From an uncultured Spirochaetota bacterium (GTDB taxonomy: Bacteria > Spirochaetota > Spirochaetia > JAFGXN01): a DNA stretch of 42,087 bases. The notes below the pieces were generated by a model that was not told the origin of the DNA, ran no database searches, and worked only from the letters and a program-made list of their open reading frames with translations. Position numbers and translations under genes: made by a program. Location of the stretch: contig CALXOJ010000013.1 of NCBI GenBank assembly GCA_944390005.1, positions 1-42,087 on the forward strand, in the 5' to 3' direction. This document shows, one piece after another, positions 1 through 42,087 of this stretch; within the stretch, counting starts at the first letter, position 1, and each line of letters starts with the position of its first letter.

Positions 1-75
1 ACTGAAAGCGGTTCAACTGAAAGCGGTTCAACTGAAAGCGGTTCAACTGAAAGCGGTTCAACTGAAAGCGGTTCA
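1..75 (+). repeat. 15-bp tandem repeat, five exact copies
   Basis: Five identical head-to-tail copies of ACTGAAAGCGGTTCA run from the first base to 75 and may extend further upstream. The unit is a multiple of three, so copy-number change would alter protein length by five residues without shifting the frame. Identical DNA copies suggest recent slippage expansion. Confidence 0.95.
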
Positions 76-213
76 ACCGGCAATGACGGAGACAGCGGAA
101 ATTCGCAGGGCTCTGATGGAACCGGCAGTGGAACCGGAATAGGCAGTATTGAAGATTGGCTGCCCGACGGCGTTGATATCAACGATTTGCTGTCAAAGGA
201 GGTTGATTCATGA
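1..213 (+). CDS. C-terminal end of a repeat-bearing protein (partial)
   Basis: The reading frame is open from the window edge and stops with TGA at 211-213; the start lies outside the window. The visible 70 residues begin with five copies of T-E-S-G-S (one per 15-bp DNA repeat), followed by a Gly/Ser/Asp-rich linker and a short acidic tail with a Trp, ending near SIEDWLPDGVDINDLL. The stop overlaps the ATG of the next gene (ATGA), so the two are translationally coupled. Low-complexity Ser/Gly/Glu tails of this kind are common in surface lipoproteins, and the following genes are lipoproteins, so an exported protein is likely but not shown. No domain can be identified from the tail. Confidence 0.75.
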   Translation, partial: TESGSTESGSTESGSTESGSTESGSTGNDGDSGNSQGSDGTGSGTGIGSIEDWLPDGVDINDLLSKEVDS

Positions 214-737
214 AAAAAGTGTTTTTGTCGATAATCGGTATTCTTTTTTTATCGTGCAGTTTTTACGATGAGACGAAAGCGCTTTCTTTTCATTCGGATT
301 GTTATTTGGCGTTTAAAGGATGGCTGAAAGAGGGCGGTTCCGAAAAATTGAATCAAGCGTTCATCGAGACCGTTGACGGTAAATCGATTTACCGTTTTGA
401 TTTTTCCGAAGAAGCGGCTTTGTCGGGAAAGAAGACTGCCTACAGCGGAAGTATCAAACTTTCGTTCTGGAATAACGAAAAAGGCAAGCGGCGCATGGAG
501 TACCTTGCCGAAATGACAACCTCTGTTGAAGCAAAAACACAGTCGTTAGCGGAAACGGAAGAGCTGATTTCTGTTTGTACTGTCAATCAAACGGGAACGG
601 TCTTGGAAGGATTTGCGCAGGTGCGCCGTTCGGCCGCCTCAACAACAATCGGTTACACCAATATCGCCAATTTGGAAGGATATTTGATTTTGCTGCCGAT
701 TCCCGATGACTATAATGTGATCAGACAGGAAAATTAA
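210..737 (+). CDS. Putative lipoprotein, 175 aa
   Basis: The protein starts with a basic and hydrophobic signal (MKKVFLSIIGILFLSC) with Cys16 in a relaxed spirochaete-type lipobox (F-L-S-C), so it is probably lipidated and membrane anchored. The mature part is soluble-looking, with mixed beta-prone segments and no recognised domain. An AAGGAGG ribosome site lies inside the end of the upstream gene, and the start overlaps its stop as ATGA. It is probably the last gene of an operon entering from the left. It is followed by 161 bp of AT-rich DNA with a promoter candidate for the next gene. Function unknown. Confidence 0.8.
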   Translation: MKKVFLSIIGILFLSCSFYDETKALSFHSDCYLAFKGWLKEGGSEKLNQAFIETVDGKSIYRFDFSEEAALSGKKTAYSGSIKLSFWNNEKGKRRMEYLAEMTTSVEAKTQSLAETEELISVCTVNQTGTVLEGFAQVRRSAASTTIGYTNIANLEGYLILLPIPDDYNVIRQEN

Positions 738-794
738 AATTTTTTTGTTTTTCTTCTATTTTCGAAACATCTTACACGAATTTGACAAAAAAGT

Positions 795-826
795 TTGAAT
801 TTCGATCTGTTTTAAGGTAATATAAT
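795..826 (+). promoter_or_regulatory. Promoter candidate for the first lipoprotein module
   Basis: TTGAAT (795-800) is followed after 17 bp by TAATAT (818-823), which overlaps a perfect TATAAT (821-826). The start codon at 899 has AGGAG at 886-890. The intergenic region 738-898 is AT-rich and no terminator hairpin was seen in it. Confidence 0.45.
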
Positions 827-898
827 CTCGGAAAGTCTAATTCGGTCAGAGACTATTCTGATGATCGGATAGATTTGGATTAAGTAGGAGATTATTTT

Positions 899-1363
899 AT
901 GAAAAAACGGATGTTGATGGCAGTCGTTTTGATTGCGGCTGCGACTTTCTTCTCTTGCAAAGATTACGGCGGCGACAAAGTTCTCTACGGCGATTGGGAA
1001 AACCGCAACACGGCGGGGACCGAATACACCAATAAAATCCTGAGAATCGAAGGAAAAACCGAAGAGATGAAAAAGGATAAGGAGAACGATTATGACGGCA
1101 TCTACAAAATGGCGTACATGATTGACAAAACCGTCGTAACCGATTCCGTTATCGAAGGAAAATGGCGTTTTCTTTCAGTCTATAACAAAGACAAAAAGGG
1201 ATACATCAACCAAATTCAAATGCAGCCCGATGATGCAAATCTGAAAGTTCAAACCTTTGAATTTTATTTTGACGGCAGTATGTTGATGTTCATCGACCGC
1301 GCTTCAACGGTTCCGACAACTGATTCCTATTATAAAGTGGAAGGCGGCATCGCCGGGTTTTAA
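899..1363 (+). CDS. Small lipoprotein of the duplicated module (copy 1), 154 aa
   Basis: Signal peptide with Cys20 (FFSC) as the likely lipidation site. The mature domain starts with a G-D-W-E-N-R-N motif, then has D-G-I-Y-K-M-A-Y and V-I-E-G-K-W-R-F blocks, and ends with G-G-I-A-G-F. These blocks recur in the same order in the 165-aa protein at 6817-7314 (GYWMNRN, AGIYRTAYLADG, LEGRWRI, VGAVAG), so the two are paralogues. The pattern (a W near the start, repeated short strands) resembles lipocalin-like 'tests G-x-W' domains, but this is only a suggestion. AGGAG at 886-890 supports the start. The next gene starts 17 bp after its stop. Role unknown; likely a partner of the adjacent large FnIII-like lipoprotein. 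Confidence 0.85.
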   Translation: MKKRMLMAVVLIAAATFFSCKDYGGDKVLYGDWENRNTAGTEYTNKILRIEGKTEEMKKDKENDYDGIYKMAYMIDKTVVTDSVIEGKWRFLSVYNKDKKGYINQIQMQPDDANLKVQTFEFYFDGSMLMFIDRASTVPTTDSYYKVEGGIAGF

Positions 1364-1380
1364 TCTTGAAGGAGAATGTT

Positions 1381-3894
1381 ATGAAGCGAAAATCGATTTT
1401 GTTTTTGATTTTAGCGGTTTTCATCGGCTGTCCGACGGTTTCGCCTTTAGATGACGGTGCGCAGTTGAAGCAGTCCGAATTTTTATATGAGTCGCTGACG
1501 GGCAACCGTCCCGCACCGCCAACCGATATTCAGGTGTCAACAGAGATGACGGAGAAGGGCGATGTGCCGACTGTTTCATGGGTGCCTTCCGCGGAGGCGA
1601 TTCACTACAACGTTTACCGCAAAGACGGCAGTCAGGCGGCAGAATGGCAGCTGCTGACAACGGCGACAGGCGACGAATACACCGACAGCTCTATTAACGG
1701 ACTTAATGATTCCGGTACTTATTACTATACTGTGACCGCCGTTGATATGTACGAGCGGGAAAGTTTTATGCCGAATGCGGTGCTTTTAGCACTGAGCGAT
1801 CCGGAATTCGAGGTGACTGCCAACTTAATATCCGCTTCGCGGGGAGCTTTTGACGAGGTGCGGGACACAAATACAAATCAAATTGTCATGCCGGAGAACA
1901 AGTTGGGTGTTCTGTTGAAAATTAAATATGACGAGAAGATTCCGTCTTATTTGATTCAGCGCAGCTCCGGCGGCAGTACGTTTGAAACAGTAGCGGAAGC
2001 GTGGACGCCTGACCGAGATCCCATGGAAGATACTAACTCCGGTACAGAGGTCTATTATTACATGGATGTTCCGCCGGCGCAAGGGGTGCTGTACACGTAT
2101 AAAATTACGCCGATCGGCGAAGGCGGTATCGTCGGAAAGGATTCGGAAAAGGGGCTGGATAAAAAAGATGGATTTGTTTATCCCGGCGCGGTCATCGGCA
2201 CGGTAGAGAGTTATGCCGGTACGTTGAGGCTGCCGGTGACGGTCAGCGGCGTAAAGGGAGACGGCGTCACCGTTGATTTCAAAGTTCGTTGGTCGGAAAC
2301 CGAGACCTTTGACAATCCGGCGGAAATCAGCGGCAGTGATATCAAAAAGACCGGCTCAGAAGACGCGTATACACTGGATATTTCAGAGCAAATCGATTCT
2401 CTATTGGGAGGGAATGATGGAAAAACCGTTTGGATTCAAGTTGCGGCGATTTACAAAACCGGCGGAGATGGAGTGGGAAAGGAGGCCATTGCTTCAGAAA
2501 CGGTCGAGGTGAAAGTGATTAAAGCAGGCGCCGACATGTTGGCGGTTCCGACGGTAACGGTGGCACAGCACGGCCGTATTCAGGGTGACAAAATGACGCA
2601 AACGGTTAAATTGAGTTGGAACGGCGGCAATGACCCCAAGATCGGCTGGTACCGCATTTATCGAGCCGATCGTCTGAATTACACGTCGGCTTCTGCCGAT
2701 GCCACAAAATGGACGTTGGTTAATTCGATAGAAGTGGAGAATTCGAATGCCTCTTACGAATACGAAGACTCCAGCATATCAGCCGCCGGAACGTATTTTT
2801 ACAAAGTCAACCCAACGACAACCGGCGAAGGGGATAATGTTGTTATTGAAACGCAAAACAACGCTACTGTCGACGCTTTTGCCCGGGCGGCGGTTTTCGA
2901 TAACACTGCTCCGACGTTGACGGTCTCTACACAAACCAGCGAAAGCGGCATTCCGCTGAAGTGGACAACCGTCGGCGGCGCGGGAGAGTATAAAGTGATG
3001 AAAAAATCACCGACGGAAAGCAATTTTACAGAAGCCGCATCCGTGCAAGGCTCTTCGCATCATTATAACACAACTGTTCCCGGTAATTTCACTTTTAAAG
3101 TGACGCCTGTGGCGATCTTTACCAACAACGGTACGTTTCTGGGACGGGTGGAGGCGGACGATTTGACCACTGACGAAGTTTCAGGCGCTGTCAAACTCTC
3201 CGACACTGCGTGGATCAAACTGGTCATGCAGACGATGATGAAGGGGCAGGGAACGATTCCGAATCGAAGTACGAATTTTAGCAATGGCGGCGCTGAGACG
3301 CGGCTCAACAGCGATAGTACAGTCGCTTTCGGCGCCCGAGGTTATAGGAGTAATGGAGAAAACGACAAGTATCAGGTGTATCAGTTTATCGGCTATCAGG
3401 ACGGAAACAAGGCGATAAAGATTAACGGCGTTTTATACCACCTCTATTTTACTCATCACGAAGGAATTTTTCTCACTTATTCGTCTCAAAAGTGGCTCAA
3501 TGTTTATAACGGTTCTTCTGCCGACGGACAGGATAAAGAGCCGGGCTCTATTACGATAGACGGTACTTATCCGGGAGAGATCCAAATTTGGGCAAAGAAC
3601 AACATTGCTGCCTTAAAGAACGATTGGGATAATGCGGAGACGAATTATATCAATGCGGCGCAGGGCAAAACGGGAGTTTACATAGTCGGCGATTATTCCG
3701 AATGCCCCGACAGTATGCCGGAATGCGCGGAATGGATCGGAGAAATGGGTACTTGGTATTCTTCCGGTTACGGTTTTCAAACTGCTATGTCCGCTAATCC
3801 CGGCATCAACACCTCCACCGCTTACAGCATCAAGCGGTCGGGGCAGAGTTCGTTTACCAATTACAACTTCAGTCAGGTAGGAGCGTTGCAATGA
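1381..3894 (+). CDS. Large FnIII-like lipoprotein (copy 1), 837 aa
   Basis: The start at 1381 is preferred over an in-frame TTG at 1366 because AAGGAG (1369-1374) sits 6 nt before it. Cys17 follows F-I-G, a lipobox, so an anchored surface or periplasmic protein is expected. It contains several fibronectin-III-like modules, visible by the W-x-P/S...Y-x-V/I-Y-R and Y-Y/F-Y-x-V/K-V signature: about residues 45-140, 150-265, 390-510 and 512-610. A unique C-terminal region follows (about 620-837) beginning with a W-I-K-L-V-M-Q-T-M motif and containing a G-T-Y-P-G-E-I-Q-I-W motif. The whole layout is repeated in the protein at 7311-9638. The stop overlaps the next start (ATGA). No catalytic motif was seen; binding or adhesion is plausible but not shown. 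Confidence 0.88.
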   Translation: MKRKSILFLILAVFIGCPTVSPLDDGAQLKQSEFLYESLTGNRPAPPTDIQVSTEMTEKGDVPTVSWVPSAEAIHYNVYRKDGSQAAEWQLLTTATGDEYTDSSINGLNDSGTYYYTVTAVDMYERESFMPNAVLLALSDPEFEVTANLISASRGAFDEVRDTNTNQIVMPENKLGVLLKIKYDEKIPSYLIQRSSGGSTFETVAEAWTPDRDPMEDTNSGTEVYYYMDVPPAQGVLYTYKITPIGEGGIVGKDSEKGLDKKDGFVYPGAVIGTVESYAGTLRLPVTVSGVKGDGVTVDFKVRWSETETFDNPAEISGSDIKKTGSEDAYTLDISEQIDSLLGGNDGKTVWIQVAAIYKTGGDGVGKEAIASETVEVKVIKAGADMLAVPTVTVAQHGRIQGDKMTQTVKLSWNGGNDPKIGWYRIYRADRLNYTSASADATKWTLVNSIEVENSNASYEYEDSSISAAGTYFYKVNPTTTGEGDNVVIETQNNATVDAFARAAVFDNTAPTLTVSTQTSESGIPLKWTTVGGAGEYKVMKKSPTESNFTEAASVQGSSHHYNTTVPGNFTFKVTPVAIFTNNGTFLGRVEADDLTTDEVSGAVKLSDTAWIKLVMQTMMKGQGTIPNRSTNFSNGGAETRLNSDSTVAFGARGYRSNGENDKYQVYQFIGYQDGNKAIKINGVLYHLYFTHHEGIFLTYSSQKWLNVYNGSSADGQDKEPGSITIDGTYPGEIQIWAKNNIAALKNDWDNAETNYINAAQGKTGVYIVGDYSECPDSMPECAEWIGEMGTWYSSGYGFQTAMSANPGINTSTAYSIKRSGQSSFTNYNFSQVGALQ

Positions 3895-6722
3895 AAAAGA
3901 GTTTTCTGATTGTGTGCGCGGCCGCCGCGGCGGTTTTCGGATGCAAAAACACCTTTATCGGTGATTACAACACTTTTTTGAATCAGCAGACGGCAGCGGA
4001 GTCGGAAGTTCCCTCCGTCGTTGAAAATTACTTCGTTGAACTGGAGTCGGACAACGGTCTTTTACTTAAGCCGTCGCTGCCGTTCCCGGGCGAAGTGCGT
4101 GCAACGCAGAATGTTTACCCCGATAAAATTGAAGTGACGTGGCGGGCGGTTTCACTGCCTGCGAGCGCCGATTCTGTGACGTACTCCGTTTACCGCAAAA
4201 ACAGCACGGAAGACGATACGATGTGGGTGAAAATTGCCGAAGGGTTGACCGAATGCAAATGGACGGACGCCGCCTTTGTTTCGCAGACCCCCTCCGAACC
4301 CGAAGTTCCTTCCGGGCCGACCGATCCCGGTACAGGAACCGGCGGTGAGGAAAGCGGCGGTGAAACGGCAGAACCCGAAACGCCGTCGGTCGACGGTGAA
4401 ACCGTGACTGCCGGCGCCGGCGAAGAGGGTGTTTCAACCGAAGTGCTTGTTGAGGGTGAAAATTACGATTACGCCGTGCGCGCTGTTTATACCGTTACTG
4501 TCAGCGAGAAACAGTCGTCGCTTCAGGGAAGCCGTCTTTCGTATTATGCGCAGGGGACGCTTTTTCGCAACGTCTGGAACATTCAGGCGCAGTACCGCGA
4601 CAATCTGAATCAAATCGAAATCAGCTGGTATCCTGTTCCCGGAGCGCAATACTACAAAGTCGAACGGGCGGCAGTGATAGAGGGTACAGCTGTCGATCAG
4701 TTGGAGTGGACGGTTCTCAAAGACCGTACATCGGAGACTTCTTACACCGATTATTCCGAACGGGTTTCCGAATCGACAGGTGTCAACGCCGCAGGGGAAT
4801 TCCGTTATCGCGTTATGCCGTTTTACTACAATTCGGAAGGAGAAGAGGTGACTGCGACTCCCGGTCCGCATACGGTGACGATTCTCGGTGCGCTGCTGGC
4901 CATCGGTGCGCCCGATGCGCCGACGGTAACGGAAGTTTCCAAAGGCGATTACGGCAGCGGAATCAAAATCAAATGGGAAGCCATGGACGGAATGAAATTC
5001 CGCATTTACCGTGCCGTTTCTCCCGGTGCGCCGTTTGAACCGATCGCTACAACGGAAACAGGCGCTACTGAGTACATCGATACGCTTGCCGATGTGGAGG
5101 AAAACCGCCGTTCCAATACTTATTATTACAAAGTTTCTGCCAGAAATGCAGCCAACATTGACGGACGGCAGTCAGCTTTTGACGAAACTCTTCACAGCGG
5201 TTACGGATTTTTCATCGACGGAACGCGGGTTTCCGCCTCCAAACGGGTTTATCCGCGGCAAATCGATTTGATTTTCGATTTTGATGAAACGCCGGAAGCC
5301 GATTATTTTTACGTTCAGTATACTGCCGATAGCGGAAACAGCTGGAATTGGGTGAAAGGCGACGGTTCGACGACGGCGGTTGCTGACAACACATTCACTT
5401 TAGCCGACGGTATTCCCGCATCGGAACGGAAGGTGGTTGTTCAGATTCCGGATTACAACGAGGCGACCGAATACAATTTCCGCATCTGCGCGGGGAAAGA
5501 AGCGGTGTTGACCTCCGTTGAAAGCATTTTCGGTGAAGACAACAGCGAGCTTCTCGGCCGCAGTAACGGAATTGAGACGACTGCCGGGTTGGAAGGACCG
5601 GAAATTCCGGTTTTGACCGTCAGTCAGGGCGATTCTTCCGTTGGCGTGAATAAAATCAAAGTTTCGGGAAAGTGGGACGGATTGGCCGAATACGGGGATC
5701 ACGTTGACATTAAAATTGTGCGTTACTATTCTTTTGGCAAAGACAGCGCTTCGACCTCTGAGCCGATTGCGGTGAAAGAAAAAGTTATCGCCAATTGGGG
5801 AAGTGTCGCCATCAGTAACGGAGAGTTTTCCATCACCGATAATCTGGCGCCCGACATCAATCCGACAGCGGATACAATCAAACCGATGAATGCTTCTATT
5901 GCCAAAGGCGCTACCTGGACGTATTGGACGTGGGATCGCGAAGCGTGGAAATACATCAACCGCAAAATGCCGTTTGACATGAAAGCGGCGGTCGGCTGCG
6001 AATACAAAATTGTTGCGCGGTGGAAGAATGCCGGCAGTGAATGGCCCGAATCTGAATCGATTGACACAACTTACGGTTATCCCGCTATCAGCAATGATGA
6101 TTTTGCCCATTTGGTTTTGTGGATGCGGGAAGTGGCAATGAACCGTTTGTGGCACCTGCTCTATCCGCCGTATCTCGGTACGTTGTCGACTATTATCGAA
6201 TTGCTGCCGTCGCCGCAGAGTAAGGCGGGTGAATATGGCGGGCAGGTCGGTTATACGGCGAAAGTCGACGGACTCGGCGGTTCGGGTGAATGCTGGATTA
6301 ACAACTACTCCGATTGGGGACCTGAGTGGAACATCAATATTGCCCGTTTTCCGATTGCCATTCAGTTCGGTTCAACTATCGATTTCGATATGAACATTGA
6401 CATTAAGACGCCGCTGTACGACGGATCCGCTCATGTTATCGTAACGCTGGAAAACGGTATGTACGTCGATAAACCGCGCGGCGGTTCGATGGAGGTCAAG
6501 CAGGCCGACGGACGGTCGCAGAAATATGAAAATTTACAAAACAATGATTCGATTATTCTGCGCTATTTCCCGCCCGAAGGATATGAAAAACGGGTCCTCA
6601 ACGACACCGATTCAACGCCCAGTTATGAGCTGACGACTATCAATTTCAAGTATCCGATTACGCAGTGGGAAAGCACTCGTTCGGAAGACTGGACAATGTA
6701 CTACGGATTTGAGTTTGAGTAA
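3891..6722 (+). CDS. Large FnIII-like lipoprotein with low-complexity insert, 943 aa
   Basis: The start overlaps the upstream stop, with AGGAG at 3879-3883. Cys18 follows V-F-G (lipobox). FnIII-like modules recur along residues ~65-560 (repeated Y-x-V-E-R / F-R-I-Y-R and Y-Y-Y-K-V signatures). The first module is interrupted at about residues 130-186 by a Pro/Glu/Gly/Thr-rich insert that behaves like a linker inside the fold. The C-terminal ~240 residues are different: they hold an A-H-L-V-L-W-M motif that weakly echoes the L-V-M motif of the flanking large lipoproteins, then a beta-rich, Trp-rich tail ending in F-E-F-E. It is not duplicated downstream, unlike its neighbours. Probably co-expressed with the 899-3894 pair. 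Function unknown. Confidence 0.87.
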   Translation: MKKSFLIVCAAAAAVFGCKNTFIGDYNTFLNQQTAAESEVPSVVENYFVELESDNGLLLKPSLPFPGEVRATQNVYPDKIEVTWRAVSLPASADSVTYSVYRKNSTEDDTMWVKIAEGLTECKWTDAAFVSQTPSEPEVPSGPTDPGTGTGGEESGGETAEPETPSVDGETVTAGAGEEGVSTEVLVEGENYDYAVRAVYTVTVSEKQSSLQGSRLSYYAQGTLFRNVWNIQAQYRDNLNQIEISWYPVPGAQYYKVERAAVIEGTAVDQLEWTVLKDRTSETSYTDYSERVSESTGVNAAGEFRYRVMPFYYNSEGEEVTATPGPHTVTILGALLAIGAPDAPTVTEVSKGDYGSGIKIKWEAMDGMKFRIYRAVSPGAPFEPIATTETGATEYIDTLADVEENRRSNTYYYKVSARNAANIDGRQSAFDETLHSGYGFFIDGTRVSASKRVYPRQIDLIFDFDETPEADYFYVQYTADSGNSWNWVKGDGSTTAVADNTFTLADGIPASERKVVVQIPDYNEATEYNFRICAGKEAVLTSVESIFGEDNSELLGRSNGIETTAGLEGPEIPVLTVSQGDSSVGVNKIKVSGKWDGLAEYGDHVDIKIVRYYSFGKDSASTSEPIAVKEKVIANWGSVAISNGEFSITDNLAPDINPTADTIKPMNASIAKGATWTYWTWDREAWKYINRKMPFDMKAAVGCEYKIVARWKNAGSEWPESESIDTTYGYPAISNDDFAHLVLWMREVAMNRLWHLLYPPYLGTLSTIIELLPSPQSKAGEYGGQVGYTAKVDGLGGSGECWINNYSDWGPEWNINIARFPIAIQFGSTIDFDMNIDIKTPLYDGSAHVIVTLENGMYVDKPRGGSMEVKQADGRSQKYENLQNNDSIILRYFPPEGYEKRVLNDTDSTPSYELTTINFKYPITQWESTRSEDWTMYYGFEFE

Positions 6723-6774
6723 GTTTTTCAAAAAATTTGTTCAAAAAAGAACCTTTTAAGCATTTATTTATGCG

Positions 6775-6805
6775 GAGCATCTCGAAAGAGATGCTCTTAT
6801 TTTTT
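6775..6805 (+). terminator. Terminator or attenuator directly before the second module
   Basis: A perfect 9-bp stem (GAGCATCTC / GAGATGCTC) with a GAAA tetraloop occupies 6775-6796 and is followed by TTATTTTTT (6797-6805). The AGGAGG ribosome site of the next gene (6806-6811) begins at the very next base. It can end the transcript of the 943-aa gene, or act as an attenuator for 6817-9638. Confidence 0.85.
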
Positions 6806-6816
6806 AGGAGGTTCTT

Positions 6817-7314
6817 ATGAAAAGAACAATGTTTTTTCTTTGCGGGATGTTGGTGTTGTGCGGGTGCGAAGCGGTTAAAGAGCGTCAACTGACAGGGTAT
6901 TGGATGAATCGCAACGGGGAAAGCTCGTTGTACAGTCAGAAGGTGTTGTTTTTAACGACTTTTGAAGAGGCGGCGGCTGAAGGAACGCTCTTTCCCGAAG
7001 AAGAAAAAAGTTCGGCAGACGGCGAGCGTTTTGCGGGGATTTACAGGACAGCCTATTTAGCCGACGGCGTTGTTGCCGCCGATTCTGTTTTGGAGGGACG
7101 GTGGAGGATTGAGTACGCTCCGTCGAAAACGGCAAACAGGTCGGTTTACGCATTGGATTTAGCACCATCTGACGGGAACGGCGCTGTGCAGCGTTTTGAA
7201 ATTTCCTTTGACGGAGATCGGTTGATTTTAGCGGATTTTCAGCAGCCGGAAATTACCGTTGAACGGTTTGTTCGTGTCGGCGCCGTTGCGGGAATAAAGG
7301 AGGCGTCCAAATGA
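6817..7314 (+). CDS. Small lipoprotein of the duplicated module (copy 2), 165 aa
   Basis: Signal peptide with Cys17 in L-C-G-C. The mature domain parallels the 154-aa protein at 899-1363 block by block (G-Y-W-M-N-R-N; G-I-Y-R-T-A-Y-L; L-E-G-R-W-R-I; F-E-I-S-F-D-G; V-G-A-V-A-G), with clear divergence between blocks, so the duplication is not recent. A strong AGGAGG lies at 6806-6811, immediately after the U-run of a terminator-like hairpin, so expression may depend on read-through. The stop overlaps the next ATG (ATGA). No known function; the gene order small-then-large is conserved between the two copies. Confidence 0.85.
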   Translation: MKRTMFFLCGMLVLCGCEAVKERQLTGYWMNRNGESSLYSQKVLFLTTFEEAAAEGTLFPEEEKSSADGERFAGIYRTAYLADGVVAADSVLEGRWRIEYAPSKTANRSVYALDLAPSDGNGAVQRFEISFDGDRLILADFQQPEITVERFVRVGAVAGIKEASK

Positions 7315-9638
7315 GATTTTTAATTTCTCTCGCTGTGTTGTTTGTTGCCTGCGGGGCGGAGACGGTTTGGACGGAATTTCCGGAAAAAGAGCGGTTGTAT
7401 GCGGCGGTGAGCGGTGATGCTCTTTTGCCGCCGGAGGAGTTTTCCGCTGTCCTTGAAGGCGCGTCGCCTCGGTTGACGTGGAGCGCCCGCAAAGATGCTG
7501 TCGGCTACCGCATATACCGGGCTGTCAGCGGCAGTGATGAATGGCAGCCGCTTCAAACAGAGCCGTTATCGGAAACGGAATGGGTTGATGGAGAAATTTC
7601 GGTTTTGACTCATTCGGGAATTTGGCGATATACAGTGACGGCTGTTGATGAAGCCGGAAAAGAAAGTTTTCAATCCGAAGAAGCGGCGGTTGTCGTCTCT
7701 GCTCCCGACTTTGAAGAGACTGTGAAACCGGTGGAAGCATCGGCGGGCGGTTTTGTCTCAGCGGCGCATGAGGATACGGCGGCGGTGAGGGTTGTCTTTC
7801 GCCCTGCGGCAAATGCGGTTTCTTATACGATTTTGAGGAAAGAAGCGGGAAAAGGAACGACGGTTTTGGCTGAAAAGGCTGAACTTTCCGAATCTGCCGA
7901 CGAAAACGGCAAACTGCTGCTTTTTTACGATACAGCAGCCGTTCCCGGTGTTGTTTACGAATACCGCATTGTTCCCGTCAATGCAATCGGTCAATACGGA
8001 CGCGAAAGCGAGGCGGTTGAAGGATTTATCTTTCCGGCGCCGCGCGTCAGCGATTGGGACATTACGGCGCAAAAGGTTGAATTCCGCGTTTTTGTCCCGG
8101 AAATTTTCCGTTCGCGTGTCAATGCTCTTGAAATTCGATTTTATGACTCTGATGACGGCCGTGAAGTGACGATTGAAACAGCTTTTCCGTTCGGATTTTC
8201 GGATCGGATTGTCTTGAGTGAATCGCAAATTCTCCGCATTTTGAATGAGAAAATTTCTCGGCGGCTTTCTGTTGAGGCAGCCGTTGTTTTTGATGTTGAC
8301 GGAACGCGTTTGTGTTCGGCTGCTTGCGATGCGGGCGAGGTTCTTTTTTTCAGCAAAGATTCGACGCTTTTGGCGGTTCCGACTTCGGTGACGATCGAGC
8401 ACGGCGTTAGAGAATTTGACGGAACGGTAACTGCCGCCGTCGTTTTACGGTGGCAGAAGCCGAGCGATACGCGCATCCAAGGTTATCGAATCTACCGCAG
8501 TGAATTCCTCGATTTCGTCAACGGAGTCGATTCTACCGATTGGGGTGAACCGATTGCGGATATAAAAACCTCCGATTTCGCGGACGTTATCGATTGGGGA
8601 GACAGCAGTTTTTCCCGTTTTGGAGCTTTTTATTACAAAATCAATCCGTATGCAGACGAAAATACGGAAACAGAAAATAACCGTTCTGTCGGTTCCTTTG
8701 CATGCGCGGCGGTTTTTCCTCCGGAAGGGTGGCCGATAAGCGCTTCCATGCGGGAATTTGAAGAAAAGGTTCGGCTGCGGTGGAATAAAGCAGACGGAAT
8801 CGATTTTTATAATTTTTATGCGTTTTACGGCAGTGCCGGCGGGATGATTAAGCATGAAATGAAAGAAGCGGTTCCATCGGAAAACGGCGAAAGTTATTTT
8901 GATTTTGACCGAATCCGTCCGGGGGAGATTTTGTTTCGGTTTTCGCCGATTGTCGTCTTTGAAACAGTCGGAGGCGAACGGATTGAAACAGTTTCCGGAA
9001 ATCCTTCCGCCTTTGCTGTCGGTTCCGTTGAGTTAAGCGACATTGAATGGACCCGTTTGGTGATGAAGACGATTGCCGATGCGCAGCGAACCATTTTACC
9101 TGCAGACAGAAAGAGCAATGCGCAGACAAAAACGGAAACGGTTTCGTTTTTCCGCAGACGGTATCTGAATGTACATAAATATGATTTGTATGGATTCAGA
9201 GGTTTTTCTGATGAGTACGAATCCGTTCGGATTTCAGGAACGTTGGCACACATTTATTGCGAAGGTTTTAATTTTTCCTATTCGGTCGATAGGGGGATGC
9301 CGATGACCGAGGTTCAGCTTGATAGAATTGACGATGAAATCAAATCCGTCGATTGTCTGACTGTATCAGGCACCTATCCCGGGAAAATTTACGTTTGGGC
9401 AGCTAACGGAGGAAAAGAGGTCAACGACAGCGCGCACGGCGTGTTTCCGACGGCAGAGTTTCCGCAGCCGTTGACGCATTCGAAAGCAAATGAATTTGCG
9501 TCCGATTACGGGTTTGATTTATCCTATCCGACAGTTGAAGGTTGGAGCGGTCATGCAATGTATACAATTTTGCGCGACGACAGCGATGTCTGTACATTTG
9601 TAACTCGGCAGGAAGTCGGTTCTGTTGAACTGTTTTAA
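7311..9638 (+). CDS. Large FnIII-like lipoprotein (copy 2), 775 aa
   Basis: Start at 7311 with AGGAGG at 7298-7303. Cys14 follows F-V-A (lipobox). It is a paralogue of the 837-aa protein at 1381-3894: both have an early Y-R-I/N-V-Y-R module, a middle segment opening with T-L-L-A-V-P-T or M-L-A-V-P-T and carrying G-Y/W-Y-R-I-Y-R, a following Y-K-I/V-N-P, and a C-terminal region with W-T/I-x-L-V-M-x-T and G-T-Y-P-G-K/E-I. The copies are strongly diverged outside these blocks. No catalytic residues were recognised. A promoter for the next gene begins three bases after its stop. Confidence 0.87.
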   Translation: MRFLISLAVLFVACGAETVWTEFPEKERLYAAVSGDALLPPEEFSAVLEGASPRLTWSARKDAVGYRIYRAVSGSDEWQPLQTEPLSETEWVDGEISVLTHSGIWRYTVTAVDEAGKESFQSEEAAVVVSAPDFEETVKPVEASAGGFVSAAHEDTAAVRVVFRPAANAVSYTILRKEAGKGTTVLAEKAELSESADENGKLLLFYDTAAVPGVVYEYRIVPVNAIGQYGRESEAVEGFIFPAPRVSDWDITAQKVEFRVFVPEIFRSRVNALEIRFYDSDDGREVTIETAFPFGFSDRIVLSESQILRILNEKISRRLSVEAAVVFDVDGTRLCSAACDAGEVLFFSKDSTLLAVPTSVTIEHGVREFDGTVTAAVVLRWQKPSDTRIQGYRIYRSEFLDFVNGVDSTDWGEPIADIKTSDFADVIDWGDSSFSRFGAFYYKINPYADENTETENNRSVGSFACAAVFPPEGWPISASMREFEEKVRLRWNKADGIDFYNFYAFYGSAGGMIKHEMKEAVPSENGESYFDFDRIRPGEILFRFSPIVVFETVGGERIETVSGNPSAFAVGSVELSDIEWTRLVMKTIADAQRTILPADRKSNAQTKTETVSFFRRRYLNVHKYDLYGFRGFSDEYESVRISGTLAHIYCEGFNFSYSVDRGMPMTEVQLDRIDDEIKSVDCLTVSGTYPGKIYVWAANGGKEVNDSAHGVFPTAEFPQPLTHSKANEFASDYGFDLSYPTVEGWSGHAMYTILRDDSDVCTFVTRQEVGSVELF

Positions 9639-9640
9639 GG

Positions 9641-9669
9641 TTGACCGGAACGAACAAATCGGATAGAAT
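9641..9669 (+). promoter_or_regulatory. Promoter of the Dus-like gene, nearly leaderless
   Basis: TTGACC (9641-9646), a 17-bp spacer and TAGAAT (9664-9669). Transcription should begin near 9676, about 4 nt before the ATG at 9680. An in-frame TTG at 9641 and an ATG at 9668 fall inside the promoter and are unlikely starts. Confidence 0.7.
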
Positions 9670-9679
9670 GCGAACCGTT

Positions 9680-10693
9680 ATGGGAACGCTTTTATCCGAT
9701 TTGAAAAATCCCGACAAAAAACCGTTGCTGGCGGCGCCGTTGGCAGAGCTGTCGCATTTACCGTTACGGCTTTTAATCGAAGAATTCGGCGGCTGCGATT
9801 GGTATTTTACTGAAATGATTTCGGCGGGAGCGCTGCGGGCGGCTTCTCCTTATGAAGATTTTTATACAGCGGTCGGTTCGTTAGCGGATCGGACGGTTTT
9901 TCAGTTGGCAGGCAGCGATCCCGATGCGTTTGCAGCTGCGGTTGAACGGCTGCTCGAAATTCCCGGAGCGGGAATCGACATCAATATGGGCTGCAGCGCT
10001 TTTACCGCGGTTCAAAAAGGGTGGGGAATCGAGTGGATGCGCGATCCGCGGCTGGCTGCCGACTTGATTGCCTATCTGCGGCCGTTAATCAAAGATCGAA
10101 CGCTGTCGGTGAAAATGCGTATCGGTTGGACAACCGATGAAGGATTTTTCAAGGAGTTCGCCGCGGCGCTGGAATCGGCGGGTGTCGATTTTTTGACGTT
10201 GAATCCTCAAATCAAAAAGGAGAGCCGCGGTCGCAGCGGCGATTGGAAGTGGGTAAAGCTTTTAAAGGAGACGGTTTCCGTTCCGGTTATCGGCAACGGC
10301 AATATCACCGACAGTGAAACATTCGCCTTTCGAGCCGGGTTAAACGGGTTCCCCGGATTCGGCGCCGACGGCTTCATGATCGGACGCGGCGGCGTTGCTC
10401 GACCGTGGCTGTTTAAGCGGCTTTCCGATCTGCAAAACGGGGCGGCTGCCGGCTTTGAAGTTGACTTAACGGCGGTTTTTGACCGTTTTACGGAACTGCT
10501 GTGTTTGTATCAGCCTCCGGAGTTTTACCCGTCGCGTTTGAGCCGTTTTCTCTTTTATTTTTGCGGAAATTTCCGTTTCGGGCACCGGCTTTTTTCCGAG
10601 GTAAAAAAAGCCGGACGAAACGGCAATGAGATGGAGGCGGCTGTGCGCGGGTATTTGAACCGTCATCCTGAAGAGCGTTTTTCTCGAATTTAA
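9680..10693 (+). CDS. tRNA-dihydrouridine synthase family protein (divergent), 337 aa
   Basis: FMN-dependent TIM-barrel protein of the Dus family, which reduces uridine in tRNA. Visible family features are an N-terminal L-A-A-P-L-A-E segment, D-I-N-M-G-C-S with the expected catalytic Cys near residue 105, V-K-M-R-I-G-W, V-P-V-I-G-N-G-N-I and G-A-D-G-F-M-I-G-R-G. Two motifs deviate: the usual G-C-P reads G-C-S, and the usual H-x-R-T region reads L-N-P-Q-I-K-K-E, although R-S-G-D-W is kept. The start at 9680 is chosen because the upstream in-frame candidates lie in the promoter. There is no Shine-Dalgarno. Substrate position in tRNA cannot be assigned; a related flavin-dependent activity is possible. 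Confidence 0.82.
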   Translation: MGTLLSDLKNPDKKPLLAAPLAELSHLPLRLLIEEFGGCDWYFTEMISAGALRAASPYEDFYTAVGSLADRTVFQLAGSDPDAFAAAVERLLEIPGAGIDINMGCSAFTAVQKGWGIEWMRDPRLAADLIAYLRPLIKDRTLSVKMRIGWTTDEGFFKEFAAALESAGVDFLTLNPQIKKESRGRSGDWKWVKLLKETVSVPVIGNGNITDSETFAFRAGLNGFPGFGADGFMIGRGGVARPWLFKRLSDLQNGAAAGFEVDLTAVFDRFTELLCLYQPPEFYPSRLSRFLFYFCGNFRFGHRLFSEVKKAGRNGNEMEAAVRGYLNRHPEERFSRI

Positions 10694-10702
10694 CCGAAAC
10701 GC

Positions 10703-10731
10703 TTGCTTTTAAAAGGTAAAAGCGGTATCAT
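10703..10731 (+). promoter_or_regulatory. metG promoter predicting a leaderless mRNA
   Basis: TTGCTT (10703-10708), 17-bp spacer, TATCAT (10726-10731). Only six bases separate the -10 box from the ATG at 10738, and no ribosome-binding site precedes it. Confidence 0.72.
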
Positions 10732-10737
10732 GAATCC

Positions 10738-12897
10738 ATGAAAAAACGACTGGTTACCTCCGCTTTGCCTTATGTGAACAACATTCCTCACTTGGGGAAT
10801 TTGATTCAGTGCCTTTCAGGCGATGTGTTTGCCCGATTCTGCCGCAGTTACGGTTATGAAACCCGCTTTATTTGCGGAACCGATGAATACGGAACGGCGA
10901 CTGAAACGAAGGCGGCAGCGGAAGGTGTTTCGCCGCGCGAGTTGTGCGACAAGTATCATGAAATCCATCGGCAAATTTACGATTGGTTTGAAATTCACTT
11001 CGATCACTTTGGACGAACCTCTTCTCCGAAACAGACCGAAATCGTTCAGCACATTTTCAAAAAAGTCGATGAGGCGGGTTATGTTGCCGAACGAACAACC
11101 ACGCAGCTTTTTTGCGAACACTGCGATCGTTTTTTGGCAGACCGTTACGTTGGCGGAACTTGTCCGCACTGCGGTTATGAAGAGGCACGCGGCGATCAAT
11201 GCGAAAAGTGCGGCAAACTTTTAGATCCGACCGATTTGATTTCTCCGAAGTGCGGCAGCTGCGGTTCTCAGCCGGTTTTGCGCGAAACGAAGCACCTCTA
11301 TCTCGATTTGCCGAAAGCGCTGCCGCTGCTTGAGTCGTGGATGGAAAAGCGCAGCGTTGAAGGATTTTGGGCGAAAAACGCCTTGGCGATGACGAAAGGA
11401 TGGATTCGCGACGGTTTGAAAGAGCGCTGCATTACCCGCGATTTAAAATGGGGCATTCCTGTTCCGAAACCCGGTTACGAGAATAAAGTCTTTTACGTCT
11501 GGTTTGACGCTCCGATCGGATATGTTTCCATTACCGCTTCAAAATTCGACGATTGGAAGGAATGGTGGTACGATCCCGACAACACAGAGCTCTATCAATT
11601 TATCGGAAAAGACAACATTCCGTTTCATACCGTGATTTTTCCGTCGTGTCAGTTGGCAACAGGAGAAAATTGGACAACGCTTTATCATATGTCGTCAACG
11701 GAGTATCTCAATTACGAAAACGGAAAGTTTTCGAAGAGCAAAGGCACCGGCGTTTTCGGCGATCAGGCGAAAGAGACCGGTATTCCCGCCGACGTGTGGC
11801 GTTTTTACATTTTTTACAACCGCCCGGAAAAATCGGATGTTCAGTTTTTGTGGAGCGACTTTCGCGAACGAGTCAATTCTCAGCTGATCGGCAATTTCGG
11901 CAATCTGATTAACCGAACCGTCAGCTTCATCCGTCGTTTTTATGATGGAAACGTTCCCGAAGCGCCTGCAGACAAAGCGTTTTTGGCAGAAGAAAAAAAG
12001 ATTCTCGATGAAATCACCCGCTGTTATGACCGCGCTGATTTAAGAGATGCATTTCGCGGTGTTTTTGAGTTGACTTCATTCGGAAATAAAGCGTTTCAGG
12101 ACGGAGAACCGTGGCGTACCCGCAAAGAGGCGCCCGAAGAGGCGGCGCGGCTGATTCGTTCATTGATTAATCTGATTCACGATGCGGCGATTGTTGCCGA
12201 ACCGGTTTTGCCGGCAACGGCGGCGAAAATCGCAGAAATGTTGGGCGTTTCGGAATTAAAATGGGAAAATCTGCAGAAAAGCGATATTCGCACTGTCGGT
12301 GAGGCGAAAATTCTCTTTACGCCGCTGGAAGAAGAGCAAATCGATGAACTGAGAGTTCGTTACGGAGGCGCTCAAACGCCGCAGGCTGCCGTCATTCCCG
12401 ATTCGCAGGCTCAAAAGTTTGCTGATGCGGTCAGATTGGCTGTCGGCCGTATCGAATCGATTGAAACGCATCCGAATGCGGATAAGCTCTATGTCGAGCA
12501 AATTGACTTGGGCAGCTTTGGCAAACGGCAGATTGTCTCCGGTCTGGCAGATTTTTATCGGAAAGAAGAGTTGGTCGGCAAAAAGGTCATCGTTGCTGTC
12601 AATTTGAAACCGGCAAAGCTGCGCGGAGTTTTAAGCGAAGGGATGATTTTAGCCGCCGAGTGCGGCGAAGGCGACGGAAAGCAAATTGAGGTTTTAAGTG
12701 TCGACGCGCCGGAAGGAACCGTTGTGGTTCCGGAAAACACCGCAGCCGCTGAACCGCCGCAAACCGTTAAAATCGACCGCTTTTTTGAAGTGCCGTTGAC
12801 GGTCGAAGAGGGCGCCGTAAAAGTCGGCGGAGAGCGTTTGAAGGCAGATGCGGTTTTTGTTGAAACAAACCGAATCCGAAACGGTCGGGTTTGCTGA
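10738..12897 (+). CDS. metG: Methionyl-tRNA synthetase
   Basis: Charges tRNA-Met with methionine. At 719 aa it is the long form. The class-I HIGH motif appears as P-H-L-G-N at residues 17-21. A zinc-binding insert carries four C-x-x-C-type knuckles at about residues 127-178 (C-E-H-C, C-P-H-C, C-E-K-C, C-G-S-C). The KMSKS loop reads K-F-S-K-S at 330-334. An anticodon-binding helical domain follows. Residues ~560-660 form an EMAP/Trbp111-like tRNA-binding domain (V-G-R-I-E-S-I-E-T-H-P-N-A-D-K-L). About 50 further residues follow it, an extra tail of unknown role. The gene ends one base before the preferred start of the FemAB-like gene. Confidence 0.97.
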   Translation: MKKRLVTSALPYVNNIPHLGNLIQCLSGDVFARFCRSYGYETRFICGTDEYGTATETKAAAEGVSPRELCDKYHEIHRQIYDWFEIHFDHFGRTSSPKQTEIVQHIFKKVDEAGYVAERTTTQLFCEHCDRFLADRYVGGTCPHCGYEEARGDQCEKCGKLLDPTDLISPKCGSCGSQPVLRETKHLYLDLPKALPLLESWMEKRSVEGFWAKNALAMTKGWIRDGLKERCITRDLKWGIPVPKPGYENKVFYVWFDAPIGYVSITASKFDDWKEWWYDPDNTELYQFIGKDNIPFHTVIFPSCQLATGENWTTLYHMSSTEYLNYENGKFSKSKGTGVFGDQAKETGIPADVWRFYIFYNRPEKSDVQFLWSDFRERVNSQLIGNFGNLINRTVSFIRRFYDGNVPEAPADKAFLAEEKKILDEITRCYDRADLRDAFRGVFELTSFGNKAFQDGEPWRTRKEAPEEAARLIRSLINLIHDAAIVAEPVLPATAAKIAEMLGVSELKWENLQKSDIRTVGEAKILFTPLEEEQIDELRVRYGGAQTPQAAVIPDSQAQKFADAVRLAVGRIESIETHPNADKLYVEQIDLGSFGKRQIVSGLADFYRKEELVGKKVIVAVNLKPAKLRGVLSEGMILAAECGEGDGKQIEVLSVDAPEGTVVVPENTAAAEPPQTVKIDRFFEVPLTVEEGAVKVGGERLKADAVFVETNRIRNGRVC

Positions 12898-12898
12898 G

Positions 12899-13918
12899 AT
12901 GGACGGACGGAAAATCGAAGTCGAGACGGATTCGTTTCTGCAGACTCCGTTTTGGGCGGAGGTCAAAGCGGCAGAAGGGTGGCGGCCGTATTTTTTTGAT
13001 GAAGACGGCGGTCGAATTTTATTGTTGGTGCGAACGCTCCGCCGCGGATTGGCAGTCGGTTACGTTCCTTTCGGTTGGGGGCAGTCGGCAGTGACGCCGC
13101 AAAGCGCGGCCGAAAAAGGCCGTCGTTGGCAGAAGGAAACAGGAGAACCGCTTTTTCTCATCAAATGGGATTTTCCGCTTTACACGGTTTTTACAAAGGA
13201 AGAGGGAATTGATCCGCAGTTTGATTTTGGAATCGGTGCGCCGCTGAAAAAAGCGGTTGCTGACATTCAGCCGCCGGATACGACAATTCTTGATTTGACG
13301 AAAAGCGACGAAGAACTTTTCGCCGCCATGCATCGAAAAACCCGATATAACATCAAATACGCCGAAAAGTCGGGCGTCCGCATCCGGGAAGCATCTGCCG
13401 ACGAGTTGCCGGCATGGTATAAACTTTATCAGATAACGGGCGTCCGCGACAAAATCGCAATTCACTCCGAAGAGTATTACCGTCGGATTTTGGAAAAAAG
13501 TGCGCCGCTTTCACAAAAAGATGAAAAGCCGTGCGTGAAACTTTATTTTGCCGAACATGAAGGCGATTTGCTGGCGGGAAACGTTGTTCTTTTTTATAAA
13601 AAACAGGCGCTTTATCTTTACGGTGCTTCGTCAAATGAAAAACGCAATCTGATGCCTGCCTATCTTTTGCAGCAGCACGCTATTCGAGCTGCCCGTGACG
13701 CCGGCTGCGCCGTTTATGACTTTTACGGCATTCCTCCGACAGAAGACCCGCACCATCCGATGCACGGACTTTACCGGTTCAAAACCGGTTTCGGAGGCGT
13801 TTTGGTTCACCGCTGCGGAGTTTACGATGCCCCCGTGCGCCCGTTTGTGTATGCGTGTTTTCGAGCAGCAGAACGGATGAGGCAATTTTACTTTAAAAAA
13901 CTCAGAAAGCGATTTTAA
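12899..13918 (+). CDS. FemAB-like / GNAT-fold aminoacyl transferase, about 339 aa
   Basis: Belongs to the FemABX / peptidoglycan bridge-formation family, which transfers amino acids from aminoacyl-tRNA to lipid-linked peptidoglycan precursors. Supporting segments are the N-terminal F-L-Q-T-P-F-W-A-E-V-K, the R-K-T-R-Y-N-I-K-Y-A-E-K-S-G motif, and the C-terminal acetyltransferase-like part with Y-L-Y-G-A-S-S-N and Y-D-F-Y-G-I-P, then H-G-L-Y-R-F-K-T-G-F-G-G. Glycine in treponemal peptidoglycan makes such a role reasonable. The ATG at 12899 lies two bases after the metG stop; an in-frame ATG at 12848 (weak AAGG before it) would add 17 residues and cannot be excluded. It follows a tRNA synthetase, which suits its use of aminoacyl-tRNA. 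The stop overlaps the convergent regulator gene. Confidence 0.85.
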   Translation: MDGRKIEVETDSFLQTPFWAEVKAAEGWRPYFFDEDGGRILLLVRTLRRGLAVGYVPFGWGQSAVTPQSAAEKGRRWQKETGEPLFLIKWDFPLYTVFTKEEGIDPQFDFGIGAPLKKAVADIQPPDTTILDLTKSDEELFAAMHRKTRYNIKYAEKSGVRIREASADELPAWYKLYQITGVRDKIAIHSEEYYRRILEKSAPLSQKDEKPCVKLYFAEHEGDLLAGNVVLFYKKQALYLYGASSNEKRNLMPAYLLQQHAIRAARDAGCAVYDFYGIPPTEDPHHPMHGLYRFKTGFGGVLVHRCGVYDAPVRPFVYACFRAAERMRQFYFKKLRKRF

Positions 13919-14244
13919 TCGTGCGCGTAGTTTTTAATGCGTTCCTGAAGAGCGTTTCCCATGCGGTCGATCTCCTGCTCGAGTATGGAGTTGAAATCCC
14001 GATGAAACTGCGCCGCATTGAACGGCTTTTTATCGTCTTCATCAAGCAGAAGTTGATACGGCTTTACTTCAAGGGCGCCGGCGATCCGAACAAGGGAATC
14101 GATTGACGGCAGGACTTTACAAGTTTCGATTCCCGCGATCATTCCCGTTGATAAATCGGTTTTTTCGGCGAGAGTCAGCTGCGACAGGTTCAATTCTTTT
14201 CTTCGTTGTCTGATATTTGAGCTGATAATTTCCGCTATCGTCAT
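13915..14244 (-). CDS. XRE-family helix-turn-helix regulator, 109 aa
   Basis: The N-terminal ~65 residues form a Cro/CI-type HTH: R-R-K-E-L-N-L-S-Q-L-T-L-A-E-K-T-D-L-S-T-G-type sequence, then I-A-G-I-E-T and P-S-I-D-S-L-V-R-I-A-G-A-L. The rest is a short acidic hinge and a helical tail (about residues 70-109) that may serve oligomerisation. The stop codon overlaps the stop of the convergent FemAB-like gene within TTAA at 13915-13918. A TAAAAT box lies six bases before the start with no ribosome site, so translation may be leaderless. Target genes unknown. Confidence 0.85.
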   Translation of the reverse strand: MTIAEIISSNIRQRRKELNLSQLTLAEKTDLSTGMIAGIETCKVLPSIDSLVRIAGALEVKPYQLLLDEDDKKPFNAAQFHRDFNSILEQEIDRMGNALQERIKNYAHD

Positions 14245-14250
14245 ACAAGT

Positions 14251-14279
14251 ATTTTAAACGGAACGGAATAAAAATAAAA
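14251..14279 (-). promoter_or_regulatory. Promoter candidate for the XRE regulator
   Basis: On the minus strand TAAAAT (14256-14251) is six bases before the ATG. The matching -35 position holds only TTTTAT, so this is weaker than the other leaderless promoters here. Confidence 0.4.
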
Positions 14280-14298
14280 TCGAGAGAAAAAGAGGTGT

Positions 14299-15609
14299 TT
14301 ACTCAGTTAGAGTGAGAATTTCGGTATTGAATTGTCGTCCTCGGTCGAATTCGTTCATGAAAAGCTCAAAAGAAGCGGCTCCCGGCGACAGCAGAAGGAC
14401 TGACGGTTCCTGCGATTCTTTGGCGGCTCGAATAGCATCGGCAAACGCTTCTTTCATCGATCGGAACGGTCCGGCGTAAGGTTTGTTTTTTAAATCGGTC
14501 GTTGCCAACGCTTTTTCTGTTGCGCTTCCGTAGAGAAGTGAGATGTGTCTGACGTTTTCGGGAATTTTGCCGAACGGTCTTAGGTCAAGATCTTTGTCGG
14601 TGCCGCCGGTAATCAGATAAATCGGCAAGTTGAAACTGCGGCATGCGGCAAGCATGGCATCCGGAATTGTGGCGGCGGTATCGTTGTAAAAAGTGATGTT
14701 TTTGAACGTCCCTCGGTTTTCAAGGCGGAAGGGCACTCCCGGAAAAGAGGCGGTCGCTTTTTTGACAAGATCGGGCAGGCAGCCGAAGCGAAGGGCGATG
14801 AATGCGGCGGCGGCAATATTTTTCCGGGAATGGGCGCCGGGAACGGCAAGCGTTTTGGCGGTTACGGAGTCGTCGATTTGATCGGCAAAGATCGTTTCCG
14901 CTGCGGTTTCCTGCGCAAAACGCTTTCCGTAGTCGTCTGACGGCAGAATCAGCAGATCATCAGCCGTTTGGTGACGGTAAATGAACCGTTTGTCATCAAC
15001 ATAATCTTCAAAGGAGTTGTATGCGTTTTGGTGGTCGCGAAGGATGTTTGTGATGACAGCCGCTTTCGGTTTCAGAAGAACCGTTTCGGTTGTCTTTTCG
15101 ACGCCGCGAATGTCTGCCAACTGCCAAGACGAAAGTTCCAAAACAACAGGCGACTCAGGATTCCGTTCGGCTTCTTCAATAAACGTCAGCGGCGAAACGG
15201 TGATGTTTCCGCCGAGAAAGGGATTTTTTCCACACTCTTTCAGGATATGAGTCAGAGCGCCGGCTGTCGTTGATTTTCCTTTGCTGCCGGTGACGGCGAT
15301 AATCGGATTGCGGCAGCGGCGGAGGAAAACGGTAATATCGGTTTCAACGCGGGCGGCCGCCTGTAAAAACGGCGAATCTTTTTTGACAGCGGGATTTTTG
15401 ATAACGCAGTCGGCATTTTGAAAATCTTCGATACGGTGTTCGCCGAGAACATAACGGATGGGATACGGTTTTAACTGCTCCAATGTCGGAGCCAGAACGG
15501 TTTCGTCGCGCAAATCGGTAACAGTGACTTCGTCGCCCCGTTTTGCAAAATAGACGGCAGAGGCTAAGCCGCCGCCATTGAGGCCGAGCCCCATAACGGT
15601 TACTTTCAT
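14299..15609 (-). CDS. murD: UDP-N-acetylmuramoyl-L-alanine--D-glutamate ligase
   Basis: Adds D-glutamate to UDP-MurNAc-L-Ala in the cytoplasm. 436 aa, typical family length. The N-terminal Rossmann domain begins with V-M-G-L-G-L-N-G-G-G; the ATP P-loop is V-T-G-S-K-G-K-S-T-T (about residues 107-116); the central domain has L-E-L-S-S-W-Q-L; the C-terminal ligase domain has F-Y-N-D-T-A-A-T and I-T-G-G-T-D-K-D-L-D. The family's N-D-S-K-A-T-N motif appears here as N-D-T-A-A-T, so the Lys usually found there is replaced. No ribosome site precedes the ATG. It lies downstream of the unknown gene at 15649-16086 on the same strand but has its own promoter candidate. Confidence 0.93.
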   Translation of the reverse strand: MKVTVMGLGLNGGGLASAVYFAKRGDEVTVTDLRDETVLAPTLEQLKPYPIRYVLGEHRIEDFQNADCVIKNPAVKKDSPFLQAAARVETDITVFLRRCRNPIIAVTGSKGKSTTAGALTHILKECGKNPFLGGNITVSPLTFIEEAERNPESPVVLELSSWQLADIRGVEKTTETVLLKPKAAVITNILRDHQNAYNSFEDYVDDKRFIYRHQTADDLLILPSDDYGKRFAQETAAETIFADQIDDSVTAKTLAVPGAHSRKNIAAAAFIALRFGCLPDLVKKATASFPGVPFRLENRGTFKNITFYNDTAATIPDAMLAACRSFNLPIYLITGGTDKDLDLRPFGKIPENVRHISLLYGSATEKALATTDLKNKPYAGPFRSMKEAFADAIRAAKESQEPSVLLLSPGAASFELFMNEFDRGRQFNTEILTLTE

Positions 15610-15615
15610 AAACCG

Positions 15616-15644
15616 ATTGTGCTTTTATTGAAGAAAAAAGTCAA
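15616..15644 (-). promoter_or_regulatory. murD promoter predicting a leaderless mRNA
   Basis: Minus strand: TTGACT (15644-15639), 17-bp spacer, CACAAT (15621-15616), then six bases (CGGTTT) to the ATG. The -35 is strong and the -10 matches 4 of 6. Confidence 0.6.
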
Positions 15645-15648
15645 GAGT

Positions 15649-16086
15649 TCAGCGGAAAAGGCGGACGTAAGGAGGGTTTTCTCCATCGCAGACAGTTTCG
15701 GCGTAACACGGAACGGTTTTGATCCGGCGGCGGCTCAGATGAATGAGTTCTTCGGCGAGCGCCGCGTCCGGGGTTTCCGGCAGGGGGCCCAAATCCGTCT
15801 CGGCCGCCTGCAACGCTCCGGCGGCGGTCTTTCCGGTCTCCTGCGGCCGCGCGCATTCGGTCTCAAAACGGAGGATAAGGCGGCCGCCCCGGTTGACGGT
15901 TTCAATCAGCCGAAAAAATCCTTTGAACGGCGGCGGAGCGGTCGGCTTTTCCGGTAATCGGGCGACCGAAAGCCAAAACGGCGCTTGCATTGCGGATAAA
16001 TCGCCCGATTCGGCAAAGAGAGTGAAAGAAATTCGTTGAAGCTGCGCTTCCCAATACGGCGGCAGCGGCAGAACCAATTCGTACAC
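15649..16086 (-). CDS. Unknown protein with GTG start, 145 aa
   Basis: I do not recognise the family. It has no signal peptide or membrane segment. It starts M(V)-Y-E-L-V-L-P-L-P-P-Y-W, has a basic central strand-rich part (L-I-E-T-V-N-R-G-G-R-L-I-L-R-F), a Glu/Ala-rich helix, and a C-terminal R-R-R-I-K-T-V-P segment. It is thought real because a good promoter (TTGCTT-17 bp-TATTTT, 16120-16092) places the transcription start at the GTG, and because it fills the space between murD and the divergent rpmB promoter. The P-x-W and repeated strand pattern loosely recalls small RNA-ligase/phosphoesterase-like folds, but no H-x-T motifs are present, so no function is given. Confidence 0.6.
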   Translation of the reverse strand: MYELVLPLPPYWEAQLQRISFTLFAESGDLSAMQAPFWLSVARLPEKPTAPPPFKGFFRLIETVNRGGRLILRFETECARPQETGKTAAGALQAAETDLGPLPETPDAALAEELIHLSRRRIKTVPCYAETVCDGENPPYVRLFR

Positions 16087-16091
16087 GTTTT

Positions 16092-16120
16092 AAAATAACA
16101 AAAAGAACGGGAAAAAGCAA
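16092..16120 (-). promoter_or_regulatory. Promoter for the unknown gene, leaderless GTG start
   Basis: Minus strand: TTGCTT (16120-16115), 17-bp spacer, TATTTT (16097-16092), then five bases to the GTG at 16086. The -35 is identical to that of metG. Confidence 0.6.
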
Positions 16121-16137
16121 TTTCTTCACGAATTCTC

Positions 16138-16166
16138 TTTACAAAAACTGTTTTTTTCGGTATAGT
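16138..16166 (+). promoter_or_regulatory. rpmB promoter
   Basis: TTTACA (16138-16143), 17-bp spacer, TATAGT (16161-16166), about 43 bp before the rpmB ATG. It is back to back with the promoter at 16092-16120. Confidence 0.7.
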
Positions 16167-16208
16167 TAAAAACAATTTACGATTCAAAATAATATTCAGG
16201 TGGAAGAT

Positions 16209-16433
16209 ATGGCCAGAAGATGTGAAATTTGCGGAAAAGGAACCGTTTCGGGAAACAATGTCCCGCGGAAAGGTCAGCCTCGAAAGAAGGGCGGTGCCGG
16301 TCAGCATATCGGTGTTAAAACCAAACGGGTTTTCAAACCGAATTTGGTAAAGGTAACGGCAGACATTCAGGGTAAACCGCAGAAGATTAAAGTCTGCATG
16401 AAGTGTCTGAAAGCATGCATGAAAACTGAATAA
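16209..16433 (+). CDS. rpmB: 50S ribosomal protein L28
   Basis: Large-subunit ribosomal protein, 74 aa. The start at ATG 16209 gives the standard M-A-R-R-C-E-I-C-G-K opening. The C-x-x-C pair near the N-terminus and the C-M-K-C pair near the C-terminus mark the zinc-binding (C+) form. Also visible are the V-S-G-N-N-V-P segment and the F-K-P-N-L motif. The ribosome site is AGGTGG/GGAAG at 16198-16206. An in-frame GTG at 16200 overlaps it and is unlikely. The thiamine operon lies directly downstream; no separate strong promoter for it was found, so it may be read from this one. Confidence 0.96.
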   Translation: MARRCEICGKGTVSGNNVPRKGQPRKKGGAGQHIGVKTKRVFKPNLVKVTADIQGKPQKIKVCMKCLKACMKTE

Positions 16434-16436
16434 ACG

Positions 16437-16457
16437 ACGTCTTTGGACGTTTCTTTT
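16437..16457 (+). terminator. Weak terminator after rpmB
   Basis: ACGTC (16437-16441), loop TTTG, GACGT (16446-16450), then TTCTTTT. The short stem and interrupted T-run suggest partial termination, allowing read-through into the TPP leader. Confidence 0.4.
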
Positions 16458-16478
16458 CAGAAATCCGGTAAAACGGAG

Positions 16479-16561
16479 AGCCGGGGGTGCCGCATTGCGG
16501 CTGAGAGGCGAAAGCCAACTCCTTGAACCTGAATCGGGTAATGCCGGCGAAGGGAAGGTTG
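16479..16561 (+). promoter_or_regulatory. TPP (THI-box) riboswitch
   Basis: All conserved aptamer blocks are present in order: GGGGTGCC near 16484, GGCTGAGAG (16499-16507), CTTGAACCTGA (16522-16532), GGGTAATGCCGGC (16536-16548) and GAAGGGAAGG (16549-16558). AGCC and GGTT can close P1. It senses thiamine pyrophosphate and controls the thi genes through the terminator that follows. Confidence 0.97.
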
Positions 16562-16569
16562 AATCAAAG

Positions 16570-16595
16570 CGCACCCGACAGGTGCGTTTTTTTTT
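16570..16595 (+). terminator. Terminator of the TPP riboswitch
   Basis: CGCACC (16570-16575), loop CGACA, GGTGCG (16581-16586) and nine T residues. The thiS ribosome site GGGAGG (16598-16603) begins almost at once after the T-run. Confidence 0.92.
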
Positions 16596-16607
16596 ACGGG
16601 AGGAAAA

Positions 16608-16808
16608 ATGACAATTTCGGTCAATGACGAGCCGTTCGAGCTGGAACGGGAGATGTCGGTGGAAGAGTTTGTTGCCGAAGAGCTGGAATCGGATGACGGT
16701 TTGGTGGTATTGGTTAACGATGCTGTCGTTCCGAAGGAAAAGCGAAACGCGCTCATTTTAAAAGAAGGCGATTGTGTGGAAGTCGTCCGTTTTGTATCGG
16801 GAGGCTGA
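16608..16808 (+). CDS. thiS: Sulfur carrier protein ThiS
   Basis: 66-aa ubiquitin-like sulfur carrier for thiazole formation. It starts M-T-I-S-V-N-D-E-P and ends with the required G-G that is adenylated by ThiF and then thiocarboxylated. First gene after the TPP riboswitch. Its last two sense codons (GGA GGC) form the core of the GGGAGG ribosome site (16799-16804) for thiG, which starts 3 bp after the stop, so carrier tail and thiG translation signal share the same bases. Confidence 0.95.
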   Translation: MTISVNDEPFELEREMSVEEFVAEELESDDGLVVLVNDAVVPKEKRNALILKEGDCVEVVRFVSGG

Positions 16809-16811
16809 GAT

Positions 16812-17594
16812 ATGGAAAAAGACGAACTGGTTTTGGGAGGAAAGGTTTTTACAAATCGTCTTTTTACCGGAACGGGGAAATTTGCCCGCAACGAAGATAT
16901 TGCGCCGATGCTGGAGGCCAGCGGCTCCCAGATGGTAACGGTGGCGCTGCGCCGCATCGATTTCAAATTCCCGCAGGAGAACATTCTCAATTTTATACCG
17001 AAAAATGTCACGCTGCTGCCGAACACTTCGGGAGCACGCAACTGCGCCGAGGCGGTAAAGATTGCCCGCATTGCTCGGGAAGCCGGCTGCGGACGTTTTA
17101 TCAAAATCGAAATCATCAACGATTCAAAATATCTGTTGCCGGACAATGCCGAGACGGTAAAGGCGACGGAAATTCTGGCGAAGGAGGGATTTGTCGTTCT
17201 TCCTTACATGATGCCCGATTTTGTCTCTGCCAAACGGTTGGAAGAGGCGGGAGCGGCGGCAATCATGCCTCTTGGTTCGCCGATCGGCAGCAACCGCGGG
17301 CTTTTAACGCGGCCTTTTATTGAAATTCTGATTGAAAATACCGATTTACCGGTGGTTGTCGACGCCGGCATCGGCCGTCCGTCGCAGGCGGCGGAGGCAA
17401 TGGAGGCGGGAGCGGCTGCCTGTTTGGTCAACACAGCGATTTCGGCTGCCGATGACCCCGTGCGCATGGGGCGGGCGTTTTCTCTGGCGGTTGAGGCCGG
17501 CCGCACAGCGTTTTTGGCCAAACTCGCCGAAGAGTCCAAGTATGCGGTTGCCTCCAGTCCGTTGACCGGATTTTTGCGCACAAAAGAGGTCTAA
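16812..17594 (+). CDS. thiG: Thiazole synthase ThiG
   Basis: Condenses 1-deoxyxylulose-5-phosphate, dehydroglycine and ThiS-thiocarboxylate into the thiazole moiety of thiamine. 260 aa, usual length. Family landmarks: [16 protein letters not shown] near the start, P-N-T-S-G-A-R-N, the Schiff-base Lys98 in [17 protein letters not shown] and [10 protein letters not shown]. Its partner ThiS is immediately upstream and the dehydroglycine source ThiH immediately downstream, one base after the stop. Confidence 0.97.
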
Positions 17595-17595
17595 A

Positions 17596-18711
17596 ATGTC
17601 GTTTTACTCCGTAATCGAAAAATACCGCGGCTTTCGGTTTCAAGACTATTTCGAGAACGTCACCGAAGAGATGTTTCTTCGTTCGCTTCGGCATGCGGAG
17701 GAGGAGCGGTGTTCGGAAATTGATTTGCTCAATTTTCTCTCTCCGCAAGGGGACCGTCACCTTGAAGAGATGGCTGTTCTTTCGCAAAAACTGACGCGCC
17801 GTTACTTCGGGCGGACGGTCAGCCTCTATCGGCCGATTTATTTAGCGAATTACTGCAGCAACGGCTGCGTTTACTGCGGCTTTTCAAGCCTGAATCGCAT
17901 TAAACGGCGGCAGCTGACGTTTGAGGAGATTGAGGAGGAAGCGGCCGAAATTGCGAAGTCGCAGGTGCGCCACATTTTGATGCTGACGGGAGAGGCGCCG
18001 GGCAAGTCGGATTTTACTTATTTAAAAACGGCGGCGAAAATCTTAAAAAAATACTTCGATTCAGTGAGTATTGAAGTGTATCCGCTGTCTTTGGAACAGT
18101 ATTCCGAACTGAAAGAAATCGGCGTCGACGGACTGACTGTTTATCAGGAGACGTATGACGAGGCGATTTATGACAAGCTTCATTTGTACGGACCGAAAAA
18201 AGACTACCGCTTTCGACTCGACACGCCCGAGCGGGGAGCAAAGGCAGGCTTGCGGGTTATTGGTATCGGCGCGCTTTTCGGTTTGGGAGATCCGATGAGC
18301 GACGGATTCTTTTCGGGAATGCATGCGGCTTATCTGCTTCATCACTATCCCGATACGGAAGTCGCGCTCTCGATTCCGCGTATCAAAAAAGCTCCGGAAA
18401 CTTTTCCGATTACCGATATTGTCAGCGACTCCGATTTTGTGAAATTGCTGGTATCGTTTCGGCTTTTTTTGCCGCGGGTTGCTCTCAATGTTTCAACGCG
18501 GGAGAGCGCCGATTTTCGCGATCGTATAGTTGAATTGGGAATCACGAAAATGTCCGGCGGCAGCAAAACCGATGTCGGCGGTTACAGCGGAGATGATCCC
18601 TCCGATGAACAGTTTGAAATCAGCGATGAGCGGAGTGTTGAAGAGGTTGCCGCTATGCTGAAAACAAAAGGTCTGACGCCGGTCTACAAGGATTGGTGGC
18701 AGTTGGTATGA
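17596..18711 (+). CDS. thiH: 2-iminoacetate synthase ThiH (tyrosine lyase)
   Basis: Radical SAM enzyme that cleaves tyrosine to dehydroglycine and p-cresol for ThiG. 371 aa, typical. The [4Fe-4S] cysteines are C87-x3-C91-x2-C94 in N-Y-C-S-N-G-C-V-Y-C-G-F. Further family blocks are L-T-G-E-A-P, V-Y-Q-E-T-Y and M-S-G-G-S-K-T-D-V-G-G-Y. GAGG just before the start supports it. The use of ThiH rather than the oxygen-dependent glycine oxidase ThiO fits an anaerobic host. The stop overlaps the thiF start (ATGA). Confidence 0.96.
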   Translation: MSFYSVIEKYRGFRFQDYFENVTEEMFLRSLRHAEEERCSEIDLLNFLSPQGDRHLEEMAVLSQKLTRRYFGRTVSLYRPIYLANYCSNGCVYCGFSSLNRIKRRQLTFEEIEEEAAEIAKSQVRHILMLTGEAPGKSDFTYLKTAAKILKKYFDSVSIEVYPLSLEQYSELKEIGVDGLTVYQETYDEAIYDKLHLYGPKKDYRFRLDTPERGAKAGLRVIGIGALFGLGDPMSDGFFSGMHAAYLLHHYPDTEVALSIPRIKKAPETFPITDIVSDSDFVKLLVSFRLFLPRVALNVSTRESADFRDRIVELGITKMSGGSKTDVGGYSGDDPSDEQFEISDERSVEEVAAMLKTKGLTPVYKDWWQLV

Positions 18712-19262
18712 AAAAAAATGAGACATTTATCGGAATAGCCGGTTGCGGAGGAATCGGCGGCAACACCGCGGTGCTTCTGCTCCGTTCGGGGTTCCGTCGT
18801 TTTGTGTTGGCGGACTTTGACGCCGTTGATGAAAGCAACCTTAATCGTCAGTTTTTTTTCAAAGATCAAATCGGCCGTCCGAAAACCGAAGCGCTTGCTG
18901 AAAATCTGCGGCGCATCGAACCGCAGTGTGAACTGATTTTGCGGAATGAAAAAGTGACGGCGAAAAACGCTGCGGAGATTTTTGCCGGCTGCGGCGTCGT
19001 TGTTGAAGGATTTGACGACAAAGATGCCAAACGGATGCTGGCGGAGGTGGTTCTGCCATCGGGTGCGTTTTTGGTCGGCGCCAACGGAATCGGCGGCCTC
19101 GAAACCGATTCGGTCGCCCGCACCGTTGTCGGCGGCCGCATGGTTCTCTTCGGCGACGGAACAAGCGATACGGATAAAAATCCGCCGCAGGGACCGAAAG
19201 TGGTGATGACGGCTGCTTTAATGGCGAACGAAATTGTCAAACGGTTTGAAAAGGAAGGGTGA
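18708..19262 (+). CDS. thiF: ThiS adenylyltransferase ThiF (short form)
   Basis: E1-like enzyme that adenylates the ThiS C-terminus. 184 aa from the ATG at 18708, which overlaps the thiH stop. Rossmann motif G-C-G-G-I-G-G at residues ~12-18, the D-F-D-x-V-D/E-x-S-N-L-N-R-Q motif, and G-F-D-D-K-D. It lacks the C-x-x-C zinc pairs and the C-terminal part of the ~250-aa E. coli-type ThiF, and matches the short 'family 2' ThiF of anaerobes. The next gene starts within its stop (TGATG). Confidence 0.93.
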   Translation: MKKNETFIGIAGCGGIGGNTAVLLLRSGFRRFVLADFDAVDESNLNRQFFFKDQIGRPKTEALAENLRRIEPQCELILRNEKVTAKNAAEIFAGCGVVVEGFDDKDAKRMLAEVVLPSGAFLVGANGIGGLETDSVARTVVGGRMVLFGDGTSDTDKNPPQGPKVVMTAALMANEIVKRFEKEG

Positions 19263-20302
19263 TGGACGAACGCAAAACAGATGCTAATTTAAACCGTGCC
19301 TGCGAAGGCTTGCGGGTGCTGGAAGACGCTGCCAGGTTTGATCTAAACCGAGAAGATTTAACGGCGCACTGCCGCCGTATGCGTCATGAACTGAGGAGTT
19401 TGTTCGAAAATCGCCGTCTGCGGCTGCTCGATCACCGCGATTCGGTTTCCGACGTCGGCGTTTCTGTCAGTCAAACAGCGCGTGACGACGGCCGTCCGAA
19501 TCGGCTTGCGGTGATTGCAGCCAACGCCAAACGGGTGCAGGAGGCGCTGCGGGTTTTGGAGGAGGCGCTGAAAGGCGAAGGCCTTCAGGCGGAAGCGAAG
19601 AAGGCCGAAGCGCTACGGTTTGAAAGCTACACTTTGGAAAAACAGGTGACCGCACCGTTTTTGAGGCGGCTGCCGGAAGGAATTTACGGTATTACAGCAG
19701 AGAAGTTTGCGAACGGAAAAAGCAATGTCGAAACGGTCCGGGAAATGGTCGACGCGGGAATTCGGGTGATTCAGTATCGGGAAAAATACCGGCCGATGAA
19801 AGAAAAGGCAGCCGAGGCAAAAGAAATTCGCAAAATAACAGCCGATGCCGGCGTGACGTTTATCGTCAACGATCACCCCGATTTGGCGCTGTTGTGCGAT
19901 GCCGACGGTGTTCACATCGGGCAGGATGATTGGAATGCGGCTGATGTGCGCCGTCTGATCGGCGATATGAAAATCATCGGTTTGTCGACGCACAATCCCC
20001 GGCAGGCGGACGAATCGGAAAACCTCGATATCGATTACATCGGCTGCGGTCCGCTTTTTCAGACTTTTACGAAAGACGACGTCTGCGATCCGGTCGGGTT
20101 AAACTATCTCGACTATGTTTCGCGCACCGTTACTCGTCCGTTTGTCGCTATCGGCGGTATTAAACTGAGCAACATCGATGAAGTGTTGAAGTATCCTGTC
20201 AGACACATCGCTCTGGTTTCGGAAATCGTCGGTGCCGCCGACATGAAATCTTTGATCGGAATTTTAAACGATAAAATCAACAGTTTCGGGAGGAATCAAT
20301 GA
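19262..20302 (+). CDS. thiE: ThiD2-ThiE fusion: HMP-P kinase and thiamine-phosphate synthase
   Basis: 346 aa with two domains. Residues 1-~135 match the ThiD2 family ([16 protein letters not shown] opening; [14 protein letters not shown] repeat), known in other bacteria as a second type of HMP-phosphate kinase joined to ThiE. Residues ~143-346 are the ThiE TIM barrel: [41 protein letters not shown] and A-I-G-G-I. Together they would phosphorylate HMP-P and couple it to thiazole phosphate, so no separate thiD is needed here. AAGGA at 19251-19255 precedes the ATG at 19262. Confidence 0.93.
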
Positions 20303-21576
20303 GTTTTACAACACAGGCGGACGCCGCCAAAAAAGGAATTTGGACGCCGCAAATGGAAGAAGTCTTTTGTGCCGAGGGAATCGGTAAGGAAGATTTAATA
20401 AAGGGAATCGCCGCCGGTGAAATTGTGGTTCCCGCCAACCGCAATCATAAGAACTTAAAAGCGAGAGGAATCGGCCGAGGACTTAAAACGAAAATCAACG
20501 TCAACCTCGGCGTATCGGAAGATGTCTGCGATCGCGATATGGAGATGCGCAAAGTCGAACTGGCGCTGAAATACGATGCCGATGCGATTATGGATTTATC
20601 GACATTCGGTGATACACAGGCGTTCCGTCGGCAGTTGGTAGAAAAAGTTCCGGTTATGCTCGGAACCGTTCCGATGTATGACGCTGTCGCTCGTTACGGA
20701 AAAAACATCGCCGCTATGACAAAAGACGACCTGTTTCGCGTCGTCGAAATGCACTGTGAAGACGGAATCGATTTTCTCACCATTCACGCCGGACTCAACC
20801 TGACCGCCGCCGAGCGGGTTGACCGCAATCCCCGTCAAACCGGAATCGTCAGCCGCGGAGGATCCATTCTTTATGAATGGATGAAACGCAACGGAAAAGA
20901 GAATCCGTTTTATGAAGAGTTTGACCGCCTTTTGGAAATATGTGCCCGTTACGATGTGACGCTGAGCCTCGGCGACGGACTGCGTCCCGGTTCGCTGAAA
21001 GACGCCACCGATGCGCCGCAAGTGACCGAGCTGGTGATTTTGGGAGAGTTGACAAAAGCGGCTCGGGAACAAAACGTCCAGGTGATGATTGAAGGCCCCG
21101 GACACATGGCTCTCAACGAAATTGCCGCCAATATGCTGATTGAAAAACGGTTGTGTCACGGCGCGCCGTTTTATGTACTCGGACCGCTGGTAACCGACAT
21201 CGCGCCCGGCTACGACCACATCACCGCCGCCATCGGCGGCGCCGTTGCCGCCGCTGCGGGCGCCGATTTTCTTTGTTACGTAACGCCGGCAGAACACCTT
21301 CGTCTTCCCGACGAAGATGACGTCAAAGAAGGAATCATGGCATCAAAAATCGCCGCCCACGCCGCCGACATCGCCAAAAACGTTCCGGGCGCCGTCGAAC
21401 GCGATCACGAAATGGGACACGCCCGCGGCCGTCTCGATTGGCCGAAAATGCTCGACTGTGCACTTGACAAGGAAAAAGCCGTTGCCTACCGCCGTTCTTC
21501 GATGCCGCACGAAGAACACGTCTGCACCATGTGCGGCGACCTCTGCCCGATGAAACGGAGCAAGGAGTTCTTATGA
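20299..21576 (+). CDS. thiC: Phosphomethylpyrimidine synthase ThiC
   Basis: Radical SAM enzyme converting aminoimidazole ribotide to HMP phosphate. 425 aa, the short form without the N-terminal extension of the E. coli enzyme. Landmarks: [53 protein letters not shown] and Y-V-T-P-A-E-H-L. The C-terminal cluster motif reads C-T-M-C-G-D-L-C, that is C-x2-C-x3-C; the textbook form is C-x2-C-x4-C, and I believe the x3 spacing occurs in short ThiC forms. GGGAGG precedes the start, which overlaps the thiE stop. Confidence 0.97.
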
Positions 21577-22160
21577 AAAAAACGCTGACAATTCTTTCGG
21601 TTTGTCTCGCCGCCGCATATCCCCTCTCTGCCGAAGAAACGCTTGAAGTCGGAACGCAGAGTCCCGATTCGCAGGCGCTCGGAGCCGAAATCACCGAAAC
21701 CGTCGAAACAGACGTTCCGCCGGCCTTCCCGAGTTCCGAAACCGAAAACCTCTCCGACACTGTCATCACGGAAACCGACGACGGCATCACCGAAACCGAC
21801 GTCATCAAAACCGAAGAACTTCCGGCCGACGACGGTCTCGTTTGGGATTCCGAAGAGCCGCTTGACGATGCGGCAGCCGCAAAAGCCGACATTCCCATCC
21901 GACTGCGCGCCGAAAAAGCCGCCGAAAGCGAACTCGAATACCTCACGCAAACCCTTAAACTCGACAGCAAACAAAACGAGCTGCTCCGTCAAGTCCTCAC
22001 CGATCTCGCCGTCAAACAGCTGCGCATTGACGAAAACTCCGACCTAAAAGCCGCCCGCAAAAGCGTCATGCGTACCGGCCTCAAACTCGAAAAAAAAAGC
22101 CGCCTGAAAGCCGTTTTTACCAAAGAACAATATAAACAGTACCGCCGCCTTGACAAATAA
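21573..22160 (+). CDS. Periplasmic protein with Spy/CpxP-like C-terminus, 195 aa
   Basis: The start at 21573 has AAGGAG (21562-21567) and overlaps the thiC stop (ATGA), so it is coupled to the thiamine operon. Residues 1-~20 are a cleavable signal peptide ending S-A-E. Residues ~21-105 are Thr/Glu/Asp-rich and disordered-looking, with repeated T-E-T motifs. The last ~85 residues are basic and helical with an [11 protein letters not shown] ... F-T-K-E-Q-Y-K-Q-Y pattern resembling the L-T-x-x-Q helices of Spy/CpxP-type chaperones. No link to thiamine is known; it may simply ride on the operon. Family assignment is tentative. Confidence 0.75.
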
Positions 22161-22172
22161 CCGTTGATATTT

Positions 22173-22290
22173 TTTTGGGCGTCCCGGCTTCGCCGTCGGC
22201 GCCCTCCGAGCTCGGTCTGCCCGCCGATCGGCGGGCAGACGGCCTTCGGCCCTCTCCGGGCGCCTGACGCGTCTTCGGCAATGCGCTGCC
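22173..22290 (-). repeat. Dispersed GC-rich hairpin repeat, copy D
   Basis: Read on the minus strand it carries GGGCCGAAGGCCGTCTGCC, a perfect 26-bp palindrome (22215-22240), and the conserved end ACGCCCAAAAA (about 22183-22172). Copy C at 39877-39975 shares the first block, the arms of the central hairpin and the end. Outer limits are uncertain. Confidence 0.65.
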
Positions 22291-22399
22291 TTTTTATGCA
22301 TTCTGCGATTCTTAAAATGCGGATGTTATCGGCTTAAAGCGTAATTTCGCTCACGGACATCAAAAAAGATCAATACAGCGTCAATTTTTTAAAAATTTC

Positions 22400-22429
22400 T
22401 TGACATCCCCCCCCCCCCCGTGGTATATT
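22400..22429 (+). promoter_or_regulatory. Promoter with poly-C13 spacer (likely phase variable)
   Basis: TTGACA (22400-22405) and TATATT (22424-22429) are separated by 18 bp made of T, thirteen C (22407-22419) and GTGG. The AT-rich stretch 22383-22398 could be an UP element. Slippage in the C-run would change the spacer length. Transcription should start near 22436, just before the GGAG at 22437-22440. The region 22291-22382 shows nothing else I can name. Confidence 0.8.
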
Positions 22430-22447
22430 CACCACAGGAGTTATAAT

Positions 22448-24877
22448 ATGAAAAAATACCGTTTATTCACTTTAATTTTTACGTTGTTGACGGCAGTTGC
22501 CTGTCCGCCGCCGCCGCCTGTAGTTCCGGAAAATCCGACAGACACGGATGGGACGGAAATCGTTTACCGGTTTGAACCCAACGGCGGCAGCGGCAGTGCA
22601 TTTGACTACACCGTCCGTTTTGCCGAAGAGTTTACCTTTCCCGAGAATCCGTTTATAAAGGAAAACTATGCGTTTGTCGGCTGGTCGACGAACAAAAATG
22701 CTACGTCTTCTAATCAACTTTCTCAACCGGGAGAAAGGGAACTTGTTTCTTCCGGGAGTCCTTATACTTATTACGCAATCTGGGAGCGCGGCCGCATGAC
22801 GGTGACCTACAATCCGATGGTGGAAAACGGCAAAACGGTCACGGTTGACGCGCTGAACCAAGACGGTTATATTGTTCTGGCAGACGGCGATGCCCTTTTT
22901 GCTGTTAAAGAGAGCGGAAAATACTTTGCCGGCTGGCGGAAGACGGCCGATGAAAGCGGCGACATTCTCGGACCGGGAACAGCGATCAAAGTTGACGGTA
23001 CGCCGCTGACTTTCTACGCCGCTTATCTTTCTGCCAAACCGGAGACAAAAACCGTTTGGTTTCGAACTGATAGTACAAGCGGTTGGGTCGTTGATGCGGA
23101 GAGCTCGTCGTATACGATTAATGAACATACTCAATCAATCCTGCTGCCCGATGTGAAGGAAAGCTACCCTGGTGTTGATATTACCGCTGACTTTTTGGGA
23201 TGGGCTCTGACGGACAACGCGGCGGAGGCAGAGTATCTTCCGGGTGAAACAATTTCGAGCTCGGTATTGCTGAACGGCAGCTCCGGAAATATTGACATTT
23301 TCGTTTACGCCGTTCTCAAAGAAAGACAGCAGTCGACGGTGAAATTCGATCTGAATACGGAGGAAAACCCCGGCGCGGAGTGGAATCCCAATTCGTCAGA
23401 CTACTATTCGAAGCCGTCATATTATTGGGGGGGTAATGAGCTGCCTCTTCCGTCTGACCGGGATACTGTTTCACACAATGAAGAGATTCGACTTTTCGGT
23501 TGGGAATGGAACGGAACCGTTTACAAATCCGGTGAAACGTTCACCGTACCGGCCGAGTCAGACATAACTTTTACCGCTGTATGGAAAACACCGGTTGCCG
23601 TCAAATGGAACCTCAACGGCGCCCGCATGAGCGATTATTACAAGATTATAGTTGCTGATGATCCCGATGTCGATGCCGACCGCAACGGTGTAGCCGATGA
23701 GCTGGAAAGCGCACTTCCGGGTGATGAAATCCTTTTCTCAGATGACATGCTTCGTCTAATGTGTACTAAACCGCCTTTAGAAGGAAAAGCGTGGGGGCTC
23801 GACGGCATTCAGATTAAAAAAACAAAGAGCGGACAGACGGTAAATGTCACCCGGACCGTTGATTCATATTATTATGATGAATACGATTTCGTTCTGCACT
23901 ATACGCAATACGCATTCGTCATGCCGGAGGAGGAGGTGGAGGTTTCTTTGATTTGGAAAGAAGTTCCGGCGGAATTGGATTTAAAAATTTTAGATTCTGA
24001 CTCATCTTCGCTAGTAATTGCCGATCCGGGAACTGTTTCACTGGATACGGAAAATTTTTCTGTAGTGAACAAAGCCGGAGAAAAACAGATTTTTTCAACA
24101 TATTTTGGCGAGTTGAGATACCTCGGTTTTGTTGATGCTCCTTTGGCTCCAGGAGAGTACCGCCTGCAGTTTGTTGTCGACGGCGCGGTGAAGAGCGAAA
24201 CTTCTTTTACCGTAAAGGGGGAAGAAACGCAGGCGCCGCTGGAATTTGCCTTCGGGGAAGCGGCGGTTACCGTTGAAGATAACCATTACGTTCTGACCGT
24301 TGCGTATACGCACAACCGGGGAAATTCTCTTAATTACGATTTTACCCTTTCCGTGAACGGAACTCCGGAGCAGGATAAGTATGCCTCCGTTGACACCGAA
24401 AAACAGACCGTCACGTTTGATTATCTTTACGGCGACGAATACAATCCCGACGATAAACTGACCGTCACCGCAACGGTTGAAGGACAAGAATTTTCGGTGA
24501 CGGCGACGGTTCCTGCCGACGATTTTTGCCTGTACCCGTCAAACAAAACGGCGCAAATTGCCCTGTTCCGGGAGAGTGAAAGTTCATCGGTCTCAGTTTC
24601 TGTTCCGATTGAGCGGAGTTTCGGTGCTTTTACCGATTTTGATGTGACAGTGACGAAAGAGGGTAATCAGGATTCCATTTATAACGGTACTGTGTATGGT
24701 TCCCGGAAGGAAGACGGCCTCTTTTTGCTGGAATTTAACATTAATAATGTGACGTCCGGTGATTACACACTTGAGATTGTGCCGAGCGGAAAGGCAAGTC
24801 CGAAGGTTGAGTGTACGATTACCGTGAATGAAATTCCTGTCGGAAAACGGATTTACCTCTCTCCGAAGAGAAAGTAA
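22448..24877 (+). CDS. InlB-type-repeat lipoprotein, 809 aa
   Basis: Signal peptide with Cys19 (T-A-V-A-C), then a Pro-rich stretch (C-P-P-P-P-P), so it is an anchored lipoprotein. The N-terminal half has repeated Listeria/Bacteroides (InlB B-repeat, Flg_new) units: F-E-P-N-G-G-x-G, F-V-G-W-S, Y-Y-A-I-W, F-A-G-W, F-Y-A-A-Y, F-L-G-W and F-T-A-V-W. These beta-grasp-like repeats are typical of surface proteins. The C-terminal half is beta-rich with Ig-like segments (L-T-V-A-Y-T, V-T-A-T-V-E-G), ending P-K-R-K. A run of seven G at 23427-23433 lies in the coding region. GGAG at 22437-22440 fixes the start at 22448. It stands alone between two hairpin repeats and has its own terminator. Confidence 0.88.
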   Translation: MKKYRLFTLIFTLLTAVACPPPPPVVPENPTDTDGTEIVYRFEPNGGSGSAFDYTVRFAEEFTFPENPFIKENYAFVGWSTNKNATSSNQLSQPGERELVSSGSPYTYYAIWERGRMTVTYNPMVENGKTVTVDALNQDGYIVLADGDALFAVKESGKYFAGWRKTADESGDILGPGTAIKVDGTPLTFYAAYLSAKPETKTVWFRTDSTSGWVVDAESSSYTINEHTQSILLPDVKESYPGVDITADFLGWALTDNAAEAEYLPGETISSSVLLNGSSGNIDIFVYAVLKERQQSTVKFDLNTEENPGAEWNPNSSDYYSKPSYYWGGNELPLPSDRDTVSHNEEIRLFGWEWNGTVYKSGETFTVPAESDITFTAVWKTPVAVKWNLNGARMSDYYKIIVADDPDVDADRNGVADELESALPGDEILFSDDMLRLMCTKPPLEGKAWGLDGIQIKKTKSGQTVNVTRTVDSYYYDEYDFVLHYTQYAFVMPEEEVEVSLIWKEVPAELDLKILDSDSSSLVIADPGTVSLDTENFSVVNKAGEKQIFSTYFGELRYLGFVDAPLAPGEYRLQFVVDGAVKSETSFTVKGEETQAPLEFAFGEAAVTVEDNHYVLTVAYTHNRGNSLNYDFTLSVNGTPEQDKYASVDTEKQTVTFDYLYGDEYNPDDKLTVTATVEGQEFSVTATVPADDFCLYPSNKTAQIALFRESESSSVSVSVPIERSFGAFTDFDVTVTKEGNQDSIYNGTVYGSRKEDGLFLLEFNINNVTSGDYTLEIVPSGKASPKVECTITVNEIPVGKRIYLSPKRK

Positions 24878-24887
24878 ACGGATCGAG

Positions 24888-24916
24888 CGGAGCGCTTCGG
24901 CGCTCCGTTTTTTTTT
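24888..24916 (+). terminator. Terminator of the InlB-repeat lipoprotein gene
   Basis: A perfect 8-bp stem CGGAGCGC / GCGCTCCG (24888-24907) with a TTCG tetraloop, followed by nine T. Confidence 0.95.
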
Positions 24917-25008
24917 AAATGAAACGGTTTGACCGCAGCCGTCCGCAAACAAACCGAAAGCGCGAGGGATTGGAGCGGAAATGAGCGGCAGACGGAAAAA
25001 AGGCGCAG

Positions 25009-25107
25009 GGCAAAGCGGAAGCTTTGCCTTTGTAAAGGCGGAGGGAAGCCGCGAATTGCAGCGGAAAGCCCGGCGCCCCGCAGGGGCGCGCGCCCAAAAA
25101 CAAATCG
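25009..25107 (+). repeat. Dispersed GC-rich hairpin repeat, copy A
   Basis: From 25032 on it matches the minus-strand copy at 42002-42087: GTAAAGGCG, then GCGAATTGCAGCGGAAAGCC (about 25050-25070), a variable hairpin (CGCCCC-GCA-GGGGCG here) and the end CGCGCCCAAAAA. Just before it is a further 8-bp hairpin GGCAAAGC-GGAA-GCTTTGCC (25009-25028). The part 24917-25008 has no recognisable gene. Confidence 0.75.
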
Positions 25108-25129
25108 GAAGCTTCTTTTTGACGGCGGA

Positions 25130-25158
25130 TTGACAAAAGCGGCGCTCAGGCGTATACT
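25130..25158 (+). promoter_or_regulatory. Riboflavin operon promoter
   Basis: Consensus TTGACA (25130-25135), 17-bp spacer, TATACT (25153-25158). Transcription should start near 25165, at the first bases of the FMN aptamer. Confidence 0.88.
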
Positions 25159-25163
25159 GAATT

Positions 25164-25274
25164 CGCTTCGGGGGTGGGTGAAATTCCCTGCCGGCGGTGA
25201 AAGTCCGCGAGTCCGGAATGGACAGATACGGTGCAATTCCGTGACCGACGGTAACAGTCCGGATGTGAGAAGCG
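25164..25274 (+). promoter_or_regulatory. FMN (RFN) riboswitch
   Basis: P1 arms CGCTTC (25164-25169) and GAAGCG (25269-25274) enclose the conserved RFN blocks: GGGTGAAATTCCC, GCCGGCGGTGA, AGTCCGCGAG, GTGCAATTCCGTGACCGACGG and AGTCCGGATG. It senses FMN and acts through the terminator at 25281-25306. Confidence 0.97.
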
Positions 25275-25280
25275 AGCAAG

Positions 25281-25306
25281 AGAACCCCGATGGGTTCTTT
25301 TTTTTT
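25281..25306 (+). terminator. Terminator of the FMN riboswitch
   Basis: AGAACCC (25281-25287), loop CGAT, GGGTTCT (25292-25298) and a T-run to 25306. The ribH AGGAGG (25307-25312) starts at the next base. Confidence 0.93.
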
Positions 25307-25316
25307 AGGAGGCAGT

Positions 25317-25778
25317 ATGGTTTACGAAGGCGGATACTCCGGAAAAGGGAAGCGGTTCGCGTTGGTTTGCGCCCGTTTCAACGAGTTGATTGTCAATAAG
25401 CTGTTGAGCGGCGCTCGAGATGCGTTGCTGCGCCACGAAACGGCGGAGGATGACATCGACGTGATTTGGGTTCCGGGGGCGTTTGAGATTCCCTTGGCGG
25501 CGTTAAAGGCTGCCGAGAGCGGGCGTTATCATGCGGTGATCACTTTGGGCGCTGTCATCCGCGGGGCGACGCCTCATTTTGATTATGTGTGTGCCGAAGC
25601 GGCAAAAGGAACGGCGGCGGTCGGTCTCAAATGCGGACTGCCGGTGATTTTTGGAGTTTTGACGACCAATTCGATTGCCGAGGCGGTCGAACGCGCCGGA
25701 ACAAAGTCGGGAAACAAAGGTTTCGATGCGGCGATGTCGGCGCTGGAAATGGCTAATTTGGCGGACGTTTTGAAATGA
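25317..25778 (+). CDS. ribH: 6,7-dimethyl-8-ribityllumazine synthase
   Basis: Penultimate riboflavin enzyme, usually a 60-mer shell. 153 aa. The start at 25317 follows AGGAGG at 25307-25312; an in-frame ATG at 25290 lies inside the terminator and is rejected. Landmarks: A-R-F-N-E-L-I near residue 20, [24 protein letters not shown] and F-G-V-L-T-T-N. The catalytic His is in the T-P-H-F-D motif. First gene behind the FMN riboswitch; the stop overlaps ribD (ATGA). Confidence 0.97.
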
Positions 25779-26896
25779 GCGCGGACGACGACCTTCGTTT
25801 CATGCGGAGAGCGTTGGAGCTGGCTGAACGGGGCGCCGGATTTGTCAATCCCAATCCGATGGTCGGGGCCGTTTTGGTGAAAAACGGAAAAGTGATTGCG
25901 GAAGGGTACCACGCCGCGTTCGGGGGCTTGCATGCCGAAGCGGCGGCGTTGAGGAAAGCGGGAGGATCCGCCCGCGGTGCCGATTTGTATGTAACGTTGG
26001 AACCGTGTGCGCATACGGGAAAAACGCCGCCGTGCGCCGATGCGTTGGTGGAGGCCGGCATTGCGCGGTGCGTTGCTGCCATGGAAGATCCGTTTCCGTC
26101 AGTTGCGGGACGCGGTTTTGAACGGCTGCGGCGGGCGGGAATTGCCGTTGAGTGCGGTTTGTGCGAATTGCAGGCGCGCGAACTCAATCAGCCGTTTTTG
26201 AAGCGGGCGCAAGGCGGCTCGCCGTATCTGTTTTTAAAGGCGGCGGTGACGCTGGACGGAAAGCTGGCTGCGCGCAGCGGTCACTCCCGCTGGATTTCCA
26301 ACGAAGCGGCGCGGCGGAGAGTCCATTTGCTGCGGGGGCGTTTTGCGGCGGTAGCTGTCGGTGCGGGAACCGCCGCTGCCGATGATCCCCGCCTAAACTG
26401 CCGCCTGAACGAAACGGCTCATCAACCGGCGCGGATTGTTGTTGACGGAGCGCTGTCGCTGCCATTGTCGCTGCGCTTTGTAACGCAGGCTTCGGACGGC
26501 CGTTCGTATCTGCTGACGACAAAAAAGGCGGCAGCTGCCTTCCCGGAAAAACGACGGCAGTTAACCGAAGCGGGCGTTACCGTTGCTGAGTTTGAATCCG
26601 CAGACGGACGTTTTCGACTGCCGCCGCAGGCGCTCTCCGACGCGGCGGCCGCTTGGGGTTTCGATTCGGTGATGGTCGAAGGCGGATGCGGACTGATCTC
26701 TTCGCTAGCGGCTGCCGATGCATTTGATGCCGGAGAGATTTTTGCGGCGCCGGTGATTTTAGGCGACAGCGAGGCGGTTCCGCTGATGGACGGTTTTTCT
26801 CCGTCGGTCATTGATGACGGTTGGCGCCTGCCGAATGCTGAGACGGCATTGTACGACGGTCAGGTTTCCTACCGCTTTCAAAAGAAGGTGTGGTGA
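25775..26896 (+). CDS. ribD: Bifunctional riboflavin deaminase/reductase RibD
   Basis: 373 aa. The N-terminal cytidine-deaminase-like domain has the zinc ligands in L-H-A-E-A-A (about residue 52) and [11 protein letters not shown] (about 77-87). It deaminates the pyrimidine intermediate. The C-terminal reductase domain (from about residue 145) has [11 protein letters not shown][11 protein letters not shown] and V-E-G-G. The start overlaps the ribH stop and the stop overlaps ribE (TGATG). Confidence 0.97.
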
Positions 26897-27534
26897 TGTT
26901 TACGGGGTTGATTCAGGAAACGGGCACGGTGCGGTCGATTCTCCGCGAAAACGGCGGCTTTCGTTTGGAGATCGCCGCTTCCGTTGTCACAAAGGGAGCG
27001 GCTGTTGGCGACAGTATTGCGGTCAACGGAATTTGTCTGACGGTGACCGCGCTCGTTGATGGCGGATTTCGAGCGGATGCGATGAATGAAACTGTTCGGA
27101 TCGGAACCTTGAAAGATTGGCGCGCCGGCGACACTGTGAATTTAGAAAAGTCGCTGACGCTGCAAAGCCCGATCGGCGGACATTTGGTTTTGGGCGACGT
27201 TGAAGCGACGGCCTCCGTTCTTTCGGTTGAAGCGGACGGATTTGCCAAACGGATAACTTTTTCCGTTCCTGCCGCCGTCAGCCGATACATTGTCAAAAAA
27301 GGACGGATTGCCGTCGACGGCGCCAGTCTGACTGTCTGCGATGAAGCTCCGGGCCGCTTCTCCGTTTCGCTCATTCCGCACACATTGAAATCCATTCGGC
27401 TCGGCAGCCAAAAACCGGGCGACACAGTCAATATTGAAACCGACATCCTCGCCAAATATGCCGAAAAATTACTGAAACCCGACGCAAATGATGTCACAGA
27501 ATCGTTTTTGATTGAAAACGGATTCGGGAGTTAA
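26896..27534 (+). CDS. ribE: Riboflavin synthase alpha chain
   Basis: Dismutates two lumazines to riboflavin. 212 aa with two tandem beta-barrel halves, each with a characteristic opening: [12 protein letters not shown] in the first, and L-V-L-G-D-V-E-A-T-A-S-V in the second. G-D-S-I-A-V-N-G-I-C-L-T-V and I-A-V-D-G-A-S-L-T-V are the paired ligand-binding motifs. The ATG at 26896 is preferred over a GTG at 26890 because it gives the invariant M-F-T-G start and good spacing from AAGAAGG. ribBA begins 3 bp after the stop. Confidence 0.96.
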   Translation: MFTGLIQETGTVRSILRENGGFRLEIAASVVTKGAAVGDSIAVNGICLTVTALVDGGFRADAMNETVRIGTLKDWRAGDTVNLEKSLTLQSPIGGHLVLGDVEATASVLSVEADGFAKRITFSVPAAVSRYIVKKGRIAVDGASLTVCDEAPGRFSVSLIPHTLKSIRLGSQKPGDTVNIETDILAKYAEKLLKPDANDVTESFLIENGFGS

Positions 27535-27536
27535 AA

Positions 27537-28730
27537 ATGAACACGATAGAAGAACTGATGGACGATTTTCGGCTGGGAAAACCGGTCGTGATTGTTGACG
27601 ATGAAAATCGGGAAAACGAAGGTGATTTGATCGCTCCCGCCGAAAGCGTTGATTACGCAACTGTCAACATGATGGTGAGCGAGTGCCGCGGTTTGATGTG
27701 TGCTCCGATTTCCGAAGAGCGGGCGCGGGAACTCGAATTGGAACCGATGGAGAAACACAACAACGATCTATTCTCGACAGCTTTTACGGTTTCGGTCGAT
27801 GCTTTCGGCTGCACAACGACCGGCATCTCCGTTGCCGACCGCCTCAACACGCTGCGGTATTTGGCTGATCCAAAAAAAACGGCGGCCGATTTCCGCAAAC
27901 CGGGGCATCTGTTTCCGTTAATTGCCCGTCACGGAGGCGTTTTGGAGCGTCCCGGTCACACTGAAGCAGCTGTTGATTTGACGCGCTTATGCGGACTGCA
28001 GCCGGCGGCGGTGATTTGTGAAATTCTCAACGACGACGGAACCATGGCACGCCTGCCGCAGCTGAAAGTGTGGGCGGCTGCCCGACGCATCAAAATCGGC
28101 ACCATCGCCGATTTGATTGAATACCGTAAACGGACGGAAATCAGCGTCGCAGCGAAAGCGACCGCTTCAATTCCGACTGATTACGGCGAATTTTCCATGA
28201 CCGTTTATCAAACCGAATCGGATGATAAAGAACACTTTGCGTTAGTAAAAGGAGAAATCGGAAACGGTGAAAACATTTTGGTACGCATCCACTCCGAATG
28301 TTTGACCGGCGACTTGCTCGGTTCGAAACGGTGTGATTGCGGCGCTCAGCTTCACCGATCCATGGAAGCGATTGAAAAAGAAGGACGCGGTGTTATCGTT
28401 TATCTTCGACAGGAAGGGCGCGGAATCGGGCTGATCAATAAACTGAAAGCGTACTGCCTGCAGGATTCGGGACTTGATACCGTTGAAGCCAATCTCAAAC
28501 TCGGTTTTCTCGGCGACGAACGGGATTATACGACGGCACTGCAGATTCTCAAATCGCTTGGCATCCGCTCCGTTCGGCTGATAACCAACAATCCTGATAA
28601 AGTGAAAGCGCTTGACGAAGGCGGACTGACGGTAACGGAGACGATTCATCATCCCGCCGCTGTCACAAAAGAAAACCGCCGTTATTTGGAAACAAAAAAC
28701 CTTCGAATGGGGCATACACTGCCGCTTTGA
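27537..28730 (+). CDS. ribBA: DHBP synthase / GTP cyclohydrolase II fusion
   Basis: 397 aa. Residues 1-~200 are 3,4-dihydroxy-2-butanone-4-phosphate synthase, with D-D-E-N-R-E-N-E-G-D near residue 20 and H-x-G-x-x-x-R-P-G-H-T-E-A near 140. Residues ~205-397 are GTP cyclohydrolase II with the zinc ligands in C-L-T-G-D-L-L-G-S-K-R-C-D-C-G and the R-Q-E-G-R-G-I-G-L motif. The two activities start the two branches of riboflavin synthesis. Last rib gene of the operon. Confidence 0.97.
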   Translation: MNTIEELMDDFRLGKPVVIVDDENRENEGDLIAPAESVDYATVNMMVSECRGLMCAPISEERARELELEPMEKHNNDLFSTAFTVSVDAFGCTTTGISVADRLNTLRYLADPKKTAADFRKPGHLFPLIARHGGVLERPGHTEAAVDLTRLCGLQPAAVICEILNDDGTMARLPQLKVWAAARRIKIGTIADLIEYRKRTEISVAAKATASIPTDYGEFSMTVYQTESDDKEHFALVKGEIGNGENILVRIHSECLTGDLLGSKRCDCGAQLHRSMEAIEKEGRGVIVYLRQEGRGIGLINKLKAYCLQDSGLDTVEANLKLGFLGDERDYTTALQILKSLGIRSVRLITNNPDKVKALDEGGLTVTETIHHPAAVTKENRRYLETKNLRMGHTLPL

Positions 28731-28748
28731 CAGTGTGCGGAGACAGCC

Positions 28749-30443
28749 GTGTTTTTACCCGTCAGCAGAGAAGAGATCGAAGCTCTGGGGTGGGATCGCC
28801 CCGATGTGATTCTGGTCAGCGGCGATGCTTACATTGACACGCCTTTTTCCGGAACCGCCGTCATCGGTAAATATCTGATGAAACACGGCTTTCGCACCGC
28901 CGTTATCAGTCAACCCTCAATCGAAGACGGCCGCGACATCACCGCATTGGGCGAACCGCGGCTGTTTTGGGGCGTCAACGCCGGTTGCGTCGATTCCCTT
29001 GTAGCAAACTACACTGCTTTGGGAAAACCGCGCCGCCGCTGCGATTTTACCCCCGGAGGAATCAACAACCGCCGTCCCGATCGCGCCTGTATTGTCTACA
29101 CCGGGCTTATCCGCCGTTTTTTCAAAAACACAAAACCGATTGTCCTTGGCGGCGTTGAAGCAGGACTGCGCCGCGTTGCCCACTACGACTTCAAAACCGA
29201 TAAAATTCGCCGTCCGCTGCTTTTTGACGCAAAAGCCGACTACCTTGTTTACGGTATGGGCGAATACACCGTTTGCGAATTGGCGCGTTCTTTTCAGTCC
29301 GGACGCCCGGTTGACAATCTCGAAAGCCTTTGTTACATCGCCTCCGAACCGCCGCAAGACGCTCTCATTCTGCCGTCATACGAAGAATCGGCCGCCGACA
29401 AAAAAGCTTTTCATCGAATGTTTAAGATTTTTTCCGATAACAGCGAAGCGCCGACCGGCCGCCGTTTGGCTCAGAAAACCGGCGACCGTTGGCTCATTCA
29501 GAATCCGCCGCTTTTTTGGACAACCGAAATGCTTGATGAGGCGTGCGACCTTTCGTTTGAGAGGGCATCTCCTCCGAAAATCGAAGGGAAAGTTGCGGCA
29601 TTGGATACCGTCCGTTTTTCAATGATGAGCCATCGCGGCTGTTTCGGAGGCTGCTCATTTTGCGCCATTTCCGTTCATCAGGGCCGCCGCGTCGTTTCCC
29701 GTTCTCTCCCGTCGATTGAAAAAGAGGCGGAAGAAATCATTCGGTCAGAGAGATTTTCCGGCATCATCACCGACGTCGGCGGTCCGACCGCTAATATGTA
29801 CGGCATGACGTGTGCGAAAGCCGAAAAACGCGGCGCCTGCGTCCATAAAAGGTGTTTGTACCCGAAACCGTGTCCGTCGCTTCAAATCGATCATCGGCCT
29901 CTGCTGACGTTATTAGAAACGCTTCGCCGCAAAAAAGGCGTGCGCAAAGTTTTCGCCGCTTCCGGCATTCGTCCCGACTTGGCGGCGGCCGACAGCCGTT
30001 GGGGCGCCGCTTACATAGATCTCCTCGCCGAGCACCACGTCTCCGGTCAGCTGAAAACCGCTCCCGAAAGCGGCAGCAGCCGCGTTCTGGCACAAATGAA
30101 AAAACCTCCGACAGACTCTTTCCTCCGCTTTGCCAAGCTCTACGACGACGCTTGCCGTCGTCTCGGAAAAAAACAGTACATGACCTGTTATTTTATGGCA
30201 GCTCATCCCGGCGAAACCGAAAAAGAGGCCGAAGTCACCCGCGCTTTCATCAAAAAAAATCTGAAATTTTCCCCCGAACAGGTACAGATTTTCACTCCAA
30301 CACCCTCTACTTGGGCGACCTGCGCCTACCATACCGAAATTGACGAAGAAGGATTTCCTGTTTTTTCCGAAAAACGTCTCCGTTTTAAAGAACGGCTGAA
30401 AGAAATCATCATGATCAGCCGGCAAAAGCACGGCAAAAAATAA
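28749..30443 (+). CDS. ygiQ: YgiQ-family (UPF0313) radical SAM protein, 564 aa
   Basis: The GTG start at 28749 has GGAG at 28739-28742. The radical SAM cysteines are C298-x3-C302-x2-C305 in R-G-C-F-G-G-C-S-F-C. Other family motifs: D-V-I-L-V-S-G-D-A-Y-I-D near the start, G-G-V-E-A-G-L-R-R, T-D-V-G-G-P-T-A-N-M-Y-G, and K-T-A-P-E-S-G in the barrel. The reaction is not established for the family. It lies 18 bp after ribBA on the same strand and may be co-transcribed, though no functional link is known. The last ~30 residues are a basic tail, shorter than in some family members. Confidence 0.93.
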   Translation: MFLPVSREEIEALGWDRPDVILVSGDAYIDTPFSGTAVIGKYLMKHGFRTAVISQPSIEDGRDITALGEPRLFWGVNAGCVDSLVANYTALGKPRRRCDFTPGGINNRRPDRACIVYTGLIRRFFKNTKPIVLGGVEAGLRRVAHYDFKTDKIRRPLLFDAKADYLVYGMGEYTVCELARSFQSGRPVDNLESLCYIASEPPQDALILPSYEESAADKKAFHRMFKIFSDNSEAPTGRRLAQKTGDRWLIQNPPLFWTTEMLDEACDLSFERASPPKIEGKVAALDTVRFSMMSHRGCFGGCSFCAISVHQGRRVVSRSLPSIEKEAEEIIRSERFSGIITDVGGPTANMYGMTCAKAEKRGACVHKRCLYPKPCPSLQIDHRPLLTLLETLRRKKGVRKVFAASGIRPDLAAADSRWGAAYIDLLAEHHVSGQLKTAPESGSSRVLAQMKKPPTDSFLRFAKLYDDACRRLGKKQYMTCYFMAAHPGETEKEAEVTRAFIKKNLKFSPEQVQIFTPTPSTWATCAYHTEIDEEGFPVFSEKRLRFKERLKEIIMISRQKHGKK

Positions 30444-30471
30444 AATTGAAACTGCTTTCCGAAAATTTCTC

Positions 30472-30519
30472 TTGACACAAAACAGTTTGTTTTGTATATT
30501 TTAATTAGTTAAAACTAAT
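30472..30519 (+). promoter_or_regulatory. DUF3793-flavodoxin promoter with two palindromes
   Basis: TTGACA (30472-30477), 17-bp spacer, TATATT (30495-30500). An inverted repeat ACAAAAC-N5-GTTTTGT (30477-30495) fills the whole spacer, and a second, ATTAGTT-AA-AACTAAT (30504-30519), spans the expected start site. Both are placed as repressor operators would be. Confidence 0.75.
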
Positions 30520-30560
30520 AAAAGAATGCAAGGCGAATTATTGGCGATTAAGGAAACGGA

Positions 30561-31133
30561 ATGGGTAAAAAATCGCAGCGGAATGCAAACTGCATCATCG
30601 AAAAAGCATTGATTGACTACTGTTCGCCGACATTGGCGTCATTAAAAACAGCCGCTCTATTTACATTGTTTACTCCTTCAAACGGAGGTTTACGCGATTG
30701 GGATCGCCGGCTCAAACCTTTCGGAATTCGGTTGTGTGTTTTGAAAAAAGCACCTTCTTTCATGTTGGTTTATGTCTTTCGTCCTGCCCGGCTGGCAGAA
30801 GATTTAAATTCCGCGGCAGCTTCGGCTCTCTTAAATCAATGCGGTTATCGCTCCCTCTATCCGAAAGATGCGATAAAAGAACTGAAACGGCGGCTGGCAG
30901 AAAATGAAGAGTTTCCCCATGAAATCGGACTTTTTCTAGGGTATCCGGTTGAAGACGTTGCCGGTTTTATGAAATACGGAGGTCTCGGCTATAAATACTC
31001 CGGCTGCTGGAAGGTTTACGGAGACAAAGCTCGCGCCGAGGCCGTTTTTGCCGGATACAGAAAGTGCCGTGAAGTTTACGGACGGCTTTGGCGGCAAGGT
31101 AAAAGCGTTTTACAGCTGACAGTCGCTGTTTAA
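30561..31133 (+). CDS. DUF3793 family protein, 190 aa
   Basis: Cytoplasmic, no signal or membrane helix. It matches DUF3793 by C-S-P-T-L-A-S-L-K-x-A-A-L-F near the N-terminus, L-V-Y-V-F-R in the middle, F-P-H-E-I-G-L-F-L-G-Y-P-V-E-D-V-A-G-F, then C-W-K-V-Y-G-D and a final Y-R-K-C-R-E-V-Y. Function unknown; these genes often lie next to flavodoxin in anaerobes, as here (17 bp upstream). AGGAAA precedes the ATG. Its promoter carries two operator-like palindromes, so it is probably regulated with the flavodoxin, possibly by metal or redox state. Confidence 0.9.
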   Translation: MGKKSQRNANCIIEKALIDYCSPTLASLKTAALFTLFTPSNGGLRDWDRRLKPFGIRLCVLKKAPSFMLVYVFRPARLAEDLNSAAASALLNQCGYRSLYPKDAIKELKRRLAENEEFPHEIGLFLGYPVEDVAGFMKYGGLGYKYSGCWKVYGDKARAEAVFAGYRKCREVYGRLWRQGKSVLQLTVAV

Positions 31134-31149
31134 CATACAGGAGGTTTTT

Positions 31150-31575
31150 ATGAAACAAGCTGCAGTAGTTTATTGGAGCGGAACGGGAAACACCGAAGCA
31201 ATGGCAAAAAAAATTGCGGAGGGAATCGAGTCAGCCGGCGCAAAAGCCGATGTCTTTAGCGCTTCCGATTTTTCTGCCGTAATGATGGACTCTTACGATG
31301 CAATTGCATTCGGTTGTCCTTCGATGGGAGCGGAGCAATTGGAGGAAAATGAATTTGAACCGATGTTTGAAAGCTGCAAATCAAAGCTGAACGGCAAACG
31401 GATTGTTCTCTTCGGTTCTTACGGTTGGGGCGACGGAGAGTGGATGCGGATATGGGAGGAGGAGTGCCGTGCCTGCGGAGCTCAGCTTGCTTGCGCCTGC
31501 GTTATTTGCAACGAAGCTCCCGACGAACAAGCCGAATGCGATTGTAAAGAAGCCGGTCGGCAGCTGGTTTCCTGA
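31150..31575 (+). CDS. Short-chain flavodoxin, 141 aa
   Basis: FMN-binding electron carrier. The phosphate-binding loop is W-S-G-T-G-N-T-E-A-M (residues ~9-18); the following loops include G-C-P-S-M-G-A-E and F-G-S-Y-G-W-G-D-G-E-W-M, where the Trp and adjacent aromatic residue flank the isoalloxazine ring. It has a Cys-rich C-terminal part (C-R-A-C-G-A, C-A-C-V-I-C, C-D-C), notable for a flavodoxin. GGAGG precedes the start. It is the second gene of the DUF3793 operon and is followed by a strong terminator. It could replace ferredoxin under iron shortage, which suits the operator-rich promoter, but that is inference. Confidence 0.94.
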   Translation: MKQAAVVYWSGTGNTEAMAKKIAEGIESAGAKADVFSASDFSAVMMDSYDAIAFGCPSMGAEQLEENEFEPMFESCKSKLNGKRIVLFGSYGWGDGEWMRIWEEECRACGAQLACACVICNEAPDEQAECDCKEAGRQLVS

Positions 31576-31591
31576 ATCCGGAATTTTAGGA

Positions 31592-31622
31592 AAGACCGAA
31601 ATATTTTTCGGTCTTTTTTTTT
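31592..31622 (+). terminator. Terminator after flavodoxin
   Basis: GACCGAAA (31594-31601), loop TATT, TTTCGGTC (31606-31613), extended by AA/TT, then a run of T. The AT-rich region 31623-31805 beyond it has no gene; it carries the ATGAAAT repeats described separately. Confidence 0.93.
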
Positions 31623-31721
31623 ACGTTATTTTTGACCGATTATTTCATGCGGCTTTGATTTGCTTCTTCTTTAAAATGAGAAGGTAAGCCGTTGTTTTAG
31701 GTTTTATTTTTCTTATCGAAG

Positions 31722-31739
31722 ATGAAATAAAAATGAAAT
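31722..31739 (+). promoter_or_regulatory. Two ATGAAAT direct repeats, 11-bp phase
   Basis: ATGAAAT at 31722-31728 and again at 31733-31739, exactly one helical turn apart, about 70 bp upstream of the -35 of the PepSY-like pair. This is the layout of response-regulator half-sites, but the AT-rich context allows chance. Confidence 0.35.
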
Positions 31740-31805
31740 TTCCAACGCCTTTTCGCCTCAAAATGAAACCGTGATTAAATGATGATTATCTTTTTCTAAT
31801 CTCTA

Positions 31806-31834
31806 TTGACGGTAAAAAAAAAGCGGGTTATGAT
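31806..31834 (+). promoter_or_regulatory. Promoter of the PepSY-like pair
   Basis: TTGACG (31806-31811), 17-bp spacer containing nine A (31814-31822), TATGAT (31829-31834). Confidence 0.75.
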
Positions 31835-31861
31835 AAATCATCAATGATTCGGAGGTTGATT

Positions 31862-32290
31862 ATGAATAAAAAAATTCTTCTGTTTTGTATTTGTTTGTCG
31901 GCCGGAGTGAGTGCGGCCGCGTTTGCCGACAGAATCGTGGATCCTCTGAGATTGCCGAAATCGATTCAAAACTATGTGCAGCAATGCTTTCCCAATGACG
32001 CTGTTACGCTGGCCGAATCCGACTGGGGAGTTTATGAGGTCTATCTTGAAAGCGGAGCCAAAATCGAGTTTACGCTTTCCCGCAAATGGGAAGAAATTAC
32101 ATCTGTTTCCGGAATTCCCGCAACGGCGCTTCCTGCCGGAGTAGCGGACGCTGTCGAACAGCGGTATCCGGGAGCATCTGTCATCCAAATCGAGCGTCAT
32201 TGGCGCGGATACGAAGCGAAGCTCAACAACGGCATGGAAGTGTATTTTTCCAAAGACGGCCGCTTGATTGGACACAAGTACGACGACTGA
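31862..32290 (+). CDS. Secreted PepSY-like protein 1, 142 aa
   Basis: GGAGG (31851-31855) fixes the start at 31862 rather than the in-frame ATG or codons before it. Signal peptide of ~22 residues ending A-F-A-D. The mature part has two copies of the PepSY-like (beta-lactamase-inhibitor-like) fold pattern: L-P-K-S-I-Q-N-Y-V ... W-G-V-Y-E-V-Y-L-E-S-G-A, then L-P-A-G-V-A-D-A-V ... W-R-G-Y-E-A-K-L-N-N-G-M-E. Ends H-K-Y-D-D. Such domains occur in periplasmic proteins near two-component systems, often with unknown ligands. The next gene is a paralogue with the same layout. Confidence 0.85.
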   Translation: MNKKILLFCICLSAGVSAAAFADRIVDPLRLPKSIQNYVQQCFPNDAVTLAESDWGVYEVYLESGAKIEFTLSRKWEEITSVSGIPATALPAGVADAVEQRYPGASVIQIERHWRGYEAKLNNGMEVYFSKDGRLIGHKYDD

Positions 32291-32373
32291 AAAGGTAACG
32301 ACGGAAGCAAACCGGCTGCAGCGAGTTGTTTTCCGAGGTTATAAAATTCAATTTTTTATTTTGGAGGTTTTTT

Positions 32374-32796
32374 ATGAAAAAGAATTTAACGGTTTTATTT
32401 GCAATGATGATTTTAAGCGTGAGCGCTTTTGCCGATCAAAGAATTGATCCGACAACGCTGCCGGCGAACATTCAGGAAGCAGTCAAAGGTTGGTATCCGA
32501 ATGCAACGGTGATGTTTGCCGAAGCCGATTGGGACAGCTACGAAGTGGATCTGTCCAACGGTGCTGAAATCGATTTTCGGCAAAACGGCGAATGGAAGAG
32601 CATTAAGTGCTATGCCGGCGTTCCCGCTTCTGAAGTACCGTCCGAAATTGCGGCCGCAATCGCCAAAGAGTATAACAATGTGCCTATCGTTGAAATCGAA
32701 AAAGAGTATCAAGGATACGAAGTCAAACTTCAGAATCGTATGGAGCTGTACTTCAATTTACAAGGAAAGCTGCTCCATCAAAAATACGATGACTGA
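32374..32796 (+). CDS. Secreted PepSY-like protein 2, 140 aa
   Basis: GGAGG (32363-32367) fixes the ATG at 32374. Signal peptide ending A-F-A-D. Same two-lobe PepSY-like layout as the upstream protein: L-P-A-N-I-Q-E-A-V ... W-D-S-Y-E-V-D-L-S-N-G-A-E-I-D-F, then V-P-S-E-I-A-A-A-I ... Y-Q-G-Y-E-V-K-L-Q-N-R-M-E-L-Y-F. It ends H-Q-K-Y-D-D versus H-K-Y-D-D in its neighbour, so the pair arose by tandem duplication. The 83-bp gap between them has no promoter I trust. A terminator follows. Confidence 0.85.
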   Translation: MKKNLTVLFAMMILSVSAFADQRIDPTTLPANIQEAVKGWYPNATVMFAEADWDSYEVDLSNGAEIDFRQNGEWKSIKCYAGVPASEVPSEIAAAIAKEYNNVPIVEIEKEYQGYEVKLQNRMELYFNLQGKLLHQKYDD

Positions 32797-32805
32797 AACA
32801 CGGAG

Positions 32806-32829
32806 GCCGGGTGCATGCCCGGCTTTTTT
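32806..32829 (+). terminator. Terminator after the PepSY-like pair
   Basis: GCCGGG (32806-32811), loop TGCATG, CCCGGC (32818-32823), then six T, which overlap the stop of the convergent gene. Confidence 0.9.
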
Positions 32830-34090
32830 AAATTCCAAATGACATTTCCAATCCTCCGTTCGGAACGCCTTCTTTCCATTCCCATTGAGGTTCAATTTCA
32901 ACCGTCAGAAACGGAAGCCGAAAAACACATTCGCTGCCGAAAACATAGCAGCGGCCGTCTTCAATTGATGTGACAAGCGAAAAACTCTGCCGCCGGTAAA
33001 GCAGAAGGAATTTTCCTTCCGCCTTGAAATCAAGTTCTTCACCGGAGGTGTATGTGCATCGCGCTGACACGGCGGCTCCGACGGCAGTTTGTTTTCCCGC
33101 CAAGCCCTGCCAGGAGACAACGGCTGAGCTTCGATTCTTTAAAAAACCGCTGCCTTCTTTATCCGATGCCAGCGTAAGACGGTTTTCGGCAAACAGCCGC
33201 CACCCGTCGCGGCGGAATTCTCCCCGAATTTCGCCGAATGTTTCAAACGGTAATATATAGAAGAGATCCGGTACAGGCGGCAAATCAAATCCGAGACGAA
33301 ACCGAAAATAACCGCTTTTTTCGAAATTTTCTTTGTATGAAAAGAAGAAAACAGCGCTTCGATCGGACGGAGTTCCCGATTTGAAAAGATACCCGTCGCC
33401 GTACCAGGCGCTTTTGAACAGAATTTCTCTCAACGGATTTTTGTATTCATAAATGAACAAAAGCGCGGCCGAAGCCGGATTTAAACTGCCGGCAGCGGAA
33501 GAAACGTAGAGTCCGGCATCATGACCGTTTTTTGTTCGATAACGTAAACCGTGCACTGTTCTTAAAAAATGAGATTCCCGCGAAGAATTTTCGGAGAAGT
33601 ACCAATCATCGGAAACGACATCGGTCTCCGCTCCGTACCATTCGACAGCGGTTGCCGCCGATACCCTATCGGAGATTTCCAACCGGTGCACGGCGCCGGT
33701 CACCAACCAATCCGGATGTCGTGCCGCGTAGAAGCCGGCGCCGCCTCCCGGAGTGGCGTTGAAGCCGACAGTTGACGACGATCGACCGGTTTTCCAAGCA
33801 TCAGGAACGCCGTTGCGTTTTCCGTCAGACGAAAGGTTCCGGTTATCGAAAAACGAAACGAACCCACTGCGGGTGAGGCCGCCGGCACGAAAATACGGAG
33901 ACGAAAAACTCCACTGCGCGCCGAGAGGCTGTCGGTTTCCGTCAAAGTCGAAGGCTACAGAGAGGCGGTTTCCGTTTTCGGATCGAGTGGTCACTGACCG
34001 AGATCCTTCACGGCTAAGCTCCCACCGCGTTTCCGAAGCAAAAGAGGCCAGCAGCGCGAACAGTATCATCAAAATAATCTGTTTCTTCAT
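32828..34090 (-). CDS. Putative outer-membrane beta-barrel protein, 420 aa
   Basis: N-terminal signal peptide (M-K-K-Q-I-I-L-M-I-L-F-A-L-L-A-S-F-A-S). The mature protein has no hydrophobic helices but many alternating aromatic strands (for example F-S-Y-K-E-N-F-E-K-S-G-Y-F-R-F-R-L-G-F), Gly/Arg/Ser-rich turns, and ends E-M-S-F-G-I, a barrel-like terminal strand. This supports an outer-membrane protein; no specific family is recognised. No clear ribosome site precedes the ATG on the minus strand. It converges with the PepSY-like pair and diverges from ackA. Confidence 0.7.
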   Translation of the reverse strand: MKKQIILMILFALLASFASETRWELSREGSRSVTTRSENGNRLSVAFDFDGNRQPLGAQWSFSSPYFRAGGLTRSGFVSFFDNRNLSSDGKRNGVPDAWKTGRSSSTVGFNATPGGGAGFYAARHPDWLVTGAVHRLEISDRVSAATAVEWYGAETDVVSDDWYFSENSSRESHFLRTVHGLRYRTKNGHDAGLYVSSAAGSLNPASAALLFIYEYKNPLREILFKSAWYGDGYLFKSGTPSDRSAVFFFSYKENFEKSGYFRFRLGFDLPPVPDLFYILPFETFGEIRGEFRRDGWRLFAENRLTLASDKEGSGFLKNRSSAVVSWQGLAGKQTAVGAAVSARCTYTSGEELDFKAEGKFLLLYRRQSFSLVTSIEDGRCYVFGSECVFRLPFLTVEIEPQWEWKEGVPNGGLEMSFGI

Positions 34091-34155
34091 ATCGATATTA
34101 ATGCGGCAAAAGAATCTTTTCGGAAAAATCGATGGTAAAATTCTGCTGAATCCTG

Positions 34156-34161
34156 TATAAT
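34156..34161 (+). promoter_or_regulatory. -10 box of the ackA promoter
   Basis: Perfect TATAAT at 34156-34161; the -35 position (34133-34138, TGGTAA) is weak, so activation or an extended element may be needed. Confidence 0.45.
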
Positions 34162-34181
34162 AAAGGCATTCGGAGTTGTTT

Positions 34182-35528
34182 ATGATTATTTTGACGTTGA
34201 ATTGCGGAAGTTCGTCCGCTAAGTTTCAAATTTATGATTGGGAAAATCAGACCGTTTTGGGCAGCGGTATGGTTGAGCGAATCGGTCAGCCGAATTCCCG
34301 TATTGAATTCAGTGCTGCCGCAAAAGAAGAATACGAAGCGCAAAAACCGTGTCCGACTCATATCGAAGCGATTCAATTGATTATGGACACAATCGCGGAT
34401 CCGAAATTGGGCTGTATCCGTTCGATGGATGAAGTGAAAGCGGTCGGTCATCGTATGCTGCACGGCGGTGAAAAGTTTAAGAAATCGGTTCTTATCGACG
34501 ATCGGACGCTTGCTGAATTTAAATCATTGATTCCGCTTGGACCGCTTCATATGCCGGCAAATATTCAGGGGGTTGAAGCGGCTCGAAAAGTTTTACCAAA
34601 TATTCCGCACTGTGCCGTCATGGATACCGCTTGGCACCAGACAATGGAGGCGCCTGCGTTCATGTATCCTCTTCCTTACGAATGGTACACAAAATACAAC
34701 ATTCGCCGTTACGGTTTTCATGGCACCAGTTTTCTTTATACGGCGAAACGGGCGGCCGTTCTGCTCGGCAAATCTCCGAAAGAGACGAACCTGATTATCG
34801 CTCACATCGGAAACGGGGCCAGTATGTGTGCTGTTAAAAACGGCGTCTGTATCGATACGTCGATGGGGCTGACGCCGCTGGAAGGATTGATGATGGGAAC
34901 CCGTTGCGGCGACATCGATCCGGCCATTGTTCCGTTTATGATGGAGACTCTCGGCTGCAGCGCCAAAGAGATGGACGCCATCCTCAACAAGTCGTCGGGA
35001 GTTTTGGGAATTTCCGGGAAATACAGCGACCGCCGCGACGTTCAGGCCGGAGTCGATGCGGGAGACGAACGGGCAAAGCTGATTCTTGAAATGGAAACAT
35101 ATCGAATTAAAAAATACATTGGCTCTTATATGGCAGCTCTCGGACGGGTAGACGCTATCGTTTTTACGGCCGGCGTCGGGGAGATGAATCCCGCTTACCG
35201 TGCCGGATCCGTTTCCGGTTTGGAAGGATTCGGAATCAGATTGGACGGAAGACGCAACAGCCTTTCGCGGCTGAGGGCGGCCGAAACGGTGATCTCCGCA
35301 GACGATTCCGCCGTGAAAATTTTTGTCATTCCGACCGATGAAGAATTGGTGATGACCGAAGATACATTTGCGCTGATGCAGGGAACTTACGACGTGCACA
35401 CCAATTTCACGTATTCGTTTCAGTCAAAGGAATACGTCAATAAAGACCGCGCCGCAAAGCTGAAGGCAAAGTTGGCGGAAAATCCGGAACTGAGGGAAAT
35501 TCTTGCGCTTCCGGAACAGTGGATCTGA
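34182..35528 (+). CDS. ackA: Acetate kinase
   Basis: Interconverts acetyl phosphate plus ADP with acetate plus ATP, the energy-yielding end of fermentation. GGAG (34172-34175) supports the ATG at 34182 over an in-frame TTG at 34176. Landmarks: [10 protein letters not shown] near the start, [50 protein letters not shown] and F-T-A-G-V-G-E. 448 aa; about 45 residues longer than common AckA because of a C-terminal tail (Y-V-N-K-D-R-A-A-K ... L-P-E-Q-W-I), as I recall for treponemal AckA. The lipoprotein protease gene starts 6 bp later. Confidence 0.96.
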
Positions 35529-35534
35529 AATTGT

Positions 35535-36953
35535 ATGAAACGGCTGCTGATTGTTTTTTGCTGTATTTTTTTCGGCTGTGATTTGGAGAATCAGGGCGGA
35601 AAAGTTACGGTTCAATCGCAGACGGTTGCTGTCAGCGGCGATTACGACATGCTGTACACGATGGTTTACGCTGTCCCCGAAACACGCAGCGATGAAATTG
35701 CCGGCAAAAACTCTTTCCGCTTAACGGCGCAGACCTCTTCGCGCTCTGTCTCCGCAAACCCGTCATCGGCGGTTTTTTCGGCGAAAGAAACCGGAACTTC
35801 GTCTGCCGCCGCCTTTTACGGCCGCTTGCGGGACCGTGAAACCGAACTGTTGAAAAGCGGTGCATCGGCGGTTGCCGCCCGCGCTCTGCAGACCTCCGCC
35901 GGCGCGTCCGTCGGAGAAACCCGACAGTTTTGGATTCTTTCCGGTTCTTATATGAAAGAGACCGAAACCGTTTGCCGTAAAATCACTGAAAATTCAATTT
36001 TTTACACGGAAGAAAATGCTGCCGCCGTTACGGATGAGCATCTGGATTATTTGGCGTCCGAATTGGAAGAGAAACTGCCGCTGATGCGCGAAAAATTCGG
36101 GCGCGAAAGCGATACCGACGGCAACGGAAAGCTGATTTACGTGATTGCCGAAACGGAGGAATCGGTTTTCGGATATTTTTACGCCGTCGATAAGTATGAA
36201 GGTAAAACCGGTTCCAACAACGGCGATATTCTCTACATTAACGCTTTGTATTTTTCCGAATTTGAGAAGTACAAAATCGATTTGGCGGCAACGCTGGTGC
36301 ATGAGTTTCAGCACATGGCGTTTTTTGACACTCTTGTCCGCCTCGGCCGGACGCACTCCGCCGCCGTCTGGATCAACGAAGGGCTTTCCATGCTTGCCGA
36401 ATTTTTTTGCGGTTACGCGGAGCCTCACGAAAGTTATATAACAGGAACGTTGTCCAATCAGGGTGTTTCTCTGATTGAAGATGACGGAGACTCGGTTGAT
36501 TACGGTCTTTCGCTGTTGTTTATGCGTTATTTGCAGGAACGTTTCGGTGAGTCGTTTATCAAAGAAATTTACAGTTCTTCGCAAACGGGAACAGCCTCCG
36601 TCGAAGAGGCGGTCGGCGTCGATTTCAATACACTCTTTGAGGATTTTGTCAAAATGATTCTTTTGACAGGGCGGAATGTGACGACTGATTCCCGTTACGA
36701 TATTCCCGCATTCAATTATACTAAAGGAACCGCCGGTTATGCCGAAAACGGTTTCTGTCTTTATCAACTGATTGATGACATCTACGGTACTTTCGGATTT
36801 TCTCTGAGCATCGATCTGCGTCGGTCTTACGGCATGAATGTCGAAAATATGAAAAACTATTCGTTTTATCTCTTTAAATGGAGCAATCGGCCGGTAACGC
36901 TCTTTCAGTTCGATGCAACGGATACCGTCAATTTTGAGACGGAAGCATTTTGA
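35535..36953 (+). CDS. M30-like zinc metalloprotease lipoprotein, 472 aa
   Basis: Signal with Cys15 after F-F-G, so lipidated. A zinc-protease site H256-E-F-Q-H260 lies in L-V-H-E-F-Q-H-M-A-F-F, with the probable third ligand or catalytic-helix Glu282 in W-I-N-E-G-L-S-M-L-A-E, as in the hyicolysin (M30) family. Before it, L-I-Y-V-I-A-E-T and G-D-I-L-Y-I-N lead to the active site; after it come Y-G-L-S-L-L-F-M-R-Y-L and helical segments. Expected role: extracellular or periplasmic proteolysis. It lies 6 bp after ackA and may be coupled to it. The stop overlaps the start of the next small gene. Confidence 0.9.
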   Translation: MKRLLIVFCCIFFGCDLENQGGKVTVQSQTVAVSGDYDMLYTMVYAVPETRSDEIAGKNSFRLTAQTSSRSVSANPSSAVFSAKETGTSSAAAFYGRLRDRETELLKSGASAVAARALQTSAGASVGETRQFWILSGSYMKETETVCRKITENSIFYTEENAAAVTDEHLDYLASELEEKLPLMREKFGRESDTDGNGKLIYVIAETEESVFGYFYAVDKYEGKTGSNNGDILYINALYFSEFEKYKIDLAATLVHEFQHMAFFDTLVRLGRTHSAAVWINEGLSMLAEFFCGYAEPHESYITGTLSNQGVSLIEDDGDSVDYGLSLLFMRYLQERFGESFIKEIYSSSQTGTASVEEAVGVDFNTLFEDFVKMILLTGRNVTTDSRYDIPAFNYTKGTAGYAENGFCLYQLIDDIYGTFGFSLSIDLRRSYGMNVENMKNYSFYLFKWSNRPVTLFQFDATDTVNFETEAF

Positions 36954-37153
36954 TGATCTGGTTTTTCCCGCTTTTGATGATGAACGCCGCCGACCGCGAA
37001 CCGCCGCCTCCGCCGCCGATTGTACAAGACGAAGAGGAAACGGTTCACCGTCTGAATGAAACCGAACGGAAGTTTCACAGTCATTTGCGCGATGCGGAAA
37101 AAGAGCTGTTGGAAGCAAACGCTCCGTCATCCGATTCATTTGAAGAGAAGTAA
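36953..37153 (+). CDS. Small Pro-rich protein coupled to the protease, 66 aa
   Basis: ATG at 36953 shares a base with the protease stop (TGATG), and GGAAG lies 8 bp upstream. Residues 1-13 are hydrophobic (M-I-W-F-F-P-L-L-M-M-N-A-A), a short signal-like segment, followed by P-P-P-P-P-P and then an acidic amphipathic, probably coiled-coil region (E-T-V-H-R-L-N-E-T-E-R-K-F). No family recognised. It may be a partner or chaperone of the protease, but this is only from position. Confidence 0.6.
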   Translation: MIWFFPLLMMNAADREPPPPPPIVQDEEETVHRLNETERKFHSHLRDAEKELLEANAPSSDSFEEK

Positions 37154-37159
37154 CAAAAC

Positions 37160-37187
37160 TTTAAGAAAGGTTTAATCTTATCTTAAT
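37160..37187 (+). promoter_or_regulatory. Three TTAA half-sites with exact 11-bp spacing
   Basis: TTTAAG (37160-37165), TTTAAT (37171-37176) and CTTAAT (37182-37187) are spaced 11 bp start to start. They lie just upstream of a -10 candidate TACAAT (37210-37215) with no good -35, the layout of an activated OmpR/PhoB-type promoter. Confidence 0.55.
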
Positions 37188-37245
37188 GTCTGCCTCCGAC
37201 AGAACAAAGTACAATAAAACGGCAATACAAAAAACGGAGGTCATT

Positions 37246-37608
37246 ATGAAATTCGAAGAACTGCTTTCATCTAAGTACATTATGTTTGCGTTTATCGGTT
37301 TGTGCGCCGGGATTCTTGCTTTGACGGCGGTTGAAGTCGGAGATGATTTTATTCCCGCATTAGTGCTTTCCTTAGTAAATCTGACGGCAGGCGTTTTGGT
37401 TTTGGTTCAATTAAAACGGCGGTTTGCCCCGACGGCTGTTCTGTTTTTCGTTCTCAGTGTCTTTTCAATTCTTTTTTGTCTAGACGGATTTTTTGAAGAT
37501 TTGTCAGAAGTGTTTCTGATTCTTTGCGGCGCTGCCGGTTTTTTGATGACACTCGTTTCTGTCTTTCTTTTGTTGGTTTCGTATCAAAAAAAAGACAAAG
37601 AGAATTGA
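37246..37608 (+). CDS. Small membrane protein with four helices, 120 aa
   Basis: GGAGG at 37236-37240 fixes the ATG at 37246. After a short cytoplasmic start (M-K-F-E-E-L-L-S-S-K-Y) there are four hydrophobic stretches: about residues 12-32, 37-55, 62-80 and 88-110, ending with a basic K-K-D-K tail. No family recognised and no functional motif. It is followed by a bidirectional terminator. The promoter region has three phased repeats, so it may belong to a two-component regulon. Confidence 0.75.
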   Translation: MKFEELLSSKYIMFAFIGLCAGILALTAVEVGDDFIPALVLSLVNLTAGVLVLVQLKRRFAPTAVLFFVLSVFSILFCLDGFFEDLSEVFLILCGAAGFLMTLVSVFLLLVSYQKKDKEN

Positions 37609-37628
37609 ATTCATTTTTGACGGACATT

Positions 37629-37660
37629 AAAAAAGGCGTTCTTCAAAGAACGCCTTTTTT
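37629..37660. terminator. Bidirectional terminator
   Basis: GGCGTTCTT (37635-37643), loop CA, AAGAACGCC (37646-37654), flanked by six A and six T, so it works for the convergent genes on both sides. Confidence 0.95.
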
Positions 37661-37666
37661 CGATTG

Positions 37667-38740
37667 TCAGGACAAAGAAACAACTTTGTTTTCTACATTA
37701 ATTTTAATAGTCGAATTGTCTGTCTTTACCCGCAGAATCGAATCTTTAATGCCGTTGTAATCATCGTCGGTCGTGGATCCGCCGCCGCTGATAAAGTCTT
37801 TGATGACAAACGAATCACCTTTGCCCTTTATTCCGACAGAAACTTTGTAGGCGTGTCCTTCAACAAATTGTAAATTGCTAAATGTAAAAACCTTGTTGGT
37901 CGAGCTCTCCCCGAGAAAATCAAGCTCCCGCCGCTCTTCAACTTTAGACCCGTTCTGATAATTTTGATCAACAAATTGAATGTACTTGTCGGATGTGTCG
38001 CCGTTAAATGCGTTCATGTTGACTTCAAGTGTAGCATTCAGAATCGTTTCATTCAACGTATTGGTCACCTCAATCAACTTTATGATTTCACCTTTTGACG
38101 AAGTGTTTCCGCTTTGGAAGTTCACAATCAGATAGGTTTTGCCCGGTTTGATTTGATTCAAATCGATGGAAATTGTGATGCCGGTAATGGCATTGCTGTT
38201 GCCTTCTTTGAGCTCTTTATAAGTGAGCGCCGAAGGGGGAATCACATTTTCGTCGGTAGATGTGAGTTCAACGGTGCACGAAGTCGTCCAGCTTGCGTCA
38301 ACGTTAAACGTTAACTCCTGTACGCCTTCATTGCCGGGAACAATTTGCGATGGTTGAGTACCTCTCCACGAAATGGCGCCGTCTTTGCTGACATCCGTCA
38401 ATTGTTCAACGACAATCGTGACGGGGGTATCCGGTCCCGGCATGGTGAAACTGTATTCGCCGGTTGCTTCGTTGTAATCGCAGTCGGAATTGAAGATGTA
38501 ATAGTACTCAACCGAAACCAGCCGCTTGTCGAATTCGATGCCGTCGATTGTGAATGTCACCGTGTCGCCGGATTTAGCGGTTGTGGGACCGTTTACGGTG
38601 ACAGCGTCTTTTCCTGTTCCTGAAATGGTATAGGTAATTTTATACTCCTGTGCCGGGGAAACCTCTACTTCGGGTGTTTGAGGGCACGAAACGAAGACGG
38701 CCGTCAAACAAGTGATCAAAAATTTCATAAAATTTTTCAT
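37667..38740 (-). CDS. Putative lipoprotein with beta-rich domains, 357 aa
   Basis: Signal with Cys19 in F-V-S-C. After P-Q-T-P-E-V-E-V-S, residues ~32-110 form a beta domain reminiscent of internalin/BACON-like modules (G-D-T-V-T-F-T-I-D, F-T-M-P-G-P-D-T-P-V-T-I), and further Ig-like strand segments follow. The C-terminal D-D-D-Y-N-G-I-K-D-S-I-L segment looks like a Ca-binding or linker stretch. AGGAGG lies 4 bases before the ATG; promoter AGTAAA/AATATA on the plus-strand reading (TTTACT, 18 bp, TATATT on the minus). No enzyme motif. Confidence 0.8.
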   Translation of the reverse strand: MKNFMKFLITCLTAVFVSCPQTPEVEVSPAQEYKITYTISGTGKDAVTVNGPTTAKSGDTVTFTIDGIEFDKRLVSVEYYYIFNSDCDYNEATGEYSFTMPGPDTPVTIVVEQLTDVSKDGAISWRGTQPSQIVPGNEGVQELTFNVDASWTTSCTVELTSTDENVIPPSALTYKELKEGNSNAITGITISIDLNQIKPGKTYLIVNFQSGNTSSKGEIIKLIEVTNTLNETILNATLEVNMNAFNGDTSDKYIQFVDQNYQNGSKVEERRELDFLGESSTNKVFTFSNLQFVEGHAYKVSVGIKGKGDSFVIKDFISGGGSTTDDDYNGIKDSILRVKTDNSTIKINVENKVVSLS

Positions 38741-38771
38741 AAGACCTCCTATGGCCTATTGCCTTATTAAT

Positions 38772-38801
38772 AATATATTCCTGTTTGTGGGGGAAAGTAA
38801 A
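38772..38801 (-). promoter_or_regulatory. Promoter of the 357-aa lipoprotein gene
   Basis: Minus strand: TTTACT (38801-38796), 18-bp spacer, TATATT (38777-38772), about 31 bp before the ATG at 38740. Confidence 0.55.
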
Positions 38802-38812
38802 GAGAGAGCGTG

Positions 38813-39277
38813 TTAAGATTTTAAAATTTTCGCTTTTCCGGTAATGGAGAAGATTTTCGCTTTATAGACGCCGGTGCGGTGAAGACTTGCCTGTATGGCT
38901 CGGTCGAAGTTATCCATGTTTTGCGGCGTGTATTTTTTGCAAAGCAGCCGCAGAGCCCTGATTTTTTCCGCTTCGTCGGTCACTTCGGTGCAAATTCCTT
39001 CAATCATAGCGCATTCGTATCCGGTTGTAAATTCATCCGAAGCCCGTTGAACGGCGCCGACGCAGACAATGTGAACCGCCGGCGAGTGATGCAGACAGTC
39101 GATTTTACGCCCCTCTTTGGCGGTATGAAAATAGAGCGTTTTGCCGTCGAGAACGGTGCTGACGGGCACGCCGTAAGGAAGTCCGCTCGCATCAATCATT
39201 GAAATAACGGCAAACTCACACTCCTGTGCCGTTTTCAGTGCAAATTCAGTTGATTGTTCTCTGTCTTTTCGTCTCAT
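38813..39277 (-). CDS. PNPOx-like / NimA-type flavoprotein, 154 aa
   Basis: Split-barrel flavin-binding protein of the pyridoxamine-5'-phosphate oxidase-like family. Landmarks: an N-terminal R-R-K-D-R-E helix, C-E-F-A-V-I-S-M-I-D-A-S-G-L-P-Y-G-V-P-V-S, L-Y-F-H-T-A-K-E-G-R-K-I-D, and V-C-V-G-A-V with C-terminal K-A-K-I-L-K. This family includes 5-nitroimidazole-resistance proteins; the exact substrate is unknown. No ribosome site; TATAAT ends five bases before the ATG, so it is probably translated from a leaderless mRNA. It is followed 72 bp later by the lipoprotein gene on the same strand, which has its own promoter. Confidence 0.88.
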   Translation of the reverse strand: MRRKDREQSTEFALKTAQECEFAVISMIDASGLPYGVPVSTVLDGKTLYFHTAKEGRKIDCLHHSPAVHIVCVGAVQRASDEFTTGYECAMIEGICTEVTDEAEKIRALRLLCKKYTPQNMDNFDRAIQASLHRTGVYKAKIFSITGKAKILKS

Positions 39278-39282
39278 AGTTC

Positions 39283-39311
39283 ATTATATCTTAAAAGAGG
39301 GCGGCTGTCTG
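39283..39311 (-). promoter_or_regulatory. Promoter of the flavoprotein gene, leaderless
   Basis: Minus strand: CAGACA (39311-39306), 17-bp spacer, perfect TATAAT (39288-39283), then GAACT and the ATG at 39277. Confidence 0.65.
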
Positions 39312-39338
39312 CATTTTGGTGCGTTTTTGTGCGGCCGC

Positions 39339-39367
39339 TTGACAATCCCTTTGAGGCGTGCTATGTT
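39339..39367 (+). promoter_or_regulatory. gdx promoter
   Basis: Consensus TTGACA (39339-39344), 17-bp spacer, TATGTT (39362-39367); transcription should start near 39374. Confidence 0.85.
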
Positions 39368-39373
39368 GAAGCG

Positions 39374-39457
39374 GATCGTTCGCCGCCGGGTGAACGGTAA
39401 ACCGCCGGGAGAGCGTCGGCAGGCCGAAGAAGACGCTCTCCGCGGCGGTCTTTTTTT
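39374..39457 (+). promoter_or_regulatory. gdx leader: small aptamer-like stem and terminator
   Basis: GTTCGC-CGCCGG-GTGAAC (39378-39395) forms a hairpin including one G-U pair. CCGCCGGG then repeats at 39383 and 39402, so the two copies can compete for the same downstream strand. A long terminator follows: ACCGCCG plus GGAGAGCGTC (39401-39417) pairs with GACGCTCTCC-G-CGGCGGT (39432-39449), with one bulged G, then seven T (39451-39457). AGGAGG follows at 39458-39463. I do not recognise the guanidine-I, -II or -III consensus. Confidence 0.75.
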
Positions 39458-39469
39458 AGGAGGCTGCAT

Positions 39470-39787
39470 ATGGCTTGGCTTTTATTGACTGTGGCAGGAG
39501 TTTTTGAAGTGGTTTGGGCGACGGCTTTGAAGTTTTCCCGCGGTTTTACCGTTCCGGGCGCAACAGCGGTGACGGTTGCCGGGATGTTCATCAGTTTTTT
39601 CTTTTTGGCGCGGGCAATGAAGGTGCTGCCGCTCGGAACCGCTTACGCTGTTTGGACCGGTATCGGCGCGGCGGGCACCGTTCTTGTCGGTATTTTTCTT
39701 TTTAAAGAGCCGGTTACGGTTCAGAGGATTATTTTTACTTTATTTTTAATCATTGGTATTGTCGGATTAAAGTTTTCAACGACGTGA
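39470..39787 (+). CDS. gdx: Guanidinium exporter, SugE/Gdx type
   Basis: Small multidrug resistance family, 105 aa, four membrane helices. It matches the SugE/Gdx branch: M-A-W-L-L-L-T-V-A-G-V-F-E-V-V-W-A with Glu13 in helix 1, L-P-L-G-T-A-Y-A-V-W-T-G-I-G-A, and G-I-V-G-L-K at the end. Family members export guanidinium in exchange for protons. They are often controlled by guanidine riboswitches, which fits the leader here, although the leader's class is not recognised. AGGAGG at 39458-39463 precedes the ATG. Confidence 0.93.
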   Translation: MAWLLLTVAGVFEVVWATALKFSRGFTVPGATAVTVAGMFISFFFLARAMKVLPLGTAYAVWTGIGAAGTVLVGIFLFKEPVTVQRIIFTLFLIIGIVGLKFSTT

Positions 39788-39876
39788 AAGGCGGGGGCTG
39801 TGCCGGCAGAGAAAACGGTGCAGGAGTTTTTGACGGCTTCCGTTTTGCTTTTGAGGCGGCTGTTTGGCGAAGGCGC

Positions 39877-39975
39877 GAGCGGCACGGCGGGGGCCGAAGG
39901 CCGTCTGCCGTCAGGCAGACCGCGCCCGCCGTCGACGCGGTGCGCAGCGCCAGACGCGCACGCGCCCAAAATGCT
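39877..39975 (+). repeat. Dispersed GC-rich hairpin repeat, copy C
   Basis: Shares GGGGGCCGAAGGCCGTCTGCC, the hairpin arms GTCTGCC / GGCAGAC (39903-39920) and the 3' end GCACGCGCCCAAAA with copy D (minus, 22173-22290); the end also matches copies A and B. Lies in the 271-bp region after gdx. Nothing else was recognised in 39788-39876. Confidence 0.65.
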
Positions 39976-40017
39976 TATTCTTTTATCAAAACAGTTCGCC
40001 GCCGCGGTTTTTGACTT

Positions 40018-40041
40018 AAAAAAAAGCAGGGTTTCCCCTGC
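40018..40041 (-). terminator. htpG terminator (minus strand)
   Basis: GCAGGG (40026-40031), loop TTTC, CCCTGC (40036-40041); on the minus strand it is followed by eight T (the A-run 40018-40025). Confidence 0.88.
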
Positions 40042-40058
40042 TTTTCGGACGAAAAATA

Positions 40059-41930
40059 TTATTTTCCCAATGCGGCGGCCGTTACGCGGTTCATCTTTTC
40101 GACGAAGGCGGCGGCATCGGGAATCGGGTTGCCATCCAACAGAATCGCCTGGTCAAGCAGCAGAGAGGCTATGTCGCTCTGCAATTCTTCGGAGGCGTTT
40201 TCAAACGCAAGCAGAATTGGGTGAGTCGGATTGATTTCAAGAATCGGTTTGAATTCGGGGGTTTCGGTTTGCCCGAGCGCTTTCATCATCTGCTGCATAT
40301 AGGCTGTCGGCGCATATTCGTCGGAAACAAGACAGGCAGGAGCGTCTTTCAGCACCGCAGAAGCACGAACTTCTTTAACGCGGTCGCCGAGAATCGTTTT
40401 GATCTTTTCTGTCAATGCGGTTGCGTTTTTTTCCGATTCCTTTTCTTCATCGGTTTTGAAATCATCGGCTGCGCCGTCGCGGTTGACCGACTTAAAAGGT
40501 TTTTCTTTGTAATCGCCGAGCGTCGGCATGACAAAGTCGTCAATTTCGTCGTCGCAAATCAGAACTTCGTAGCCCTTATTTTTATACGCCTGCACCAACG
40601 GATTGCTGCGCAGATTGGCTTCCGCCGTTCCGGTAATGTAGTAAATTGCCTTTTGACCGTCTTTCATGCGGGAAATGTACTCCTCGAGAGAAGTCCATCC
40701 GTCGACGGCGGTCGATTTGAATCGAACAATTTCCATCAGCGTATCGCGGTTGGCATAATCGCTGTAAAGCCCCTCTTTCAGCGGACGGTTGTAAAGAGTA
40801 ATGAGTTTTTCAAATTTATCGGGCGCATTTTTGGCTAAATCCAGGATTTCCGACAGTACCTTTTTGACTGAAGCGCTGCGGATAGATGAGAGAATTCGAT
40901 TCTGCTGCAGAATTTCACGCGAAACATTGAGCGGCAAATCTTCCGAGTCGATAATGCCGCGCAGGAAACGAAGATAAGTCGGCATCAACTCTTTTTCGTC
41001 GTCAGTGATAAAGACCCGTTTGACGTAGAGTTTAACGCCGGGTTTGTAATCGGCGCGGTACATATCAAACGGAGCAACTGCCGGAATGTAAAACAGGGTC
41101 GTGTATTCGGTGGTTCCTTCGGCTTTCGTGTGCAGCCACAGCAGCGGCTCTTCGCCGTCGCCGCCGATCGATTTATAAAATTCAATATACTCTTCCGGTT
41201 TAATCTCCGACTTGGAACGTTTCCAAAGAGCCGACGCAGTATTGACCTGTTTGCTCACCGCCTCATCGATTTCTTTGCGGTTGTCGCCTTCGCCTTCATA
41301 CTTTTTTTCCATATAATTAAGGAAAATCGGAAAAGCGATGTGATCCGAGTATTTCCGCACAAGCGACTCAGTGCGCCAATGAGAGCAGAATTCTTTTCCT
41401 TCATCATTTAAATGAAGAATAATATCGGTTCCGAACGTCTCTTTTTCAGCCGGCTGAATGTCGTATTTCTCTTTTCCGTCACTCGACCATTTGAAAGCCT
41501 GATCCGAGAGCGCTTTTTTTGAAACCACTTCAATCTTATCGGCAACCATAAATGCCGAATAAAAACCGACACCGAACTGTCCGATGAGATTGGAGTCCTT
41601 GCGGCTGTCGCCGGTCAGATTGGCCAAAAAGTTTTTGGTTCCGCTGCGGGCAATCGTTCCAAGATTTTCGTTCAGCTCCTCTTCGCTCATACCGATTCCG
41701 TTATCCGAAACAATGATCTGTTTAGCCGAATCGTCGAGTGTAATCGAAATTTTCGGTTCCCACGACAGAGTTTTATACGCTTCATCGGTCAGCGTCAAAT
41801 ACTTCAGTTTGTCAATCGCATCAGACGCGTTGGAAATCAATTCCCGTAAAAAAATCTCTTTATGAGAGTACAATGAATGGATAATCAAGTTTAATAACTG
41901 CGAAACTTCCGTTTTAAATGTTTTCGACAT
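40059..41930 (-). CDS. htpG: Chaperone protein HtpG (Hsp90)
   Basis: ATP-dependent chaperone, 623 aa, usual length. The GHKL ATPase domain shows L-R-E-L-I-S-N-A-S-D-A-I-D-K-L, D-N-G-I-G-M-S and G-Q-F-G-V-G-F-Y-S-A-F-M. The middle domain includes V-N-V-S-R-E-I-L-Q-Q-N and the C-terminal dimerisation domain follows (E-I-N-P-T-H-P-I-L). AAGGAG lies 6 bases before the ATG. No CIRCE-type inverted repeat was seen near the promoter. Confidence 0.98.
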   Translation of the reverse strand: MSKTFKTEVSQLLNLIIHSLYSHKEIFLRELISNASDAIDKLKYLTLTDEAYKTLSWEPKISITLDDSAKQIIVSDNGIGMSEEELNENLGTIARSGTKNFLANLTGDSRKDSNLIGQFGVGFYSAFMVADKIEVVSKKALSDQAFKWSSDGKEKYDIQPAEKETFGTDIILHLNDEGKEFCSHWRTESLVRKYSDHIAFPIFLNYMEKKYEGEGDNRKEIDEAVSKQVNTASALWKRSKSEIKPEEYIEFYKSIGGDGEEPLLWLHTKAEGTTEYTTLFYIPAVAPFDMYRADYKPGVKLYVKRVFITDDEKELMPTYLRFLRGIIDSEDLPLNVSREILQQNRILSSIRSASVKKVLSEILDLAKNAPDKFEKLITLYNRPLKEGLYSDYANRDTLMEIVRFKSTAVDGWTSLEEYISRMKDGQKAIYYITGTAEANLRSNPLVQAYKNKGYEVLICDDEIDDFVMPTLGDYKEKPFKSVNRDGAADDFKTDEEKESEKNATALTEKIKTILGDRVKEVRASAVLKDAPACLVSDEYAPTAYMQQMMKALGQTETPEFKPILEINPTHPILLAFENASEELQSDIASLLLDQAILLDGNPIPDAAAFVEKMNRVTAAALGK

Positions 41931-41947
41931 AATTTTCTCCTTGCAAC

Positions 41948-41976
41948 AATATAATCAATTCAGGTCCAATCGGCAA
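41948..41976 (-). promoter_or_regulatory. htpG promoter
   Basis: Minus strand: TTGCCG (41976-41971), 17-bp spacer, TATATT (41953-41948), giving a leader of about 11 nt that begins almost at the AAGGAG ribosome site. Confidence 0.6.
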
Positions 41977-42001
41977 CTGCTGCAGCTCCCGAATGCATTT
42001 T

Positions 42002-42087
42002 TGTTTCGCCTTTTTTCGGGCGCGTGCGCGCCGCAAGCGGCGCGCACCGGGCTTTCCGCTGCAATTCGCAGCCTCCCGCGCCTTTAC
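42002..42087 (-). repeat. Dispersed GC-rich hairpin repeat, copy B (partial)
   Basis: Minus-strand reading from the window edge: GTAAAGGCG, GCGAATTGCAGCGGAAAGCC, a perfect 10-bp hairpin TGCGCGCCGC-TT-GCGGCGCGCA, and CGCGCCCGAAAAA. It is a counterpart of copy A (25032-25107) with a different but fully paired stem. It may continue past 42087. Confidence 0.78.

Follow-up and report, generated by a model that had tools for sequence, protein, structure and literature searches.

A run of 13 cytosines in the promoter of a predicted lipoprotein gene is probably a contingency switch: a tract within a sigma-70-type promoter whose length would change by strand slippage, altering the promoter spacing, and which forms part of a set of about 12 such tracts. 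The run lies between the -35 and -10 elements (TTGACA-T-C13-GTGG-TATATT) in the window, the 42,087-nucleotide stretch of DNA analyzed here. This placement is not chance, as the 12 long runs of the genome are all 11-17 bases long and cluster on lipoprotein genes and -10 boxes. Random on/off switching of surface proteins through copying slips very probably operates in this bacterium.

We propose that slipped-strand mispairing during replication would add or remove cytosines, and that the count would shift the distance between the -35 and -10 elements in 1-bp steps: 16 bp with C11, 17 bp with C12 and 18 bp with C13. From homologous mechanisms we infer that transcription of the lipoprotein gene would be high near C12-C13 and drop away from there; the slippage rates, the spacing dependence of transcription and the surface exposure of the product are likewise predictions. 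The extended -10 (TGG) may make the promoter less dependent on -35 spacing, giving graded output instead of on/off output.

The promoter and its gene

The sequence-only reading had described TTGACA and TATATT around an 18-bp spacer with 13 cytosines, which the sequence matches exactly (Table 1). TTGACA is 1 nt away from the run and the -10 element, a 5/6 match, begins 4 nt past it; a promoter scan scored the pair at 11 of 12 consensus positions. The spacing at C13 is within 1-2 bp of 17, the length that C12 would yield, and the ATG at 22448 lies 28 nt 3′ of the run. The exact arrangement of promoter plus run occurred once genome-wide in a pattern search. C13 is the sole G/C run of at least 8 in the window, and a first-order Markov model of the window predicts just 0.0006 runs of at least 13 per 42 kb, or 0.026 per 1.95-Mb genome.

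Table 1. Features of the lipoprotein locus in the window, and the other long G/C tracts of the genome
Feature	Position	Strand	Remarks
Dispersed intergenic repeat A	22167..22289		upstream of cassette; about ten or more copies in G001
-35 hexamer TTGACA	22400..22405	+	6/6 match; sequence and promoter scan
Spacer T-C13-GTGG, 18 bp	22406..22423	+	sequence; length = 5 + C count
Poly-C13 tract, proposed slippage switch	22407..22419	+	sequence; one of 12 genome G/C runs of at least 9
Extended -10 TGG TATATT, 5/6	22421..22429 (TATATT 22424-22429)	+	sequence and promoter scan
Shine-Dalgarno AGGAG	22436..22440	+	7 nt 5′ of ATG; sequence
Predicted lipoprotein, 809 aa	22448..24877	+	lipoprotein-type N-terminus, MKKYRLFTLIFTLLTAVAC then PPPPP; one sub-threshold List_Bact_rpt repeat
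Intrinsic terminator-like hairpin and T run	24885..24916	+	3′ of lipoprotein gene
Dispersed intergenic repeat B	24954..25100		downstream of cassette; more than 20 copies in each genome
L007			alpha-L-fucosidase lipoprotein, paralogous with L013
L013			alpha-L-fucosidase lipoprotein; assigned via 75% identity to L007
L014			third alpha-L-fucosidase lipoprotein
L008			sulfatase lipoprotein
L009			Big_2 lipoprotein
L016			Big_2 lipoprotein
L017	L212:6173-6189		small lipoprotein; G11 five bases 5′ of ATG
L012			Big_2 lipoprotein; run within 5′ coding region
L010	L205:6093-6255		C13 promoter, TATAAT directly 5′ of 45-residue GtrA-like ORF
L015			GT2 glycosyltransferase; C13 in frame at N-terminus
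L011	L206:5795-5824		7TM-GGDEF gene; G13 at 3′ end, upstream of nadC-like gene

The product had been called an InlB-repeat lipoprotein. Its signal peptide and N-terminus bear out the lipoprotein assignment; the InlB part is weakly supported, by a single match to the InlB-type repeat List_Bact_rpt (PF09479) that scores 24.1 bits (E 3.9e-5), below the Pfam cut-off of 27. A single-sequence AlphaFold model of the protein was too poor for use (mean pLDDT 40), and a search of solved structures with the lipoprotein returned no credible match (best E 0.19).

Spacers of 17 bp are used elsewhere in the window, in the promoter 5′ of the FMN riboswitch (TTGACA-17-TATACT) and in that of another gene, at 31806 (TTGACG-17-TATGAT); the FMN and TPP riboswitches are all that Rfam identifies in the window. 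A structured 5′ leader was considered and rejected, the 91-nt leader folding no better than shuffled sequences (z = 0.32).

A genome-wide set of G/C tracts

G/C runs of at least 9 number only 12 in a pattern search of the window genome, and none is shorter than 11 or longer than 17. Across 196 kb of sampled sequence of the genome, in which the 12 tract loci are included, runs number 77 at length 5, 10 at length 6 and 1 at length 7; there are none at lengths 8-10, and then 12 at lengths 11-17. Chance would not leave such a gap, which fits selection for hypermutable tracts. Lipoprotein genes are found at nine of the 12 tracts; at eight of these genes the tract comes shortly before the start codon, and at the ninth it lies within the 5′ coding end. 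Given the lipoprotein density of the fetched sequence, this association has a chance probability of about 5e-20. The lipobox rule is strict enough to miss the window's own gene, yet even with four times as many lipoproteins as counted the value stays at about 1e-14. In a small comparison, runs drawn from other genomes of this class had no lipoprotein link; of the 347 genomes in the class, as read from a table, only about a dozen have 12 or more such runs. The genome sequence places the locus among about 12 putative poly-G/C switches across the genome, mainly at genes for predicted surface lipoproteins. The set would comprise promoter-spacer tracts, one ribosome-binding-site tract, and in-frame coding tracts.

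That the tracts lie in promoters is, as a general statement, well supported: at seven of the eight promoter-type tracts a -10-like hexamer (at least 5/6) starts within 6 nt past the run; of 426 control windows taken from those loci, 22 show one (5.2%; p = 7e-9). Clear -35 elements are present at the window locus (TTGACA), L008 (TTGACA) and L016 (TTGACT); the sister genome has them at L161 (TTGACA) and L164 (TTGATG-17-CATAAT). At the other tracts they are weaker, with no good -35 at L009, L010 and L014. That a tract determines the distance between two good hexamers has its best support at the window locus, and given the three weak -35 elements the spacer rule may not be valid for all companion tracts.

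The weak elements at L009, L010 and L014 would also suit a hypermutable regulatory tract that acts not through -35/-10 spacing but as a DNA-structure, UP-like or regulator-binding element, which has been proposed for opc and sabA. The extended -10, which lowers the need for a -35, points the same way, as does the sabA tract, which works through composition as well as length (PMC4081817). At the lipoprotein promoter, however, the run is tightly bracketed by a perfect TTGACA 1 nt from it and a 5/6 -10 element 4 nt past it, with an 18-bp spacer between them, and we consider action by structure or regulator binding unlikely there.

Two tracts outside the lipoprotein group have particular contexts. 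The GtrA-like ORF at L010 is probably a truncated remnant, and its start is almost leaderless; at L011, slippage of the G13 run would alter the C-terminal tail only.

Tract length and rearrangement in a sister genome

G001, the other genome of the same genus, serves as a near-sibling because its flanks are 99% identical to those of the window genome over 7 and 6 kb, and 96-97% identical at two other loci. As assembled, tract lengths differ between the two genomes at all comparable loci; a search of G001 for orthologs of L007, L009, L012, L014 and L016 returned none, and the length comparison covers the other loci. Two comparisons are clean: the small lipoprotein gene L017 has G11 here and G5 in G001, and the GT2 gene has C13 here and C5 in G001. 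At the GGDEF gene, G13 here compares with a run of at least 16 in G001. The ortholog of the window lipoprotein, 88% identical, has C21-T-C21 in place of C13, with a doubtful length and a doubtful upstream junction. We distrust this length because assemblers commonly use a k-mer of 21 and because the tracts of G001 mostly lie near contig ends with error-like flanks; C21-T-C21 is probably in part an assembly product. Nor did we count the contig-end tracts of G001 as length mixing, because their error-like sequence could stem from sequencing trouble at long G runs. At L017, the sister locus (L219) has only AGGGGG opposite the G11 run, suggesting that the G run of a Shine-Dalgarno sequence expanded into a switchable tract.

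Both assemblies are drafts, and with the contig-end positions and error-like flanks of most G001 tracts this might point to a neutral run or a product of assembly that leaves expression unchanged. Against this, placement at the 5′ ends of lipoprotein genes is non-random, the 8-10 length class is empty, the tracts recur in the sister genome, and C13 is below the usual assembly k-mer length; we regard a run without effect as quite improbable.

The G001 ortholog also bears on whether switching might be translational, with the run inside an N-terminally extended reading frame. In the window the frame is indeed open upstream through the run (TTG at 22400), but AGGAG and a canonical signal peptide mark the start at ATG 22448, downstream of the run. 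In the G001 ortholog a TAG (of TAGACT) lies between the run and the ATG, in frame with the ATG, so that translation of the gene there cannot include the run; at L007, L008, L009, L013 and L014, too, the downstream frame opens only past the run, which speaks against translational switching at those loci as well. Translational switching of the window gene is largely refuted by the start site and the in-frame TAG, and has in our estimate scarcely any probability. The phase-variable promoter that the sequence-only reading proposed is still the best reading, consistent with the 12-tract set at lipoprotein 5′ ends, the length difference in a relative and the in-frame stop.

The lipoprotein gene has different neighbors in the two genomes: the thi and rib loci here, and dxr and carB in G001. 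In the window genome an EF-G-like gene comes after dxr, and a different lipoprotein gene after carB. Repeats A and B bracket the lipoprotein gene, at the points of rearrangement between the two genomes. Homology to G001 begins exactly at the first C (22407), which, with the changed neighbors and the dispersed repeats at both ends, could mean that a movable lipoprotein cassette has its recombination boundary at the G/C tract, much as G-rich DNA guides pilin variation. Yet a search for donor cassettes found none, and the C21 tract could itself cause chimeric joins in a k=21 assembly. We rank such a boundary low, as very unlikely, because recombination between repeats A and B, or misassembly, accounts for the rearrangement without the tract.

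Precedents, glycan-active genes and a survey of public genomes

The mechanism of the proposed spacing switch is already known from fetA, porA and tp0126, and probably operates here too, in a little-studied, probably spirochaete, lineage. In gonococcal fetA/frpB a poly-C tract between -10 and -35 ranges from C10 to C14 among strains (C13 in FA1090), and its length sets expression (PMC5320596). The window locus likewise has poly-C between the -35 and -10 of a predicted surface-protein gene, but in another phylum and at another gene, one encoding a lipoprotein; it has an extended -10 and is one of about 12 putative switch tracts.

The locus had previously been likened to opc, porA and the poly-G runs of Treponema pallidum tpr genes. 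The porA analogy stands: in N. meningitidis a homopolymer lies between the -35 and -10 of porA and is tuned to 17-bp spacing (PMC7864442), although it is poly-G plus poly-T and the gene encodes a porin. The opc analogy is partial, since the opc promoter has a poly-C of similar length and controls a surface protein, but there the run covers the -35 itself (PMC7864442), whereas the TTGACA of the window locus is intact and separate from the run. The tpr comparison is looser: the spacing mechanism was ruled out for tprL in the TprL paper (PMC7864442). A closer model is T. pallidum tp0126 (OmpW), whose poly-G between -35 and -10 is best at 17 nt total (PMC7864442); it shares with our locus the tract position and probably a spirochaete background, and differs in having G on the coding strand and encoding an outer-membrane protein, in contrast to the C run and lipoprotein here. 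Promoter C tracts of 10-18 also change transcription of surface subunits in Bordetella fim2/fim3/fimX (PMC1891110), there in fimbrial promoters with a fim box.

The genes beside the companion tracts broaden the range of likely targets. A G11-G13 tract lies just 5′ of each of the three alpha-L-fucosidase lipoprotein genes (L007, L013 and L014) and of the sulfatase lipoprotein gene (L008), and all three fucosidases carry F5/8-type C domains. Enzymes of these two kinds trim glycans that are fucosylated and sulfated, mucins for example. With the tract at the glycosyltransferase gene added, these tracts suggest stochastic control of surface glycan chemistry and foraging, besides antigen display. 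The target had been expected to belong to the phase-variable antigen class; the companion genes point to glycan-active enzymes as much as to antigens. Poly-G switching of a mucus-binding trait is known in Akkermansia (PMC13055324).

To look more widely we used the pattern TTGACA-N0-5-C9+-N0-12-TATAWT on public prokaryote genomes. More than 118 stretches matched, many of them in uncultured Clostridia and Mucispirillum and with several loci per genome. Among the matches listed, 62 downstream genes have a ribosome site, and 15 of these carry a strict lipobox, versus 6 of 182 control ORFs on the same contigs (odds ratio 9.4, p = 4e-6). Spanning several phyla, the survey suggests that poly-C-spacer promoters at lipoprotein genes are under-recognized in gut bacteria; it is a lead only, as the genomes are phylogenetically uneven and the pattern sets the minimum run length.

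We tentatively raise the possibility, itself rather doubtful, that the tracts serve bet-hedging for glycan use more than immune escape in a host-associated, spirochaete-like lineage, and that lipoprotein poly-C-spacer promoters are recurrent and convergent across gut phyla (Clostridia, Mucispirillum). If bet-hedging is true, the fucosidase (three copies), sulfatase, Ig-like and InlB-like lipoproteins and the glycosyltransferase would be stochastically switched via poly-G/C slippage. What began as a single promoter would become a coherent set of about 12 contingency loci with three modes: promoter spacing, ribosome site and reading frame. Enzyme targets of the mucin-glycan type would take phase variation beyond antigens and capsules, into stochastic foraging for nutrients at the cell surface.

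Among the matches listed, the spacers of surveyed poly-C promoters (L025-L104) have two length maxima, 15-16 and 19-20, and are scarce at 17-18, a dip that looks as if most stored lengths were off-optimum. The Mucispirillum form TT-C9-ATGA-TATAAT is repeated at many loci among the same matches.
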